Below, one piece after another: positions 1 to 64,000 of a stretch of 64,000 bases of DNA (its first letter is position 1; each line of letters begins with the position of its first letter). The stretch covers positions 100,909 to 164,908 of the forward strand of contig NZ_BEWO01000007.1 of NCBI RefSeq assembly GCF_002723975.1, read 5' to 3'. The stretch comes from Gluconobacter japonicus. Its GTDB lineage: Bacteria > Pseudomonadota > Alphaproteobacteria > Acetobacterales > Acetobacteraceae. Position numbers and translations under genes: made by a program. The notes under the pieces were generated by a model that saw only the letters and a list, made by a program, of their open reading frames with translations, ran no database searches and had not been told where the DNA came from.

Positions 1-21
1 TCTGAAAGGGAGCTTCTGTTC

Positions 22-1227
22 GTGATCCTGCGCGTCCTGATCGGCATGGCCGGTCTTCTTTGTCTTGGCGCGCTGTTTTCTACGAACCGTCGGGCAATCG
101 ACTGGGCTTTCGTTCTGCGGGCACTCGCTTTGCAGGTTGCCATTGCTGCCGTGATCCTCTGGGTTCCGATGGGCGCGCATCTTCTGCATTTGGTTTCTGA
201 TGGTATTACAAAAGTGCTGTCTTACGGCGACCAGGGAAGCGCTTTTCTGTTTGGTGGGCTCGTTGGGCCCAGAATGGCGGATGTGCTGGGCAATGGTGGC
301 TTTGTTTTTGCCCTGAAAGTTCTGCCTGAAATCGTTTATGTCGCGGCCCTTCTGGCGCTGTTGCAGCACTGGGGCGTTCTCCAGTTTTTGTCCCGACTGA
401 TTGGTGGGGGGCTTGCCAAGATTTTGCGAACCACCCGGATTGAATCTTTCTCCGCAGTTCTGACGATTTTTCTCGGGCAAAGCGAAATGCCCATCGTGCT
501 TCAGAGTTGTCTGGCTGGATTGTCGATGGGAGAACTGGCGACCGTTCTGTGTAGCGGGACGTCCTCTATCGCGGGGTCCGTACTGGCCGGGTATGCGTCT
601 CTGGGTGTGCCGATGGAGAACCTGCTCGCAGCGTCTGCCATGGCTATTCCGGGTGGTATACTGTTTTCCCGGGTGCTGTTCCCCGGTCCGCGGCATGCCA
701 GCACGGAAATTGCCGGGGCCGATCATGGCCATCACAGCATGTTCGAGGCTTTGGCCGAAGGCGCGATGAACGGGGCCAGGATTGCCGTTGCCGTTGGTGC
801 GGTTCTCATTGCGTTTGTGGGAATTATTGCGCTGACAGATGGGCTGCTCGCCATGGTTGGGCTGTCTCTGTCCCGCATTCTGGGAATGGTTTTCGCGCCT
901 TTCGCATGGCTGATCGGGGTTCCTTGGGCGGAATGCAATGTCGCGGGTGGCCTGTTGGGTCAGAAAATCGCGTTCAATGAGTTTGTGGCTTACGTGAATC
1001 TGTCGCCGATGATCCAAGCGCATGCTCTGTCTCACAGAACCATTACGATCCTGTCTTTTGCGCTGTGTGGGTTTGCTAATATTTCCACGATTGGAATTCT
1101 GATCGGCGCGTTCGGGAGTGCGGAACCACGTCGACGGACGGATGTAGCGAAGCTGGCTGTCCGGGCAGTTGTGGCTGGAACGTTTTCCAATGCGATGAGT
1201 GCAGTGATTGCGGGACTGTTTGTTTGA
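22..1227 (+). CDS. NupC/CNT family concentrative nucleoside transporter
   Basis: Predicted inner-membrane symporter that takes up nucleosides with a cation. The 401-residue protein is almost entirely hydrophobic helices. It carries two family signatures: GQSEMP at about residues 152-157, the substrate-site loop, and an NEF-AY segment preceded by ECNVAGG near residues 300-320. Length fits bacterial CNT proteins (about 400 residues). The GTG start follows an AAAGGGAG ribosome binding site inside the first 15 bases of the window. It stands alone, ending ahead of the oppositely oriented gpsA cluster. Substrate choice (purine or pyrimidine nucleoside) cannot be read from the sequence. Confidence 0.9.
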   Translation: MILRVLIGMAGLLCLGALFSTNRRAIDWAFVLRALALQVAIAAVILWVPMGAHLLHLVSDGITKVLSYGDQGSAFLFGGLVGPRMADVLGNGGFVFALKVLPEIVYVAALLALLQHWGVLQFLSRLIGGGLAKILRTTRIESFSAVLTIFLGQSEMPIVLQSCLAGLSMGELATVLCSGTSSIAGSVLAGYASLGVPMENLLAASAMAIPGGILFSRVLFPGPRHASTEIAGADHGHHSMFEALAEGAMNGARIAVAVGAVLIAFVGIIALTDGLLAMVGLSLSRILGMVFAPFAWLIGVPWAECNVAGGLLGQKIAFNEFVAYVNLSPMIQAHALSHRTITILSFALCGFANISTIGILIGAFGSAEPRRRTDVAKLAVRAVVAGTFSNAMSAVIAGLFV

Positions 1228-1257
1228 CGCGGCTTCTGGAGACGGGCTTCAGAGGCG

Positions 1258-1449
1258 TTAGGGCTCTATCGACTTTTTGCTGAAAAAGAACGTTATCCAT
1301 AAGGATGGTGCACCAATAGCGATGCATTCCCAGAAAAGGGAATTGCCGAACAAATTTTCTTTTGTCGCGACGAAGTCCAGCACACTGATGCTTATTCCAA
1401 GCAGAAAGAAAACGAGTGTCGTCAGGAAAGCGTGCCATGAGGCTTTCAT
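1258..1449 (-). CDS. small hypothetical membrane protein
   Basis: A 63-residue open frame directly downstream of gpsA on the same strand. It has two hydrophobic stretches, about residues 7-26 and 37-56, separated by a short charged loop, and a lysine-containing tail. An AGGGAT ribosome-binding-like sequence lies just upstream of its ATG, and only 27 bases separate it from gpsA, so it may be the last gene of the rlmJ-gpsA transcript. I do not recognise a family. It may be a genuine small membrane protein or a chance frame. Confidence 0.45.
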   Translation of the reverse strand: MKASWHAFLTTLVFFLLGISISVLDFVATKENLFGNSLFWECIAIGAPSLWITFFFSKKSIEP

Positions 1450-1476
1450 GTTTATCCCTGAACCTGAAAGAGATTT

Positions 1477-2454
1477 CTATTCCACCGTTGGCGGGCGATC
1501 GAGCAGGAGGGACCGGGCTTCGTCGATCGTCAGCTTCTCTGACAGCAGATGCGTCACGGTTTCGATGATAGGCACCTGAACGTTCAGGCTCTGCGCCAGA
1601 GCCACGAGTGCCGGAGCTGTCAGAACACCCTCAGCCACGGTCGTGCGGGAGGCGAGGATGTCCGTCAGTGAGCGTCCTTCCCCAAGTTCGATGCCCAGGC
1701 TGTAGTTTCGTGACCCACGGCCAGTGCAGGTCAGGATCAGATCGCCAACGCCGGAGAGGCCTGCGAGGGTGGATGCCCGACCGCCGAGCGCTTCCGCCAG
1801 ACGGGCGATTTCTGCGACAGCGCGTGTGATGAGGGCGGCGCGTCCATTCTCACCAAGCCCCGCGCCGATGACGATGCCTGCCCCTATCGCCACAACGTTC
1901 TTTGCAGCTCCGGCAAGCTGTACACCGGCAATGTCATCACTGGCATAGAGGCGGAATGACGAGGAATTAAGCTGACTGGCCAGATGCTGGGCAAGCGGCA
2001 GATCCGCACTGGCGAGCGTTGCGGCAGCGGGCAGGCCTTGGGCGACTTCAATGGCGAAATTCGGGCCGGAAAGGACGGCTGTTGGCCGACCGGGCATGGT
2101 TTCGGCGAGAACATCAAGGGGGAGAAGGGATGTGCCCTGTTCCAGTCCTTTGCAACAGGTGATGACGGGTATTCCGGGGGTTAAAGATTGCTCCAGTGAG
2201 GTCGAGACCTGCCGTGCGGTTTGAACAGGGACGACCAGAAGGACCAGATCGGCCTGTGTGGGAAATTCTCCCGTGACGTGCACTGTATCGGGCAGGCGGA
2301 TACCGGGCAGGCGAGGGAGTTCCCGAACATCGGGGGCAACAGGCGAACGCATCCATAGTGTCACATTCGCCCCTGTCCGTGCTGCGGTACAGGCGAGCGC
2401 CGTTCCCCAGGCACCTGCTCCGATGACGGCGATATGGCGATCCGTCATGCTCAT
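1477..2454 (-). CDS. gpsA: NAD(P)+-dependent glycerol-3-phosphate dehydrogenase
   Basis: Cytoplasmic enzyme that reduces dihydroxyacetone phosphate to sn-glycerol 3-phosphate, the backbone for phospholipid synthesis. At 325 residues it has the usual length. The N-terminal Rossmann fold shows GAGAWG at residues 11-16, and the family segment GAAKNV, with the catalytic lysine, lies near residue 182, followed by the GENGRAALI and LTCTGRGSRN motifs of the C-terminal substrate domain. Its ATG overlaps the stop codon of rlmJ by 4 bases, so the two are probably translationally coupled. Confidence 0.96.
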   Translation of the reverse strand: MSMTDRHIAVIGAGAWGTALACTAARTGANVTLWMRSPVAPDVRELPRLPGIRLPDTVHVTGEFPTQADLVLLVVPVQTARQVSTSLEQSLTPGIPVITCCKGLEQGTSLLPLDVLAETMPGRPTAVLSGPNFAIEVAQGLPAAATLASADLPLAQHLASQLNSSSFRLYASDDIAGVQLAGAAKNVVAIGAGIVIGAGLGENGRAALITRAVAEIARLAEALGGRASTLAGLSGVGDLILTCTGRGSRNYSLGIELGEGRSLTDILASRTTVAEGVLTAPALVALAQSLNVQVPIIETVTHLLSEKLTIDEARSLLLDRPPTVE

Positions 2455-3275
2455 TCTTCGGCCAGTCGTTCGATATGCACCTGCATGTCTTCCCGATCCT
2501 CTGTAGCCAGTCCGGTTTTCATAGCCTCCAGAACTGTGCGGGCCTCGTTCTCAAACCCATATGGGGCGTTCACGACCAGCATTCCACATCCATTCAGGCG
2601 AGAGGGGTCGAGGGCGGGGCGCAACAGGAATTCACAGGCGATGATGTCTCGGATGCCAGCATCGGTCAGGGCATTGTAGAAGGCGCGGACGGGTGTGCGA
2701 TGTTTGATCGGATACCAGACCGCCACGATCCCGGCGCGGAAGCGATTGCGGATAAGTGAAACGGCCTGCGCGCATTGCTGGAAATCATCCAGCTTTTCAA
2801 ACGGGGGATCGATCAGGACCAGACCGCGCTTCAAATGCTTCGGTGGCAGGAGTGCGCGTAGGGCCTCGTAGCCATTGCGATGATGGATGGAGACCTGTGG
2901 GTCATCCCGGAACAGACGACGCAGAGGGCGAACGTCTTCCGGGTGCAGTTCGCAGGCGATGAGTTCATCCTGCGGGCGCAGGACGTGGCGTGTGAAAGCC
3001 GGGGAGCCGGGATACAGCCCGAGATCCCGTACGGCTGCCAGATACTCCTGAAGCGCAGGGTCTTCCGAACCTTCCAGGAGGCCGATCCCTGTTTTCCACT
3101 CGCCGGTTTTCTGGGCTTCCTCGGAAGAGAGGTCGTATTGTCCGCAGCCGGCATGTGTGTCCAGAACGCAGAACCCTGCCGGTTTGCGGGCGAGGGCTTT
3201 CAGAAGGACCAGAAGGATCGCGTGTTTGATGCAGTCCGCGAAGTTTCCCGCGTGGTAGGCGTGGCGGTAGTTCAA
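2451..3275 (-). CDS. rlmJ: 23S rRNA (adenine(2030)-N(6))-methyltransferase RlmJ
   Basis: S-adenosylmethionine-dependent methyltransferase acting on A2030 of 23S rRNA. The protein opens with the family-specific MNYRHAYHAGNFADCIKH segment, which carries the aromatic and histidine residues of the cofactor pocket. It has the YPGSP segment near residue 91 and the catalytic DPPFE motif near residue 165, equivalent to the DPPY motif of N6-adenine methyltransferases. Length (274) is normal. It is the first gene of a two-gene unit with gpsA, overlapping it by 4 bases. Confidence 0.94.
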   Translation of the reverse strand: MNYRHAYHAGNFADCIKHAILLVLLKALARKPAGFCVLDTHAGCGQYDLSSEEAQKTGEWKTGIGLLEGSEDPALQEYLAAVRDLGLYPGSPAFTRHVLRPQDELIACELHPEDVRPLRRLFRDDPQVSIHHRNGYEALRALLPPKHLKRGLVLIDPPFEKLDDFQQCAQAVSLIRNRFRAGIVAVWYPIKHRTPVRAFYNALTDAGIRDIIACEFLLRPALDPSRLNGCGMLVVNAPYGFENEARTVLEAMKTGLATEDREDMQVHIERLAEE

Positions 3276-3299
3276 GGGTTCTGTATTCCGGCTTGGGGG

Positions 3300-4364
3300 T
3301 CAGGACAATGCGGTGGCGGGCTGGCGTTCCGAAAGAGGCCAGCGGGGACGTGCGGCGACGTCGATTTCGTGTGGCTGTTCGCCTGCATGCAGACGTTCCA
3401 GGGCGGCCCAGCCGATCATGACGGCGTTATCCGTGCAGAGGCGTAGGGGCGGTGCGATAAAGGGGATGCCATGATGGTCGGCAACAGCTTCGAGCGCGCT
3501 GCGTAGCGTGCGGTTCGCCGCGACCCCTCCGGCCACGACAAGGGCCGTGGAATGCGGCGCCATGGTGAGCGCGTGTTCCGCACGATCTGCCATGACGTCG
3601 GCAACGGCGCGCTGAAAGGATGCGGCAACATCAGCGGCGAACTGGCGGGGGAGTGCGCCGGAACCCTGCGGTTCGATAAGACGGCTGACGGCGGTTTTCA
3701 GACCAGAGAACGAGAAGTCGCATCCCTCGCGTCCTTTGAGCGGACGGGGCAGGGCGAAGGCATCATCCCGGCCTTCTGCGGCGAGTTTTTCAAGAGCGGG
3801 TCCGCCGGGCCAGCCGAGGCCGAGCATTTTGGCAACTTTGTCGAAAGCCTCACCAGCGGCATCGTCAATGGTGCCTCCGAGGCGAATGTATTGCCCGGTC
3901 TTCTCCACGGAAATGCACTGGCAATGGCCGCCAGAGACCAGCATCGTCAGAAATGGGAACTTAAGGTTAGCGTCAAGCGCGGGCAGTCGTGCCGTCAGGA
4001 CATGGCCTTCGATGTGATTGACCGCGATGAAGGGGCGCCCGAGGGCAAGAGCCAGACCTTTTGCATAGGAACTGCCGACAATCAGGCCACCGATCAGGCC
4101 GGGTCCGGTTGTTCCTGCAAAGGTGTCGATGTCTGCCAGTGTGAGGGAGGCCTTGGCGAGAACGGACTGAACCAGTGCGGGCAGGGCATCCAGATGCGCA
4201 CGAGCTGCAATTTCGGGAACAACGCCACCCAGAATGGCATGATCGTTCTGGGAGAGGACACCTTCGGCCAGAATGGTGCCATCATAGGCAAGAATGGCGC
4301 AGGCGGTGTCATCACAGGACGTTTCGATCGCCAGAAGCGGGCGCAATGCAGCAGGGTCGGACAT
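3300..4364 (-). CDS. tsaD: tRNA N6-adenosine threonylcarbamoyltransferase subunit TsaD
   Basis: Transfers the threonylcarbamoyl group to A37 of ANN-decoding tRNAs, working with TsaB, TsaE and TsaC. The ASKHA-type fold starts with ETSCDDTA, and the metal-binding NHIEGH motif lies near residue 110. Further conserved segments are SGGHCQ, DDAAGEAFDKVAK and GGVAANRTLR. I start it at the ATG at 4364 (MSDPAALRPLL); an in-frame ATG at 4373 and an extension to 4433 exist but would run into hemC. The gene is divergent from hemC with a very short shared promoter region. Confidence 0.94.
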   Translation of the reverse strand: MSDPAALRPLLAIETSCDDTACAILAYDGTILAEGVLSQNDHAILGGVVPEIAARAHLDALPALVQSVLAKASLTLADIDTFAGTTGPGLIGGLIVGSSYAKGLALALGRPFIAVNHIEGHVLTARLPALDANLKFPFLTMLVSGGHCQCISVEKTGQYIRLGGTIDDAAGEAFDKVAKMLGLGWPGGPALEKLAAEGRDDAFALPRPLKGREGCDFSFSGLKTAVSRLIEPQGSGALPRQFAADVAASFQRAVADVMADRAEHALTMAPHSTALVVAGGVAANRTLRSALEAVADHHGIPFIAPPLRLCTDNAVMIGWAALERLHAGEQPHEIDVAARPRWPLSERQPATALS

Positions 4365-4431
4365 GCCATGCATTATGACCGAGTCTCTCTCATCATGACA
4401 GCCCCGCGTGAATGAGCTAAAGCTGCCGTCC

Positions 4432-5481
4432 ATGAATGCTTCCGTCCTGTCTTCCGACGCCCTCCAAAAGGTCGCGGCGGAAGCCGTCCGCCGATCTCAT
4501 GCCGCCAGCCCCTCCGGTCAGCGCAAACTCCCGCTCAGAGTTGGCTCACGCGCCTCTCCGCTGGCGCTCTGGCAGACACGGACATTCCTGACCCGTTTGA
4601 CGCGATTTTGCCCGGTCCTGCGCGACATGGGAGCGTTTCAGGAGCATCAGATCAGCACTGAGGGCGACCGTAATCTTACGCAGCGCCTGGCGGAAATTGG
4701 TGGCAAAGGTCTGTTCGCCAAGGAAATTCACGAAGCACTTGTGGCTGGACGGATTGATTTTGCGGTTCACAGCCTCAAGGATCTTGAAACAAATCTGCCT
4801 CCCGGTCTTGTTCTGGCCTGTACGCTGAAGCGGGAAGATGCGCGTGATGCGATCATCCTTCGTGATCGGACGCTCAAGGTCGATCCATCTGATCCGTATG
4901 CCTGCTTGCCAGAAGGTGCTCTGATTGGTTGTGCGTCTGTGCGTCGTCAGGCCCAAATGCTGAGTCGCCGGCCGGATCTGCGGTTCGGATTGCTGCGAGG
5001 GAATGTTCAGACCCGCCTGGACAAGCTTCAGGCTGGCGCTTGTGATGCTACGCTTCTGGCACTTGCTGGTCTGCGCCGTCTCGGGATGGAAGACCGCGTT
5101 GATATCGTACTCGAGCCGGATCAAATGCTGCCTGCTGCGGGGCAGGGCATTGTGGGTGTGACGGTGCGTGAGAGTGATACGGAACTGCGTGAACTGCTGT
5201 CCGCGATCGAAGATCCGGAAGCCCGGGCTGTTTCGACGGCGGAGCGCGCTCTTCTGGCTGAGCTTGATGGCTCCTGCCGGACACCGATTGGCGGTTATGC
5301 TCGCATCGAAAATGGCGTTCTGAAGCTGACTGGTATGATCGCCAGTGAAGATGGAACATTCCTGATTCGTCGCGAAATTGCTGGCGCGCCGTTGGAGGCC
5401 GCCCGCATGGGAACGGAACTGGCCGAGGAACTGCGCCGGGATACGCCTGCTGCCATTTTCGCTGAGATGATCCGCGCCTGA
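4432..5481 (+). CDS. hemC: hydroxymethylbilane synthase (porphobilinogen deaminase)
   Basis: Polymerises four porphobilinogens into hydroxymethylbilane in tetrapyrrole synthesis. The motifs are clear: RVGSRASPLALWQ, GGKGLFAKEI, HSLKDLE, and GSCRTPIGGYA with the cysteine that carries the dipyrromethane cofactor. I chose the ATG at 4432; an in-frame GTG at 4408 is possible, and neither has a strong ribosome binding site. The N-terminus is about 30 residues longer than in E. coli HemC before the first conserved motif. hemD follows after 2 bases, so hemC and hemD form an operon. Confidence 0.94.
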   Translation: MNASVLSSDALQKVAAEAVRRSHAASPSGQRKLPLRVGSRASPLALWQTRTFLTRLTRFCPVLRDMGAFQEHQISTEGDRNLTQRLAEIGGKGLFAKEIHEALVAGRIDFAVHSLKDLETNLPPGLVLACTLKREDARDAIILRDRTLKVDPSDPYACLPEGALIGCASVRRQAQMLSRRPDLRFGLLRGNVQTRLDKLQAGACDATLLALAGLRRLGMEDRVDIVLEPDQMLPAAGQGIVGVTVRESDTELRELLSAIEDPEARAVSTAERALLAELDGSCRTPIGGYARIENGVLKLTGMIASEDGTFLIRREIAGAPLEAARMGTELAEELRRDTPAAIFAEMIRA

Positions 5482-5483
5482 CC

Positions 5484-6149
5484 ATGAAGCGACAGGCCGT
5501 TCTTGTAACGCGTCCTGAACCGGGTCTGACGGGCACGCTGGAGGATGTCCGGCGTCTTGGATGGAACGCGATCGCCTGTCCAATGCTGGATGTTCGGGCT
5601 TATGCGCCTATAGCGGTGCGGGAATGTGTTGCTGTCGCTATTACCAGTGCGAATGCACTGGTCGCGCTGCAGGACTGGCCGCGCGATCAGCGTATTGTCG
5701 CTGTGGGCTCAAGCACCGCTGCCCGTGCTCGCGATATGGGATTTCAATGGGTCGAGGCGGCAGATGGTGATGCGTGTTCTCTCGCTGCGTATTGCCATAG
5801 TCATAATCTGACCGGTCCCTCACTCCTGCTGGCTTGCGGCGAAGGCTACGGGCTGGATCTTGCAGAAGAACTGAATGCATCCCGGGTGAGCGTTTATGGC
5901 GTGACCAAAAATGTCAGGCTTACGGATGCCGCTCGGGAGGCCCTGTTGAGGCACGAAGCCGAGGCCGTTGTTTTTTATTCCGGAAAAACGGCAGACGCCT
6001 TCATGGAGGCGCTGGATGAACAGGACAGGAAAAGTCTGTCCGGGGTGAGGGCGCTCTGTCTGTCAGAGGCCATCGCTGCACGCCTGACCGAAAAGAACTG
6101 GCGTGCAGTGGAGTGGCCCGATCCGCTGGAACGGCTCGGGCCTTACTGA
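5484..6149 (+). CDS. hemD: uroporphyrinogen-III synthase
   Basis: Cyclises hydroxymethylbilane and inverts ring D to give uroporphyrinogen III. HemD sequences diverge strongly, so the call rests on length (221 residues), the N-terminal VLVTRPEPG segment, the SANA and GSSTAARA segments, and its position 2 bases after hemC. Its stop codon region forms a small TGATC-GAAA-GATCA hairpin that also abuts the end of the convergent secB gene. Confidence 0.88.
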   Translation: MKRQAVLVTRPEPGLTGTLEDVRRLGWNAIACPMLDVRAYAPIAVRECVAVAITSANALVALQDWPRDQRIVAVGSSTAARARDMGFQWVEAADGDACSLAAYCHSHNLTGPSLLLACGEGYGLDLAEELNASRVSVYGVTKNVRLTDAAREALLRHEAEAVVFYSGKTADAFMEALDEQDRKSLSGVRALCLSEAIAARLTEKNWRAVEWPDPLERLGPY

Positions 6150-6157
6150 TCGAAAGA

Positions 6158-6682
6158 TCAGGCTTCGCCAGCTGGCTCCGGGAACTGCTGGGCGCGCTTG
6201 GCCTGCCACAGGGCCACGAAGTCGATCGGCTGCAGAACCACCGGCGGGAAACCACCGTCACGGGTGACGTCGCTGATGATGGAGCGCACATACGGGAAGA
6301 TCAGACGCGGAACTTCAACCAGCAGGATCGGCTCGACGAGTTCCTGCGGGGCGTTGCCCAGCGTCACGATAGCGGCGTAGGTCAGTTCGGCGATGAACAC
6401 CGTGCGGCCAGCCTTGCCACCTTCTTCTGCTGCGGGTTCAGCAGCTTCGGCGCGGACGGCCAGAGCCACTTCATAAACCGGCTGCTCTTCTTCGAGGCGG
6501 TTTGCCTGAACGTCGATGTTGACGGAAATCTGTGGGGCGGAGCGAAGCGTTGCGAAAATGGAAGCGCCAGCCGGGACTTCGAAGGACAGGTCCTTCGTGT
6601 ACTGCAGGTTGACAGCAAGCGGCATCTGCGGCGGAGCGCCGTCAAGATTTTGCGTGGCGTTGTCGTTGATGGTCTCGGACAT
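6158..6682 (-). CDS. secB: protein-export chaperone SecB
   Basis: Cytosolic tetrameric chaperone that keeps precursor proteins unfolded and hands them to SecA. Conserved segments include the N-terminal VNLQYTKDLSFEVP strand, the TLGNAPQELVEPILLVEVPR region, and the C-terminal FPPVVLQPIDFVALW segment. The start at 6682 (MSETINDN) follows a GGGAGA ribosome binding site and gives 174 residues, normal for alphaproteobacterial SecB. A longer frame reaching 6766 is not needed. The C-terminal tail is acidic (EPAGEA). It is divergent from the Tim44-domain gene. Confidence 0.94.
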   Translation of the reverse strand: MSETINDNATQNLDGAPPQMPLAVNLQYTKDLSFEVPAGASIFATLRSAPQISVNIDVQANRLEEEQPVYEVALAVRAEAAEPAAEEGGKAGRTVFIAELTYAAIVTLGNAPQELVEPILLVEVPRLIFPYVRSIISDVTRDGGFPPVVLQPIDFVALWQAKRAQQFPEPAGEA

Positions 6683-6863
6683 AAAACGGTCTCCCGATCC
6701 GCGAGGCGGATAGCAATGGAACGATTGCGATACAGTGGCGGTAGCATGATGTGTCATGCACGCCAAGACAGGCTTCCTGCATGCATGAGGTTGAGATTGG
6801 GCCGCGGTCGCCCTATCTGTAAGAGAATAGAAACCTTAACGATCTGCGTGAAACATAACCTTC

Positions 6864-7622
6864 ATGTCTTCTGACGACATTCATCTCCCGTCCGCCCTGA
6901 TCGGTCATACTGGCCACGACTTTCCCTGGGACATCGTGGTGCTGGCCGTTCTGGCGGTTGCGTTGGGTTTCCGGCTTTATCGCGTGCTGGGACGTCGTAT
7001 CGGGATGCAGGGTGTACGTCAGGCACGCCCCCCTGTGTTCCCGGGAGCGGCAGGACAGGCTCAGACGCGCCAGACGCCACCGCCTCTTCCGGCCGCTGCC
7101 GGACAGGGGCAAGCCGAGCCTGCTGCTCAGGTCGATTATGACATTCCCGCACCAGCTACGCGTGTGGGGGGTATTTTGGGGCAGATGACGCAGCTTGATG
7201 GTAGTTTCACGCCGCAGGGCTTCCTGAAAGACGCCGAGACTATTTTCCGTCAGGTGGTTCCGGCTTTCGCTGCTGGAGACCGGGCGGCACTGTCAGGGCT
7301 GATGACACCGGAGACAGAAGAGGCGTTTCTGGCTGCGATTAACGCACGAACGGAAGCCGGTGAGACGCAGCGTAGTGATCTTCGTGGTATCGACAGCATG
7401 GCTATTCTGGATGCGATGCTTGTTGCCGGGGACGCCAATACGCAGACCGGTCGAATCGAAGTACGGATTGTGTCGCGTCAGGTGAACATGTTGACGGATC
7501 GTCAGGGCGAGCCAGTACAGGGCACGGATGCCGTGACCGAGTTCCATGATCTGTGGCTGTTCGAACGCGAGTTTGGGGCCTCTGGAACACAATGGCGTCT
7601 GGCGGCATCCTGTCCGGCCTGA
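6864..7622 (+). CDS. Tim44/TimA domain-containing membrane-associated protein
   Basis: 252-residue protein with one N-terminal hydrophobic helix (about residues 22-39), a proline- and glutamine-rich linker (about 50-95), and a C-terminal Tim44-like domain with the FLKDAETIFRQVVPAFA segment. In alphaproteobacteria the homologue is usually encoded near secB and mltA, as here. Eukaryotic Tim44 tethers the import motor to the translocon; in bacteria an envelope role is assumed rather than proven. mltA follows after 15 bases, suggesting co-transcription. Confidence 0.85.
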   Translation: MSSDDIHLPSALIGHTGHDFPWDIVVLAVLAVALGFRLYRVLGRRIGMQGVRQARPPVFPGAAGQAQTRQTPPPLPAAAGQGQAEPAAQVDYDIPAPATRVGGILGQMTQLDGSFTPQGFLKDAETIFRQVVPAFAAGDRAALSGLMTPETEEAFLAAINARTEAGETQRSDLRGIDSMAILDAMLVAGDANTQTGRIEVRIVSRQVNMLTDRQGEPVQGTDAVTEFHDLWLFEREFGASGTQWRLAASCPA

Positions 7623-7637
7623 TTATATACGCGCATC

Positions 7638-8783
7638 ATGAAAAAACTGCTGACACTGGTTGCGCTTGCCTTCGTGGCGGGCTGCGCCACACAGAATGAG
7701 ACATCCGCTCCCCTTTCCCTGACAGCGACCAGCTTTGATGCTCTCGCAGGCTGGGAAAGGGAGAATTTTTCCTCTCTTCTGCCTGTTCTGCGGCAGAACT
7801 GTCATCGGGTCATGCAGCTTTCGCCAGAAACCTCTTTGGGGGGCGCGGACGAACTGCCCTATGGCCGGGAAGCGGGGAACTGGTCTGCAGCCTGTGCGGC
7901 TCTTGAGACCACGACGGATGCCCGGAGCTATGTTCAGACATGGTTCCAGCCTTATGCTGTTGATGGAAATGCCTTCTACACAGGCTATTTCGAGCCACAG
8001 ATCGAAGCCTCTCTGACACGCGGTGGCCCCTATCAAACCCCGGTTTACGGGCGGCCCAAAGATCTTGTTCGCACTAAGGCTACCAATGGTCAGATGGTTA
8101 CTGGGCGCTGGGACAATGGTCAGTTCAAATCATATTATGATCGTGCCCAAATTGACCAGGGCGCGCTGGACGGGCAGGGGTTGGAAATTGCCTGGCTGAA
8201 AAGTCCGGTGGACCTGTTTTTCCTGCAAATTCAGGGATCGGGTCGATTGCTTCTTCCTGATGGTTCCCAGATCCGGATGAGTTACGACGGGAAGAACGGT
8301 CAGCCTTATGTGCCGCTGGGCCGTGTTTTGGTTCAGGATAACGAATTGGCGTCCTCGGCCGTCAGCATGGACAGCATCCGCGGCTGGCTGGAAGCGCATC
8401 CGGATCGCATGATGGCAATGATGGAGCGTAATCCGAATTACGTTTTTTTCCGTCGCGATGATGGCAGTCTTGCTCAGGGCGCAACTGGGGCTTTTGGCGT
8501 GCCGCTGACGGCTGGTCGGTCTGTTGCTGTTGACCGGTCTGTTATTCCGTTCGCGACCCCGCTCTGGATCGAGACGAAATTGCCGGATGCCAAAGGTCAG
8601 CCTGCGCCATGGCAGCATCTGGTCTTTGCACAGGATATCGGGACGGACATTAAAGGCGCAGGGCGGGCCGATCTGTTTACCGGATGGGGTGCTTTTGCCC
8701 AGTATGTGGCCGGTAATCTGCATGAAGGGGGCAGGATGGTTGTTCTGCTGCCACGTCCTCCTGCGGATTCCTCGGCCCCATGA
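7638..8783 (+). CDS. mltA: membrane-bound lytic murein transglycosylase A
   Basis: Outer-membrane lipoprotein that cleaves the glycan strands of peptidoglycan with formation of 1,6-anhydromuramic ends. The signal peptide ends in a lipobox, VAGC, with the acylated cysteine at residue 16. Family segments include TGYFEP, the LFFLQIQGSGR motif, and a C-terminal 3D domain with its three aspartates in AQDIGTDIKGAGRADLFTG. Length (381 residues) is usual. Its last 4 bases overlap the start of the DNA methyltransferase gene. Confidence 0.94.
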   Translation: MKKLLTLVALAFVAGCATQNETSAPLSLTATSFDALAGWERENFSSLLPVLRQNCHRVMQLSPETSLGGADELPYGREAGNWSAACAALETTTDARSYVQTWFQPYAVDGNAFYTGYFEPQIEASLTRGGPYQTPVYGRPKDLVRTKATNGQMVTGRWDNGQFKSYYDRAQIDQGALDGQGLEIAWLKSPVDLFFLQIQGSGRLLLPDGSQIRMSYDGKNGQPYVPLGRVLVQDNELASSAVSMDSIRGWLEAHPDRMMAMMERNPNYVFFRRDDGSLAQGATGAFGVPLTAGRSVAVDRSVIPFATPLWIETKLPDAKGQPAPWQHLVFAQDIGTDIKGAGRADLFTGWGAFAQYVAGNLHEGGRMVVLLPRPPADSSAP

Positions 8784-9610
8784 TCCGTAGCCGCCGGGAG
8801 ACGCTCGGCGCCCATACGATGATCCGTGGAGACTGCACGACCGTTCTGCGGCGGATGCCGTCGCAGAGTGTCGATATTGTCGTCACATCCCCGCCGTATA
8901 ATCTGGGTATCGAGTACCGCACTTATCAGGACCAGTTGCCTGAAGATGCCTATCTGGACTGGATGGAAGACGTCTGTGCCAGCGTGAAGCGGATCATGAA
9001 GGATGATGGATCGTTCTTCCTGAATATCGCGGGCTCATCATCTCAGCCCTGGCTTCCGTTTGAACTGATGTCCCGGTTGCGGAAGCTGTTCGTGCTCCAG
9101 AACCATATCACCTGGATCAAGTCAATTTCGGTGGGTGAGATCACGTACGGGCATTTCAAGCCTTTGAATTCGCCGCGCTTCGTGAACCGGAACCATGAGC
9201 ACATCTTCCATCTGACCAAGAAGGGCGACGTGAAAGTGGCTCGGCTGGATGCGGGCGTCCCCTTTACGGACAAGAGCAATATCTCCCGTAGGCAGCACGA
9301 GATGGACCGGCGCTGTCGTGGCGATACGTGGTTTATTCCTTATGAAACAGTTCGGAGTCGTAAAGAAAAGTTCAGCCATCCGGGCACGTTTCCCATCGCG
9401 CTACCGGAAGCCTGTATCCGTCTGCATGGTCTGAAGCCTGGCGGTGTATTGCTTGACCCGTTTATGGGCGTGGGCACGAGCCTGATTGCCGCAGAACGCA
9501 AGGGGCTGTCGGGTATCGGGGTCGAGAAAGATACGCGTTACGTCAACATTGCACGCAAGCGTCTGCGGGCTGCCATTGGCACGCCGGAGGAAGACTGGGA
9601 GGACGAATGA
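8780..9610 (+). CDS. solitary beta-class DNA methyltransferase
   Basis: Site-specific DNA methyltransferase. The catalytic motif TSPPYN lies near residue 37, ahead of the AdoMet-binding motif DPFMGVGTS near residue 228; this order defines the beta class. The TSPPY form occurs in both N4-cytosine and N6-adenine enzymes, so the methylated base cannot be settled. No restriction endonuclease or specificity subunit lies nearby, so it is an orphan enzyme. The start overlaps mltA by 4 bases; an ATG at 8819 (MIRGDCTTVL) is an alternative. The recognition sequence is unknown. Confidence 0.9.
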   Translation: MIRSRRETLGAHTMIRGDCTTVLRRMPSQSVDIVVTSPPYNLGIEYRTYQDQLPEDAYLDWMEDVCASVKRIMKDDGSFFLNIAGSSSQPWLPFELMSRLRKLFVLQNHITWIKSISVGEITYGHFKPLNSPRFVNRNHEHIFHLTKKGDVKVARLDAGVPFTDKSNISRRQHEMDRRCRGDTWFIPYETVRSRKEKFSHPGTFPIALPEACIRLHGLKPGGVLLDPFMGVGTSLIAAERKGLSGIGVEKDTRYVNIARKRLRAAIGTPEEDWEDE

Positions 9611-9706
9611 TCGGTCAGACCTGTGTGTCTGACAGGATCAATCGTTTTGACTTCTTCTGTTACAGTCTCCAAATCTCACGATATCGTGACAGTGAGGAGA
9701 TTTGCG

Positions 9707-11167
9707 GTGCGTCGCAGCACACTTACCAAAGGAATTGCCGGTCTGGTGGCACTGGGCGTTGTCGCCTGGGGCGGTACAGTCACCTATCTTGAGCATTTCG
9801 ATCATGCTGGCGCGCCCAAGCTTCCAGCCAATAGCCCGACACGTCATGACCCTGTTGCCATGACGGCGTTTGCAGCTTTTCAGGAAGTGCGCTGTGATTA
9901 CTGTCACACGCGGAATGCCGATCTTCCGTTCTATTTCAAACTCCCGCTGGCCAATCAGATCATGAACCGGGATCTGGAACAGGGGCAGCGTCACTTTGAA
10001 TTTGCGCCGATCATCGAAGCGTTCCAGCAAGGCAAGCCGCCTTCCGTTGAACAGCTTTCGCGTATCGAAGAAGTCATTGTACAGAACCGGATGCCACCGG
10101 CCGCTTATCTCACGATGCATCCGCACGCTCACCTGAACGAGAAGCAGCGTGCGGATATTCTGAAATGGGTGCGTGACCAGCGCGAGCGTTATTATGCCAG
10201 CACGGATGTGGCGCCGCAGTTTCGTGGTGAAGTCATTCAGCCGATCCCGGAAACAATTGCCGTGGACTGGAAGAAGGCCGAACTGGGCCGTACCCTGTTC
10301 TTTGACAAGCAGCTTTCCGGCAACGGCCAGCTTAACTGTGCAAGCTGCCATGGTCTGGACAAGGGCGGCGTGGACAATCAGACGACTGCGACTGGCATCA
10401 ACGGCCAGACCGGCCCGATCAATGTGCCGACGGTTTATAACTCCGTCTTCAATATCGGGCAGTTCTGGAATGGTCGTGCCAAGGATCTGGCCGAGCAGGC
10501 TGCTGGCCCGGTCATGAACCCGCTGGAAATGGGGTCGCATGACTGGACTGCTGTGGCGGATCGCGTGCGGGCAGAGCCGGGTTATTCGGATCAGTTCACG
10601 GCTGTTTACGGGTCTGACGATGTTACCAAGAACACCGTGACCGATGCGATTGCCGAGTATGAAAAGACGCTGATTACGCCTGATAGCCGCTTTGACCTGT
10701 ACCTGAAAGGCAAGGCAGACGCGATTACGGCGCAGGAAAAGCGCGGCTATGAGCGCTTCAAGGCGATTGGCTGCTCAGGGTGCCATAGTGGTGTTGCGGT
10801 TGGTGGGGATGCCTACGAAATTCTGGGCCTGGAAGGGCCATATTTCGAAGACCGTCACAGCAAGCTGACGGCTGCGGATGATGGACGCTTCTCGTTCACC
10901 AACAATCCGTCTGATCGTGAACGCTTCAAGGTGCCGAACCTGCGGAACGTTGAACTGACCGGTCCTTGGTTCCATGACGGATCAGCAAAAACACTGGATG
11001 CTGCTGTGCGTGCCATGGCACGTTACGAAACGCCGGATCATGATATTACCGACCAGGATGTTGCAGACATCGTGGCGTTCCTGAAGACCCTGACGGGCAA
11101 GTATCAAGGGATTCCGCTCAAGGATGTTCCTGCTGATGCCCCGCTGCGGGCGGCGCAGGCGAACTGA
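9707..11167 (+). CDS. tri-haem cytochrome c peroxidase
   Basis: Periplasmic enzyme expected to reduce hydrogen peroxide using electrons from the respiratory chain. The GTG at 9707 is preferred because a GAGGAG ribosome binding site lies 7 bases upstream; the reading frame is open to 9623. A hydrophobic N-terminal helix could act as signal or anchor. Three CXXCH haem sites are visible: CDYCH (residue 63) in an extra N-terminal haem-binding domain, CASCH (211) and CSGCH (356) in the di-haem peroxidase core. This resembles the YhjA type rather than classical two-haem enzymes. A hairpin terminator follows. Confidence 0.92.
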   Translation: MRRSTLTKGIAGLVALGVVAWGGTVTYLEHFDHAGAPKLPANSPTRHDPVAMTAFAAFQEVRCDYCHTRNADLPFYFKLPLANQIMNRDLEQGQRHFEFAPIIEAFQQGKPPSVEQLSRIEEVIVQNRMPPAAYLTMHPHAHLNEKQRADILKWVRDQRERYYASTDVAPQFRGEVIQPIPETIAVDWKKAELGRTLFFDKQLSGNGQLNCASCHGLDKGGVDNQTTATGINGQTGPINVPTVYNSVFNIGQFWNGRAKDLAEQAAGPVMNPLEMGSHDWTAVADRVRAEPGYSDQFTAVYGSDDVTKNTVTDAIAEYEKTLITPDSRFDLYLKGKADAITAQEKRGYERFKAIGCSGCHSGVAVGGDAYEILGLEGPYFEDRHSKLTAADDGRFSFTNNPSDRERFKVPNLRNVELTGPWFHDGSAKTLDAAVRAMARYETPDHDITDQDVADIVAFLKTLTGKYQGIPLKDVPADAPLRAAQAN

Positions 11168-11181
11168 TTAGGTGTTGAGAG

Positions 11182-11215
11182 AAAACGGCCTCGGAGTGAT
11201 CCGGAGCCGTTTTTG
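11182..11215 (+). terminator. Rho-independent terminator after cytochrome c peroxidase
   Basis: Inverted repeat with arms AAACGGC and GCCGTTT, further pairing in the middle, and a closing T-run, starting 15 bases after the stop codon. It separates this gene from the convergent small gene. Confidence 0.7.
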
Positions 11216-11222
11216 ATTCTGG

Positions 11223-11429
11223 CTAGTCTTCGTTCAGTTTTCGATCTGCGGCACGGTCAATTTCATCCCGCTCTTCCGGTGTGAGAAGCCCCCGTTCTAA
11301 CTCCTGCGTAGCGCGGGCTTTCGCATTGCGTGCTCGTGCCTTGGTATCGACAGGATAGGCCCGTTTTTCAGGGAGCCCGAATTCATCGTCAGGTAGGCTG
11401 TCCCGTTCTTCTTTTGTGAGTTTGCTCAT
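11223..11429 (-). CDS. small conserved protein, DUF6582-like
   Basis: 68-residue, highly charged protein that starts MSKLTKEERDSLPDDEFG and contains the segment LPEKRAYPVDTKARARNAKAR. It resembles the small family annotated as DUF6582, in which this motif recurs and whose function is unknown. The start at 11429 is supported by a GGAGAC ribosome binding site; the frame opens further to 11450. It lies between the peroxidase gene and the distal end of the CRISPR array. Confidence 0.7.
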   Translation of the reverse strand: MSKLTKEERDSLPDDEFGLPEKRAYPVDTKARARNAKARATQELERGLLTPEERDEIDRAADRKLNED

Positions 11430-11504
11430 GGGATGTCTCCTTGTCTGCAAGGGTATGTGGGACGGGCAGTAAGGTTTGTGCAGGTATTACAGATCTGGTT
11501 CTGA

Positions 11505-11899
11505 CGCTTTATCCTCGCGTGTGCGGGGAACACCCAGCCAGGTGAAGCGTGTTCACGACAGTAGCCGGTTCATCCCCGCGTGTGCGGGGAACACCCCACT
11601 CAGAGAGAAACTTGTCCTTGATGCGGCGGTTCATCCCCGCATGTGCGGGGAACACGAGACCGCAGCCTGTTTGATATAGTTGGGTTCCGGTTCATCCCCG
11701 CATGTGCGGGGAACACCCCGAGTCTCATTATCAAGAGAAGTGAAACGCCGGTTCATCCCCGCATGTGCGGGGAACACAGTCAAACGTTACGCCTAAACTC
11801 GGCATTGTTCGGTTCATCCCCGCATGTGCGGGGAACACGTTTTCGGCCCAACAGGTAACGGTAAATCCGTCGGTTCATCCCCGCATGTGCGGGGAACAC
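11505..11899 (-). CRISPR. type I-E CRISPR array, 7 repeats and 6 spacers
   Basis: Seven 29-base repeats at 11505-11533, 11566-11594, 11627-11655, 11688-11716, 11749-11777, 11810-11838 and 11871-11899, separated by six spacers of exactly 32 bases. On the minus strand each repeat begins GTGTTCCCCGC, has a CCCCGC/GCGGGG stem and ends GATGAACCG, the classical type I-E form. Repeats 1 and 2 (lowest coordinates) read CGTG in the loop where the others read CATG. The repeat at 11505-11533 has three further changes and is the degenerate, leader-distal end. The leader and cas2 lie at the other end, so new spacers would be added near 11899. Confidence 0.98.
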
Positions 11900-11970
11900 T
11901 CTTGTGTGCAAGTTTATGATTAAGAAGGGAATTTTTCCACTTCAAAAAGCTACCGATTTTCAAAGGGTTT
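11900..11970 (-). promoter_or_regulatory. CRISPR leader with IHF-like site
   Basis: AT-rich stretch between the last cas2 codon and the first leader-proximal repeat. On the minus strand, bases 11921-11909 read AATCATAAACTTG, matching the IHF consensus WATCAANNNNTTR at 12 of 13 positions, and they lie 10-22 bases upstream of the first repeat. In E. coli IHF bends the leader at a similar distance to direct Cas1-Cas2 integration. No clear -10/-35 pair was identified. Confidence 0.6.
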
Positions 11971-13246
<1,276 letters not shown>

Positions 13247-13252
13247 GATGTC

Positions 13253-13972
13253 TTACCAGGCCCGCCGGATGAGCATCAGGCCGCAGCCGAAGCTCTTGGC
13301 TCGTCCGAGGCCATTGCGCAGGCTGGTCAGAAAAAGCTCAGGGTCTGTGACGGTCAGGATGCCTTCGAACTCCATGACGCCAAAGGTTGCAGGTTTCTGC
13401 TGAAGCGTTCGGGGGATGACAACGGTATCGTAGCTGTCCACCCGTGGAGGGACGGGAAGCGAGAAGCCTCTCTCCTGCGCCTGGCGTGTGAGCCATGCTG
13501 CGCCAGCGTCCTGAACAAGGGCGAGGCGGGCTTCGGCGCGCAGGGTTGATTTGCCACTTTCTGATGGTTGTTTGCCAGGAATATGGTGCAGCGCATCCAT
13601 GACAACATCATGTCGCTTGCCCCGCTTCTGACCGGGGAGAGCACGGCTGATGGTGGCGTTGGCACGGAGTCTGAACTCTAACTGATCGCCGGGGCGCAGA
13701 TTGGGTTCAAACGGTCGGGGTTCGTCGATTTCGAACAGGCCGTGTGGGTCTGCGGGTGGACGTTCGGACAGGATATAGAAGTTGCCCGGCTCCTCCTGTC
13801 TCCACAAAAAATCCCTGTTTCGCTCGGGGGTGTCTCCGAACAACGCCCAGATTAAGTGATGTCCGCTTTTGATCTGGGCGCTGGCGTCGTGTGGCAGGAG
13901 AAGGCTGGACAGGGCCGAAAGCGCCTGACTGTCCCGCCTCAGACGTGCCCGGGAGAGGTAGAGCGACATCAC
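13253..13972 (-). CDS. cas6e: type I-E pre-crRNA endonuclease Cas6e
   Basis: Cascade subunit that binds the repeat hairpin, cuts at its 3' base and stays on the crRNA. It starts MMSLYLSRARLRRD, the family-typical N-terminal strand, and has a glycine-rich C-terminal region, GLGRAKSFGCGLML, used in RNA binding. A histidine in the HHLIWALFGD segment is placed like the catalytic histidine of E. coli CasE. At 239 residues it is slightly longer than CasE. It overlaps cas5e by 4 bases. Confidence 0.95.
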   Translation of the reverse strand: MMSLYLSRARLRRDSQALSALSSLLLPHDASAQIKSGHHLIWALFGDTPERNRDFLWRQEEPGNFYILSERPPADPHGLFEIDEPRPFEPNLRPGDQLEFRLRANATISRALPGQKRGKRHDVVMDALHHIPGKQPSESGKSTLRAEARLALVQDAGAAWLTRQAQERGFSLPVPPRVDSYDTVVIPRTLQQKPATFGVMEFEGILTVTDPELFLTSLRNGLGRAKSFGCGLMLIRRAW

Positions 13973-14829
13973 AGAACCGGTACCGTCATGACGGCCTCCT
14001 CTCTCAGGTCAAACTGCCAGCGGGTTCGGGAGCGTGGCTGGTCTCTGCGGAAGACGGTCTGGACGGTGTCATCAGGCGCGCCATGGGTTTCGGCATCCTG
14101 TTGATCCATGACGATCATGTGCCGCATTGTGTGTTCGGGGTTCTGGTCCGGCGTGGTTGCAAGGCGATCCCACTCAGCCCAGTGCCTGCGGTTCGGAGCC
14201 GTTCGGGCCAGTGCATGACGCAGGGTTGTGCTTTCCTGAGGCGCTGTTGGGGAAGAAGATGAACGTCCGATCGACACTCTGCTTTCAGGGCCATGCCGAT
14301 AGCGGTCGCGCAGTGCGGAAACGGCAGTGTCATGGCTCTGGAGGTCAGGAGCCAGGGGCAGACCAAGCGGGCAGGATTTGCGCCCCAGATATGGTGTGAA
14401 AGCCGGTTCATGCATGGCCTGTGCCAGAGTTTCCAAAGACCATGGGGGTGTTTCGCTGCGTTGCCACAGGGCGCCGAGATGCCAGCTTCCGGCCCTGTAG
14501 TCCCGTCGGGAGAGCGTTGTATTCAGGTCTGAGACCGCAAGTTCCTGAGCGCGGGTGTAAAAGCGCGTATTCCGCTGGGCGGATGGCATCTGGGCCGTGT
14601 GGAAGTCCGTCAGCAACTGGCCGGGAGCGTGGCAGAGAAGCGCCAGACCGTAATCGCGCGCCAGATCGTCCTGGCGGAGGTCTTCCCGCGTCAGGCCCAG
14701 GCAGGCGGCGACCAGTCCCAGAACAGCCGAGCGAGCCGGGCGATCAAACCCGTCCCGCCGTTCCCCGACTGCCACGCCGCCAAAGGCTGAGAGCGGCGCA
14801 ACGAGGGCGAAGGTCAGATAGCGTGGCAT
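13969..14829 (-). CDS. cas5e: type I-E Cascade subunit Cas5e
   Basis: Cascade subunit that caps the 5' handle of the crRNA. It begins MPRYLTFALVAPLSAFGGVAVGERR, matching the Cas5 opening strand and the glycine loop, and has the family segment PSRSAVLGLVAACLG as a local variant (RPARSAVLGL). Length 286 exceeds E. coli CasD (224); the extra residues lie in a polar, serine-rich region near residues 190-230. The cas7e stop lies 5 bases upstream. Confidence 0.94.
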   Translation of the reverse strand: MPRYLTFALVAPLSAFGGVAVGERRDGFDRPARSAVLGLVAACLGLTREDLRQDDLARDYGLALLCHAPGQLLTDFHTAQMPSAQRNTRFYTRAQELAVSDLNTTLSRRDYRAGSWHLGALWQRSETPPWSLETLAQAMHEPAFTPYLGRKSCPLGLPLAPDLQSHDTAVSALRDRYRHGPESRVSIGRSSSSPTAPQESTTLRHALARTAPNRRHWAEWDRLATTPDQNPEHTMRHMIVMDQQDAETHGAPDDTVQTVFRRDQPRSRTRWQFDLREEAVMTVPVL

Positions 14830-14834
14830 GAAAG

Positions 14835-15884
14835 TCAGGCCTTCTGCGCGAAGGTGACGATCTCTTCCAGTGTTCCATCGCCGCCCAGTACCAGCTCAGC
14901 CTGTGCGTCAGAACCGGGGCCGTAAGCCTTGTTGAGTTGATCCCGGAAAGTTTTGAGTTGGGCGATGGAAGCGCCCACGATGTCTGTGCCGGTGACTGGC
15001 TGGGCGAAGGCCCCAGCCAGTGTGCGCGGCTGCTGGTTGCCTTTTTCAGCCAGAATGTAATGGGCGCGGGCATGGGCGGCGAAGCTGTTCTGTTTGCCGC
15101 TGGGGGCGACGGTTGCGGCTGCTCGTGTCAGAGCGCCGAGCGTGGCGGCGGCGAGTGTGCCATCGTCTTCTTCGCCAAGATTGGTCTTCAGAAGATCCCT
15201 GTTGATGCACAGATACAGGTAGAACACACCTGACCCGAACCCGGCTTCACCCAGAAAGCCTGCGCCTGCATCTTCGGAGGACGTCTTCAGATCATCAACG
15301 GCGGTATAGTAGTCGTCTTCAATGGAGACTTTGTGCGTTGTGATGGCGTGAGCCACCTGCGCTGCGGCTTCGCGATTGAAGGAAGGATTGTCTGCCAGCA
15401 TACGCCCGAAGAGGGCGATGTCTGCGGCGGTATCAGCCCGCAGGAGCACGGAGGCTGCTTCTTTCTTTGGGTCGATCTTTTCACCACCCGCCATGCGATC
15501 TGCCAGTTCCAGAGCGGCTGCCTTCTCACGAGGGGAAATGAAGGCAAGCTGTTCGATCGCGGTTGAAGTTTCTTCCTTTTTGAGTTTGCCGAAGATACTT
15601 GCGACTTCACGGGCAATCTTGGTGGCTTTTTTAGTGTCCTGACCTGCTGCAATCAGATGATCCAGAATGTCCTGTCCCATGCGCTGGGTGCGCTTGCCAA
15701 GATGGTGTTCAAGCGTTGCTTCAAAGGCTTCAGAAGTCCGCCATGCACGCTTGAGGGCTTGTGAAGACAGTCGAAGCCTGTTGGCTCCCCCGACCATGGC
15801 CGTCTTGGGGCGGCCCAGATCATCCCGGTTCAGGTTGGACGGGGGGAAGAACGTCAGAAGGTGAAGCTGAAGAAAACGGCTCAT
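14835..15884 (-). CDS. cas7e: type I-E Cascade backbone subunit Cas7e (CasC)
   Basis: Six copies form the helical backbone of Cascade along the spacer. The N-terminus reads FLQLHLLTFFPPSNLNRDDLGRPK, the typical Cas7e opening, followed by RLSSQALKRAWRTS. The thumb-region and C-terminal segments LAGAFAQPV and FYLYLCIN also fit. Length 349 is close to E. coli CasC (363). It is separated from cse2 by 11 bases and from cas5e by 5. Confidence 0.96.
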   Translation of the reverse strand: MSRFLQLHLLTFFPPSNLNRDDLGRPKTAMVGGANRLRLSSQALKRAWRTSEAFEATLEHHLGKRTQRMGQDILDHLIAAGQDTKKATKIAREVASIFGKLKKEETSTAIEQLAFISPREKAAALELADRMAGGEKIDPKKEAASVLLRADTAADIALFGRMLADNPSFNREAAAQVAHAITTHKVSIEDDYYTAVDDLKTSSEDAGAGFLGEAGFGSGVFYLYLCINRDLLKTNLGEEDDGTLAAATLGALTRAAATVAPSGKQNSFAAHARAHYILAEKGNQQPRTLAGAFAQPVTGTDIVGASIAQLKTFRDQLNKAYGPGSDAQAELVLGGDGTLEEIVTFAQKA

Positions 15885-15895
15885 GGGAAATGTCC

Positions 15896-16504
15896 TTATC
15901 GGGCGTCGGCGGGAAGGGCGGAGAGGGGATTCTGAGAGCCAATGCCCCAGTAGTCATGCACCCAGCGGGTGCGGATACGGTCTGCGGCGGCATCTTCTGC
16001 CGGCCAGCGAAGAAGGGAGTGTGCCAGATCGCGGATGTTGAGCGGTGCGTTGGCCAGGCGCACAAGGCGGCGGAAAGCTGTCAGACACTCTTCTGGATCG
16101 CGGGTTTCCAGCAGCTTTTCCAATCGATTGGGTTTGAATCTTGCGGAGGTTGCCACTTCATTCGGGGAGCCGCCGAAGTCTGTTGGTCCGACTTCCCGGG
16201 CAACGGCATTTCGAAAAGCCTTTTGGCCGTCCGGTGCTTTTGGCGTGGGTGTTTCTGTCCGAACATGCGCGAGCACGCCCATCGTGAGAGCCAGCGCGGG
16301 CAACTCCTCGGGGGACGGAGCGGTTGGGAACTGACGCACCAGAGAGGCGAACGCGGGTTCCATCATGATATCCCAGACAGAGCCGCATCGCCGCAGGCGC
16401 GCGCTAACGGCGCGCCGACCACCCGTTTGAAGATCAGGATTGGTCGGATACAGGTCTCGCCACCATGTCACGAAGGTTTCGGTTGTTTCCTTATCAAGAC
16501 GCAT
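15896..16504 (-). CDS. cse2: type I-E Cascade small subunit Cse2 (CasB)
   Basis: Two copies normally form the belly of Cascade and stabilise the R-loop. The protein starts MRLDKETTETFVTWWRDL, has RRAVSARLRRCGS as the arginine-rich helix, and ends with LAHSLLRWPAEDAA. Length 202 is normal. It overlaps cse1 by 11 bases, indicating translational coupling. Confidence 0.94.
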   Translation of the reverse strand: MRLDKETTETFVTWWRDLYPTNPDLQTGGRRAVSARLRRCGSVWDIMMEPAFASLVRQFPTAPSPEELPALALTMGVLAHVRTETPTPKAPDGQKAFRNAVAREVGPTDFGGSPNEVATSARFKPNRLEKLLETRDPEECLTAFRRLVRLANAPLNIRDLAHSLLRWPAEDAAADRIRTRWVHDYWGIGSQNPLSALPADAR

Positions 16505-18122
16505 GGTTTGTCCCGTTCTTTTTGGGGGCTTTGGGCGGAAGCGGCTGCTTCAGGAACTCGAAAAGCTGCTTCCCGTCTTTGGAGTGTCCGTACAGGGTGC
16601 TGATGAGCCAGCGACGGCCGTTCCCAATCTGAATACATTCCTGAATGTCCGTATCCGGCGTAGCGGGAGCGTATTCGTCAAACAGATCCAGCGCGACACG
16701 ACGGAGATCTGCCAACCAGTCATGGCAGGTCTGGTCCTGTGCCGCTGTCGGGTTCTGGCTGTATTGGGTCAGATGCTCGAAAAATGCTGGTTCCGTGCGG
16801 TTCCAGAACTCTTCGCGCAGGCAGGTGAAAAGAGACGCATCCAATTTGACCGTCGCTCCTGCCGAGAACAGAGCAGCGCGTACGGTTGAGCGAAGGGTAT
16901 CGGCCACGAGGGTGGAGGCCTGAACAAGCCTGCGTGCCATGTCGTCAACGAGGAGTTGGTCTTCAGGCGTGGCGGCCCGGGGGAGAGGAAAATGGCTTTC
17001 GGCAAAGCTGCGGAGCTTCATGTTGTCGAAATCTGCGCCGCCCGCGAAAAAGCGATCCATCGGGCGGGGAGTGTCGCCATCGTCCAGATCTGGCTGGCGG
17101 TCATTGATCCAGGTGCGGATGGCTGGCGCTTCAAAAGATGTTTCTGTCGGGACCACTAATCCAAGCCAGTGCCGGTACCGAATGCCGCCCGGTTGCGGAT
17201 GCTGGAACAGGAGTTCCTTGTCCTTCCCCGGACGGTAGGTTGGCGTCAGGGGGTGACGGGGCGCCCAGTAGTTGTAGTTGGCGCCATAAGGGCGCTGACA
17301 CCACCCTGTTGCCTGAACGTCGTCCGGCTCATCCGTGATGTCACACCGGGCATTGGGTTGCTCTTCAAAATTGAACCGGATCCGACGTGGCATTCCCCAC
17401 CAGGCCTGTAAGGGGTGCGCATTCAGGTCTGGAAGGATTTCAAGGTTTTTCTCTGAGGTCAGCGTTGGGACCAGCCAAGGGAAAACTTTGGGCAGATCTG
17501 CTTCGCTGGGTGGAGTGCCCAGTGGCACGTTGGCCCAGCACCGATGCCAAAGCGCGTCATGGTCGGATGGGGTTACGAATGTGATAAGGGGGCCTCCTCC
17601 GCGAAGGCCGGTCCGGTTTCCTTTGCCGCCTGAGGGGGCCCAGGACTGCATGGTGTAGAGCGCTATGGCTGCTGCTGGACGCCCCATGCGCTGCACGCGG
17701 TTTCTATGGTTGAGAAGATCCATGTTCTTCTTGATCGTCTGCTCGCCGGGGGCTTCGAACAGAAGGCGCTCAATGGGTTCGCTACCATTTGAGAGGGGCT
17801 CGAAATCCTGGAGGAAACGGGGGCCAGAACCATCCAGATTGAAGGCTTTCCGCATAGGCTCAAATGCGGCTTCCAAGTCCTCCGGTGTGGGAGGGGTGCG
17901 CCAGAGAGTACGCCATTTCCGTTCAGTGGCGGGCGGGAAAGCCGTTGCCAATAGCCCGATCAGGAATTCGATACTGGCAATCTGGAAGTCAACGCGGGGC
18001 CAATCGAAGTCAACAACTGGATCGGTCTCAATATTTTCGACAATCTGGGAAGGACGGATAATCTCCGTCTTTTCGGATCTTCGTCGGATTGGAATCCAGG
18101 ATGTTTTTATCAAATCAAACAT
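16494..18122 (-). CDS. cse1: type I-E Cascade large subunit Cse1 (CasA/Cas8e)
   Basis: Recognises the PAM, opens the target duplex and recruits Cas3. At 542 residues it is slightly longer than E. coli CasA (502). It begins MFDLIKTSWIPIRRRSEK and contains family segments FPPATERKW, GPRFLQDF and WGMPRRIRF. Its ATG directly follows the TAA of the small membrane protein gene, reading TAAATG, so it is almost certainly translated from the same message. Confidence 0.95.
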   Translation of the reverse strand: MFDLIKTSWIPIRRRSEKTEIIRPSQIVENIETDPVVDFDWPRVDFQIASIEFLIGLLATAFPPATERKWRTLWRTPPTPEDLEAAFEPMRKAFNLDGSGPRFLQDFEPLSNGSEPIERLLFEAPGEQTIKKNMDLLNHRNRVQRMGRPAAAIALYTMQSWAPSGGKGNRTGLRGGGPLITFVTPSDHDALWHRCWANVPLGTPPSEADLPKVFPWLVPTLTSEKNLEILPDLNAHPLQAWWGMPRRIRFNFEEQPNARCDITDEPDDVQATGWCQRPYGANYNYWAPRHPLTPTYRPGKDKELLFQHPQPGGIRYRHWLGLVVPTETSFEAPAIRTWINDRQPDLDDGDTPRPMDRFFAGGADFDNMKLRSFAESHFPLPRAATPEDQLLVDDMARRLVQASTLVADTLRSTVRAALFSAGATVKLDASLFTCLREEFWNRTEPAFFEHLTQYSQNPTAAQDQTCHDWLADLRRVALDLFDEYAPATPDTDIQECIQIGNGRRWLISTLYGHSKDGKQLFEFLKQPLPPKAPKKNGTNHAS

Positions 18123-18368
18123 TTATGAAATTCCGTGAGTATGAAAAATTACGGAGATATTCGCGCTTATTTTGATAGTAGAAACATATGCTTCCAAAGC
18201 ATGGAAGGTCAGAAAGAGAATACTGATTGGGATTAGGATATAAAGCAAATGGAAGAGAGAATATTTTTGCGAAACAGGGGGTAAAGGCGTTAAGCTGGAT
18301 AGCGGCTTCCTTCCTGATCTTTCCTCTTGAAGGATGTGATGGAAGGTCGTTTCAGATGCGGGGTGCAT
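18123..18368 (-). CDS. small single-helix membrane protein heading the cse1 operon
   Basis: 81-residue frame starting at the ATG at 18368, with an AAGGAG ribosome binding site 5 bases upstream, better than the sites of most neighbours. The N-terminal half is polar; a strongly hydrophobic helix spans about residues 38-60 (LLYILIPISILFLTF). The tail is rich in serine, isoleucine and histidine. Codons are AT-richer than in the cas genes. The stop codon abuts the cse1 ATG. An upstream TTG (18455) would add 29 residues but lacks a ribosome binding site. It matches no Cas family I know. Size and topology would fit a membrane-acting toxin or a regulatory leader protein, but that is inference. Confidence 0.6.
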   Translation of the reverse strand: MHPASETTFHHILQEERSGRKPLSSLTPLPPVSQKYSLFHLLYILIPISILFLTFHALEAYVSTIKISANISVIFHTHGIS

Positions 18369-18390
18369 AAAATCTCCTTGTGTTTGCGGG

Positions 18391-18430
18391 GGTGGTTCAG
18401 CGTAGAGGCTGAAATCAAAGCTGAGCCACC
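18391..18430 (-). promoter_or_regulatory. leader hairpin upstream of the small membrane protein
   Basis: Inverted repeat with 11-base arms, GGTGGTTCAGC (18391-18401) and GCTGAGCCACC (18420-18430), pairing at 10 of 11 positions. A shorter stem, TTCAGC with GCTGAA, competes for one arm. The structure ends about 12 bases from the AAGGAG site of the small gene, so it could affect translation or serve as an operator. Confidence 0.5.
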
Positions 18431-18477
18431 TCATTTCCGAAAGGTGACAGAACAAACCCTAGAAAGCAATATTGATA

Positions 18478-18500
18478 ATCCATGGTAGAAAATAGAACTT
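18478..18500 (-). promoter_or_regulatory. predicted Cascade target site (protospacer plus AAG PAM) in the cse1 operon leader
   Basis: On the minus strand, AAG (18500-18498) is followed by 20 bases (18497-18478) that match the first 20 bases of the mini-CRISPR spacer at 18 positions; mismatches fall at positions 9 and 15, and matching stops after position 20. Positions 1-8, the seed, match fully. The site is about 110 bases upstream of the small membrane protein gene, within an AT-rich stretch. I found no unambiguous -35/-10 pair there. Confidence 0.7.
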
Positions 18501-18501
18501 A

Positions 18502-18593
18502 AAAAATATCCCCGCTTTCGCGGGGAACGCGGGTTAAAGCACCTATCCAAGGTAGGAAATAGAACGGTTCATCCCCGCTTATGCGGGGAACAT
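18502..18593 (-). ncRNA. mini-CRISPR guide RNA gene (CreR/scaRNA/CreA-like)
   Basis: Repeat 1 (18593-18565) keeps the exact CCCCGC/GCGGGG stem and the GATGAACCG 3' end of the array repeat, differing only at the first base and in the loop (ATAA for ACAT). A 34-base spacer (18564-18531) follows. Repeat 2 (18530-18502) keeps the stem with a GAAA loop but has lost the handle and reads into ATATTTTTT, forming a terminator. Cas6e should therefore make a crRNA with a normal 5' handle. Repeat 1 overlaps the cas3 stop codon. Such single-spacer derivatives are known to guide Cascade to nearby promoters without cleavage; that role is inferred here from the adjacent matching target. Confidence 0.78.
18504..18530 (-). 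terminator. terminator formed by the degenerate second repeat of the mini-CRISPR
   Basis: On the minus strand CCCCGC-GAAA-GCGGGG is followed by ATATTTTTT: a 6-bp GC stem, a GNRA-type tetraloop and a T-tract. It would end the guide RNA and also block cas3 read-through into the cse1 operon. Confidence 0.75.
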
Positions 18594-21254
18594 TAACCCA
18601 GTGGCTTTATGATACTGGAGTCTCAAAGCATTGTCATCTTTGTCGCAGGCGGTCCCTTCAAATCCACCTTCCTCCGCCGCAAACAGAACAAGGACCAGAA
18701 TGTCGTTCACGGCCTCCCGCTCCCAGCGGGGCCAGCAGGCACGGGCGGTTTCAATGGCGGTTTGTAGGCCTTCCGGGGGAGAGCAGGATGTCAGGCGTCT
18801 GCGGGCCACGCGGATTTCAGAGAGTGCCCATGCCCGTGCGGGATCGTCGTCGTCTGCGTAAGGGCGAATGATGCCGTTTTTGAGAAGCGCAAGGCGGACC
18901 ACAACTGTTGGATCGGTTTCCAGTCGTGTGCGGGCCTGCAGGTCGGTATCCCATTGGCCTGTTCCGGGATCATAGGGCTCGCCCGTTTTCAGAACCGTCT
19001 GTCGTCCCAACCCCTGGGCGCCGATATTTTTGCCCTGCGTGGTGAGCATTTCTTTTTCAAGCGCAGCGGGAACGCTGTCAGGGGATGTTGAGTCTGCAAC
19101 CTCTTCAATGATCGGACGAACGTCTTCGGGGGTTCGGAGAATATTGCGTGAAAATAGCGCGCGAGCCGTGCGCCAGAGCAGGGCAGGATCTCGATAAACG
19201 GCCGCTGTTCCGGGCAGGACACGGCGGATCCAGTTTGCATCCGGATCCGAAACAGGGGGCGGGGAAATAATATCCAGTTGCGGGGAACTGAGGGGGCGAT
19301 TGCTGCGATGATGACGCCAGAGGCGCCCCGCTCTCTGGATCAGGAGATCAGCGGGGGCAAGGTCCGTAATGAGGGCATCAAAATCCACGTCCAGAGACTG
19401 TTCCAGGATTTGCGAAGAAACGAGAACGCCAGTCCTTTCTTCGGGGGACGACTGTTTGCCAAACTTCCGAAGAATGTCCTGCTCGATTGCAAGTCGGTCC
19501 ACCATGGCGAAACGGGCGTGGAACAGTTGAACTTTCACGCCTCTGGCACGAAGGGCTTCGGCACTTGCGATGGCGTCATCAACGGTATTGCGGATCCATG
19601 CAATGGCAGCGCCGGTGCTAGCGAGGTTCATAATACGGGCTTCAGCTTCGTCCGGGTCTGAAAGCCGGTTGATTGTAACGGTTCTGCCCAGCCCGGGACG
19701 TGGTTCACAGGGCGTTTCCATAGGGGGAGCGGTTGTCGAGACCAGTGTGGTCAGAGGGTAATGCGTGTCCTGCAGAGTCGTTCCGGGCAGACCCAGTCCT
19801 TTGCGGAATGCGTTCACCAGTGTGGTTCTGAGGGCATGGGACAGGGTTGCGGAGAGAAGGATGACTGAGCCGCCACGAGAGGCGTGAAGAGTCAGAAGTT
19901 CCTTCATTTCCTCAGTCATGTATGGGTCAAAGCTGTGAATTTCGTCACAGCACAGGATCTTGTTGCTTAGTCCCTGCCGTCGGACGGTCGTGTAACGGAC
20001 GGGCAGGACGGCCATGAGAGCCTGGTCGATGGTGCCGATACCGACCTGCGCCAGCAGCGCGCGCCGGTTCTCCGAGGCCAGCCATTCGGAACAGGCGGCC
20101 TCGCCGGGTTGCTTCTGATGCTCTGGCGTTGAAAAAGACGGTTTTTCCGAAAGGATTGTTTGCGTGAACCGCTCTGAAAGGCGGGCTTTTCCGTGTGCGA
20201 GCGCAAGGGATGGCCGATCCAGGGGATGAAACATTTTCCCGTATGCCGCAGCGACACGATCAAACATTGCATTGGCTGTTGCCATGGTTGGAAGAGCCAG
20301 AAAAAGTCCGCTGGCGTGGCCGCGTGCAATCAGCCGATGGGACAGAATCAGGGCCGCTTCCGTTTTGCCGCTCCCGGTCATGTCTTCAATGACGATGAGC
20401 GTTGGTCCATCAGGAAGTGGGACGGTTTCAGCCCAGTGCTGCAATGGGGAGAGGGCGTGCTTTTCGAGGTGGGGCAGAAGAGTCTTTGCTGTCTGGAAAG
20501 GCGTGGTGCGAACAGACCCAAGTCCTGCCTGTAGAACGGCCTTCTGGGCCTGGGGCAGGGCTTTGTTCCAGAAATAGGCGGAGGGGTCTTTCAGGTCCTG
20601 GGGGTTGATATAGGGAAACCATGTATGGTTTGAACCAATCCAGTCTGCTATCGGGAGATATTCCGCGAGGCGCCAGGCGAGACTGTCCATGGCTGCTTCC
20701 GTGATGTCTTCCGGGAAGGGGGGCGGCTGGAAAAGAGAGGCCATGACGGTCAGGAAGGATTGGGCTGCTTCCAGAGTTTTTTCTCCAAGAGACATCAGGT
20801 TTGCAGGACGTTGGTAGGCTCGGCTGACCGGTTTGCCATGATGACCGGCAACCCCTGTGAAAATCCGGAGTTTTTCCGTTACTGACCAGTCCGGGAAAAG
20901 GGTTCGCAACACGGGGTGAGTACTGAGTTGTCCCAGAAGCTGTAAGCCCGCAGCATCGTGTCGTGGACCTGGAGGGAGGGCGGCGGGAGTATGGCCAAGA
21001 GCTGCAGGCCAGAGGTCCGGGCGGAGGAACTGGAAGGTTGCTCCCAGTTTGCCGATGTCATGCAGGCTGGCGAGAAAGCCTAGAAGCCGCCGATCCAGAG
21101 GTTGATGATTGATAAGAGGGAGCATGCTTTCCGGCAGGCTAATCGCAACGGCTGCCACATCCAGGCAATGTGCGAGGACAGGATGCATGGGGTGGAGAGC
21201 CCCGGTTTGCATGTCTGTTTTGGCCCAGAACTGAGCCAGATCCGTCATATCCAT
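18579..21254 (-). CDS. cas3: type I-E CRISPR-associated helicase-nuclease Cas3
   Basis: Single-strand DNA translocase and nuclease recruited by Cascade to degrade targets. The N-terminal HD nuclease domain shows HCLDVAAVA and LHDIGKLG; the helicase follows with MTGSGKTEAALIL (Walker A) and CDEIHSFD (DExH-type box), and a helicase C domain with QILEQSLDVDFD and RAGRLWRH. Length 891 matches E. coli Cas3 (888). The last four codons (MFPA and stop) are encoded by the first repeat of the mini-CRISPR. It is transcribed divergently from the Smr gene; 456 bases separate it from cse1. Confidence 0.96.
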   Translation of the reverse strand: MDMTDLAQFWAKTDMQTGALHPMHPVLAHCLDVAAVAISLPESMLPLINHQPLDRRLLGFLASLHDIGKLGATFQFLRPDLWPAALGHTPAALPPGPRHDAAGLQLLGQLSTHPVLRTLFPDWSVTEKLRIFTGVAGHHGKPVSRAYQRPANLMSLGEKTLEAAQSFLTVMASLFQPPPFPEDITEAAMDSLAWRLAEYLPIADWIGSNHTWFPYINPQDLKDPSAYFWNKALPQAQKAVLQAGLGSVRTTPFQTAKTLLPHLEKHALSPLQHWAETVPLPDGPTLIVIEDMTGSGKTEAALILSHRLIARGHASGLFLALPTMATANAMFDRVAAAYGKMFHPLDRPSLALAHGKARLSERFTQTILSEKPSFSTPEHQKQPGEAACSEWLASENRRALLAQVGIGTIDQALMAVLPVRYTTVRRQGLSNKILCCDEIHSFDPYMTEEMKELLTLHASRGGSVILLSATLSHALRTTLVNAFRKGLGLPGTTLQDTHYPLTTLVSTTAPPMETPCEPRPGLGRTVTINRLSDPDEAEARIMNLASTGAAIAWIRNTVDDAIASAEALRARGVKVQLFHARFAMVDRLAIEQDILRKFGKQSSPEERTGVLVSSQILEQSLDVDFDALITDLAPADLLIQRAGRLWRHHRSNRPLSSPQLDIISPPPVSDPDANWIRRVLPGTAAVYRDPALLWRTARALFSRNILRTPEDVRPIIEEVADSTSPDSVPAALEKEMLTTQGKNIGAQGLGRQTVLKTGEPYDPGTGQWDTDLQARTRLETDPTVVVRLALLKNGIIRPYADDDDPARAWALSEIRVARRRLTSCSPPEGLQTAIETARACWPRWEREAVNDILVLVLFAAEEGGFEGTACDKDDNALRLQYHKATGLMFPA

Positions 21255-21444
21255 TCAATCATGCTCCCATCCGGTCATATCAGACGGGATTGTCTCCGAT
21301 GAGGCAAGGTCAGGAAATTTGGCCTTTGCCATTGTTCGAGAGCCATGGAAGCAGTTACACGTTTCGCAGGTTTGTGCGGGTTGCGCGATCAGGGTCGGTT
21401 CAGAGGAAACATGCGTGGCAAAACGGGTTTTGAAGGAGGAGGAA

Positions 21445-21993
21445 GTGGCTTTGTGGCGCATGGTCGTGCGCGATATTGCTCCCATGCATCCTGCTCGCGC
21501 GAAGCCTGAGCCGCAGCCCGTTTCCCAGAAGATCAAGGAAGACCCAAAGCCGATGAAGGCTCTGTCGGCCGCTGTGACGGTGCCGGAAAGGGAGTTGTCT
21601 TTTGGGGCGATGCTTGCGCGCCCGGTGGTTCGCCGGACCCGAGCGCAGGATCTCCGCATTGGGGTTCGTGCACCCGGGCTGGATGATACGAGTTGGAAGC
21701 GTCTTTCGCGTGGCAATCTCAAGGTCGATGCCAAGCTGGATCTGCATGGGTATATTGTTCAGGACGCTTTTGATCGCCTGATCGAGTTCATGCATCGCGC
21801 CAAGGCCAGAAACTGGCGTTGTGTCGAGGTTGTGACCGGGCTGGGAAGTGGAGCGACGAGCGGCCTGATCCGTCGTGAACTGCCGCTGTGGCTTCAGAGG
21901 GCGGATATTCGCCCGATGGTGCTTGCTGTTGTGCATCCGCACGCCGCCAATCATGGCTCCGTGCGGATTTTGCTGCGTACGAAACGGAAGTAG
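21445..21993 (+). CDS. Smr domain-containing protein
   Basis: 182-residue protein with a C-terminal Smr (small MutS-related) domain, a DNA/RNA nicking fold, marked by LDLHGYIVQDAFDRL and the VVTGLGSGATSGLIRRELP segment. The GTG start at 21445 is favoured by a strong AAGGAGGAGG ribosome binding site; the frame is open further upstream to 21319. In many alphaproteobacteria this gene directly follows mltA, whereas here about 12.6 kb including the CRISPR-Cas locus lies between them. Confidence 0.88.
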   Translation: MALWRMVVRDIAPMHPARAKPEPQPVSQKIKEDPKPMKALSAAVTVPERELSFGAMLARPVVRRTRAQDLRIGVRAPGLDDTSWKRLSRGNLKVDAKLDLHGYIVQDAFDRLIEFMHRAKARNWRCVEVVTGLGSGATSGLIRRELPLWLQRADIRPMVLAVVHPHAANHGSVRILLRTKRK

Positions 21994-21996
21994 ATT

Positions 21997-23088
21997 TCAG
22001 ATCGGGCGTGTTTCCTGCCCCAGTCTCCAGCGCGGTGTGTTCATGGCAATCCAGCGCCTCAGGGCGAGGATAGCTCCTATGTCTGGTGTGGCGCGGGACA
22101 GGAAGGGAGCAGCGTTATCACCGGCAGCCAGCATGAAATGGTGTTTTTCTGCCCAGCGGTGCACGGTCGGATCAACAGCCGCATCCCAACAGGCTTTCTG
22201 CCAGCTTTTGACCAAATCAGGCGGCGTCAACATGGGAAGTGCCACAGTCAGGGCTGTATAGGTGCTGGCCGAGACTGCCTGCCATGCTCTGTAGAGCGCG
22301 CCTTCTGGCGGGCGCCTCCGGGCCTGCTGATAGGCCTCAAGGAAGTTCGGAATGCTGTTTGCGCTTGTCTCGGCCAGATCGCCTGTATGATAAAGCGGGA
22401 CCGTGTCTGGGGGCAGTTTGGCCAGAATGTCCTCAACCGGAACCCCGAGTGTGTAGGGAAGAAGCTGCACGGCATCGACCTGGTTGTTGGCCAACGCGTC
22501 CAGCGCATCCTCCGTGCGAACAAAGCCGGAAACAGGGATGGGGCGCAGACCCAGCAGGGTCAGGCCCAGCAATGCATCAAGTTCCGTCCCTGTTGGCCGT
22601 GACACGGCGAGACGAACAGGATGATCGTGGAAAAAGCCTTTGAGGCGGCTTTTAAGAGTTTTGTGCAGTTCTGCCCGGGCAATGACCACCGTTGTGGTGT
22701 GAGCCGTCAGCAGGGGCGTCCATCGGGTAAAATCATAATGGACGCGTGAATCGCCCGTGAGTGAGGCCAGCAGAACACTTCCCGGTGCAATCAGGGCTGT
22801 GCTGCCATCGGGGGCCGTATTGGCGTCAAAGAGGTTTGCCGCCCGTACACCATCCTGACCGATGTCAGGTGTGATTTCGAGTGGTGCATCCAGGCCTAGC
22901 GTATGAGAAATGACGCCCGCGGCCAGTTCTGCAAACTGACCCTGTATGGAGGCCAGTGTTCCACCAAGGAGGAGGCGGGCATCAGAAATATCTGCGGCCT
23001 GAGCCCCCGCCAACGGTATGGCGCTTCCGGCACCGAGCAGGGCCAGCCCTTTCAGGCAGTCACGGCGGGTCGGAGAATGGGGCATCAC
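21997..23088 (-). CDS. TctC/Bug-like periplasmic substrate-binding protein with Tat signal
   Basis: 363-residue protein resembling the extracytoplasmic binding proteins of tripartite tricarboxylate transporters. The N-terminus has a twin-arginine motif, [15 protein letters not shown], with an alanine-rich cleavage region (GAQAAD) near residue 31. The body shows the Bug-type order of strands, including GVRAANLF and APGSVLL. No TctA or TctB membrane subunit lies nearby. The start overlaps the hemF stop by 4 bases. The ligand is unknown. Confidence 0.75.
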
Positions 23089-24002
23089 GGCCAGCGGACT
23101 TCCGGTGGCATGCTCATCAGGATTGCTTCCGTGTTGCCGCCTGTTTTCAGGCCAAACAGGGTTCCGCGATCATGGAGCAGATTGAATTCGACGTAGCGAC
23201 CACGGCGAATGAGCTGGGCTTCCCGGTCTGCTTCTGTCCAGGGATTGAACATGCGACGGCGGACCACGGCGGGGTAGGCGTCGTGGAAAGCCATCCCCAC
23301 GTCCTTTGTGAAGGCAAAGTCGCCTTCCAGGCTGCCGGTCGAGAACTGATCGTAGAAGATGCCACCCAGGCCGCGGGGTTCGTCACGGTGATGGAGATGG
23401 AAGTAGCGGTCACACCATTCCTTGAAGCGCGGATAGTGTTCCGGATCATGCTTGTTGCACGCGGCTTCAAACATCTTGTGGAAGTAGTCCGCGTCACTGC
23501 GGGCTTCGGCGCTGTCAGGGAACATTGGCGTAATGTCGCCACCGCCGCCAAACCAGCCCTTGGTCGTGATGATCATGCGCGTATTGAAATGCGCGGCACT
23601 GACATGGGGATTGCAGGGGTGCGCGACGAGAGAAACGCCTGTTGCAAAGAAGCGTGGGTCTTCCGATGCACCGGGAATGTTTTTGCGGAATTCGGGAGAG
23701 AACTCACCCCAGACCGTGGAGACGTTGACGCCCACTTTCTCGAAGACACGGCCCCGCATGACGGACATGACGCCACCGCCACCTTCCGGTCGGCTCCATG
23801 CGGTACGGGTGAAGCGACCGGCTTCCGTGCGGTCCCGGAGAACCTGTGAGCAACCTTCGACGGCCTCGTCTTCGAGTTGCTCGTAGGACGCGCAGATCCG
23901 GTCCCGGAGAGTTTCAAACCAGGCTTTCGCCTCACGCTTTAGCGTATCATGAGGCACATCCGGGCGAACGAGTTCAGCAAAATCGGGGCTGATCTGGTCC
24001 AT
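23085..24002 (-). CDS. hemF: oxygen-dependent coproporphyrinogen-III oxidase
   Basis: Uses O2 to convert coproporphyrinogen III to protoporphyrinogen IX in haem synthesis. Family segments are abundant: [48 protein letters not shown] and the C-terminal [15 protein letters not shown]. The ATG at 24002 (MDQISPDF) has a GGGGAGAG ribosome binding site; an ATG at 24020 is also in frame. About 306 residues, as expected. It complements hemC and hemD elsewhere in the window. Confidence 0.96.
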
Positions 24003-24259
24003 TTTTCTCTCCCCTACCATCCTGGGTACAAAATCACGTTACGTGGGATGTCCTAGCAAATCGCGCTTGATACGAACAGTTGGTTGGTTGCATGTCTGCT
24101 GCGGCTCTGTGGCGTGATGATGGCAGAGAGTGTCTTGCCGCTTCGTAAATATGAAACCGTTTTTTGCACCGGGCTGAGCAGCAGAGGCTTGCGCAGGACT
24201 TCGGTCTCGTGTTCCTGAACGATCCTCAAACATGTTCATCAGGGGCGGATTGAACACTC

Positions 24260-25150
24260 ATGTCTTCGGAAACAGAAATTCAGCCGGTTATCGGCGTCAT
24301 CGGCGGCTCTGGCCTGTATGATATTGATGGTCTGGAAAACAAGGAATGGCGCCGGGTTGAAACGCCCTGGGGCGAAACATCCGACGAACTGCTTTTCGGA
24401 ACGTTCGAAGGCGTAAAATGCGTCTTCCTGCCGCGTCATGGTCGTGGGCATCCGATCCCGCCGTCACGTCTTAACTTTCGTGCAAATATTGACGCTCTGA
24501 AGCGCTCGGGTGTGACGGATATTCTGTCGCTCTCAGCTGTGGGTTCTTTGAAAGAAGAATTGCCACCGGGCCGTTTCGTGCTCGTCGATCAGTTCATTGA
24601 TCGCAGCTTTGCGCGCGAAAAGAGCTTCTTTGAGACGGGATGTGTGGCGCATGTTGGCATGGCTGATCCGGTCTCCGGACGTCTGCTGGATGTTTTGGAA
24701 GCGGAGTCCCGCAAGCTCGATATTCCGGTGACGCGCGGTGGCACTTACATCGTCATGGAAGGCCCGCAGTTCTCAACGCGTGCCGAGAGTGAGCTTTATC
24801 GGTCCTGGGGGTGTTCGGTCGTGGGCATGACCAACATGCCGGAAGCGAAACTCGCCCGTGAAGCCGAGATGACCTATGCGACGGTTGCGATGGTCACGGA
24901 TTATGACTGCTGGCACACCGAGCATGACAGTGTCACGGTCGAGGCTGTTGTGAAGGTCATGAAGGGGAATGCGGATAATGCCCGTCGCCTCGTGAAGGCT
25001 GTGATTCCCGTTCTGGGGCAGAAGCGCCCGCTGGATCTTTCCGCCGAGCGTGCGCTCGATTTTGCGATCATTACTGCGCCTGAAAAGCGTGACCCGGCGC
25101 TGGTCGCCAAGCTGGATGCTGTTGCAGGTCGTGTTCTGAAGAAGGTCTGA
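24260..25150 (+). CDS. mtnP: S-methyl-5'-thioadenosine phosphorylase
   Basis: Phosphorolyses 5'-methylthioadenosine to adenine and 5-methylthioribose 1-phosphate in methionine salvage. It has GVIGGSGLYDIDG near the N-terminus (phosphate loop), LPRHGRGHPIPPSRLNFRAN, the MEGPQFSTRAES substrate motif and GMTNMPEAKLAREAEM. Length 296 fits the trimeric MTAP group. A long hairpin follows the stop codon. The 257 bases upstream, to hemF, hold the divergent promoters; I saw no convincing gene there. Confidence 0.95.
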   Translation: MSSETEIQPVIGVIGGSGLYDIDGLENKEWRRVETPWGETSDELLFGTFEGVKCVFLPRHGRGHPIPPSRLNFRANIDALKRSGVTDILSLSAVGSLKEELPPGRFVLVDQFIDRSFAREKSFFETGCVAHVGMADPVSGRLLDVLEAESRKLDIPVTRGGTYIVMEGPQFSTRAESELYRSWGCSVVGMTNMPEAKLAREAEMTYATVAMVTDYDCWHTEHDSVTVEAVVKVMKGNADNARRLVKAVIPVLGQKRPLDLSAERALDFAIITAPEKRDPALVAKLDAVAGRVLKKV

Positions 25151-25156
25151 TGTGTC

Positions 25157-25183
25157 TGCCGCCCGTTTTTCAGACGGGCGGCA
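25157..25183. terminator. bidirectional hairpin between convergent genes
   Basis: Perfect 10-bp inverted repeat, TGCCGCCCGT (25157-25166) with ACGGGCGGCA (25174-25183), 6 bases after the mtnP stop and before the convergent DUF2934 gene. It lacks a long T-tract on the mtnP strand. Confidence 0.65.
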
Positions 25184-25196
25184 ACAGGGACGGTGA

Positions 25197-25583
25197 TCAG
25201 GGACCTTCCTGCTTTTCATCAATCTGGGCATATCCCGGTTGACCGGCATCAGTGCTGGGATCATTCATCAGTTCGCGCTCTTCTTTCCGGTCTGCAACGG
25301 GGAAGTGGCGCTGATCACCCTGATCCGTACTGCGCTCGGGAAATTCTCCAAGATTTTCCTGAAGTCTCGGATCCTCTATCTGGATATCGGCCAGTTCTGG
25401 CGGCGGCAGGTCCTCAACAGGGATGCCTTCCGGTACACCTTTGATGGAAATCAGATCTGTTGCTTTGTCCAGATAGGCTTCCGGGCCGCCGTCAGGTTTG
25501 CCGTCGGCTTCCCAGAGGAGCTTGGCTTCACGACGGATGGCGGCATCGCGTTTTGGATCGGCTTCAAGCGGATTGCTGCTCAT
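25197..25583 (-). CDS. DUF2934 domain-containing protein
   Basis: 128-residue soluble, acidic protein. The N-terminal part (AAIRREAKLLWEADGKPDGG) is the DUF2934 helix motif, a short domain of unknown function frequent in alphaproteobacteria. The rest is rich in proline, aspartate and glutamate and looks disordered. The ATG at 25583 follows an AGGAG site at the correct distance. It stands between convergent mtnP and the dienelactone hydrolase gene. No enzymatic motif is visible. Confidence 0.75.
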   Translation of the reverse strand: MSSNPLEADPKRDAAIRREAKLLWEADGKPDGGPEAYLDKATDLISIKGVPEGIPVEDLPPPELADIQIEDPRLQENLGEFPERSTDQGDQRHFPVADRKEERELMNDPSTDAGQPGYAQIDEKQEGP

Positions 25584-25649
25584 AATCAAAACTCCTGAAT
25601 AGGGTAGGAATGCTTCAAAGAGGTCCGTGTCGTTATATCGCTACGGACG

Positions 25650-26363
25650 TTATGCTCTCTTGAGATGATGTTTCAGGAAGGCAACGCTTCGGCTCCAGGC
25701 AAGATCACGTGCATCCTGATTAAAGCTGGATCGTTCCGGACAACCGAAGCCGTGACCGGCTTGATCGTAGAGGAAAACCTCCACTTCAGAGCGTGCTGCC
25801 CGGATTTTTTGAACATCGGCTGGGGGAATGGATGCGTCTTCACCGCCGAAATGAAGCTGTGTCGGGCAATGGGGAGCCGTATCGCAATGATTGGCAATGC
25901 CGCCGCCATACCAGCCAACGGCAGCATTGAAATGATGCGTCCGTGTTGCTGCAAGCCAGGCGATCAGGCCACCCCAACAGAAGCCAAGGACACCCACAGG
26001 ACGTTGATCATCATTTTCACGCAGTTTTTCGGCACAGGCTGCGAGGTCCTGCTGGATCAGGTCCGGTGAAATTCCGCTGCGAAACTCCAGGCCTTCCTTC
26101 AGGCCTGCTTCGTTATAGGCGAGAACCGTATGGGGTTTGACCCGGTCAAATAAAGCCGGGGCGAGGACATGGAAACCCTGTTGTGCCAGTTCCGAACAGA
26201 CCTCCCGGATATGTCCGGTCAGGCCAAAGATTTCCTGTACCACAACGATCGAGCGGGGGGACTCGGGGGAGCCGGTTTCCCAGGCTTCAAATTCATGTCC
26301 GTCAGCCGCCTTGAGGCGGATCATGTGACCTTCGGTCTTCTCTTGGGAATGCTTGTGGTCCAT
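25650..26363 (-). CDS. dienelactone hydrolase family protein
   Basis: Alpha/beta hydrolase of 237 residues. The nucleophile is Cys129 in GFCWGG, the aspartate lies in GGEDASIPP and the histidine in AGHGFG, which together form the Cys-Asp-His triad typical of dienelactone hydrolases. No aromatic-degradation genes lie nearby, so the real substrate is unknown. The ATG at 26324 (MIRLKAADGHE) is an alternative start because the first 13 residues are unusually charged. Confidence 0.88.
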   Translation of the reverse strand: MDHKHSQEKTEGHMIRLKAADGHEFEAWETGSPESPRSIVVVQEIFGLTGHIREVCSELAQQGFHVLAPALFDRVKPHTVLAYNEAGLKEGLEFRSGISPDLIQQDLAACAEKLRENDDQRPVGVLGFCWGGLIAWLAATRTHHFNAAVGWYGGGIANHCDTAPHCPTQLHFGGEDASIPPADVQKIRAARSEVEVFLYDQAGHGFGCPERSSFNQDARDLAWSRSVAFLKHHLKRA

Positions 26364-26405
26364 TGATTTCTGTCCAGTCTCTGTAACGCCGGAAAGGCAG
26401 GTGCC

Positions 26406-26600
26406 ATGAGCGACGTCATCAATCTCCGTCGGGAACGCAAACGCCGCAAGTCTGTTGAGGATGCGAAGGACGCTGAAACCAATCGTCGTCTATTCGGGCG
26501 GACTAAGGGGCAAAAAATGGCAGATTCTCTTGAGAAGAAGCGCCTCAAAACCCTTTTGGACGGCAAGAAAATTTTTTCCCTGAAGGATGATGGTTCTTGA
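26406..26600 (+). CDS. DUF4169 family protein
   Basis: 64-residue, strongly basic protein with the family pattern INLRRERKRRK near the N-terminus and NRRLFGRTKGQK in the middle. Function is unknown. It sits just upstream of the CIRCE element of groES and is divergent from the dienelactone hydrolase gene. Confidence 0.75.
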   Translation: MSDVINLRRERKRRKSVEDAKDAETNRRLFGRTKGQKMADSLEKKRLKTLLDGKKIFSLKDDGS

Positions 26601-26627
26601 CGAAAACAGTCGTTGGGACTACCTCTC

Positions 26628-26654
26628 TTGGCACTCTCGATGTGGGAGTGCTAA
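26628..26654 (+). promoter_or_regulatory. CIRCE operator of groESL
   Basis: TTGGCACTC, 9 bases, then GAGTGCTAA. This equals the CIRCE consensus (TTAGCACTC-N9-GAGTGCTAA) with one changed base, located 76 bases upstream of the groES start. It predicts HrcA repression. A possible -35 TTGACG lies at 26597-26602; the -10 is not clear. Confidence 0.92.
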
Positions 26655-26729
26655 CTGCGCTGCAGTCATTGAGCGCGTAACCCGGCCGCGTCGCTTTGTA
26701 GAAGGGCACGGCCTAAAATGGAGCAATCC

Positions 26730-27020
26730 ATGACGACTTTTCGTCCCTTGCATGACCGCGTTGTGGTCCGTCGCCTGACTGGTGAAGAGAAGACCGCTGG
26801 CGGCATCATCATCCCTGACACCGCTAAGGACAAGCCGACCGAAGGCGAAGTCGTTTCCGTAGGCCCAGGCGCCCGGAACGAGCAGGGCCAGATCGTGGCT
26901 CTCGACGTCAAGGCTGGTGACAAGGTGCTGTTCGGCAAGTGGTCCGGCACCGAGGTGAAGATCGACGGCGAAGAGCTGCTGATCATGAAAGAGAGCGACA
27001 TCATGGGTGTGATCGGCTGA
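26730..27020 (+). CDS. groES: co-chaperonin GroES
   Basis: Heptameric lid of the GroEL folding chamber. The ATG at 26730 ([15 protein letters not shown]) is chosen because a GGAG site lies just upstream, inside a 4-codon longer frame. The mobile loop [18 protein letters not shown] is intact. Length 96 is standard. It is 51 bases upstream of groEL and follows a CIRCE element. Confidence 0.97.
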
Positions 27021-27047
27021 ACAGCCGTCCCCGTTTCCTCTCATTAA

Positions 27048-28709
<1,662 letters not shown>

Positions 28710-28770
28710 TCCGATCGCACTTGATTTTCGCCCCGTTTCAGGGGCGGGAATTGCGTCAGAACATTACAGG

Positions 28771-28806
28771 AAAGGCCGGTCCACGCAGGTGGGGCGGCCT
28801 TTTTTG
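28771..28806 (+). terminator. Rho-independent terminator of groESL
   Basis: AAAGGCCG and CGGCCTTTTTT arms enclose a second pairing of TCCAC with GTGGG, ending in a T-tract about 60 bases after the groEL stop codon. Confidence 0.8.
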
Positions 28807-28912
28807 ATATGTGCAGGGCGCATATGTGACCCTTATGCAACGCCTGTCACAGAACTATCATGTTACGCCCGTAACCACGGTAACTTGGGGTGACATTTGC
28901 GTAACGACCTGT

Positions 28913-28935
28913 CTAAAGGACTCCACCGCCTTTAG
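28913..28935 (+). promoter_or_regulatory. hairpin at the ribosome binding site of the TonB-dependent receptor
   Basis: Perfect 7-bp inverted repeat, CTAAAGG-N9-CCTTTAG. The 3' arm runs into AGAAGGA (28934-28940), the likely ribosome binding site of the receptor gene starting at 28953. Three CGTAAC or GGTAAC motifs lie just upstream (28870-28906). Confidence 0.45.
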
Positions 28936-28952
28936 AAGGATTTCGTTTCACT

Positions 28953-31892
28953 ATGATCGTATCGCGTCGCAATACGTTACTTTGCGCATCGGTGCTGGGG
29001 ATGGGAGCGCTTTCGAGCGTGGCTCATGCTGCAACCGAAAGCACCCATACGTCCTCACATGTGCGCCACAAGACTGTGACCCATAGTCCGGTGCGTTCTG
29101 CTGCGACGCCTGCAACAACAGCACCGGCATCGGTGATTCGTCCCGTAGCGGCTCCGCAGTTTAATGCGCCTGTAGCGGTCAACCGAAGCCATGCCGTCCG
29201 TTCCATTGATTCAGCAACGCAGGAAAGTGTTGTTGTCACCGGTTCGGCTCTGAGCACGTCCAATAACTCGAATGCCAATCCGGTCCAGATCGTGACCAGC
29301 AAGCAGATCGAGCAAACGGGTGCCACCACGCTTGGTGATTACCTGCAGCGTCTGCCATCCGTTGGTTCTTCAGGAACAACGAACAGCCAGACAAATGGCA
29401 CGGCCGGCGTGTCCTGTATTGATCTGCGCAACCTTGGTCAGAAGCGTGTTCTCGTCCTGATTGATGGCAAACGCGCTGCCATGGATGGTTCTGCCAGCTG
29501 CTTCGACATGAACACCATCAACGTTCATCAGGTGGCAAGCGTCGAAATCCTCAAGGATGGTGGGTCCGAGCTTTATGGTGCTGACGCTGTATCGGGCGTT
29601 ATAAACATCAAGCTGAAGCATAATCTGGATGACGCGAACATCACGGTTCGTGGTGGCATTACTGATCGTGGCGATGGCCAAACGGGCATGATTTCCGGCT
29701 ACAAAGGCTGGAACTTCGATCATGGCAAGGGCAACGTCACGATCTCTGGTTCTTACATGACCCAGAGCGGGATCCGTCAAAATAGCCGTGACTGGGCCAA
29801 TCCGGTTGTTTCCGGACTGATTGCGCCGGGTGGTTCGCCGACTTACGGGTCATCCATTCCAACTGCCGGACGCTTTATTACCGATAGCGCGGATAATGTT
29901 CCGAATGGTGATGGCACGTTCCATAATTTCAGTAAGGCTGATCGTTACAATTACGGCAACGATCAGAATCTGACAAACTCCCTTCAGGATGCCACGCTGT
30001 CGTTTGACGCACATTATGATGTGAACCGTCACTTCACGCCGTATGGCAACTTCCTGTACTCGCATCGTAATTCAAATGCGGAAATGGCGCCGATTCCGGT
30101 GTCAGGCAGCATTTATCCGTCAACGATGCCAGTCGCCATTACCATTCCGGGCAGCGCGCCGTACAATACGCTTGGCGAAGATGCCACGATGTACAAGCGT
30201 CTGGGTGAATGGGGAAACCGCGTCAGCCAGACTGCAACCGATACATATACGGCCAAGATTGGTGCTGAGGGTGAGATCACCCACGGCTGGAAATATGACC
30301 TCTCCTACACTTACGGGTGGAACCAGGTCATGTCCCAGACATCCGGTGTTGGTAACTACTCCAGGCTTCTCGATACCTATGGCCTCGCCGCTGCCGAACC
30401 CGGCAATCCGGACAGTGCGCTGGTTTATAACCCGTCGGTCTGTAATGCAGCCGCTGGTTGCACGCTTTCCAATCCGTTCAACAAGCTGTCTCCGCAGGCT
30501 GCCGAGTACTCAAACTACACGTCGCATGATCATTACTACTACCAGCTTCGCGACCTGAACCTGCGTATCAATAACAACCATGTCGTTCACATGCCGTGGA
30601 AGAACGGTGGTGACCTTGGTATCGCGCTGGGCATGGAGCATCGTGGTGAGCAGCTGGCATATCATCCTGATGCGATGGTGCAGGCTGGCAACACGCTGAC
30701 GAACTCCGCGTCCTATACGGGTGGCGGCTTCAACGTTACTGAAGGTTACCTGGAAGGTAAGGCAACGCTGTTGCATAACGCCTTCCTCGCCAAGGACCTG
30801 ACGATTGACGGTCAGGGCCGTTACTCATCCTACAATACATTTGGTAGCACCAAGAACTGGAAAGCGTCCATTAACTGGGCTCCGGTCCAGGACATCCGCT
30901 TCCGTGCGACGTTAGGAACGTCTTACCGTCAGCCGAACGTCTATGAGCTGTTTGGTGGTCAGTCCCTAGGATATGCATCCGCCACGGATCCATGTGACAG
31001 CGGACAGGTTGGTACCTACGGTGGTATGACGCCAATTGTTGCTGCAAACTGCGCCAGACAGGGTATTAACAGCAGCAACTTTGTCTCTGCTTCTTCAAGT
31101 CAGGTTCCGACACTTTTCGGTGGCAACAGCAAGCTGAGGCCTGAGACCGGTCGGACCTACACGTTTGGTACGACAGTTACTCCACGCTGGATTCCGGGCC
31201 TGTCGGCTTCCGTGGAATACTGGCACTACACGCTCAAGAACATGATTTCTTATCTGAGCAGCCAGTACATCATGAACCAGTGCTACACGGGTGCAAACAC
31301 GTCATACTGCAATGACATTACCCGCGTTGGCAGCACAAACCAGCTGAACTCCGTGACGGCGCTGTATGACAATATTGGTGGCCTGAAGACGAGTGGTATT
31401 GATTTCGATCTTGACTACCGTATCCGCGTTACATCCCATGATGTCCTGTCGCTGACCAATAATTTCCAGCAGCTCGTCAGCTATCTCCAGCAGAACGAAG
31501 TCGGTGGCAAGTGGTATAACTATGCTGGCCGCATGTTCTACAACAACGGCACAGGCAATCCGCGTGTTCGTGATTATGCGACAGTCGGCTGGCAGCATGG
31601 TCCGTTCGGTGTAACGTACATGATGAGCTACATGGGCGGTATGCGCTGGAACGATACGGAAAGCGATGTTGCCCGCTCTGCTTCTGGTCGCACCAAGACC
31701 CCTGGCATCTTCTCTCACGACGTGACGGTAACGTATCGTTGGAAGAAGTGGAACTTCCAAGGTGGTGTGCAGAACCTCTTCGACAAGAAGCCACCATTCG
31801 TTTCTGGTGGAACGGATAACAGTGCAGCCGCTCTTTACGGCAACCTGTATCAGGGCCGTTACGTCTTCCTTCAGGCAGGCGTGAACTTCTGA
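28953..31892 (+). CDS. TonB-dependent outer-membrane receptor
   Basis: 979-residue outer-membrane importer energised by TonB-ExbB-ExbD. A signal peptide ends near residue 27 (VAHAATES). A low-complexity region rich in alanine, threonine, serine and histidine follows to about residue 85, then ESVVVTGSAL (TonB-box and plug start), the plug domain with ILKDGGSELYGADAVSGVINI, and a large beta-barrel ending in aromatic-terminated strand FLQAGVNF. Barrel motif TSYRQPNVYELFGG is present. Substrate unknown: siderophore, cofactor or sugar are all possible. It is a single-gene unit between two terminators. Confidence 0.93.
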   Translation: MIVSRRNTLLCASVLGMGALSSVAHAATESTHTSSHVRHKTVTHSPVRSAATPATTAPASVIRPVAAPQFNAPVAVNRSHAVRSIDSATQESVVVTGSALSTSNNSNANPVQIVTSKQIEQTGATTLGDYLQRLPSVGSSGTTNSQTNGTAGVSCIDLRNLGQKRVLVLIDGKRAAMDGSASCFDMNTINVHQVASVEILKDGGSELYGADAVSGVINIKLKHNLDDANITVRGGITDRGDGQTGMISGYKGWNFDHGKGNVTISGSYMTQSGIRQNSRDWANPVVSGLIAPGGSPTYGSSIPTAGRFITDSADNVPNGDGTFHNFSKADRYNYGNDQNLTNSLQDATLSFDAHYDVNRHFTPYGNFLYSHRNSNAEMAPIPVSGSIYPSTMPVAITIPGSAPYNTLGEDATMYKRLGEWGNRVSQTATDTYTAKIGAEGEITHGWKYDLSYTYGWNQVMSQTSGVGNYSRLLDTYGLAAAEPGNPDSALVYNPSVCNAAAGCTLSNPFNKLSPQAAEYSNYTSHDHYYYQLRDLNLRINNNHVVHMPWKNGGDLGIALGMEHRGEQLAYHPDAMVQAGNTLTNSASYTGGGFNVTEGYLEGKATLLHNAFLAKDLTIDGQGRYSSYNTFGSTKNWKASINWAPVQDIRFRATLGTSYRQPNVYELFGGQSLGYASATDPCDSGQVGTYGGMTPIVAANCARQGINSSNFVSASSSQVPTLFGGNSKLRPETGRTYTFGTTVTPRWIPGLSASVEYWHYTLKNMISYLSSQYIMNQCYTGANTSYCNDITRVGSTNQLNSVTALYDNIGGLKTSGIDFDLDYRIRVTSHDVLSLTNNFQQLVSYLQQNEVGGKWYNYAGRMFYNNGTGNPRVRDYATVGWQHGPFGVTYMMSYMGGMRWNDTESDVARSASGRTKTPGIFSHDVTVTYRWKKWNFQGGVQNLFDKKPPFVSGGTDNSAAALYGNLYQGRYVFLQAGVNF

Positions 31893-31915
31893 TCTTCAGG
31901 CTCTCTGAAGACACG

Positions 31916-31947
31916 AAAAAGGCGGTGGAATTTCCACCGCCTTTTTT
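31916..31947. terminator. bidirectional terminator
   Basis: A-run, GGCGGTGGAA/TTTCCACCGCC stem, T-run: perfect arms with flanking A and T tracts serve both the receptor gene and the convergent helicase gene. Confidence 0.88.
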
Positions 31948-31963
31948 TATGCTTTGCTTGGTT

Positions 31964-34870
31964 CTAGTTTTCCGAAGAAACCGAGGAAGGGGAGGTCAAG
32001 AACGCTCCAATATCCTTCAATGTTTCCACAAGACTAAGGCGTCGGACTTCGACGCCTTCGGGGAACGCTGAGAGGAGGCGGGAAGGCATGCGGCGATCCA
32101 GCATGACGAAAACGCCTCTGTCATCGCCTCGTCTGATTAATCGGCCGAAAGCCTGCCTGAGGCGCATTCTGGTGATGCGGTCGTCATAATCGCTAGGACG
32201 GCCTTCCGAGAGCAGGCGTCGGCGTTCCCGATGAAGAATGTCGGGGCGAGGCCAAGGCGTTTTTTCAAACACTACCATCCGCAGGGCTTCTCCCGGCACA
32301 TCGACGCCATCGCGCATGGCGTCTGTTCCAAGCAGGCAGCTATGGGTTTCGGTGCGAAAGACGTCCACCAGGGTTGCGTTATCCATTGCATCCACATGCT
32401 GGGCGTAGAGAGGGAAGCCCTGTGTTTCCAGCGGTTCGCTAATCCGTTTGTGGACTTCTCGCAGTCTTCGGATTGCCGTGAAAAGCCCTAACGCGCCTCC
32501 ACCCGCAGTCTCGAACAGGGCACGAAAGGCGTGGGCCAGAGACGCGATTTCAACTGAGACGTCTGTGACGACATAAGCGCGCGTCTGCTTTGCGTAGTCG
32601 AACGGACTCATGAGCGACGCCCGGATTGGCGGCTTCATGAAATGCGTGGCGCCCAGGCGAAGTTCGGCGGCATGCCAGCTTTCTTCTCCGTCCTCAGGGC
32701 CAGTTTGATCCCGAAGCGTGGCGGAGGTTAGCAGAAGGCCATGAGCCGGTGTCTGGATGGTAGATGCGAATGGAATGGTTGGGTCGAGCCAGTGCCGATA
32801 CAGCCCAACATCGTGGTCACCCTGAGTAGCTCGGGTTCGAGGCAATCGCTCGGTGCGTATGAAGTCGATATGGACGGGTGTGATGTCGGCTTCCGGAGGT
32901 GTTTGCAGAGCATCCAGCATCCCTACCCATCCTGTCACGCGACTAATGGCGCGACGATGAAGTGTACGAATGAAGGCTTCTATCCGCTGGCGCGTTGGGG
33001 CTTCCATTTCGGGATCATCTTCGACCTGGGCTTCAAGCCGTTTGGTCAGAAGGATCAGCGGCTCCTGCAAGCGGCGGAGCGCACGGGAAAGATCCTCAGC
33101 AGTTTTTTGGACGGCATCATTTGTCGGATGAAGATCGCACTCCGTGGAGATGTATCCGGTTTCATGCTGCGGGTTCTGAGACCTGCGCGCCTTAAGCTGT
33201 TGATCCAAGGCCTGAAGGAACAGTTCCGCAGGATTGTCGAGTTCGGGTTCCTCCAGTGGCAGAAGGGATGGAGCGTCCTCTTCGGCAAGAGAAGCGTCCG
33301 GACCACTTTTCAGTCGCGTACTCCAGCCGGGAGCCGGAAGAGCGCGTGCAGCTTGCAGGACGGCATGCAGCGGGGCGTCAATAGCAGGGATGCGTTCGAC
33401 AAGATCATCCAGTCGTCGCAAAAGCCCTCGCGCGCGCGATCGGCTACCTTCCGCACCCAGGAGCCATCGTCTCAGTTCAGCAGCTTCTAGGCCTGAGAGA
33501 ACGGTTGCAAAAGCACTATCGGCGGCTTCTGGAACATGATGGCCTTCGTCAAAAACATAGCGCGTGGGGGCTGCGTCTTCGTCCGGCAGGCCCGGAGGAG
33601 CCAGGGAAGCCCAGGCGGCCTGAGACATGACGAGGGCGTGGTTGGCCACAACCAGATCGGCTTGTCTTGCCCGGCGGATGCCGTGTTCCACGAAGCAGGC
33701 CTGATAGTGCGGGCAGGCAGCATGGATACACTCGCCACGTCGATCAGCAACGCCGTAGAGCGTACCGTGTCCGAAGAGTTCCCCGAACCAGCCCGGCAGA
33801 TCGCCACCCATCAGATCGCCATCGCGGCTGGCCTCTGCCCAGCGGGCAAGAAGGGCGAGGGGCAGGAGGGCTGTTGCGCCGTCGTTTCCACGGGATGTGG
33901 CGGTATTGAGAAGATCTTCCATGTTCAGAAGGCAGAGATAATTCTCACGGCCTTTGCGAACGACGACCTTTTGCCGAAGGGTGGTCTCATCGGGATAGAG
34001 GCGATGAAGTTCCTGTTCGATCTGTCGCTGAAGATGACGCGTATAGGTGCTGACCCAGACGGCACCGTCATTCTGCTCGGCCCAGAGGCTTGAGGGCGCG
34101 ATGTATCCCAGTGTCTTGCCAGTGCCTGTTCCGGCTTCTGCTAAAACGACGTTGGGTGAACCCAACGTTTCCCGAGGCTCAAAAGCGGATGTTGCGACTG
34201 ATGCAAAATCAGCCTGACCGGGACGTTCTTCCGCGCCTTCACCTAAAATCTGACGTAGTCTTTCGCGTGCTGCACGGGGAGAGACGGGTTGACTGCTGGG
34301 TGCAGGACGAGGAGCTGTTTCCTCCCAGCGGGGGAGGCGTCTCCAGATGCGGACGGCATCGAAAGGATGCGCACTGCCCGGGTCTGAGGCAGAGCCAATG
34401 GCGTCTGCAACTTCGCCACTCCAGATCCAGTCAGCGCGGGTGAGGGGGAGCAGAAGCGCACGAAGACGCGCGCCTTCCTGGGTGTCCGCTTTGGCGCGCA
34501 ACCGGCTGAGAAGATTTTCGCATAGAAGAGGAAGAAGATCGGCCGTTACGGTTTCGGGAGGTGTTAGCCCGAGTGCAATGGCCAATCCTCGTGGGGTGGG
34601 TGCCACGGTTGTCGCTGGAAGGACGAACAGGAACAGGTCCAGAAGGTCGAACCAGGGAACCGGCTGTGACAGAGGTGTCAGGTCCAGTGCCCGGAGAGCT
34701 GCTGGCCCGTGCACCAGAAGGGGTGGGGGAAGTTGCGATAATTTTTCCCGCGCGTCTTCGGCGGACAGATCCAGCAGTTCTCCGTCTGGTGTCAGAAGAG
34801 ACGACAGGCCCCGCCTTGCAATCAGGGCGGGAGCATCAAATGGCGACGGAAAAGAGGGAGCTGATGGCAT
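31964..34870 (-). CDS. DinG/Rad3-type ATP-dependent DNA helicase
   Basis: Superfamily 2 iron-sulphur helicase, probably 5'-3', for repair of structured DNA. Residues are arranged as an N-terminal extension (about 1-230), then Walker A AEAGTGTGKT, cysteines in CLLNMED and CIHAACPHYQACF that can hold a 4Fe-4S cluster, then VVANHALVM and DEGHHVPE (DEAH-type box), and C-terminal motifs FGRLIRRGDDRG. The 968-residue length exceeds E. coli DinG (716), mostly through the N-terminal part, as is usual in alphaproteobacteria. Confidence 0.88.
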   Translation of the reverse strand: MPSAPSFPSPFDAPALIARRGLSSLLTPDGELLDLSAEDAREKLSQLPPPLLVHGPAALRALDLTPLSQPVPWFDLLDLFLFVLPATTVAPTPRGLAIALGLTPPETVTADLLPLLCENLLSRLRAKADTQEGARLRALLLPLTRADWIWSGEVADAIGSASDPGSAHPFDAVRIWRRLPRWEETAPRPAPSSQPVSPRAARERLRQILGEGAEERPGQADFASVATSAFEPRETLGSPNVVLAEAGTGTGKTLGYIAPSSLWAEQNDGAVWVSTYTRHLQRQIEQELHRLYPDETTLRQKVVVRKGRENYLCLLNMEDLLNTATSRGNDGATALLPLALLARWAEASRDGDLMGGDLPGWFGELFGHGTLYGVADRRGECIHAACPHYQACFVEHGIRRARQADLVVANHALVMSQAAWASLAPPGLPDEDAAPTRYVFDEGHHVPEAADSAFATVLSGLEAAELRRWLLGAEGSRSRARGLLRRLDDLVERIPAIDAPLHAVLQAARALPAPGWSTRLKSGPDASLAEEDAPSLLPLEEPELDNPAELFLQALDQQLKARRSQNPQHETGYISTECDLHPTNDAVQKTAEDLSRALRRLQEPLILLTKRLEAQVEDDPEMEAPTRQRIEAFIRTLHRRAISRVTGWVGMLDALQTPPEADITPVHIDFIRTERLPRTRATQGDHDVGLYRHWLDPTIPFASTIQTPAHGLLLTSATLRDQTGPEDGEESWHAAELRLGATHFMKPPIRASLMSPFDYAKQTRAYVVTDVSVEIASLAHAFRALFETAGGGALGLFTAIRRLREVHKRISEPLETQGFPLYAQHVDAMDNATLVDVFRTETHSCLLGTDAMRDGVDVPGEALRMVVFEKTPWPRPDILHRERRRLLSEGRPSDYDDRITRMRLRQAFGRLIRRGDDRGVFVMLDRRMPSRLLSAFPEGVEVRRLSLVETLKDIGAFLTSPSSVSSEN

Positions 34871-35031
34871 CCCCTTCAGTCTAGCGGGAAGGTGCGGAGG
34901 GGGCGAGAGATTTCGGGAACAGATCGTGAAAGGAAAGGCGGGCGGCTAGAGCCGGGTCGTCAAAAATGGATTTTGACATATTTCGTCACCATTTGAGTCG
35001 TGTCGAGAAACTCTGCTTCTGCTCGTATTGC

Positions 35032-35060
35032 TTGACCCGGGATACGTGTCTGCCTACTTT
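35032..35060 (+). promoter_or_regulatory. putative sigma-70 promoter of lysS
   Basis: TTGACC at 35032-35037, 17 bases, TACTTT at 35055-35060. Transcription would begin near 35067, only about 5 bases before the lysS ATG at 35072, leaving no room for a ribosome binding site. Confidence 0.5.
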
Positions 35061-35071
35061 TTCCGGTAATC

Positions 35072-36691
35072 ATGCACAATTCCAGTTCACAAACCTTTCC
35101 GTCCCTCGCACCGGATGCGCCTCTGCCCAAAGCATGGCCATTCGAAGAAGCGAAAAAAATCGCCGCGCATGTGGGTGAGCGCGATCCGAAAATTCCGGCT
35201 CTGCTTGAAACAGGGTATGGGCCATCCGGGCTGCCGCATATCGGCACGTTCGGCGAAGTCGCTCGGACAACGTGGGTTCGGCAGGCTTTTGAAGCTCTGA
35301 CTGGCCGTCCGACCCGTCTTCTGGCGTTTTCGGATGACATGGATGCCCTGCGCAAGGTGCCGACAAACGTGCCTCAGCAGGAGATGCTTGCGAAGTATCT
35401 TGGCCTGCCGCTGACCCGTATTCCGGATCCGTTCGGTGAATACGAAAGCTTTGCCGCCCATAATAACGCCCGTCTGCGCCAGTTTCTCGACAGCTTCGGC
35501 TTTGACTACGAATTTGCTTCCGCGACCGATTATTATACCGGTGGCACATTCGATGCTGCGCTTCGTCGTATGCTTGAAGTGCATGATGAAGTCGTCGCGA
35601 CCATTATTCCGACGCTTGGGCCTGAGCGCCGTGCAACATATTCCCCGGTTCTGCCGATCCACCCTGAAACTGGGCAGGTGATGCAGGTTCCGATCATCAA
35701 GGTTGATCCGGATGCCGGGACGGTTGTCTGGAAAGACGACGCTGGGAAGACGTTTGAAACGTCTGTTCTGGGTGGTCATGCCAAGATGCAGTGGAAGGCC
35801 GACTGGGCCATGCGCTGGTATGCTCTGGGTGTCGACTACGAAATGTCCGGCAAGGATTTGATCGACAGTGTGAAACTGTCCTCGAAGATCTGCCGTATTC
35901 TGGGCAAGGAGCCGCCTGCCGGGCTGACCTACGAGTTGTTCCTTGATGCCCAGGGACAGAAGATCAGCAAGTCCAAGGGGAATGGTCTGTCTGTCGAGGA
36001 ATGGCTGCGTTATGGCACGCCGGAAAGCCTTGCGCAGTACATGTTCCAGCAGCCTGCTCGCGCAAAACGTCTGTTTTTTGACGTGATTCCGCGCGCGACG
36101 GATGACTATCTGACACTGGTTCAGAAAGCTGAAACGCAGGAACCAGTGGATCTGATGGCTAATCCGGTCTGGTTCATTCACGGTGGAACAGTACGACAGG
36201 AAGAGACCAGTCCCGTATCTTATACGGCACTTCTCAACCTTGCGAACGTCGCAAATGCGGACAATCCAGAAACACTCTGGAAGTTCCTCCGCCGCTATGA
36301 CGAGACGCTGTCTCCAGAAACGCATCCGTATGTGGACAAGCTGGTTCGTTGCGCTCTGACCTATTTCCAGGAGCAGGTTTACCCGAACAAGACCTATCGC
36401 GATCCGTCTGAGAGAGAGCGCAAGGGTCTTGAGGATCTGGCAACAGAACTGGAAAAACTTCCGGCTCAGACACCGCCGCTTGAAGTGCAGGATGTGGTTT
36501 TCGAAGTGGGCAAGCGCTACTTTGAGAAGTCTGAATTGCGCTCATGGTTTGGATGCCTCTACGAGGTTCTGTTGGGGCAGAGCGAGGGGCCACGCTTCGG
36601 AATTTTTGCATCGCTCTTCGGTTTGCCGGAGACAGTTGCCCTGATCCGGGGCGCGCTGGCCCGTCCGGTAACCGGGGCCATTCAGGCCTGA
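35072..36691 (+). CDS. lysS: class I lysyl-tRNA synthetase
   Basis: Charges tRNA-Lys. It belongs to the class I, archaeal-like LysRS found in alphaproteobacteria, not the class II enzyme of E. coli. The HIGH-type motif is GPSGLPHIGT near residue 53; the KMSKS-type motif is KISKSKGNG near residue 303. Length 539 fits. It starts at an ATG without a visible ribosome binding site. The MprF-like gene begins 5 bases after its stop codon. Confidence 0.95.
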   Translation: MHNSSSQTFPSLAPDAPLPKAWPFEEAKKIAAHVGERDPKIPALLETGYGPSGLPHIGTFGEVARTTWVRQAFEALTGRPTRLLAFSDDMDALRKVPTNVPQQEMLAKYLGLPLTRIPDPFGEYESFAAHNNARLRQFLDSFGFDYEFASATDYYTGGTFDAALRRMLEVHDEVVATIIPTLGPERRATYSPVLPIHPETGQVMQVPIIKVDPDAGTVVWKDDAGKTFETSVLGGHAKMQWKADWAMRWYALGVDYEMSGKDLIDSVKLSSKICRILGKEPPAGLTYELFLDAQGQKISKSKGNGLSVEEWLRYGTPESLAQYMFQQPARAKRLFFDVIPRATDDYLTLVQKAETQEPVDLMANPVWFIHGGTVRQEETSPVSYTALLNLANVANADNPETLWKFLRRYDETLSPETHPYVDKLVRCALTYFQEQVYPNKTYRDPSERERKGLEDLATELEKLPAQTPPLEVQDVVFEVGKRYFEKSELRSWFGCLYEVLLGQSEGPRFGIFASLFGLPETVALIRGALARPVTGAIQA

Positions 36692-36696
36692 CGCCG

Positions 36697-38796
36697 ATGT
36701 GCCCTCACAGGGAAGACGACTGGCAGGATGACGCTCTCGCTCTCGAAGAAGAGGGTGAGAGCGGATGCGTTAAAAGCCGCTGGCAACTTCTGCTGACGCG
36801 TGCCCCCGCTGTTGTCGGGCTCGTGCTTCTGGTGGCGGCTGTCGTGGTGATCTGGCGTGAACTGCGTCATCTCTCCCTGCATGACATTCTCAGAAGTTTG
36901 GGGGATATTCCCTCAGGCGCTTTGATCGCGGGGGCAGGTGCGACAGTTCTGTCGTATTTCATCCTGTCGTTTTACGACCGGCTGGCCTGTCTGCATGTGC
37001 GTGCGAAGGTGTCTTTCCAGCGCTCTGCCTTTGCTGCGTTCTGTTCTTATGTCCTGTCTCACAATCTTGGATGTGCTGCGATTTCCGGCGCAGCTGTCAG
37101 GTTCAGGCTTTATCGCAGCTGGGGGGTCGCGCCGGGCGATATTGCTCAGATTATTGCGTTCTGTTCGGCAACGTATCTGCTCGGAACCATGGCTCTGGTC
37201 GGAGGTATTCTGACCTTGGAGCCACATGCGATTCCTGTACTGTCTCATCTGCCGTCCTTTCTTTTGAGACTTGCGGGACTAGGGCTATGGGGCGTCTTGG
37301 CTGCGTATGTCGTGCTGTCCCGTGTGCGTCGTCATGTCAGGATCTGGCGCTACACGATTGAAATTCCACGGACTGGTATTGCGATTTCCCAGATTGCTGT
37401 CAGTGCCGCCGATATGGCGGCAACAGCCTTGATTGCATATGGCGTTCTGCCTCCACTACCACCGGAAGCGCATTTTGGTTTTGGTACATTCCTGGCCATT
37501 TATATTGCGTCTTACACGGCTGGCTTGATTGCCAGTGTGCCCGGTGGGTTAGGCGTTTTCGACAGTGCCATGTTGCTGGCGCTGCGCCCTTACCTTCCGG
37601 TTCCGGAAATCATGAGCGCCATTCTGGTGTTCCGTCTTTTTTATTACATCATTCCGCTTGTTCTGGCGGGCTTGATGTTTGCAGGACATGAATTGTTTCT
37701 GCGTGGCGAACAGGCCCTTATGTCGGCCGGGCAGGCGCCACGTCGTATCCGGCCGAGCCAGGTGGTGCGGGAGTCTGAAGCGGATTTCTCTGTCACTGTT
37801 GCGACAAGCGTTCAGGCTGTCGCAGGTATTCTTCTGGTTCTCTATGCTCTGGCAGCTGAATTGCCGGCCCTGCGCACCTCATTGGGCGCTGCAGTGTCCC
37901 AGATTGCGGATCTTTTTCTGACTGTCAGCGGTGTGGCTTTGGTCGGTTTGGCGCTGGGACTGTCTCAGCGCGTGGCACTGGCATGGAAAGTGTCGCTTGG
38001 TGTTTTGGGGGCGTCCGTTGTTCTGCTGGTGCTGCGCCATGCACCATGGGAGGCACCGGTTGCACTTGGGCTGGTAATGCTGCTGATCGCGCCGTTTCGG
38101 AACTGCTATTATCGTCGCGCGCAGATCCTGGTCGCGCCTTTGACGCCCGCCATGCTGGCCCCGGTGTCGCTTTGGGCACTGGGCTTGCTGGGTGTGGGAT
38201 GGGTAGCGTTGCAACGTCATCTCGGTCCTATCTGGTGGCGTTCAATGATTTACGACGCACACACAGCGATCGGACGCTGGTTTCTAGCCATTTCTGCGCT
38301 GTGTGGGCTTTTCGCGCTCTGGTTTGGAATGCGCCGGACGCGCATCCGCTTTGAGGCGTGGAACTCAGAAAATGAGCAGCGTTATCGCAGCCTTCCGCAT
38401 GCGTTGCAGGAGCTGGGGCGTCGTCGGCCCAGTGGTCTGCTGCATGATGAGGCCGGACGTGCGGCTATTCCGTTCCTGCGTACGGGCCAGTTTATCATTG
38501 GTCTGGGCGATCCGGCTGGTTCGGAGCGGAACTGTATTGCTGCGATCTGGCGATTGCGGGATCTTGCTCTTCAGGAGGGACGTAAACTTGCGTTTGTCCG
38601 TGTTGGTCAGTCTCTCATGGCCGTCTATAATGATCTTGGATTGACAGTTTGCCCGGATGGGAAGGCTGGAACCATCTGCTGTTTTTCTGAGGATTATCGC
38701 ATGATCCGGGCGTTTCTGAGTGGAGAAGAACGGCAGGCTCGCAAGAAGCGGTCGGCAGGACGTCCTGAAGCGGCTTCAGGCACCGTAAGTTCATGA
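36697..38796 (+). CDS. MprF-like membrane protein with shortened aminoacyl-transferase domain
   Basis: 699-residue protein starting at the ATG at 36697 (MCPHREDDWQ); the longer frame from 36544 lies inside lysS. About a dozen membrane helices fill residues 35-545, with a flippase-like first half (AGLIASVPGGLGVFD). A cytoplasmic C-terminal part of about 140 residues resembles only the first half of the DUF2156 aminoacyl-phosphatidylglycerol synthase domain (PFLRTGQFIIGLGDPAG). Full MprF proteins are about 840-880 residues. The gene lies 5 bases after lysS and overlaps marC by 4. Confidence 0.8.
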   Translation: MCPHREDDWQDDALALEEEGESGCVKSRWQLLLTRAPAVVGLVLLVAAVVVIWRELRHLSLHDILRSLGDIPSGALIAGAGATVLSYFILSFYDRLACLHVRAKVSFQRSAFAAFCSYVLSHNLGCAAISGAAVRFRLYRSWGVAPGDIAQIIAFCSATYLLGTMALVGGILTLEPHAIPVLSHLPSFLLRLAGLGLWGVLAAYVVLSRVRRHVRIWRYTIEIPRTGIAISQIAVSAADMAATALIAYGVLPPLPPEAHFGFGTFLAIYIASYTAGLIASVPGGLGVFDSAMLLALRPYLPVPEIMSAILVFRLFYYIIPLVLAGLMFAGHELFLRGEQALMSAGQAPRRIRPSQVVRESEADFSVTVATSVQAVAGILLVLYALAAELPALRTSLGAAVSQIADLFLTVSGVALVGLALGLSQRVALAWKVSLGVLGASVVLLVLRHAPWEAPVALGLVMLLIAPFRNCYYRRAQILVAPLTPAMLAPVSLWALGLLGVGWVALQRHLGPIWWRSMIYDAHTAIGRWFLAISALCGLFALWFGMRRTRIRFEAWNSENEQRYRSLPHALQELGRRRPSGLLHDEAGRAAIPFLRTGQFIIGLGDPAGSERNCIAAIWRLRDLALQEGRKLAFVRVGQSLMAVYNDLGLTVCPDGKAGTICCFSEDYRMIRAFLSGEERQARKKRSAGRPEAASGTVSS

Positions 38797-39491
38797 GCCT
38801 GCCGCCAAGTCTGGGTAATGCGGTCAACAGTTGGTTGATTGCTTTTCCGGCACTGTTCTCGATCATCAATCCGCTTGGCGCCTCTTTGATTTTTGCTCAG
38901 GCCACACAAGGTCGGACGCGGAAAGAAGTCATCGAGCTAGCGCGGCTTGTGGCTCTTAACTCGCTTGCGATCCTTCTTGTCTCCATCTGGTTCGGAAGCT
39001 GGATTCTCAGCTTTTTCGGCATCAGCATGAACGCGCTGCGGATAACGGGTGGGCTGGTGGTGGCCTCTCGTGCCTGGGTCATGTTGCAGCAGCCGGAAAC
39101 AAGTGAGGCCCGTAAAGAGAAGCAGGCTTTGCAGGGTGGCCGGACTGTCGCTGCGCCTGATTTGAAAGAGCGTGCGTTCTTCCCGTTGGCCATGCCCTTT
39201 ACGGTGGGGCCGGGAAGTATTTCAGTCGCGATTGCCCTGAGTTCGTCCTGCCCGCCGCATATGCCGGTGCCGGATTATTTTATGGGTGTCTCTGCGGCCG
39301 CAACAGCTATGGGCATTGTTGTCGCCGTAGCTTACGCCTACGCGGAACGCATTGTTTCCATGCTAGGCGTGACAGGCGCGCGGATTGTCAGCCGTCTGGC
39401 GGCGCTTATCCTTCTGGCTATCGGCATCCAGATCCTGATTTCCGGTGTCCAGGGTTTTCTGGTCGATACCCTACGGCTTGCTCATCACTGA
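38793..39491 (+). CDS. MarC family integral membrane protein
   Basis: 232-residue protein with six predicted helices and the MarC/UPF0056 pattern FSIINPLGASLIF near residue 22 and ISMNALRITGGL near residue 75. The second half repeats the pattern with FFPLAMPFTVGPGSISVAI. MarC proteins were once linked to multiple antibiotic resistance, but their role is unclear. It overlaps the MprF-like gene by 4 bases and the opposite-strand uracil-DNA glycosylase-family gene by 74 bases. Confidence 0.9.
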   Translation: MSLPPSLGNAVNSWLIAFPALFSIINPLGASLIFAQATQGRTRKEVIELARLVALNSLAILLVSIWFGSWILSFFGISMNALRITGGLVVASRAWVMLQQPETSEARKEKQALQGGRTVAAPDLKERAFFPLAMPFTVGPGSISVAIALSSSCPPHMPVPDYFMGVSAAATAMGIVVAVAYAYAERIVSMLGVTGARIVSRLAALILLAIGIQILISGVQGFLVDTLRLAHH

Positions 39492-40089
39492 GAGCCAAAA
39501 TGGTCTGCACCTTTTCGCGAAGGGCAGGAATGACCTCTTCCTGAAACCAGGGTGCTTTCTTTTCCCATACCCCTGTTCTCCATGAGGGATGGGGCAGGGG
39601 AAAGTAATTGTTGGGTAGATAATCCCGAAAATTCCTGACCCGTTCTGTGACCGAGCCTTTTCCTAAAACATGATGTTGTGAGTAGCTGCCGACCAAAAGG
39701 GTAAGTTGCAAAGCTGGCATTAGGGAGAGGACCCGATTTCGCCAGATTGGCGCACATTCCGGGCGTGGCGGGCAATCCCCGCCTTTGGGGAGGCGTCCGG
39801 GGTAGCAAAGGCCCATTGGGAGAATGGCAACGTCCCGTGTGTCGTAAAAGACATCTTCCGTCAGGCCAAGCCACTGTCTCAGCCGAACGCCTGACGGGTC
39901 CATGAAAGACGTATTCTTGAAATGGGCCTTCGTCCCCGGCGCCTGACTGGCGATCAGCAGTCGCGATGTTGCAGAGACATGGATAAGAGGTCTCGCGCCG
40001 AGCGGAAGATGATTTTCGCAGATGCGGCAGGCACGGACCTCCTGAACCAGAGCAGTCAATCGGTCTTGTGTAGTGGGATTGGAAATCAT
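39418..40089 (-). CDS. uracil-DNA glycosylase family protein
   Basis: 223-residue protein with the UDG-superfamily layout: LLIASQAPGTKAH (motif 1, water-activating loop), MDPSGVRLRQWLGL and FPLPHPSWR (motif 2 with HPS). An N-terminal CRICENH pair could be half of an iron-sulphur site, but a full four-cysteine set is not evident. It is not the UNG type. The base excised is unknown. Its 3' end runs 74 bases into marC on the opposite strand; its start overlaps thpR by 4 bases. Confidence 0.85.
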   Translation of the reverse strand: MISNPTTQDRLTALVQEVRACRICENHLPLGARPLIHVSATSRLLIASQAPGTKAHFKNTSFMDPSGVRLRQWLGLTEDVFYDTRDVAILPMGLCYPGRLPKGGDCPPRPECAPIWRNRVLSLMPALQLTLLVGSYSQHHVLGKGSVTERVRNFRDYLPNNYFPLPHPSWRTGVWEKKAPWFQEEVIPALREKVQTILALSDEQAVGYRPENPGHRKSGSGCR

Positions 40090-40649
40090 TCATCCTCAGG
40101 AAGAAGTGGCATGTCGGGGTGCCAGGCATATTCGGCGCGGGCAACATAGACATGCTGATCGTACCCACGCAGACTTTCAAAAAGTGTAACGTGGTGAACG
40201 GGCATTGGCTCACTTCTGAAAAGATTATGTCTTTGAACCCATCGAGCCGCATCGGCACGTTGTGTCGTCGCGAGGTGGCCGAGGGTTATGTGAGGTTGAA
40301 AGCGTCGCTTGGCCGGCGGGCAGCCTGCCTTGCGAAGAACGCTTTCAACCTGCGTCTGAAGTGTATTTAGAGCTTCAGATCGTTCGATACCGATGACCAG
40401 GCTGTCAGCCGTCATTCCTTCCCGGAGATCTGCTCCTTGAAATGAGACGTCAAACGGTTTCCAGGCCAGCCTGGAAAGGGCGAGATCAATCTCGTCCATG
40501 ACATAGCGATCTGTAATTTCGCCGATAAAGCGCAAGGTTAAATGATAGTTCTCGGACGGAACCCACTGCACACCAGGCAATGATCCTCTGAGAAGAGCGA
40601 GCGCTTCGCGCTGGGCGGGGGAGAGGTCGAGTGCGACAAAAAGTCTCAA
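40086..40649 (-). CDS. thpR: RNA 2',3'-cyclic phosphodiesterase
   Basis: Member of the 2H phosphoesterase superfamily, opening 2',3'-cyclic phosphate at RNA ends. Both catalytic HxTx motifs are present: HLTLRFIGE near residue 41 and HITLGHL near residue 126. Length 187 is normal. It is the upstream partner of the UDG-family gene, with a 4-base overlap. Confidence 0.93.
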   Translation of the reverse strand: MRLFVALDLSPAQREALALLRGSLPGVQWVPSENYHLTLRFIGEITDRYVMDEIDLALSRLAWKPFDVSFQGADLREGMTADSLVIGIERSEALNTLQTQVESVLRKAGCPPAKRRFQPHITLGHLATTQRADAARWVQRHNLFRSEPMPVHHVTLFESLRGYDQHVYVARAEYAWHPDMPLLPEDE

Positions 40650-40798
40650 GAGGCTCGTTTCCCGGACAAATAGAACACAGATATGAAGGGTCTTCTTGAC
40701 CGTGCAGTGAAAAGCCCCACATTCAGGGAAAGTACGGGCGAGCTTGCAAGGTTCGTCAAGCGCCCTTTTTGAAAGGGCCTTTTACTGGAAAAGGTATC

Positions 40799-41569
40799 AT
40801 GGCTTTCAATTCCAATTTCGGCAGGGTCGGTACGCAGGCAGGGGTCGGCAATCTTGATGCCGGTCTTCGTTCCTATATGTGCCGCGTCTTCAACTGGATG
40901 GCGATCGGCCTCGTCGTAACGGGGCTTGTTGCTTATGGCGTCGCAGAAACATCTTTGCGGGCGCTTTTCTTCCATCTGGCAGAAACGCCTAATGGCGCAT
41001 TCGTTCTGCGGCCGACCTTTCTTGGTGGTGTCGCAATTTTTGCCCCCCTGGCTTTCGTGATGGTGCTGTCCTTCGGGATCAATCGCCTTTCACGGTCTGC
41101 TGTTCAGGCGATCTTCCTGCTGTTCAGCGCAGCGATGGGCGCAAGCATGTCCAGCCTGCTGTTGAGCTATACGGGCGTTTCGGTGGCCAGAACGTTCTTT
41201 ATCAGTGCTGTCATGTTCGGCGGAATGGCGCTGTGGGGATACACGACAGGAGCGAACCTTCTTCGACTCGGTTCCTTCCTGTTCATGGGCCTGATTGGCA
41301 TCATGATTGCGATGGTTGTGAACATCTTCCTGCATAGCGCACCGCTGGCTATGCTTGTTTCTCTAATCGGTGTGGCTCTTTTTACTGGCCTCGCAGCCTA
41401 TGATACGCAGCGCATCAAGATTAACTACCAGCAATATATGTCTTTTGCGTCGCAGGATGATATTGGAAAGCTTAGTATTTACGATGCGCTTTCCATGTAT
41501 CTCAATTTCGTGAACCTGTTTCAGTTTCTTATTCAGTTCACAGGCGTCCGTTCCAGTAATAGCGACTGA
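40799..41569 (+). CDS. Bax inhibitor-1/YccA family membrane protein
   Basis: 256-residue inner-membrane protein with seven hydrophobic helices, the family YDTQRIK segment near residue 205 and the final helix with FVNLFQFLIQF. Bacterial members act as pH-sensitive calcium leak channels or as modulators of FtsH; the role here is unknown. The ATG at 40799 has an AAAAGG site 4 bases upstream; a 10-codon longer frame opens at 40769. Confidence 0.93.
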   Translation: MAFNSNFGRVGTQAGVGNLDAGLRSYMCRVFNWMAIGLVVTGLVAYGVAETSLRALFFHLAETPNGAFVLRPTFLGGVAIFAPLAFVMVLSFGINRLSRSAVQAIFLLFSAAMGASMSSLLLSYTGVSVARTFFISAVMFGGMALWGYTTGANLLRLGSFLFMGLIGIMIAMVVNIFLHSAPLAMLVSLIGVALFTGLAAYDTQRIKINYQQYMSFASQDDIGKLSIYDALSMYLNFVNLFQFLIQFTGVRSSNSD

Positions 41570-42035
41570 TATTACCTTTCAACTATTTTTGATGTTTCTG
41601 GGGGAGTGGCAGTCAATGTCGCTCCCTTTCTTGTTTTTGGACTAAAAAGGTCTTGAATTATTTTCGACTTATTCGAATTGGTTTACATTAAAAAACTGTA
41701 ATTTTCAGACTTAATAAAAGTCGTAATTAGATCAAATGTGGCGAAAAACAGCCATTTATAGGGTTGCCGGGGATATGCCCTATTCCTCACGAAATCCGTG
41801 ATAAGCCTTGTCTTCCGGTCGATTCAGGCAGAAAAAACCTGAGGAACCGGGACAGTCGTGTCCCATGCTGAATGAATTTCAGGATCGGATCTTTGATCCG
41901 GTTCCTGACGTCAGGATACGAACGAGAAAGGCAGCAGACTATGGCAGCGTTCGGCAGCTCTGATGCGGCCCTTATCGTGTCAAACCGTTTCCCGGCGAAT
42001 ACTCCATGCCGGAACGGATGATGAAAGCAGGACCG
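41570..42035 (+). promoter_or_regulatory. 466-bp intergenic region with the structured cyo leader
   Basis: The first 180 bases are AT-rich (41640-41760) and probably carry the cyo promoter, though I cannot fix it. From 41838 to 41915 there are nested inverted repeats: CCTG/CAGG, AGGAACCGG (41842-41850) with CCGGTTCCT (41898-41906), GGGACA-GTCG-TGTCCC (41849-41864), CTGAA/TTCAG (41868-41882) and CGGATC-TTT-GATCCG (41886-41900). The outer stem competes with the last hairpin. A 26-codon frame (41941-42021) overlaps the start region of cyoA. Confidence 0.5.
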
Positions 42036-42956
42036 ATGAAAAAACTCTGGCGATATCTCCCAGCGTTGCCGGCGCTGATGCTATCGGGTTGCACGGTTGA
42101 TCTGCTTCAGCCGCGCGGTCCGATTGCAGAAATGAACCGCGACGTCATGGTGGCTGAATTTGCCATCATGATGGCGATTGTGGTTCCGACCTGTATCGCA
42201 ACGCTTTACTTTGCTTGGAAGTATCGTGCTTCCAATACCCAGGCCGAATATCTGCCGACCTGGGATCACTCAACGAAAATCGAATGGTTTGTGTGGGGTA
42301 TTCCGACCCTGATCATCGTCGCTCTCGGCGCAATCAGCTGGTACAGCACCCACGCCTACGACCCGTACCGCCCCCTTCAGACGGCTGACAACGTCAAGCC
42401 ACTGAATGTTCAGGTGGTCTCTCTCGACTGGAAATGGCTGTTCATCTATCCGGATCTGGGGATCGCGACGATCAACCAGCTGGATGTTCCGACGAATACG
42501 CCGCTGAACTTCCAGATCACTTCTGACACTGTCATGACGTCGTTCTTCATCCCGCGTCTGGGATCGATGATCTACTCCATGCCGGGTCAGCAGACGCAGC
42601 TGCATCTTCTTGCAGCTGAGTCCGGTGATTATCTGGGTGAAGCCTCCCAGTTCAGTGGTCGCGGTTTCTCTGACATGAAGTTCCGTACCCTTGCCATGGC
42701 ACCTGAAGAATTCAGCGCCTGGGTTGAGAAGGTGAAGAGCGGCAGCGAAAACCTCGATGACACGACCTATCCGAAATATGCCGCCCCGCAGGAAGCTGCG
42801 CCGGTGCAGTATTTCGCGCATGTCCAGCCAGACCTCTTCGACGGCATCGTCGCCAAGTACAACAATGGCATGATGGTTGAGAAGACGACGGGCAAGGTCA
42901 TGCATATGCAGTCCGCTTCCAGCGCTGCACCGTCCGACACTGGCATGAAGGAATAA
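42036..42956 (+). CDS. cyoA: cytochrome bo3/ba-type ubiquinol oxidase subunit II
   Basis: Membrane subunit with a periplasmic cupredoxin domain that lacks the CuA ligands in quinol oxidases. The ATG at 42036 follows an AGGA site and gives a lipoprotein signal ending in LSGC; two helices follow, then the beta-domain with [11 protein letters not shown] and [14 protein letters not shown]. 306 residues. It heads cyoABCD, spaced 7 bases from cyoB. In-frame ATGs exist upstream at 42006, 42018 and 42021. Confidence 0.96.
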
Positions 42957-42963
42957 CCGACAG

Positions 42964-44952
42964 ATGCTCGGAAAACTCTCCCTTTCAGCCATACCCTTTG
43001 ATGTGCCGATCCTGGTCGGTACATTTCTGGCTGTGGCTGTCATCGGCCTTGCCGTGCTGGGTGCCGTTACTTATTTCGGTAAGTGGGGTTACCTATGGCG
43101 CGAATGGTTGACGACAGTCGATCACAAGCGTCTTGCCGTGATGTATATCATCCTGGCAATTGTCATGCTGTTCCGTGGTTTCGCGGACGCCATCATGATG
43201 CGTACCCAGCTTGCGCTGGCCTATGCCGGTAACCCCGGTTACCTTCCGCCACACCACTACGACCAGATCTTCTCCGCTCACGGCACGATCATGATTTTCT
43301 TCATGGCCATGGCGTTCATGACGGGGCTGCTCAACCTGGTGGTGCCTCTCCAGATCGGTGCGCGCGACGTTGCGTTCCCGTTTCTGAACTCGCTCAGCTT
43401 CTACATGACGCTGGTCGGCGCCCTTCTGATCAATATCTCGCTGTTCATCGGTGAGTTTGCTCAGTGCGGCTGGCTGGTTTACCCGCCACTGTCCGAAATG
43501 CAGTTCAGCCCGGGCGTTGGCGTTGATTACTACATCTGGGCCGTTCAGATCTCCGGTGTTGGTACGCTTCTGACGGGTGTGAACTTCTTCACGACCATCG
43601 TGAAGATGCGCGCTCCTGGCATGGGCTGGATGCAGATGCCGGTCTTTACCTGGACTGCGTTCTGCACGACCGTTCTGATCATGGCTTCGTTCCCGGTTCT
43701 GACCGTGACGCTGGCTCTGCTCAGCCTCGACCGTTACCTTGGCATGCACTTCTTCACGAACGATGCCGGCGGTAACGTCATGCTGTATCTGAGCATGATC
43801 TGGACCTGGGGCCATCCGGAAGTTTACATTCTGGTCATCCCGGCTTTCGGCGTGTTCTCTGAAGTTACCTCAACTTTCTCCCGCAAGCCGCTCTTCGGCT
43901 ACAACACGATGGTTTACGCTACGTGCTCCATTATGGTGCTGTCGTTCGTCGTGTGGGTGCATCACTTCTTCACCATGGGCGCAGGCGCCAACGTCAATAC
44001 CTTCTTCGGTATCATGACGATGGTCATTGCAGTCCCGACTGGCGTGAAGATCTTCAACTGGCTGTTCACCATGTATAAGGGGCGTGTTGAATTCACGGCT
44101 CCGATGTACTGGACGATCGGCTTCATGATCACCTTCTCCATCGGTGGTATGACAGGTGTCATGCTGGCTATGCCGGCTGCTGACTGGATCCTTCACAACT
44201 CCCTGTTCCTGATCGCCCACTTCCATAACGTCATCATCGGCGGTGTGTACTTTGGTTACATTGCAGGTATGGGCTTCTGGTTCCCGAAAGCTTTCGGTTT
44301 CAAGCTGAATGAAGCCTGGGGTAAGCGCGCGTTCTGGTGCTGGTTTATTGGCTTCTATCTGGCCTTTGTTCCGCTCTACATCCTCGGCCTCGAGGGCATG
44401 ACGCGTCGTATGAACCACTATAACAACCCGGACTGGTATCCGTGGATGCTGGTTGCAGAAGCTGGTGCGATCGTGATCGCTCTGGGTATCGTCTGCCAGC
44501 TCACGCAGCTTTACGTCTCTATCCGCGATCGTAACCTGCCGGAAAACCTGGATCTGACGGGCGATCCGTGGGGTGGCCGTACGCTGGAGTGGTCCATTTC
44601 CTCTCCGCCCCCGGCTTATAACTTCGCAGTGATCCCGGACATCCATGGTCTGGACACGTTCCACACCGAAAAGCAGCTTGGCCGTCGTGCACATAACAAG
44701 CCGCTGGCTCCGATCCACATGCCGAAGAATACGGCTGCGGGTGCCATCATCGGTGCATTCTCGTTCATCCTCGGCTTTGGTGCCATCTGGTACATCTGGT
44801 GGATGGCAGGTCTTGGCCTGATCGGTATTGCCGTTACGATGATCATGCGCAGTGCAAACCGCGATGTCGATTACTACGTCCCTGTCAGCGAAATCGAGCA
44901 CAACGAGGAAATTTATTCCCGTCGTATCGCCGCTGCGCAGGCAGCAGAGTAA
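42964..44952 (+). CDS. cyoB: ubiquinol oxidase subunit I
   Basis: Catalytic, proton-pumping subunit that binds the low-spin haem and the haem-CuB site. It includes [26 protein letters not shown] (CuB histidine and the cross-linked tyrosine), VHHFFTMG, and HFHNVIIGG. Length 662 matches E. coli CyoB (663). Haem types cannot be deduced: acetic acid bacteria use bo3 or ba variants in this oxidase. It is followed by cyoC after 15 bases. Confidence 0.98.
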
Positions 44953-44967
44953 GGGGGGGCATAGTTA

Positions 44968-45588
44968 ATGGCTCACGAAGCAACCATGTCGCCTTTGGCA
45001 CACGCTGACGACCACGGTCACGATCATCATCACGAGACGCCGAATGTTTTCGGCTTCTGGCTCTACCTGATGACGGACTGCATTCTGTTCGGTTCGATCT
45101 TTGCTGCGTTCGCAGTCCTCCGGAACCAGTTTGCCGGGGGGCCTTCGGGCAAGGAACTGTTCGACCTGACGAATGTGGGGATCGAAACGGCAATCCTGCT
45201 GTTCTCGTCCATCACCTATGGCTTTGCCTCGATCAATGCGATGGCAAAGAACAAGACCATGGTGCTGGTCTGGCTGGCCATCACGTTCGTGCTGGGTCTG
45301 TCCTTCGTTGGTCTTGAAGTGAGCGAGTTCTCACACATGATCGCTGAAGGTAACGGTCCTGACCGTTCTGCATTCCTTTCCGCGTTCTTTACGCTGGTTG
45401 GAACGCACGGTCTGCACGTCACCTGTGGTCTGATCTGGATGGCAGTTCTGATGGTCCAGATGATGGGCCCGCAGGATCTGTCCCAGCGGATGATGGACAA
45501 GCTGACCTGCCTCAGCCTGTTCTGGCACTTTCTGGACATCGTCTGGATCTGTGTTTTCTCCTTCGTCTATCTCGCAGGTGTGATGTAA
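44968..45588 (+). CDS. cyoC: ubiquinol oxidase subunit III
   Basis: Five-helix membrane subunit of 206 residues that stabilises subunit I. The N-terminus is rich in histidine ([12 protein letters not shown]), then [21 protein letters not shown] and the [13 protein letters not shown] helix typical of subunit III. Its stop overlaps the cyoD start by one base. Confidence 0.97.
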
Positions 45589-45917
45589 TGGCCCAGGCAC
45601 ATACAACCCACGATGGTAGCCACGGCTCCTATCAGTCCTACATCATCGGGTTCGTTCTTGCGGTCGTTCTGACTGTTGCGTCTTTCGCAGCAGTCATGAC
45701 CCACGCACTTGCTCCCGGGATGGCACTGGCCGCTCTTGGTGTGCTGGCGGTCGTTCAGATCGTTGTGCATCTGGTGTTCTTCCTGCACCTGAACACCAGC
45801 CGCGAGCAGAGCTGGAACCTGATGTGCTTCATCTTCGCAGCAGCATCAGTGGTCATCATTATCGGTGGTACGCTGTTCATCATGCATGACACGGCCATCA
45901 ACATGATGTCCCGCTAA
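45588..45917 (+). CDS. cyoD: ubiquinol oxidase subunit IV
   Basis: 109-residue three-helix assembly subunit with YIIGFVLAVVLTVASF and the HLVFFLHLN segment. It is the last gene of the operon; no cyoE (haem O synthase) follows, as is usual in acetic acid bacteria. A strong terminator lies 21 bases downstream. Confidence 0.96.
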   Translation: MAQAHTTHDGSHGSYQSYIIGFVLAVVLTVASFAAVMTHALAPGMALAALGVLAVVQIVVHLVFFLHLNTSREQSWNLMCFIFAAASVVIIIGGTLFIMHDTAINMMSR

Positions 45918-45937
45918 GATCCTTTACGGATCAAAGC

Positions 45938-45975
45938 TAAAAAAACCGGCAGGAGAAATCCTGCCGGTTTTTTTG
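45938..45975 (+). terminator. Rho-independent terminator of cyoABCD
   Basis: A-run, ACCGGCAGGA / TCCTGCCGGT stem with a GAAA-like loop, T-run of seven. Confidence 0.9.
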
Positions 45976-46064
45976 TGCCTGCCTGTCTTGTGATGAATCC
46001 GCTGTTCAGCCCAAGAACAGGGGGCAGATTTCAGGCGGCTGGTCAGACGTGTCTGAGGGATCTC

Positions 46065-46098
46065 ATAAAAAAAGCCCGGCACAGTGTGCCGGGCTTTG
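46065..46098 (-). terminator. Rho-independent terminator of fdxA
   Basis: On the minus strand, AAAGCCCGGCAC and GTGCCGGGCTTT arms end in a T-run; it lies 23 bases downstream of the fdxA stop codon. Confidence 0.88.
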
Positions 46099-46120
46099 AG
46101 CCTTCCGGTGAGAGGAGGGT

Positions 46121-46453
46121 TCAGTCCTTGTGAGGTGCCTCAGAAAGCATGGCTGCCTTGCCGGGCTTGTCTTTCCATTCTTCCGCATCGGCCGGCTGTT
46201 CACCCTTGCGGGTAATGTTCGGCCACTGGGCTGCGAATTTGGAGTTGATCTCAATCCATGGGGTGGCGCGGTTGTCGCTGTCTGGAAAAATTGCTTCAGC
46301 CGGGCACTCAGGTTCGCACACGCCGCAGTCAATGCATTCGTCCGGGTTGATGACGAGGAAATTCTCTCCGGCATAGAAGCAGTCTACGGGGCAAACTTCC
46401 ACGCAGTCCATGAACTTGCACTTGATGCAGTTTTCCGTGACCACATAGCTCAT
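46121..46453 (-). CDS. fdxA: 7Fe ferredoxin FdxA
   Basis: Small soluble electron carrier of 110 residues. The N-terminal half has [18 protein letters not shown], where the motif supports a 3Fe-4S cluster plus one cysteine of the 4Fe-4S cluster, and [12 protein letters not shown] completes the second site. The C-terminal extension of about 45 residues is typical for the FdxA group in alphaproteobacteria. It stands alone with its own terminator, following the S4/SUV3 pair on the same strand. Confidence 0.96.
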
Positions 46454-46531
46454 TGGTGTCTCCGATCCTCATTCGGGCCCGGCTGTGTGGCCCATTTTTC
46501 AATTGTGCGGGATGATATGCGAAGGATTGGC

Positions 46532-46828
46532 CTAGGAAGCAAGCTTCTTAGGCTCTTCTTTAATGATCTCGTATAGCAGGGATGCTTCTTTCGCGGGGCC
46601 GCGACGTTCCCCAAGGTCCAGAATACGCCAGACCCGCACGTCTTCACCAGGGCTCGCGGGGGGAAGCGTCAGCACATCTCCCACACGAAGTTTGGCATGA
46701 GGCTTGCTGGTTGGTTGCCGGTTTACGCGAATACGCCCCTTACTGACGATCGCTGCGCAAAGAGGGCGCGTTTTGGCGAGCCGGGCATAATAGAGCCACT
46801 GGTCCAGGCGCTGATAGTCATCACTCAT
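46532..46828 (-). CDS. S4 RNA-binding domain protein (Hsp15-like)
   Basis: 98-residue protein with an S4 domain (RLDQWLYYARLAKTRPLCAAI and GRIRVNRQPTSKP) and a basic C-terminal tail. E. coli Hsp15 rescues stalled 50S subunits carrying peptidyl-tRNA; the same role is plausible. The ATG at 46828 (MSDDYQRLDQW) is preferred over 46840. It directly follows the SUV3-like helicase gene on the same strand, an arrangement common in alphaproteobacteria. Confidence 0.9.
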   Translation of the reverse strand: MSDDYQRLDQWLYYARLAKTRPLCAAIVSKGRIRVNRQPTSKPHAKLRVGDVLTLPPASPGEDVRVWRILDLGERRGPAKEASLLYEIIKEEPKKLAS

Positions 46829-46836
46829 GGGGTAGA

Positions 46837-49440
46837 TCATTCTCTTAAAATAGCGAGAGCGGCAAAAGGACTATCCTGTCGGACAGCAGTCGGTCGGCTG
46901 GTGCGTTGACCCGAAGCTTTAGGCCTCCTGCGGCCCGCACGTGTGCGTCGATCGAAAAGGAGCATGAGAGGAGCGGGTGGTCCTGCGTGAGAAGGGCTGG
47001 CAGCCGATGGGGGGCGGTGAGCAATCCCGAGAGCCGTCAGAATTCCCGGAACCATGTCTGTTTTTACACCGAACCGTGAGGCCAGACCCGCGGGAGCAGG
47101 GTGATCCTGCTTACGGGTCAGATGCTCCAGTTCAGCTACGCTGCGTTCTGCAATATCAAGCCTGATCCCGGTCTGCCCAGCCTGAAGCCAGCCCGGCACG
47201 CCTGCGACAAGGTCCCAGGGAAGCGAGACCCTACCGGGAGCAGGAATGGTGAGAGACTCGCCAAGACGAAGCTGGGTCAGAAGCGTCATGAGACCAAGGG
47301 GACGAGGACGCAGAAGGGCGGGAAAGAAAATGGCAAAGCGGCCGACTTCTACGCCGATCTTGCGCAGGGACCGTTTGGCTTGTTGTGGCAACATTCTGTC
47401 AGGAGGCAGAAGGCTCGTGATGCCGCCGTCTTCATGGAGACGGTGAACGATACCCCTGAGGTCTGGCTGGTTCGTAACGGCCTGTTCTGCCTTGAAGAGA
47501 ATGGCCATATCCCGCTCGATCATTGTCCGCACATAACGGAGCAGCCTGTTCTCGACCTGATTGCGCTGATTGGTATCCGCAAACTCTCCAGAGAACAGGC
47601 GTACGGCCGGTTGTAGGAATGTTTTTCCAGCAATCAGCTTACCGAGCGCGATACCCTCCCAGGAGAGAAGCCCCGTTTCAGTATCCAGAGAAAGGGCACT
47701 GTCAGGTGCCTCCTGAAACAGGCGGACCCGGCGGGGGATTTCCTGAAGCAGAGCCTTCCGGCCTGCGCGCATGATAATCTGGTGATCGGGGCCGCCTGTT
47801 GTATCGGCTTGCAACGCAAAGCCCCGGATTTTTCCGATGCTGTGGCCTTCAACGATCACATCGCCATCCGTTGTGACGGCAGAAAGAATGTTCCGATCTG
47901 TCTCTGCATCAAGGCGGCGAAGCAGGGATGTTGCCCGCCTGTCCACGAAGCGTGCCGTCAGACGCTCGTGAAGGGCGTCGGAGAGAAGGTCTTCCACTTC
48001 GCGGGCCCGTTCCTGCCATGTGGCGGAGTGACGGCTCCACTCCGTTCTGGCGGCAACGTAGGAGCAGACGCGCACGCCGGTCAGGCGGTGCATCAGGGTG
48101 TCGATGTCCCCGTCAACGCGTGCAAAGCCCTTGATGTGGCCTTCCATCCAGTTGGCCGGGACGGCGCCTTCCTTGAGGATATGCAGGAAAAGGCGCGCGC
48201 AGAGTCGGGTGTGACTGTCGTCCCCGAGTTTCCGGAAATCGGGGATCTGGCACACTTCCCAGAGCAGGGATGTGGCGCGACGTCCTTTTGCGACCTCCCG
48301 GATCTCGGGATCAAGGACGAGGGATTCGAGAGTTGTAACGTCAGATGCCACCCGGCCTGCGGTCAGGCCACGAAACGGCGGCGCGACGGTCAGGCTGGCG
48401 AGGAGGGCGCGCGGGTTGGTGAAATCCAACTCGTGGTTTCGCCAGTAGAGTCTTTGGATCGGATCGAAGCGATGCTGCTCCACGGCTTCGATGGTGGCGG
48501 CAGACATGGGTGGGCAGTCCGCCGTGGTGCCAAAGGTGCCGTCCTTCATGCCACGGCCAGCACGCCCGGCGATCTGTGCGATCTCTTGGGGAAATAATGG
48601 ACGCGGGGAAGTACCGTCGAATTTTGAGAGTTGGGCGAGGGCAACATGGTCCACATCCATGTTCAGCCCCATGCCGATCGCATCGGTGGCGACGAGGTAA
48701 TCGACTTCCCGGTTTTGGTAGAGTTCGACCTGTGCGTTGCGGGTGCGGGGGCTCAGCTGCCCCATGATGACGGCACATCCGCCCCGGCGGCGGCGAATAA
48801 CTTCCGCCAGCGCATAAACCTCAGCCATGGAGAACGCGACGATCGCGGAGCGGGGCGGCAGACGTGACAGCTTGGTAGGGCCGGTGCTGACCAGGCTGGA
48901 CAGGCGCGTCCGCGTGTCGATCTCGATGCCCGGAACCAGCTTCTGAAGAAGGGGGCGAATGGTTTCAGCACCGAGAAAGAGTGTTTCTACCGTGCCGCGG
49001 GCGTGCAGGAGTCGGTCCGTGAAGATATGTCCACGGTCCGGGTCGGATGCGAGCTGGATTTCATCGACGGCGACGAACTCGGCCTTTCGGTCCAGCGGCA
49101 TGGCTTCCACCGTACAGGCGAACCAGCGTGCCCCGGGAGGAACGATTTTCTCCTCCCCGGTAATAAGGGCGACGGACCGCTCTCCCTTGGCTTTCACCAG
49201 CCGCTCATAGTTTTCGCGCGCCAGCAGGCGCAGCGGAAAGCCGATGATGCCGGAGGAATGAGCCATCATGCGCGTGAGGGCATAATGCGTCTTGCCGGTA
49301 TTGGTTGGACCCAGCGCCGCACGGACGCTTGCCGGCATGATATGATGAGCGGAATGGTTACCGCGGTGAGCACCCTTCATGTCTGAATGGTCGGGTGCCT
49401 GCGGAACAAAAGCAAGCGTTCGGGCCTTAAGGTTCGACAC
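46837..49440 (-). CDS. SUV3-like superfamily 2 RNA/DNA helicase
   Basis: 867-residue helicase related to mitochondrial SUV3. Walker A is GPTNTGKTHYA, the DExx box is VDEIQLASD, and the C-terminal helicase half has VATDAIGMGLNMDVDHV and IAQIAGRAGRG. The start may be the GTG at 49440 or the ATG at 49380 (MKGAHRGNHS); neither has a clear ribosome binding site. The C-terminus (PPAPLMLLFDRRTRAG) is basic and proline-rich. It is divergent from the aminopeptidase gene, with only 18 bases between the starts if the GTG is used. Confidence 0.9.
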   Translation of the reverse strand: MSNLKARTLAFVPQAPDHSDMKGAHRGNHSAHHIMPASVRAALGPTNTGKTHYALTRMMAHSSGIIGFPLRLLARENYERLVKAKGERSVALITGEEKIVPPGARWFACTVEAMPLDRKAEFVAVDEIQLASDPDRGHIFTDRLLHARGTVETLFLGAETIRPLLQKLVPGIEIDTRTRLSSLVSTGPTKLSRLPPRSAIVAFSMAEVYALAEVIRRRRGGCAVIMGQLSPRTRNAQVELYQNREVDYLVATDAIGMGLNMDVDHVALAQLSKFDGTSPRPLFPQEIAQIAGRAGRGMKDGTFGTTADCPPMSAATIEAVEQHRFDPIQRLYWRNHELDFTNPRALLASLTVAPPFRGLTAGRVASDVTTLESLVLDPEIREVAKGRRATSLLWEVCQIPDFRKLGDDSHTRLCARLFLHILKEGAVPANWMEGHIKGFARVDGDIDTLMHRLTGVRVCSYVAARTEWSRHSATWQERAREVEDLLSDALHERLTARFVDRRATSLLRRLDAETDRNILSAVTTDGDVIVEGHSIGKIRGFALQADTTGGPDHQIIMRAGRKALLQEIPRRVRLFQEAPDSALSLDTETGLLSWEGIALGKLIAGKTFLQPAVRLFSGEFADTNQRNQVENRLLRYVRTMIERDMAILFKAEQAVTNQPDLRGIVHRLHEDGGITSLLPPDRMLPQQAKRSLRKIGVEVGRFAIFFPALLRPRPLGLMTLLTQLRLGESLTIPAPGRVSLPWDLVAGVPGWLQAGQTGIRLDIAERSVAELEHLTRKQDHPAPAGLASRFGVKTDMVPGILTALGIAHRPPSAASPSHAGPPAPLMLLFDRRTRAGRRRPKASGQRTSRPTAVRQDSPFAALAILRE

Positions 49441-49458
49441 TTTTCAGGAAAGAGGTTC

Positions 49459-50850
49459 ATGAGTTTCCATATTCAACTCCCTTTCGTATCTGTTTCTGAT
49501 GCTCCAACACCCCAGACGATCCATCTGGTGCGCTCTCAGGACACGGAAACGGTTGATCGTCTGCTGGGAGAGCATGGTGCTTTTCTGAAGGCGCAAGGCT
49601 TTGCGTCCCGTGACGGTGCATTCACGCTGCTGCCGAGTGAGAACGGAGCGGGTGCGGCGTTACTCTGTGTAGATGAGGGACGACTGAATGATCCGACGGC
49701 TTTCGCTCTGCTGGGAACAGTTCTCCCCGCCGGTGACTGGCTTGCTGTCCTGCATGGGGTTGAAGGCGGCGTTCAGGAGACCGCGCTCCTAGGGTTCGCG
49801 ATGGGGGCATATCGCTATCGTGTGGGTCAGGATCAGGACGCTGCGACCCGCATGGTGGTTCCTGATACCGTTGCGACAGCAAGTGCCATTGCGAAGGCCA
49901 TCTGGTTCGGTCGTGACCTTATCAACACGCCTGCCAATCTTCTTGGTCCTAGAGATCTGGCCCAGTCTGCCTACCGAGCTCTGGACGGGCGAGGCGCTGA
50001 AGTGCGCATTGTCGAGGGCGATGATTTGAAGGCGGCTTACCCTTGTCTGGCTGAAGTCGGCGAGGGATCTGAGCGCAAGCCTGCTGTTGTCGTGGCCCGC
50101 TGGAAGGCTCGGGAAGGTGCGCCGCGTTTGTCACTGGTTGGGAAAGGCGTCTGCTTTGATACGGGCGGGTATGACTTGAAGCCTGCGGCTGGAATGCTGC
50201 GCATGAAAAAGGATATGGGCGGTGCGGCTCTGATGCTGGCTGTCATGTGCGCGGCAATCGACCTGAAGCTCGATATTGATCTGGAGCTTCGACTGGGCTG
50301 CGTTGAGAACAGTGTGTCCGGTCATGCCATGCGTCCGGGGGATGTTCTGAAGACGCGCAGTGGAAAGTTTGTGGAGATCGGGAACACAGATGCAGAAGGG
50401 CGTCTGGTGTTGTGTGATCTGATAACGGAAGCCTCTGAAAGTGCTCCGGATTACATTGTGGATGCTGCAACCCTGACCGGCGCTGCGCGCGTAGCTCTCG
50501 GCCCCGACCTTCCGGCGGTGTTCAGCAACAGTGATGAACTCGCTCAATTACTGCTCGAATCGGGTCTGGATACTGCGGATGCTTTGTGGAGATTGCCACT
50601 CTGGCATGGCTATGACGCATGGCTTGATAGTAAAATAGCCGATCTCGGAAATATAACGTCAAAACCAATGGCAGGGGCGATTACGGCCGCTCTCTACCTT
50701 CAGCGGTTTGTTCCGGACGGACAAAAGTGGCTCCATATAGACACTTACGCCTGGAATGATGCGAGTTCACCAGGTCGTCCGGAGGGGGGAGAGACCCTCG
50801 CGCTTCGTGCGCTTCTTAAAATGATTGCAAGACTGGGCAGGTCTTCGTGA
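49459..50850 (+). CDS. M17 family leucyl aminopeptidase
   Basis: 463-residue metallopeptidase releasing N-terminal residues from peptides. The active site is complete: GKGVCFDTGGYDLKP with the first metal ligands, KKDMGGAA, and the signature NTDAEGRLVL. The start at 49459 (MSFHIQLPF) has a GAAAGAGG site. It is shorter at the N-terminus than PepA, placing it in the 'leucyl aminopeptidase family' group common in alphaproteobacteria. Confidence 0.94.
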   Translation: MSFHIQLPFVSVSDAPTPQTIHLVRSQDTETVDRLLGEHGAFLKAQGFASRDGAFTLLPSENGAGAALLCVDEGRLNDPTAFALLGTVLPAGDWLAVLHGVEGGVQETALLGFAMGAYRYRVGQDQDAATRMVVPDTVATASAIAKAIWFGRDLINTPANLLGPRDLAQSAYRALDGRGAEVRIVEGDDLKAAYPCLAEVGEGSERKPAVVVARWKAREGAPRLSLVGKGVCFDTGGYDLKPAAGMLRMKKDMGGAALMLAVMCAAIDLKLDIDLELRLGCVENSVSGHAMRPGDVLKTRSGKFVEIGNTDAEGRLVLCDLITEASESAPDYIVDAATLTGAARVALGPDLPAVFSNSDELAQLLLESGLDTADALWRLPLWHGYDAWLDSKIADLGNITSKPMAGAITAALYLQRFVPDGQKWLHIDTYAWNDASSPGRPEGGETLALRALLKMIARLGRSS

Positions 50851-51159
50851 AGTGAACAACCAGACTACGGGACGATCCTTAACGAACCGTAATATGATTG
50901 TCTTAAAACTATGGGGTGTAAATCTGCGTCTGATAGGGCATACGGCCTTCCATGTTCGAAAGCTGCTATCCGCAGCATAAATCGTTTTGAAACCCGCATA
51001 CTTGCGAATGCGTTTCAAAACACCAGATGTAGAAGACCAGAGCTCAAACCCATGCGGGGGTGAGCGATATACACAACCCCGTCGGGTCTGAATGGCTCGA
51101 CAGTTCTTTTCCCTGTTGCCTGATTGGGTAACAGGGGGGCAGACCGTAAGGAGAGAGAA
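50851..51159 (+). other. 309-bp intergenic region with two hairpins
   Basis: No convincing gene. GCTGC-TATCC-GCAGC (50962-50976) is followed by a 14-bp interrupted stem: GTTTTGAAAC plus GCAT (50984-50999, 2-base bulge) with ATGC plus GTTTCAAAAC (51008-51021). Neither is followed by a T-tract. The MarR gene's ribosome binding site AAGGAGAG closes the region. It may hold an operator, a leader structure or a small RNA. Confidence 0.4.
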
Positions 51160-51558
51160 ATGCCTCAGGCTAACAACGACCAGATGCTTCACCTTCTGTG
51201 CGACACCGTCGTTTCCATGGTGCGCCGTGACGGTCCGGATCTGTCTGCCCGCCAGCTTGCCGTGTTCCTGACCTGCTATCTGCGTGACGGTGCTCACACC
51301 GTTCGTGGCCTGGCAGCGGAACTGAAGGTGTCCAAGCCTGCTATCACACGCGCTCTGGACCGTCTGGGCGAACTCGATCTGGCTCGTCGTAAAGTCGATC
51401 CTCTGGACCGTCGCTCCGTGCTGGTTCAGCGCACGCTGAAGGGATCGTCCTTCCTGCGTGAAATGCGCGCCGTCATGGCTGAAGCATCCGGCACGCGCCC
51501 TGCACGTGCAGAACGCGCTTCTGCTTCTGTCGAGCGTATCACACGCCGCGCTGGCTAA
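51160..51558 (+). CDS. MarR family transcriptional regulator
   Basis: 132-residue winged-helix regulator. The DNA-binding region includes TVRGLAAELKVSKPAITRALDRLGELDL, and the wing is RKVDPLDRRSVLVQRT. The ATG at 51160 follows an AAGGAGAG site. The dimerisation helices are short, and the C-terminus is rich in alanine, serine and arginine. No target gene is evident; the neighbouring polysaccharide gene is convergent. Ligand unknown. Confidence 0.88.
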   Translation: MPQANNDQMLHLLCDTVVSMVRRDGPDLSARQLAVFLTCYLRDGAHTVRGLAAELKVSKPAITRALDRLGELDLARRKVDPLDRRSVLVQRTLKGSSFLREMRAVMAEASGTRPARAERASASVERITRRAG

Positions 51559-52524
51559 TTACCAGCGATCCTGCACGCGGGCTTTGGCACGCGTGCAGAT
51601 ATATCCTGTCCAGCAAAGCTGGGGCAGAAGAACAAGCAGCACTGTTTCCCAAGGCTGCGTCGCTGCACAGGCCAGCGCTCCCCACAATACAAATCCCCAG
51701 TAAATCATTGTGACCAGTGGCATCGGCATCCCGGATCGGACTGCCAGCTGGTAAAGATGACCCCGATGAGCCTGTGCCAGTCGGTCTCCGGCACGAGCGC
51801 GGCGGGCTAAAGTGAACAGCACATCCCACAAAACGCCAGAGAGAAGTGCCAGTGTCAGCAGCCCTGCGAGGCGATGAGGCTGCATGGCACCCCAAGCAAT
51901 AATCAAAGCGCCAGACTGGCTGCCAACGTCCCCCATGAAAATTCGCGCTTTGGGAAAATTGCAGGGAAGAAATGCCAGCAGGCAGATCGCGTATAAAACG
52001 AAAATGACTGGCTGAATTCCAGATGCTGCCAGAAACAGCGCGGCTAAGGCCATGACGCCGGATGCCAGACCGTTGATTCCATCAATGAAATTCAGCGCAT
52101 TTGTTATGAATACCGCGCCGAGAATGAACAGGCCCGTCATGGGAAGTGACGCGCCGCTTCCGAATGCTGCCAATGCTGCCGCAATGAATTGCGCCGCCAG
52201 CTTATAACGCGCAGGAAAAGAATAGAGGTCATCCAGCCAGGAAACGGCTGCCAGCAGAATGACGCCACTTGCTAATCCAAAGATAGGTCCTGTGAAAAAC
52301 GGCTGGTGAGTCAGGTAAAGGGCTGGAGCAAGACAGAGCAGAAAGGCTCCAATGATCCCGATACCGCCGCCTTTGGGAATCGGGCGAGTATGAGAGCTTC
52401 GATGGACAGGATGATCCATCACCCCGGCGCGAATCATAAGCGCAATAAGCACCAGGCAGAGAAGCGGGGCCAGGAGGTCGGGGGCCACAACGCCGGAAAG
52501 AAGAGATTGTAAAGAAAAGGGCAT
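51559..52524 (-). CDS. WecA/MraY-like undecaprenyl-phosphate sugar-1-phosphate transferase
   Basis: Integral membrane enzyme of the MraY-WecA family (321 residues, about ten helices), which begins lipid-linked polysaccharide synthesis by moving a sugar-1-phosphate to undecaprenyl phosphate. It has DHPVHRSSHTRPIPKGGG, NFIDGINGLASG with the catalytic aspartate, and FMGDVGSQ. It is divergent from the CapD/WbpM-like gene, suggesting joint use in surface polysaccharide assembly. Its stop is immediately next to the MarR gene. Confidence 0.9.
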   Translation of the reverse strand: MPFSLQSLLSGVVAPDLLAPLLCLVLIALMIRAGVMDHPVHRSSHTRPIPKGGGIGIIGAFLLCLAPALYLTHQPFFTGPIFGLASGVILLAAVSWLDDLYSFPARYKLAAQFIAAALAAFGSGASLPMTGLFILGAVFITNALNFIDGINGLASGVMALAALFLAASGIQPVIFVLYAICLLAFLPCNFPKARIFMGDVGSQSGALIIAWGAMQPHRLAGLLTLALLSGVLWDVLFTLARRARAGDRLAQAHRGHLYQLAVRSGMPMPLVTMIYWGFVLWGALACAATQPWETVLLVLLPQLCWTGYICTRAKARVQDRW

Positions 52525-52561
52525 GGACTGACTTTATGGGAACGGGTGTTTTGACGCTATA

Positions 52562-52584
52562 AGGTGTGTGTGACAGTCACACCT
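52562..52584. promoter_or_regulatory. palindrome at the start of the CapD/WbpM-like gene
   Basis: GTGTGAC-A-GTCACAC (52568-52582) nested in AGGTGTG-N9-CACACCT (52562-52584). It lies in the 39-bp gap between two divergent polysaccharide genes and covers the proposed GTG start at 52564, so it may be an operator or the true start may be further downstream. Confidence 0.45.
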
Positions 52585-54573
52585 CCATCCGGCCTCCATT
52601 TATCGGCCCAGTCTTCTTCCGTCAGCCGCACTGGTCGTACCACTGTGCAGGCCAGGCGTATTGCCCTCAATGTCCTGCTGGACGGAGTCGTTTCGGCTCT
52701 GGCGGCGCCTGTCGCCCGTTGGTTGGCAGATCCCCATGGGGGATGGCTTCACCCATTGTGGTTTGTCGCAGGGGGCGGAATCACGCTGCTGGTCAGTGGG
52801 TTGCCGTTCCGTATGGCTCAGCAGTACTGGCGGTTTTCCGGTCTCTCGGATCTGTTCAATATTGCCTGTGCCTCGGCGCTGAGTGCGGTTCTGTTCTCAA
52901 CGTTACTGCATCTGGCAGGGTATCCGCTTCCCAGTTCAACGTTCCCCTTCATTCATGCGCTGGTCTTGCTGACATTTCTTGGGTCCATCCGCATGATCTG
53001 GCGATTGAGCGCTCGTCGCCGATTGATGGTAGCTGGCCGAGAGCGTGTTCTCCTGCTCGGCGCGGATCATGAGGCGGATCTTTTTATCCGTGCGATGGAA
53101 CGCGATCAGGAGGCGGGGCGGCGGGTTGTCGGTCTGCTGACGGGGGGAACACAGCAGGCCGGGAGGCGTATTCACAGTTGCCCTATTCTGGGAACCATTG
53201 ATGAGACTCCGGAAATCCTGAATCAAATGGCCGCAGCCGGGCGACTGCCCGACACGCTGGTGATCACCACATCAGACTTGCGAGGTGCGTCGCTTTCCCG
53301 GGTACTTGAGGTTGCGCGCCTTCATCATCTCGATGTTCAGAGAACGCCGTCTCTGACGGATCTGAAGCCTGCGGAAAGTGTCGAGCTTCGGCCTGTGGCT
53401 ATTGAGGATCTGCTGAATCGCCCTCAGGTTGCATTGAACTCTCAAGGCATGAGCCGGCTGATTGCTGGGCAGGTTGTCGCGGTGACAGGGGCTGGTGGTA
53501 GCATCGGTTCAGAACTGGCCCGACAGATCGCCTCATTTGGCCCAAAAGCCATTCTGTTGATTGAGAACAATGAATACGCGTTGTGGCAGATCAATCTCGA
53601 TCTGTCTGAGCGCTATCCCGATGGCAAGCGGTATCAGATCGTTGCCGATGTTCGGGATCGACGCCGGATTGCTGAAATTTTCACTCAATACCGGCCCGCA
53701 ATCGTTTTCCATGCGGCTGCTCTCAAGCATGTGCCTATCGTCGAATCCAACCCGATCGAAGGTGTCCTGACCAATGTGATCGGGACGCGGATCGTGCTTG
53801 ATGAAGCCGAGCGCTCTGGTGCTCAGGCCATGGTCATGATTTCAACGGACAAGGCCGTCAATCCGTCCAGTCTGATGGGCGCCAGCAAGCGCTGTGCCGA
53901 GGTTTATGGTCAGGCGTTGGACATGCGCGCCCGGGCCGGGAAAGGTGGACTGCGTTGCGTGACCGTTCGGTTTGGTAACGTTCTGGGGTCCACCGGGTCT
54001 GTTGTGCCGCTGTTTCGCAGGCAGCTTGAGCAGGGTGGTCCACTGACGGTCACCCATCCAGACATGACCCGGTATTTCATGACCATTCCCGAAGCCGTTG
54101 GTCTCGTTCTTCAGGCGGCGGTTCGTGGCACACAGGAAGCATCCGGTGAAGACACGACGGATCAGAAGCTGCGTCAGGGTGGCATCTTCGTGCTCGATAT
54201 GGGTGATCCGGTTCGGATTATGGATCTCGCCTGTCAAATGATCCGCTTGGCGGGTCTAAGGCCTGAGACGGATGTGGAAATCCAGATTACAGGTCTGCGG
54301 CCGGGCGAAAAACTGTTTGAAGAACTGTTCCACGGCCGCGAGGCACCCGTTCCGACGGATGCACCCGGCCTGCGTATGGCATCCCCACGGACAGTCGATT
54401 TTGATGTGGCGGCTGAGGCCATGGATGCGCTTGAAGCCGCCTGTCTAGAGGAAGATCTTCCCGCCATCATGGCGATTTTCCAGCAGCTTGTGCCTGAATT
54501 TAATCATAACCGGGACGGCAAGACACCGTCTCAAACAGACCATTCCCAGCCCGATGTGGAGACGATTGCATGA
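52564..54573 (+). CDS. WbpM/CapD-like UDP-sugar 4,6-dehydratase or epimerase
   Basis: 669-residue membrane-anchored protein of the WbpM/FlaA1 group, which converts UDP-N-acetyl sugars to 4-keto-6-deoxy forms for surface glycans. Four helices span about residues 30-145, a Rossmann-like domain follows, then a short-chain dehydrogenase domain with VTGAGGSIGSELARQI near residue 305, and SLMGASKRCAE, where methionine replaces the usual catalytic tyrosine (SMK form). The start is uncertain because a palindrome overlaps it. It overlaps the aminotransferase gene by 4 bases. Confidence 0.92.
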   Translation: MCVTVTPPSGLHLSAQSSSVSRTGRTTVQARRIALNVLLDGVVSALAAPVARWLADPHGGWLHPLWFVAGGGITLLVSGLPFRMAQQYWRFSGLSDLFNIACASALSAVLFSTLLHLAGYPLPSSTFPFIHALVLLTFLGSIRMIWRLSARRRLMVAGRERVLLLGADHEADLFIRAMERDQEAGRRVVGLLTGGTQQAGRRIHSCPILGTIDETPEILNQMAAAGRLPDTLVITTSDLRGASLSRVLEVARLHHLDVQRTPSLTDLKPAESVELRPVAIEDLLNRPQVALNSQGMSRLIAGQVVAVTGAGGSIGSELARQIASFGPKAILLIENNEYALWQINLDLSERYPDGKRYQIVADVRDRRRIAEIFTQYRPAIVFHAAALKHVPIVESNPIEGVLTNVIGTRIVLDEAERSGAQAMVMISTDKAVNPSSLMGASKRCAEVYGQALDMRARAGKGGLRCVTVRFGNVLGSTGSVVPLFRRQLEQGGPLTVTHPDMTRYFMTIPEAVGLVLQAAVRGTQEASGEDTTDQKLRQGGIFVLDMGDPVRIMDLACQMIRLAGLRPETDVEIQITGLRPGEKLFEELFHGREAPVPTDAPGLRMASPRTVDFDVAAEAMDALEAACLEEDLPAIMAIFQQLVPEFNHNRDGKTPSQTDHSQPDVETIA

Positions 54574-55712
54574 CTGATCCAATTGCTTTTCTGGATCTTC
54601 CGAAACAGCAGGCCCGTCTCAAGGATGCGATCGACCGTCGGGTAAAGACGGTTTTCGAGCATTGCCGCTTCGTTATGGGGCCAGAAGTTGAGGAACTGGA
54701 GCAGCGTCTCGCCGCGTTCGGTGGCGCGAAGTACGCGGTTGGCGTGTCTTCAGGGACGGATGCGCTTCTGATGGTGCTGATGGGTGAAGAAATCGGGCCG
54801 GGGGACGCGGTCTTCCTGCCTGCCTTTACCTACACGGCGACTGCGGAAGTCGTGCTTCTTCTTGGGGCAACGCCCGTTTTTGTGGATGTTGAGCCAGATA
54901 CATTCCAGATCAGCATGACCTCTTTGGCCGAGCGCCTGGCGGCTGTGCGGGCTGGAGAGGAACTGGAGCCACGCGCTGTCATCGGTGTCGACCTGTTTGG
55001 TCAGCCTGCACCCTGGGATGAACTGAAGGCGTTTGCTGCTCGGGAAGAGCTGACCCTGATTGCAGACTGCGCCCAGTCTTTTGGGGCCTCCTATCATGGA
55101 CGTCGTCTTGGACACGAAGCCCGCGCTACGACACTTTCGTTTTTTCCGTCCAAGCCGCTGGGTGGATACGGGGATGGCGGCGCGATCCTGACGGATGATG
55201 CTGACTTGGCTGCGCTTTACCGGTCGCTCCGCACCCATGGCGAGGGCAAAACCCGTTACGAAGTCGAGCGAATTGGGATCAATGGGCGCCTCGATACCCT
55301 TCAGGCGGCTGTTCTGATTGCCAAGCTGGATGCTTTTGAAGATGAACTGAAGCGCCGGGACGCTATTGCCAGTGCCTATGACGCTGCCATGCCAGAAGGA
55401 ATTCAGGCGCCAGCGCGCGTCGCGGAAAGTGAAAGCGCGTGGGCGATATATAGCGTTCTGCTCCCGGATGCCGTGGCCCGGGACTCCTTGCAGGCGCATT
55501 TGAAAGAGGCAGGCGTGCCAACAGCGGTTTATTACCCCAAGCCACTGCATCATCAGCCTGCTTACAGCGAGCATCATGACGGTGCTTCATTGCCTGTTTC
55601 TGAAGGTCTTGGCGCGCGAGTGCTTGCGCTCCCTATTCACCCGGAGCTGACTGATGATGAAGTCAGCCGTATTACGGATGCCCTTAAAAGCTGGGCAGGA
55701 GAAAATACATGA
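54570..55712 (+). CDS. DegT/DnrJ/EryC1/StrS family sugar aminotransferase
   Basis: PLP enzyme of 380 residues that aminates keto-sugar nucleotides. It has SSGTDALLMVLMG (cofactor phosphate), PAFTYTATAEVV, DCAQSFGA and FFPSKPLGGYGDGG with the lysine that binds PLP. Placed right after the dehydratase gene with a 4-base overlap, it probably acts on that enzyme's 4-keto product or a related 3-keto sugar. Confidence 0.94.
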   Translation: MTDPIAFLDLPKQQARLKDAIDRRVKTVFEHCRFVMGPEVEELEQRLAAFGGAKYAVGVSSGTDALLMVLMGEEIGPGDAVFLPAFTYTATAEVVLLLGATPVFVDVEPDTFQISMTSLAERLAAVRAGEELEPRAVIGVDLFGQPAPWDELKAFAAREELTLIADCAQSFGASYHGRRLGHEARATTLSFFPSKPLGGYGDGGAILTDDADLAALYRSLRTHGEGKTRYEVERIGINGRLDTLQAAVLIAKLDAFEDELKRRDAIASAYDAAMPEGIQAPARVAESESAWAIYSVLLPDAVARDSLQAHLKEAGVPTAVYYPKPLHHQPAYSEHHDGASLPVSEGLGARVLALPIHPELTDDEVSRITDALKSWAGENT

Positions 55713-56134
55713 GGCGCGAACAGAAGCTGCTTCTGGCTTTTTGTGCACTGGTTTTCATTCCCGTGGGTATCGTCTGGTTTGTCGCCTGGCCATTGATCCA
55801 CGCATGGAAATTTCCGCCCGTCACGGAGGGTAAAATCGTGGCTCCTGTCAGCCGGGATCTGACGTCCGCGGAAGTGAGTGACGTCAACCTTTGGCTTCAG
55901 TCCCATACGACGGGCTGGGGGCCGAGCGGTGAACAGCCGCCACAAAAGGGACAGGTGATTCTGCGTCTGAGCAACGCTGAAAACCACCCTGTCATCATTT
56001 CCATCTGGAAGCACAAGCATGAGGCCGATATCGTTGGCGTTCAGCTTGAGGATGATGGTCCTTATCGTATGAATGCCTTTGAAGATGCGTCTCTCAAGGC
56101 GCTACAACCCGCTGAGCTGCAGCCTCACGGATGA
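55709..56134 (+). CDS. hypothetical protein with N-terminal membrane helix
   Basis: 141-residue protein with a helix at about residues 8-30 and a soluble, probably periplasmic, remainder. It overlaps the aminotransferase gene by 4 bases, so it belongs to the polysaccharide operon. No family was recognised. Its 3' end overlaps the convergent MerR gene by 41 bases. Confidence 0.7.
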   Translation: MRREQKLLLAFCALVFIPVGIVWFVAWPLIHAWKFPPVTEGKIVAPVSRDLTSAEVSDVNLWLQSHTTGWGPSGEQPPQKGQVILRLSNAENHPVIISIWKHKHEADIVGVQLEDDGPYRMNAFEDASLKALQPAELQPHG

Positions 56135-56885
56135 AAGTATAAACTTCAGGACTGAAAGGCGCCTGCCGCTCGGGCGTCTGCCAGTCTTGCATCTGCTCGT
56201 ACATGGTTGCAGCTTTGCGCCATAGATCCGGTCCCACGGCATCCTGGAGCGGTTGCTGCAACTCCATCCACTCTTTGACAAGGTTCTGCGCTTCGGGGCT
56301 CGAAGGCACGACCTTGCGACCGATGGCGTCTTCACAGTGGGCGATCAGTTTTACCCATCGAATCTGATAGAATGTCCTTTCGTCTTTGCAGCCGAAATGA
56401 GTATCCATCTGCTGTTGCCATTCACATTGCTCAGAAGGCGTGAAGTACTGCTCGAAAATAGGTCGTGTATTTTCCCATTGAAGAGCAGCTTCTCCTTCAC
56501 GCAGCAGGAGGCAGAATGCGGCAAGATCAACGGCACCATGACCGATATCGTTTTCTTTGAGCAGATGGCGTGTTGCATGAAGTTGGTTGATCGTCCGTTC
56601 GAGAGCCGTCTTTCGTACTGAAAGTAGCGCCAGTTGAGCGTCGATTATCGCTTCGGGAGCGGTGGGTCTGCGCTCCATCTCTTTGATTTCTGAAAGACTG
56701 AAGCCCATACGCTTCAGAAGCAGAACCTGAGCAAGTGTGCTTACGGCGGAAAGATCATAAACTCTTCTGCCGTTTTCTGCTCGAATGGGTCTGATAAGCC
56801 CCATCGATTCAAAATGTCGAAGGGTTCGGGGCGTGGTGGCGCTTGCTTTGGCCAGTTCCCCGATTGTCAGGGTCTGTGGTGTCAT
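56094..56885 (-). CDS. MerR family regulator with TipAS-like C-terminal domain
   Basis: 263-residue activator-type regulator. The N-terminal MerR domain has TIGELAKASATTPRTLRHFESMGLI and RRVYDLSAVSTLAQVLLLKRMGFSLSEIKEM. A coiled-coil follows (residues 75-115), then a helical domain of about 130 residues resembling TipAS, which binds antibiotics or other small molecules. No cysteine metal site is apparent. The ATG at 56885 has an AGGAGG site. A perfect palindrome lies 33 bases upstream. Confidence 0.85.
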   Translation of the reverse strand: MTPQTLTIGELAKASATTPRTLRHFESMGLIRPIRAENGRRVYDLSAVSTLAQVLLLKRMGFSLSEIKEMERRPTAPEAIIDAQLALLSVRKTALERTINQLHATRHLLKENDIGHGAVDLAAFCLLLREGEAALQWENTRPIFEQYFTPSEQCEWQQQMDTHFGCKDERTFYQIRWVKLIAHCEDAIGRKVVPSSPEAQNLVKEWMELQQPLQDAVGPDLWRKAATMYEQMQDWQTPERQAPFSPEVYTFIREAAAQRVVAP

Positions 56886-56917
56886 GGATCTTCCTCCTGA
56901 CGCACCATGTGTCATGA

Positions 56918-56930
56918 TGACGTTACGTCA
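56918..56930. promoter_or_regulatory. palindromic operator candidate upstream of the MerR gene
   Basis: TGACGT-T-ACGTCA, a perfect 6-base inverted repeat with a 1-base centre, lies between the MerR gene start and the end of the AI-2E family transporter gene. TipAL-type MerR proteins bind similar ACGT-centred palindromes in their own promoter. Confidence 0.5.
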
Positions 56931-56945
56931 GGAGCAAGGGAAAAT

Positions 56946-58100
56946 TTACTCTTTGTGTGCTTCGGTCTCGGAAATCTCTCCAACATCCCGCTTGGTCTGA
57001 TCTTCGTCTTCAAGCGGGGCAGTGGCTTTGTCTCCCATGGCAAGGAGAGCCGCCGTAATCGGAGATGCAAGAATCAGTCCTGGGATGCCGAGGATCGTGC
57101 TGAAAACGGTCTGAGACAGGATGGCCACAGCCGGTGGCATATGAACCGCGCGGCGCTGGATCAGGGGGGCCAGAACATTGCCCTCGAAGAACTGAATTAC
57201 GCTGTAGAGAATAGCAACAAACAGCGCTTCTTTCGTTCCCATGGAGAGGCCTAGCAATATTGCCGGAACCGCTCCTAGAATGGCTCCAATATAAGGGATG
57301 AAGTTGCACAGCCCTGCAACAACACCGAGCGCCAGCGCCAGTGGCACTCCGATCAGTGACAGTCCGATGCCTGACAGAATACCGACGACCAGCATGTCCA
57401 GAGCCTGTCCGGCCGTCCAGGCCCAAAGTGTGGTGCCCGCAGCCATGAGCAATGTACGGGCTGCATTGCGGTGCTGGGTTGGAAACAGGCGGAGAAAGCC
57501 ATCAATGTAAATGGCAGGAGACAGAGCAAAGTAGAGACCAGCAATCAGAATGACCGCCAAAGTTCCGAGAACGCCGAAGGCGCTGCTGAGAATGCCGGTT
57601 ACGGATCCAGCGAGCCCTGATCCCAAAGATCCGAGGCTGCCTGAGGTCGCGTCATTGCCGCCTACAGCGGTGGGGAGGTGATCTAGAACCATCTGACCCA
57701 GCGTAGAGCCGGAAAGGTGGGATTTGAGGTCTCCCGACTGCTGAACAAGCGCCTGTTTGAGGCGAATGAACTGATCTCCGATCGCTGGGCCGCTACTCCA
57801 GACAAGGCCTGCCACGGCCAAAAGAATGATAACGGTCACAAGCGCTACTGCTGCCTGATAAGGGATGAACGTGATGTGACGTCGTACCATGCGGGCGAGA
57901 CCATGAAGCACCACGGCCATCAGGGCAGAGGCGAAAACAACGGCCAACACGTCTTTCATGAGCCAGACGGCCAGTAGGATTAACGTGACAGCGAGAGCAA
58001 TGCGGAGCAATCCTGCGATTCGGGATAACTCGCGCGTGCGAGGCTCCTTTTCGTCACGGTCCTTCGGGTCGGAAAACGAAATAGGCATCAGCCGGTCCAT
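56946..58100 (-). CDS. AI-2E family transporter (PerM-like)
   Basis: Integral membrane protein of about 384 residues with eight helices and the family loop between helices 3 and 4. Conserved segments include LCNFIPYIGAILGAVPAILLGL and LAPLIQRRAVHMPPAVAIL. E. coli TqsA exports autoinducer-2, but other members are Na+/H+ antiporters or have unknown cargo. The acidic C-terminal tail (EDEDQTKRDVGEISETEAHKE) is unusual. Starts at 58100 (MDRLMPISF) or 58088 are both plausible. Confidence 0.88.
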   Translation of the reverse strand: MDRLMPISFSDPKDRDEKEPRTRELSRIAGLLRIALAVTLILLAVWLMKDVLAVVFASALMAVVLHGLARMVRRHITFIPYQAAVALVTVIILLAVAGLVWSSGPAIGDQFIRLKQALVQQSGDLKSHLSGSTLGQMVLDHLPTAVGGNDATSGSLGSLGSGLAGSVTGILSSAFGVLGTLAVILIAGLYFALSPAIYIDGFLRLFPTQHRNAARTLLMAAGTTLWAWTAGQALDMLVVGILSGIGLSLIGVPLALALGVVAGLCNFIPYIGAILGAVPAILLGLSMGTKEALFVAILYSVIQFFEGNVLAPLIQRRAVHMPPAVAILSQTVFSTILGIPGLILASPITAALLAMGDKATAPLEDEDQTKRDVGEISETEAHKE

Positions 58101-58175
58101 CCTGAATCTGTAGACCAGCATCGGCTTATGGATTTAGAGAGGGCGGGTCAATCGGGCCTTGGAAGAAACCAACGG

Positions 58176-59474
58176 TCAGCCAGCCCAACGGATCTGTGAA
58201 GCAGGCTGGGAAAGACTGTAAGGGCCACCGCCAATAATTTCGAGAGCCAGAGTACTCGGACCTTCCGTATTGAGATGTAAGGCGGCATCTCCATCGGTCC
58301 AGCCCTGACCCTGTGTCTCGTCTGTCATCCAGCCGGAGGTTGGTTCTGGTGGAACCAGATGATCGGTTACTTTTCGGGTTCTGGACGCATCGAAAAGGAG
58401 CACGTCCCGGATCAGGACGCCGAGAGTGCGCCGATCATCAATATAAGGACCTTTCACGTCACAAGGGCGATTTGCGCGGGAAACAAGCCGCAGACTTCTG
58501 ACCGGGGTTGGCAAAGTAAAGATGACGTATCCACCACTCTGACGGCTCGGATAGAGGCGTGTGCCGTCAGGAAGGATCAGATGCAGGGCGGGGTCTGTTG
58601 TTGTGAAGGCTTCAAACCCTTCAATACCAGCTCTGGTAGCGATGGCTTTCCAAGCCGCTTCGGTTTGGGACCGAGATGTCAGGAGTGGGGCAGCCGCATC
58701 TTTGTCCCAATTTTTCTGAATGGAACGCAGTGTTGCAATCTGACCTGTTTGCCGAAAAGCACGTCTATCACCAGTGTCAAAATAACTTTCAGTAAAAAGT
58801 CCATTTGCAGATATGATTGTGTGCGTTTCTGTCTCAATATGAAAATATTCGTAGGAATGAATATTACGATCCCACATGACGGATACACCATTGACCAGCA
58901 TTCTTGCTGGAATGAGACCACCATTCATAAAAATACAATGTTCTGCTGTTACAAGGAGATCTGTGTGCGGCAGATGATCAGCGATTGCACCGGCCCGGAT
59001 ACGGATGGGCCAGCCTGCCAGATCATCTGGACGATTGGGCCGAACGCAACAGTGGCTTTTTCCAACCCAGACCAGTTTTTCACTTCGCCCCCCGACTGTC
59101 AGAACTTCATCGTTAATAACCAGGGTTTCTATGGGTTTTTCACCCTGTGGAGTGGCAATAAGACTGCCAGGCAAAAAGCAGGCTTCGGTAAAGTCCTCAA
59201 TTTTTTGCTTTCTGGAAGCGGGCTTGTGGCCCGTATGCTTTTCATGATGCGACTGTGATGGAGCAGGATTGTGGTGAGGGTGACCTGCAGTAGATTTTCC
59301 ATAATGGCTGTTGAAGGTTGGATGCGAAAAGAACGACTTGGAGGAAGGTTTGGCGTGTGCCTCATGAGGTGCATGGGAAATTTTCTGAGGCACGCAGGAG
59401 TCCTGTCTGTCCTTGCAGGCGACTTTGAAAAAGCTAGTCGCCTGATGTTTGAAATTCAGACAGGATTCTACCAA
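58176..59474 (-). CDS. Hint-domain protein with His-rich N-terminal region
   Basis: 432-residue protein. Residues 30-95 are rich in histidine, serine, lysine and proline. A Hint (Hedgehog/intein) domain spans about 100-245: CFLPGSLIATPQGEKPIETLVINDEV begins with the catalytic cysteine position, and TAEHCIFMNGGLIPARMLVNG forms the second block. The C-terminal 180 residues form an unrecognised domain. Such proteins are common in acetic acid bacteria, often in surface or secreted proteins. The only start found is a TTG at 59474 without a ribosome binding site. Confidence 0.75.
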   Translation of the reverse strand: MVESCLNFKHQATSFFKVACKDRQDSCVPQKISHAPHEAHAKPSSKSFFSHPTFNSHYGKSTAGHPHHNPAPSQSHHEKHTGHKPASRKQKIEDFTEACFLPGSLIATPQGEKPIETLVINDEVLTVGGRSEKLVWVGKSHCCVRPNRPDDLAGWPIRIRAGAIADHLPHTDLLVTAEHCIFMNGGLIPARMLVNGVSVMWDRNIHSYEYFHIETETHTIISANGLFTESYFDTGDRRAFRQTGQIATLRSIQKNWDKDAAAPLLTSRSQTEAAWKAIATRAGIEGFEAFTTTDPALHLILPDGTRLYPSRQSGGYVIFTLPTPVRSLRLVSRANRPCDVKGPYIDDRRTLGVLIRDVLLFDASRTRKVTDHLVPPEPTSGWMTDETQGQGWTDGDAALHLNTEGPSTLALEIIGGGPYSLSQPASQIRWAG

Positions 59475-59527
59475 TTAAAAGTAAATAAACTCTTTATTGC
59501 CTTGGCGCGAGCGCGAGGATTTTGATT

Positions 59528-61429
59528 TCAGGCAGATGCTTCTTCCAGTTCTGTCTGGGCCTCAAGCCATAATTCTTCTGTTTGTTCCTGTGTCGCGTTG
59601 AGCGCGGACAAATGTGCATTCAACGATGCAATTTCTCCTGGATTTCCCGACTGATACAATGCCGGATCAGCAAGCTTGGCTTCGATTTTTTCTTTTTCTT
59701 TTGTGATCTGGGCGAGTTTCGCTTCTGCATCACGGATTTTCCGTCGGAGAGGAGCCAAAGCGCGCGTCAGTTCTTTACGATCAACCCTTTTCTGGGGCGC
59801 GTCCTGGGAAGGCGAACGCGCCGTGCCTTTCGTGCGCTCTGCATTGTCTGCACGGGCTTTGCGGGCCCGCTCGATCAGCCACTCCTTGTATTCAGCCATA
59901 TCCCCTTCGAAGGCGCTGATCGTTCCATCCTCAACCAGCCAGAACCGGTCTGCGACAGATTCGACCAGGTGGCTGTCATGGCTGATCAGAATTACGGCGC
60001 CTTCAAATTCTGATAGCGCACGGATTAGGGCATCTCGGGCGTCCAGATCCAGATGGTTGGTCGGCTCATCAAGGATAAGAAGGTGAGGGGCTTCCCGTGT
60101 GGAGAGCGCAAGAAGAAGTCGTGCTTTTTCACCGCCCGAGAGTTCGGATACCCGTGTTTCTGCGCGGTTTACATCCAGTCCAAATCGCGCCAACTGGGAT
60201 CGCACCGCCACCGGTGTCGCATCCGGCATGGCGCGCGCCATGTGGTCGATCGGTGTTTCGGAGAGGACGAGTTCATCGGCCTGATGTTGGGCGAAATATC
60301 CGATCCGGAGTTTTGATGAGTGGTTGTAAGAGCCACTCATGGGTTCAAGACGACCCGCGAGGAGCTTGGCAAAAGTGGACTTGCCGCGCCCGTTCTGACC
60401 CAGAAGCGCGATTCTGTCTTCCATATCCAGCCGCTGGTTCAGTCCTTTGAGAACCACGCGTTCATCATAACCAATGCTGACGTTGTTGAGGGTAATCATT
60501 GGCGGCGGAAGAGGCTGTGGCTCGGGGAAGGAAAAGCGTGTTGGCGTGTCTTCCACAACACTGTCGATCTGGGGGAGGCGTTCCAGTGCTTTCAATCGGG
60601 CCTGAGCCTGTTTGGCTTTGGTGGCTTTGGCACGAAACCGATCCACGAAAGATTGCATATGGGCGCGCTGGGTCGCGATGCGTTCTGCCATGCGATTTTG
60701 CTGGAGAGCCTGTTCCGTACGGATACGCACAAAATTGTCGTATCCTCCGGGTGTCAGACTGAGTTTCTGATGATCGAGATGGGCAATCGCATCGACGGTA
60801 TTGTCGAGCAGTGAGCGATCATGGCTGACGATGATGGCCGCGCCAGGAAATTTGGCCAGCCAGGATTCAAGCCAAAGAGTGGCTTCGATATCCAGATGGT
60901 TGGTCGGTTCATCCAGCAGCAACAGGTCAGGGCTCAGGAACAGTGCTGTGGCAAGGGAAACGCGCATTCTCCAGCCGCCAGAGAAGTCCGAAACCGAACG
61001 GAGTTGTGCTTCCTGATCAAATCCGAGGCCGGACAGAATAGCGCCGGCGCGAGCAGGGGCGGTGTAGGCATCAATCGCAATCAGGCGCTCATGAATGTCT
61101 GCAATCCGCTCCGGATCTGTGGCGGTTTCTGCTTCAGCCAGAAGTTTTGCCCGTTGGAGATCGCCTTCCAGCACTGTATCGATCAGGGATGTCTCGCCCG
61201 ACGGTGTTTCCTGCTTCACGCGCCCCATTGTTGCGCGGTTGGCTAACGTGATCGTACCACCATCAGGGGCAATATCGCCCGCGATGGCCCCAAGGAGCGT
61301 TGATTTTCCGGCCCCGTTCTTTCCAATGAGGCCGATTTTCCGACCGGGATCGACAGTCAGCGATGCGCCGTCCAGCAGAGTGCGGCCAGCGATACGGAGT
61401 GTCAGGTCAGTGATGGTGAGCAGGCTCAC
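59528..61429 (-). CDS. ABC-F family ATP-binding protein
   Basis: 633-residue protein with two ABC domains and no membrane part, the layout of ribosome-associated ABC-F factors such as Uup/YheS. The first domain has GKNGAGKST and [12 protein letters not shown]; the second has GQNGRGKST and [14 protein letters not shown] charged linker (residues 270-320) and a C-terminal coiled-coil (about 540-630) follow the pattern. The GTG at 61429 ([10 protein letters not shown]) is the start; the frame upstream to 61981 runs antisense through ndk and is not coding. Confidence 0.93.
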
Positions 61430-61543
61430 GGGCGCCTCGATCAGTCGGGAAGAGTGAAAAAACCGCGACAGACCTATCAGGAACGACGAATTTGCTCTAG
61501 TGGAACGGCGGGATTTACCCCTTTGTCCAACAGGAGAAGAAAG

Positions 61544-61966
61544 ATGGCTCTCGAGCGCACGCTTTCCATCATCAAGCCCGACGCTACGAAGCGTAACCTG
61601 ACCGGCAAGATCAATGCCGTGTTCGAAGAGGCCGGTCTGCGCATCGTTGCACAGAAGCGCATCCAGCTGACCGAAAAGCAGGCTGGTGCTTTCTACGCTG
61701 TTCACAAGGAACGCCCGTTCTACGGCAGCCTCGTGTCTTCCATGATTGCCGAGCCGGTTGTCGTGCAGGTTCTGCAGGCTGAGAACGCTGTTGCCAAGCA
61801 TCGCGAAGTCATGGGTGCTACAAACCCGGCTGACGCTGCTGAAGGCACTGTTCGCAAGCTGTACGCAGAAAGCATCGAAGCCAACTCCGTGCACGGCTCT
61901 GACAGCCTTGAGAATGCAAAGAACGAAATCGCATTCTTCTTCGCTGAGACGGAAATCCTTCCGTAA
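61544..61966 (+). CDS. ndk: nucleoside-diphosphate kinase
   Basis: Transfers the gamma phosphate of ATP to nucleoside diphosphates. The ATG at 61544 ([13 protein letters not shown]) follows a CAGGAGA site. The active-site histidine lies in NSVHGSDS near residue 117. Length 140 is standard. It is divergent from the ABC-F gene and is followed by a terminator. Confidence 0.98.
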
Positions 61967-61980
61967 GGAAGAATTTTTCA

Positions 61981-62021
61981 AGCCGGGAAAGCTTTTGAGA
62001 ATAAGTTGTCCCGGCTTTTTT
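61981..62021 (+). terminator. Rho-independent terminator of ndk
   Basis: AAGCCGGGA (61981-61989) and TCCCGGCTT (62010-62018) arms with a T-run of six, 14 bases after the ndk stop codon. Confidence 0.82.
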
Positions 62022-62118
62022 AAGAAATAGAGCGTATTTTCTATTTTTTAATTATAATTCGTTGAAGTTCCTAGGTCAGTTTGTACAAATATAAATTGTT
62101 AAATTCAATCTGCAGAAC

Positions 62119-63519
62119 GTGGTCCGGCTTGTGATAAATATTAATTTCCCCATAATATATAAGAATCCGCTCGCCATTTTATGGGGACTTATTGTTTCAG
62201 TCTATCTCATTTTCTTGTTTATAGCGACGCCCCCCTTGCAGGTTGCGGATGAAGAAAATCACTTTTTAAGAAGTGTGCAGATTGCTCAAGGAAATCTGAT
62301 TGGCCGTCGACTAGGTGACTTTAATAGCGGGGGGATACTCCCAAGTGATAGTATTAAATTTGCTCATAGCTACGACGATATTAAAGGAAATTACCAGGAA
62401 AAGGTAAGTTGGGATAGAATTCTAAATGGAACTCATTTTGACTGGGAAAGTCATAAAGAGGAAGCCGGATTCCCCAATACCGTAATATATTTCCCGGTTT
62501 TCTATCTTCCCTCCGCTTTTGGAGTGGAGATTGGAAAAATAGTTAATACAGATATCCAAACTTCTTTTTATCTAGCGCGTCTCTGTAATGTGCTATTTTG
62601 CCTTTTTGCAGGTATCACCGCTATTTGTATTAGTACTAGAGGAAAAATTTTTATTGTGGCATTGCTGTCGATGCCGATGGTTCTTTCGTTGTTTGCATCT
62701 TGTTCTCAGGATGGACCGTTAATTGCAACCTGTGCGGTTTGTGCGGCCCTTCTGACGCGTCTCGAAGATGATTTTTCTCAAGGAAAATGGTTTTGGATAG
62801 TTTTGACCATTTCGTTGGGGTGTATAATAGCATCTAAGCCGCCCTATATTTTAATAGGGCTTATCCCAGTCGTACTTATGCCGTTGAGTATGTGGCGCCG
62901 TACTCTGAGTATATTTGGATGTATTGTAACGATTACAATGCTTTGGTCACTGGTAGGTGTTCATTCTTCTAAAATTCCCTTTCGAATTTCTGATGGAGTT
63001 GATGCTGCTCAACAAGCAAAATTTTTGCTTGTTCACCCATTGATGATAATAACAGTGCTTTGGAATACAGCCAAAGTATCCCTATTGTCTCTTAGTGGAC
63101 AATTCATAGGTGTCCTGGGGTGGCTCGATGCTCCGCTTCCTAGGTGGTTCTACCATTTCGAAGGTATTTTATTTATTATCTCAGCAACGCTTTCCTTGCT
63201 GTATTTTAGAAAAAATTCTTTAAAAAAATATTTTGCAAAAAATGGTCTGATATTTTTGTTGTTTTTTGGGACAATGTGTAGTGTCAGTTTAGCTCTTTAT
63301 CTGATTTGGACGCCTGTTGGTGGGCATGAAATTGAAGGATTGCAAGGGCGATATTTCATACCTCTAGCCATGTTTTCCATTCTATTTTTTCCAAATTCAA
63401 AGAAAGTAAATTTTATTTCTACAAAAAACATAGAAAAAATGGAGATTACTTTATTAATTTTTAGTGTTTGGGTAAGTTTTTTTGTAGTTATTCAGACTAT
63501 ATTTTCACGATATTGGTAA
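62119..63519 (+). CDS. DUF2142 family membrane protein
   Basis: 466-residue integral membrane protein with about ten helices and the DUF2142 signature TPPLQVADEENHFLRSVQIAQG near residue 37. The family resembles polytopic glycosyltransferases of the GT-C type and often lies in polysaccharide or lipid glycosylation loci. The gene is far richer in A and T than all its neighbours, with many ATA and TTA codons, which suggests recent acquisition. The GTG start at 62119 is uncertain. A degraded IS5-family element follows about 200 bases downstream. Confidence 0.85.
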   Translation: MVRLVININFPIIYKNPLAILWGLIVSVYLIFLFIATPPLQVADEENHFLRSVQIAQGNLIGRRLGDFNSGGILPSDSIKFAHSYDDIKGNYQEKVSWDRILNGTHFDWESHKEEAGFPNTVIYFPVFYLPSAFGVEIGKIVNTDIQTSFYLARLCNVLFCLFAGITAICISTRGKIFIVALLSMPMVLSLFASCSQDGPLIATCAVCAALLTRLEDDFSQGKWFWIVLTISLGCIIASKPPYILIGLIPVVLMPLSMWRRTLSIFGCIVTITMLWSLVGVHSSKIPFRISDGVDAAQQAKFLLVHPLMIITVLWNTAKVSLLSLSGQFIGVLGWLDAPLPRWFYHFEGILFIISATLSLLYFRKNSLKKYFAKNGLIFLLFFGTMCSVSLALYLIWTPVGGHEIEGLQGRYFIPLAMFSILFFPNSKKVNFISTKNIEKMEITLLIFSVWVSFFVVIQTIFSRYW

Positions 63520-63718
63520 TATTCTTGCAAGGCTCATAGATCTGAAAGTAGAAATTTGCTTCAGGCTCTATCCGAGGAAGTTGGACATAAGCGGTTTACG
63601 CTGGTGCGAGCACACCGAGAATATGGAGCGCGTAAAAAGCCGTGAGCGCTGGGGCGTTATGGATCTTCGGCTAGGACGATGGGTGGTCGGGGACCGAAGA
63701 GGTAGTTCGTAGTTAATC
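63520..63718 (+). other. intergenic sequence before the IS remnant
   Basis: No open frame of note. Short pieces (for example translation near 63625-63700) vaguely resemble the N-terminal part of IS5-family transposases but contain stop codons. Together with the remnant downstream, no intact gene occupies 63520-63939. Confidence 0.35.
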
Positions 63719-63895
63719 ATGATTGATGCGTCGCCTCTCAAGAGAAAACGAGGCTACGGGTAAAAAATCTAGGTCGCCTGATTGGGGGCGCCAAAGGTGG
63801 TATGAATACGAAGCTTCGTGCAGTTACTGACAAAAACAAATTTCCACTAAGCTTCTTCCTGACTGTTAGCCAAAATCAGTGATCATATCGTTGTA
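63719..63895 (+). pseudogene. IS5-family transposase remnant
   Basis: Translating with frame changes gives MIDAS near 63719, then ATGKKSR near 63754-63774, then RLIGGAKGGMNTKLRAVTD (from 63775) and FPLSFFLTVSQ up to 63873, and ISDHIV in another frame after an extra A near 63874. These pieces follow the order of IS5-group (IS1031/IS12528-like) transposases. At least three frameshifts and a stop show it is dead. Ends and terminal inverted repeats were not found. Confidence 0.7.
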
Positions 63896-63939
63896 ATTTC
63901 GATATGAAATAGATCAGTTTCTTTAATGTTGAGGAGGGG

Positions 63940-64000
63940 GTGGCGCGTTTGAGCGGTCTTGGTGATCAATTTGAAATCTTCCGTCGGGGCCTGAACAAGG
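63940..64000 (+). CDS. start of an unidentified gene, cut by the window end
   Basis: A GTG at 63940 preceded by GAGGAGG opens a frame reading MARLSGLGDQFEIFRRGL to the window edge; a TTG at 63949 is the alternative start. Only 20 codons are visible, too few to assign a family. Confidence 0.4.
   Translation, partial: MARLSGLGDQFEIFRRGLNK

Follow-up and report, generated by a model that had tools for sequence, protein, structure and literature searches.

We report that the type I-E CRISPR-Cas locus of Gluconobacter japonicus carries, between cas3 and cse1, a crRNA-like guide gene together with its own target, and that related loci carry diverged versions of the same pair. Cascade loaded with the crRNA-like product is predicted from the sequence to repress the cse1-cas2 operon in the manner of CreR-type autorepression, a reading to which we assign a probability of roughly 0.85. 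Across relatives the guide has evolved in step with its site upstream of cse1, and the pairs fit the PAM and flipped-base rules of Cascade, which makes Cascade-guided repression by far the best reading of the locus. The relevant features of the window, by which we mean the whole 64,000-nt stretch of DNA analyzed, are the following:

18579-21254, minus strand: cas3 (Pfam), its 3' end overlapping psiR1
18637-18609, minus strand: promoter-like site ATGACA-17-TATCAT (10/12), inside the end of cas3 and upstream of psiR1
18593-18565, minus strand: psiR1, the first repeat, ATGTTCCCCGCATAAGCGGGGATGAACCG, 26/29 identity to the array repeat
18564-18531, minus strand: spacer, 34 nt, starting TTCTATTTCCTACCTTGGAT (array spacers are 32 nt)
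18530-18502, minus strand: psiR2, the degenerate second repeat, 19/29 identity, stem kept
18500-18498, minus strand: target PAM AAG, on the 5' side of the target
18497-18478, minus strand: target (protospacer positions 1-20), starting TTCTATTTTCTACCATGGAT, in the leader of the cse1 operon
18469-18441, minus strand: candidate cse1-operon promoter, -35 TTGCTT at 18469-18464 and -10 CACCTT at 18446-18441
18430-18391, minus strand: leader hairpin, arms 18430-18420 and 18401-18391, between the target and the leader ORF
18123-18368, minus strand: leader ORF, 81 codons, SD at 18379-18374, stop adjoining the cse1 ATG
16494-18122, minus strand: cse1 (cas8e; Pfam), first gene of the presumed regulated operon
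15896-16504, minus strand: cse2 (Pfam)
14835-15884, minus strand: cas7e (Pfam)
13969-14829, minus strand: cas5e (Pfam)
13253-13972, minus strand: cas6e (Pfam), presumed processor of the guide
12284-13246, minus strand: cas1 (Pfam)
11980-12306, minus strand: cas2 (Pfam)
11566-11899, minus strand: CRISPR array, six pattern-matched repeats and five 32-nt spacers, with one more repeat-like copy visible downstream

The unit stands apart from the array as a mini-CRISPR-like guide gene, and its repeat elements are usable: the 8-nt handle of psiR1 is intact (8/8 against the array repeat), and psiR2 keeps its stem while having lost its handle (2/8). The stop codon of cas3 (TAA, 18581-18579) falls within the psiR1 loop. 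We rejected the unit as an ordinary CRISPR array, given the degenerate, handle-less psiR2 and the spacer of 34 rather than 32 nt. Spacer and target share 18 of 20 bases, with full identity over positions 1-8 and mismatches at 9 and 15; similarity ends after position 20. The target sits 375-356 nt upstream of the cse1 start and has AAG on its 5' side, against CCG at the spacer's own locus. This arrangement had been pointed out in a preliminary description of the DNA, and each of its elements was reproduced. Within its own genome the target is the sole site without mismatch to AAGTTCTANTTNCTACC; only such a perfect match counts in this search, since at up to two mismatches six sites appear (target and spacer included) against 11 for a reversed control pattern. 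A search of plasmid records returned no match, nor did a search of Rfam.

In E. coli, according to the available part of one study (PMC5904413), an AAG with five seed pairs is enough for Cascade to bind, its affinity peaks with no more than 18 pairs, and interference calls for pairing that extends further; type I-E Cascade flips out each sixth base. Pairing that stops at about 17-20 bases is thus expected to give binding without cutting. As it happens, the window pair matches at the flipped positions 6, 12 and 18, and its mismatches at 9 and 15 fall at positions that should pair.

The rules emerge from comparison with relatives. We collected 80 loci related by cas3, added 100 genomes (14 matching) and a further 397 genomes of the family (59 matching), searched the stretch behind cas3 for a repeat end, and compared the spacer with everything downstream, leaving the PAM out of the search; same-strand targets (19 loci) were chosen without the PAM and without positions 6 and 12. 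Duplicates were removed (L081, equal to the window, and L082, L083, L086, L100, L111, L112, L149, L150, L157 and L158), as were L102, from the same genus, L121, with a repeat-like string inside cas3, and L156, whose best site reaches 11/15 with PAM AAT. Among the 59 cas3-bearing family genomes, G233, G255, G262, G264, G267, G333 and G418 were excluded.

Guide-target pairs with differing sequences were found in 22 Acetobacteraceae loci, the window included: the 19 same-strand loci, L104, L042/G251 and L152. Guide loci are a minority, and most scanned cas3 loci of the family are without a recognized guide. The PAM is AAG in 16, ATG in two and AAT in one of the 19 same-strand loci, and AAG in 16, ATG in four and AAT in one of the 21 pairs compared below; the AAT belongs to L115, which has mismatches at positions 1 and 3. 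The sites of L104 (opposite strand, ATG PAM) and L042/G251 (upstream of cse1, matching 1-5 and 7-11, ATG) were located after the first scan had failed for them (p=0.96 for the same-strand scan of L104 and p=0.89 for L042), the latter by eye. L104/G107 has the sole counted target on the opposite strand. In L042/G251 (N. maltaceti) cas3 and cse1 lie about 12 kb apart, and the cas3 reading of G251 has one internal stop. L152, from the genus Acetobacter, gives a further pair (shuffle p=0.001). Outside the family, 58 of 64 loci were scanned (L038, L039, L046, L075, L077 and L080 excluded), and seven of the 58, six of them distinct, carry a pair scoring 13/15 or more, in each case with AAG and with shuffle p-values of 0.001-0.002 for the six; they come from Hyphomicrobium MAGs, a Pseudomonadales assembly, Tropicimonas, Pseudogemmobacter, Actibacterium and an alphaproteobacterial MAG. 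Three weak further cases were left uncounted: L019 and L034 (12/15, AAG) and L037 (1-5 and 7-11, AAG).

Spacer and target covary. The best downstream site of the window spacer scores 13/15 with positions 6 and 12 left out, a score equalled by 4 of 2000 shuffled spacers (p=0.0025) and by 0/20 spacers from relatives tested on the window region. In 18 of 19 loci the own spacer beats shuffled ones at p<=0.007, and in 18 of 19 it beats all 20 foreign spacers; L110 alone falls short (p=0.0645, with 2/20 foreign spacers equally good). Shuffled spacers, taken as the best of each scan, average 9-11/15 against 11-15 observed. Over 21 pairs, positions 1-17 minus 6 and 12 agree in 276 of 315 cells (88%), a figure that owes part of its height to the choice of targets by similarity outside 6 and 12, for which the shuffled-spacer scan controls. 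When targets were exchanged among loci the mean was 102.6 (s.d. 12.3, maximum 154), and none of 20000 shuffles reached 276. Positions 6 and 12 agree in 10 of 42 cells against 9.7 expected, which is the random level. Mismatches fall at position 6 in 14/21 pairs and at position 12 in 18/21, together 32/42, against 39/315 at the other positions (Fisher 1.5e-17, a value that is not exact because the loci share ancestry). One or both of 6 and 12 are mismatched in 19 of the 21 pairs, the exceptions being the window and L002.

Comparisons within narrower groups tell the same story. The genome is Gluconobacter-like, and its cas3 shares 82% identity with the G. thailandicus gene; the own pairs of the two loci agree at 18 and 13 of 20 positions against 8 and 10 when crossed, and five positions (8, 10, 13, 16 and 17) are compensated. 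Among six loci whose guides start with TCTTG, 45 of 60 further cells agree against 27.5 when swapped (p=0.0016). The preliminary description had proposed comparing the region in other Acetobacteraceae, and there spacer and target do covary (276/315 against 103 swapped).

Around this pair, transcription signals are less regular. The candidate cse1-operon promoter was positioned by eye and by analogy with relatives and has a poor consensus; a sigma-70 scan of the window region found no promoter at the target, and a -35 search across the loci did not select the TTGCTT of the window. Among the loci the best -35 string varies in position: TTGAC occurs at protospacer positions 25-38, inside or beside the footprint, in 6 of the 19 and at 55-66 in three, and elsewhere the string is poorer. 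The promoter-like site at 18637-18609 could possibly serve as the guide's own promoter, at a frequency of such sites in the region (two against 1.1 expected by chance) that is not above chance. It doubles as cas3 coding sequence, and its promoter likeness may be coincidence. The psiR2 hairpin with its T-run (18526-18509 and tail) is terminator-like, with seven pairs, and is the longest of three stems in the region. The cas3 stop lies inside the guide repeat in 18 of 21 loci (the exceptions being L004, L103 and L042), often as the TGA of the handle. The leader hairpin at 18430-18391 (GGTGGCTCAGC...GCTGAACCACC) also occurs in G. thailandicus, with one mismatch in the window and none there; the folding z-score of the stretch is -1.4 in the window against -3.7 in G. 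thailandicus.

From these elements we propose the following course of events. Transcription of the guide would either run on from cas3, whose message would then carry it at the tail, or start at a small promoter inside the cas3 end, and the psiR2 stem with its T-run would end the transcript. Cas6e would cut both repeat stems, yielding a crRNA-like guide RNA with a predicted start of ATGAACCGTTCTATTT, and this RNA would guide Cascade to the AAG-flanked site. With pairing confined to about 17-20 bases, Cascade would occupy the site without licensing Cas3, so that it would be blocked, not cut. Array crRNAs competing for Cascade, or loss or inhibition of Cascade, would release the operon. In some relatives the first frame from the released promoter would be a CreT-like mini-ORF, and there the switch may therefore also be an addiction module.

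The preliminary description had Cascade repress both the cse1-cas2 operon and a small membrane protein encoded in its leader. The first part gains from covariation, PAM and flipped bases; the second gained no such support. The 81-codon frame has a hydrophobic stretch (KD19 2.15) and occupies the slot of the relatives' CreT-like mini-ORF, but its dN/dS of about 1 (0.21/0.22 by NG86, 0.27/0.16 by ML) leaves the membrane protein unproven. Changes are spread over codon positions as 14/17/14; the dN/dS values are 0.11/0.94 in cas3 and 0.05/0.51 in a 1350-nt part of cse1. In favor of a selected protein are the start codon preceded by an SD and a frame still open at unchanged length despite 45 changes (chance 0.098). 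Pfam returned no match to the frame, and a protein search matched three entries: the window itself, P0002 (81 aa) and a 53-aa hypothetical protein of G. oxydans H24. We therefore set the small membrane protein aside as a settled gene. The low synonymous rate suggests a constraint on the nucleotide sequence, possibly as RNA or by coupling into cse1.

The kind of circuit described here is already known: the preliminary description put it forward as undescribed for this locus, and both type I-E CreR and a type I-E CreTA are in print. In the available parts of two reviews (PMC13131331, PMC12737573), CreRs autorepress type I-B, I-E and V-A systems through partial complementarity to the promoter, and the present locus resembles them in its limited, PAM-flanked complementarity upstream of its own cas operon. 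It differs in that the guide overlaps the cas3 stop in most of its loci, that repression is predicted from sequence, and that some relatives have a CreT-like mini-ORF in the controlled leader. The CRISPR-repressed toxin of Citrobacter rodentium, as excerpted (PMC12055562), is closer in layout, with a type I-E system, the cas3-casA gap, a crRNA-like guide, a partial PAM-flanked target and an RBS-led ORF behind it; there, however, CreA lies on the strand opposite the ORF, whereas guide and leader ORF are co-directional here, and a 96-bp ORF that contains no rare codons serves as the toxin, its toxicity shown by experiment, whereas here a toxin is putative. The Acinetobacter CreTA, in the available part of its report (PMC10097628), likewise sits in a cas3-csy1 gap with an SD and a short ORF behind the CreA target, but is of type I-F with another mini-ORF that is divergent from creA.

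Haloarchaeal type I-B CreTA, as given in excerpts of PMC8501985, resembles the present loci in that bases 1-5 and 7-11 pair and 6 and 12 are left free, in its two degenerate repeats and in a mini-ORF with tandem AGA or AUA; in H. hubeiense the module lies directly upstream of the cas operon, and mutation of base 6 or 12 of CreA is tolerated. It differs in being archaeal I-B with a TTC PAM, and in ORFs of four to six codons with the tandem codons nearer the start (same excerpts). New here are the placement, the fusion with the cas3 stop, a covariation that spans the lineage and, in relatives, a mini-ORF within the cas leader. In the portions of the literature consulted we met no counterpart for a cas3 stop inside a guide repeat, for an SD-led mini-ORF behind the target in a cas leader or its AGA-AGA form, or for the count of such mini-ORFs in guide-free leaders (0/28). 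Titles and abstract beginnings held nothing on this unit in Acetobacteraceae, a statement that leaves room for such cases in the primary CreR paper; the available parts of CRISPR surveys of Acetobacter and Bombella (PMC11270541, PMC12282179), searched with few terms, likewise held nothing on it.

In many relatives the stretch from target to cse1 follows one plan: a hairpin, an SD, a very short frame, often a second hairpin, then cse1. Folding z-scores of 15 leaders (mononucleotide shuffles) run from -1.0 to -6.3 before the frame and from -0.8 to -5.5 after its start, the window having -1.4 and -1.3. An automatic count found an SD-preceded short frame in 12 of 20 guide leaders against 2.8 in shuffles; a recount of SD-led mini-ORFs in the slot behind the target gave 9/20, dropping the window (42-codon TTG frame), L076 (TTG AAG) and L118 (29-codon frame). 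The slot frames of L076, L110, L116 and L118 stand outside the 9/20, with a weaker SD or a stop beyond the leader end; incomplete loci and those without a recognized cse1 motif are excluded from leader counts, and L042 and L152 from the mini-ORF count. Five of the 20 guide leaders (L002, L084, L088, L103 and L104) have AGA AGA at codons 7-8, a tandem found in none of 200 shuffled leader sets. These five mini-ORFs are CreT-like, of the form M-[WRQ]-x-x-x-x-(AGA AGA), and lie between hairpin and cse1; in L104/G107 the frame is extended to 53 codons. Other slot frames have CGG AGA (L118, L120), ATA ATA (L076) or a single AGA (L005, L110). AGA is a rare codon, with a frequency of 0-8 per 1000 across eleven samples, all of them small and crude. 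Very short SD-preceded frames also occur behind the target (M-K-stop in L136 and, by eye, MQTLRV in L045 and MIKMPS in L070); these could be minigenes.

Such frames allow a reading in which the leader toxin is the key regulated product and the guide its antitoxin, so that Cascade failure arrests the cell: the mini-ORF of relatives would tie up a rare arginine tRNA, and the hydrophobic 81-codon frame would have replaced it in Gluconobacter. We regard this as possible, at rather less than even odds. A crRNA-like guide and a partial PAM-flanked target upstream of whatever lies downstream are present, and 9 of 20 guide leaders carry an SD-led mini-ORF against none of 28 guide-free ones, with the tandem of rare AGA codons in five. 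The combination of SD, AUG or GUG, tandem AGA and stem-loop is what CreT of H. hispanica needs (PMC8501985, in the part available), and the C. rodentium module in the same gap, a type I-E CreTA, depends on translation of its ORF (PMC12055562, as excerpted). Despite 45 substitutions the G. thailandicus counterpart of the window frame has stayed open at equal length (chance 0.098), and P0002 is a third 81-aa homolog. Against this, the window is without a tandem-AGA mini-ORF and its frame evolves at dN/dS near 1. L004, L006, L105 and, by eye, L152 have a guide without a mini-ORF, so that a toxin is not required for the guide to persist. Most guide-free leaders, moreover, are much shorter: a length of 200 nt is attained by 7 of 28 of them and by 19 of 20 leaders with a guide, so that part of the 9/20 versus 0/28 contrast is length. 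The one-way pattern, with no mini-ORF found without a guide among these 28, is predicted by toxin-antitoxin logic and also by leader length.

Less probable, and in our judgment unlikely, is a regulatory leader peptide that, in addition to repression by Cascade, tunes cas expression through stalling at rare codons or coupling into cse1. Many of the 15 folded leaders have a hairpin ahead of the mini-ORF and, as judged by eye, another behind it, which is consistent with such a peptide, as is the window ORF, whose stop adjoins the cse1 start; yet in the five loci with AGA AGA a distance of 86-133 nt separates the end of the mini-ORF from the cse1 motif, and a literature search met no cas attenuator.

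CRISPR acquisition, too, prefers AAG-flanked DNA, so the spacer might once have been taken from neighboring DNA and be decaying without function. We reject such a relic as very improbable: covariation over 21 loci contradicts it, decay would not keep 88% agreement at the paired positions with 6 and 12 at random, and the short spacers of L002 and L007, about 20-23 nt by eye, are not what a decaying full-length copy would leave. Chance likeness of two AT-rich stretches, for which one could cite the four shuffled window spacers, is barely credible and was rejected, since locus-by-locus shuffles, foreign spacers and the 21-pair permutation all speak against it and covariation that spares 6 and 12 is to be expected solely where Cascade reads guide and target.

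Beyond Cascade-guided repression itself, we tentatively suggest, as a conjecture more doubtful than not, that acetic acid bacteria and their kin have one Cascade-repressed promoter and one message that encodes a CreT-like, tRNA-sequestering mini-ORF followed by cse1-cas2, with the guide welded into the cas3 stop. CreTA and CreR would be two states of this circuit, the toxin being lost first and, in Gluconobacter, replaced by the hydrophobic 81-residue frame. If so, loss of Cascade would free both the toxin and the genes that restore Cascade, and lineages that shed the toxin first would retain a pure CreR.

Taken together, our findings describe a natural experiment on Cascade-guided gene control, in which 21 diverged pairs conserve the paired positions and leave 6 and 12 free, so that evolution itself displays the limited pairing that accompanies repression as opposed to cutting. 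CreR-like and CreTA-like features are joined in one type of locus, and the family allows toxin loss, guide retention and guide loss to be compared. Several of the hosts are food-fermentation bacteria, so that tests are straightforward.
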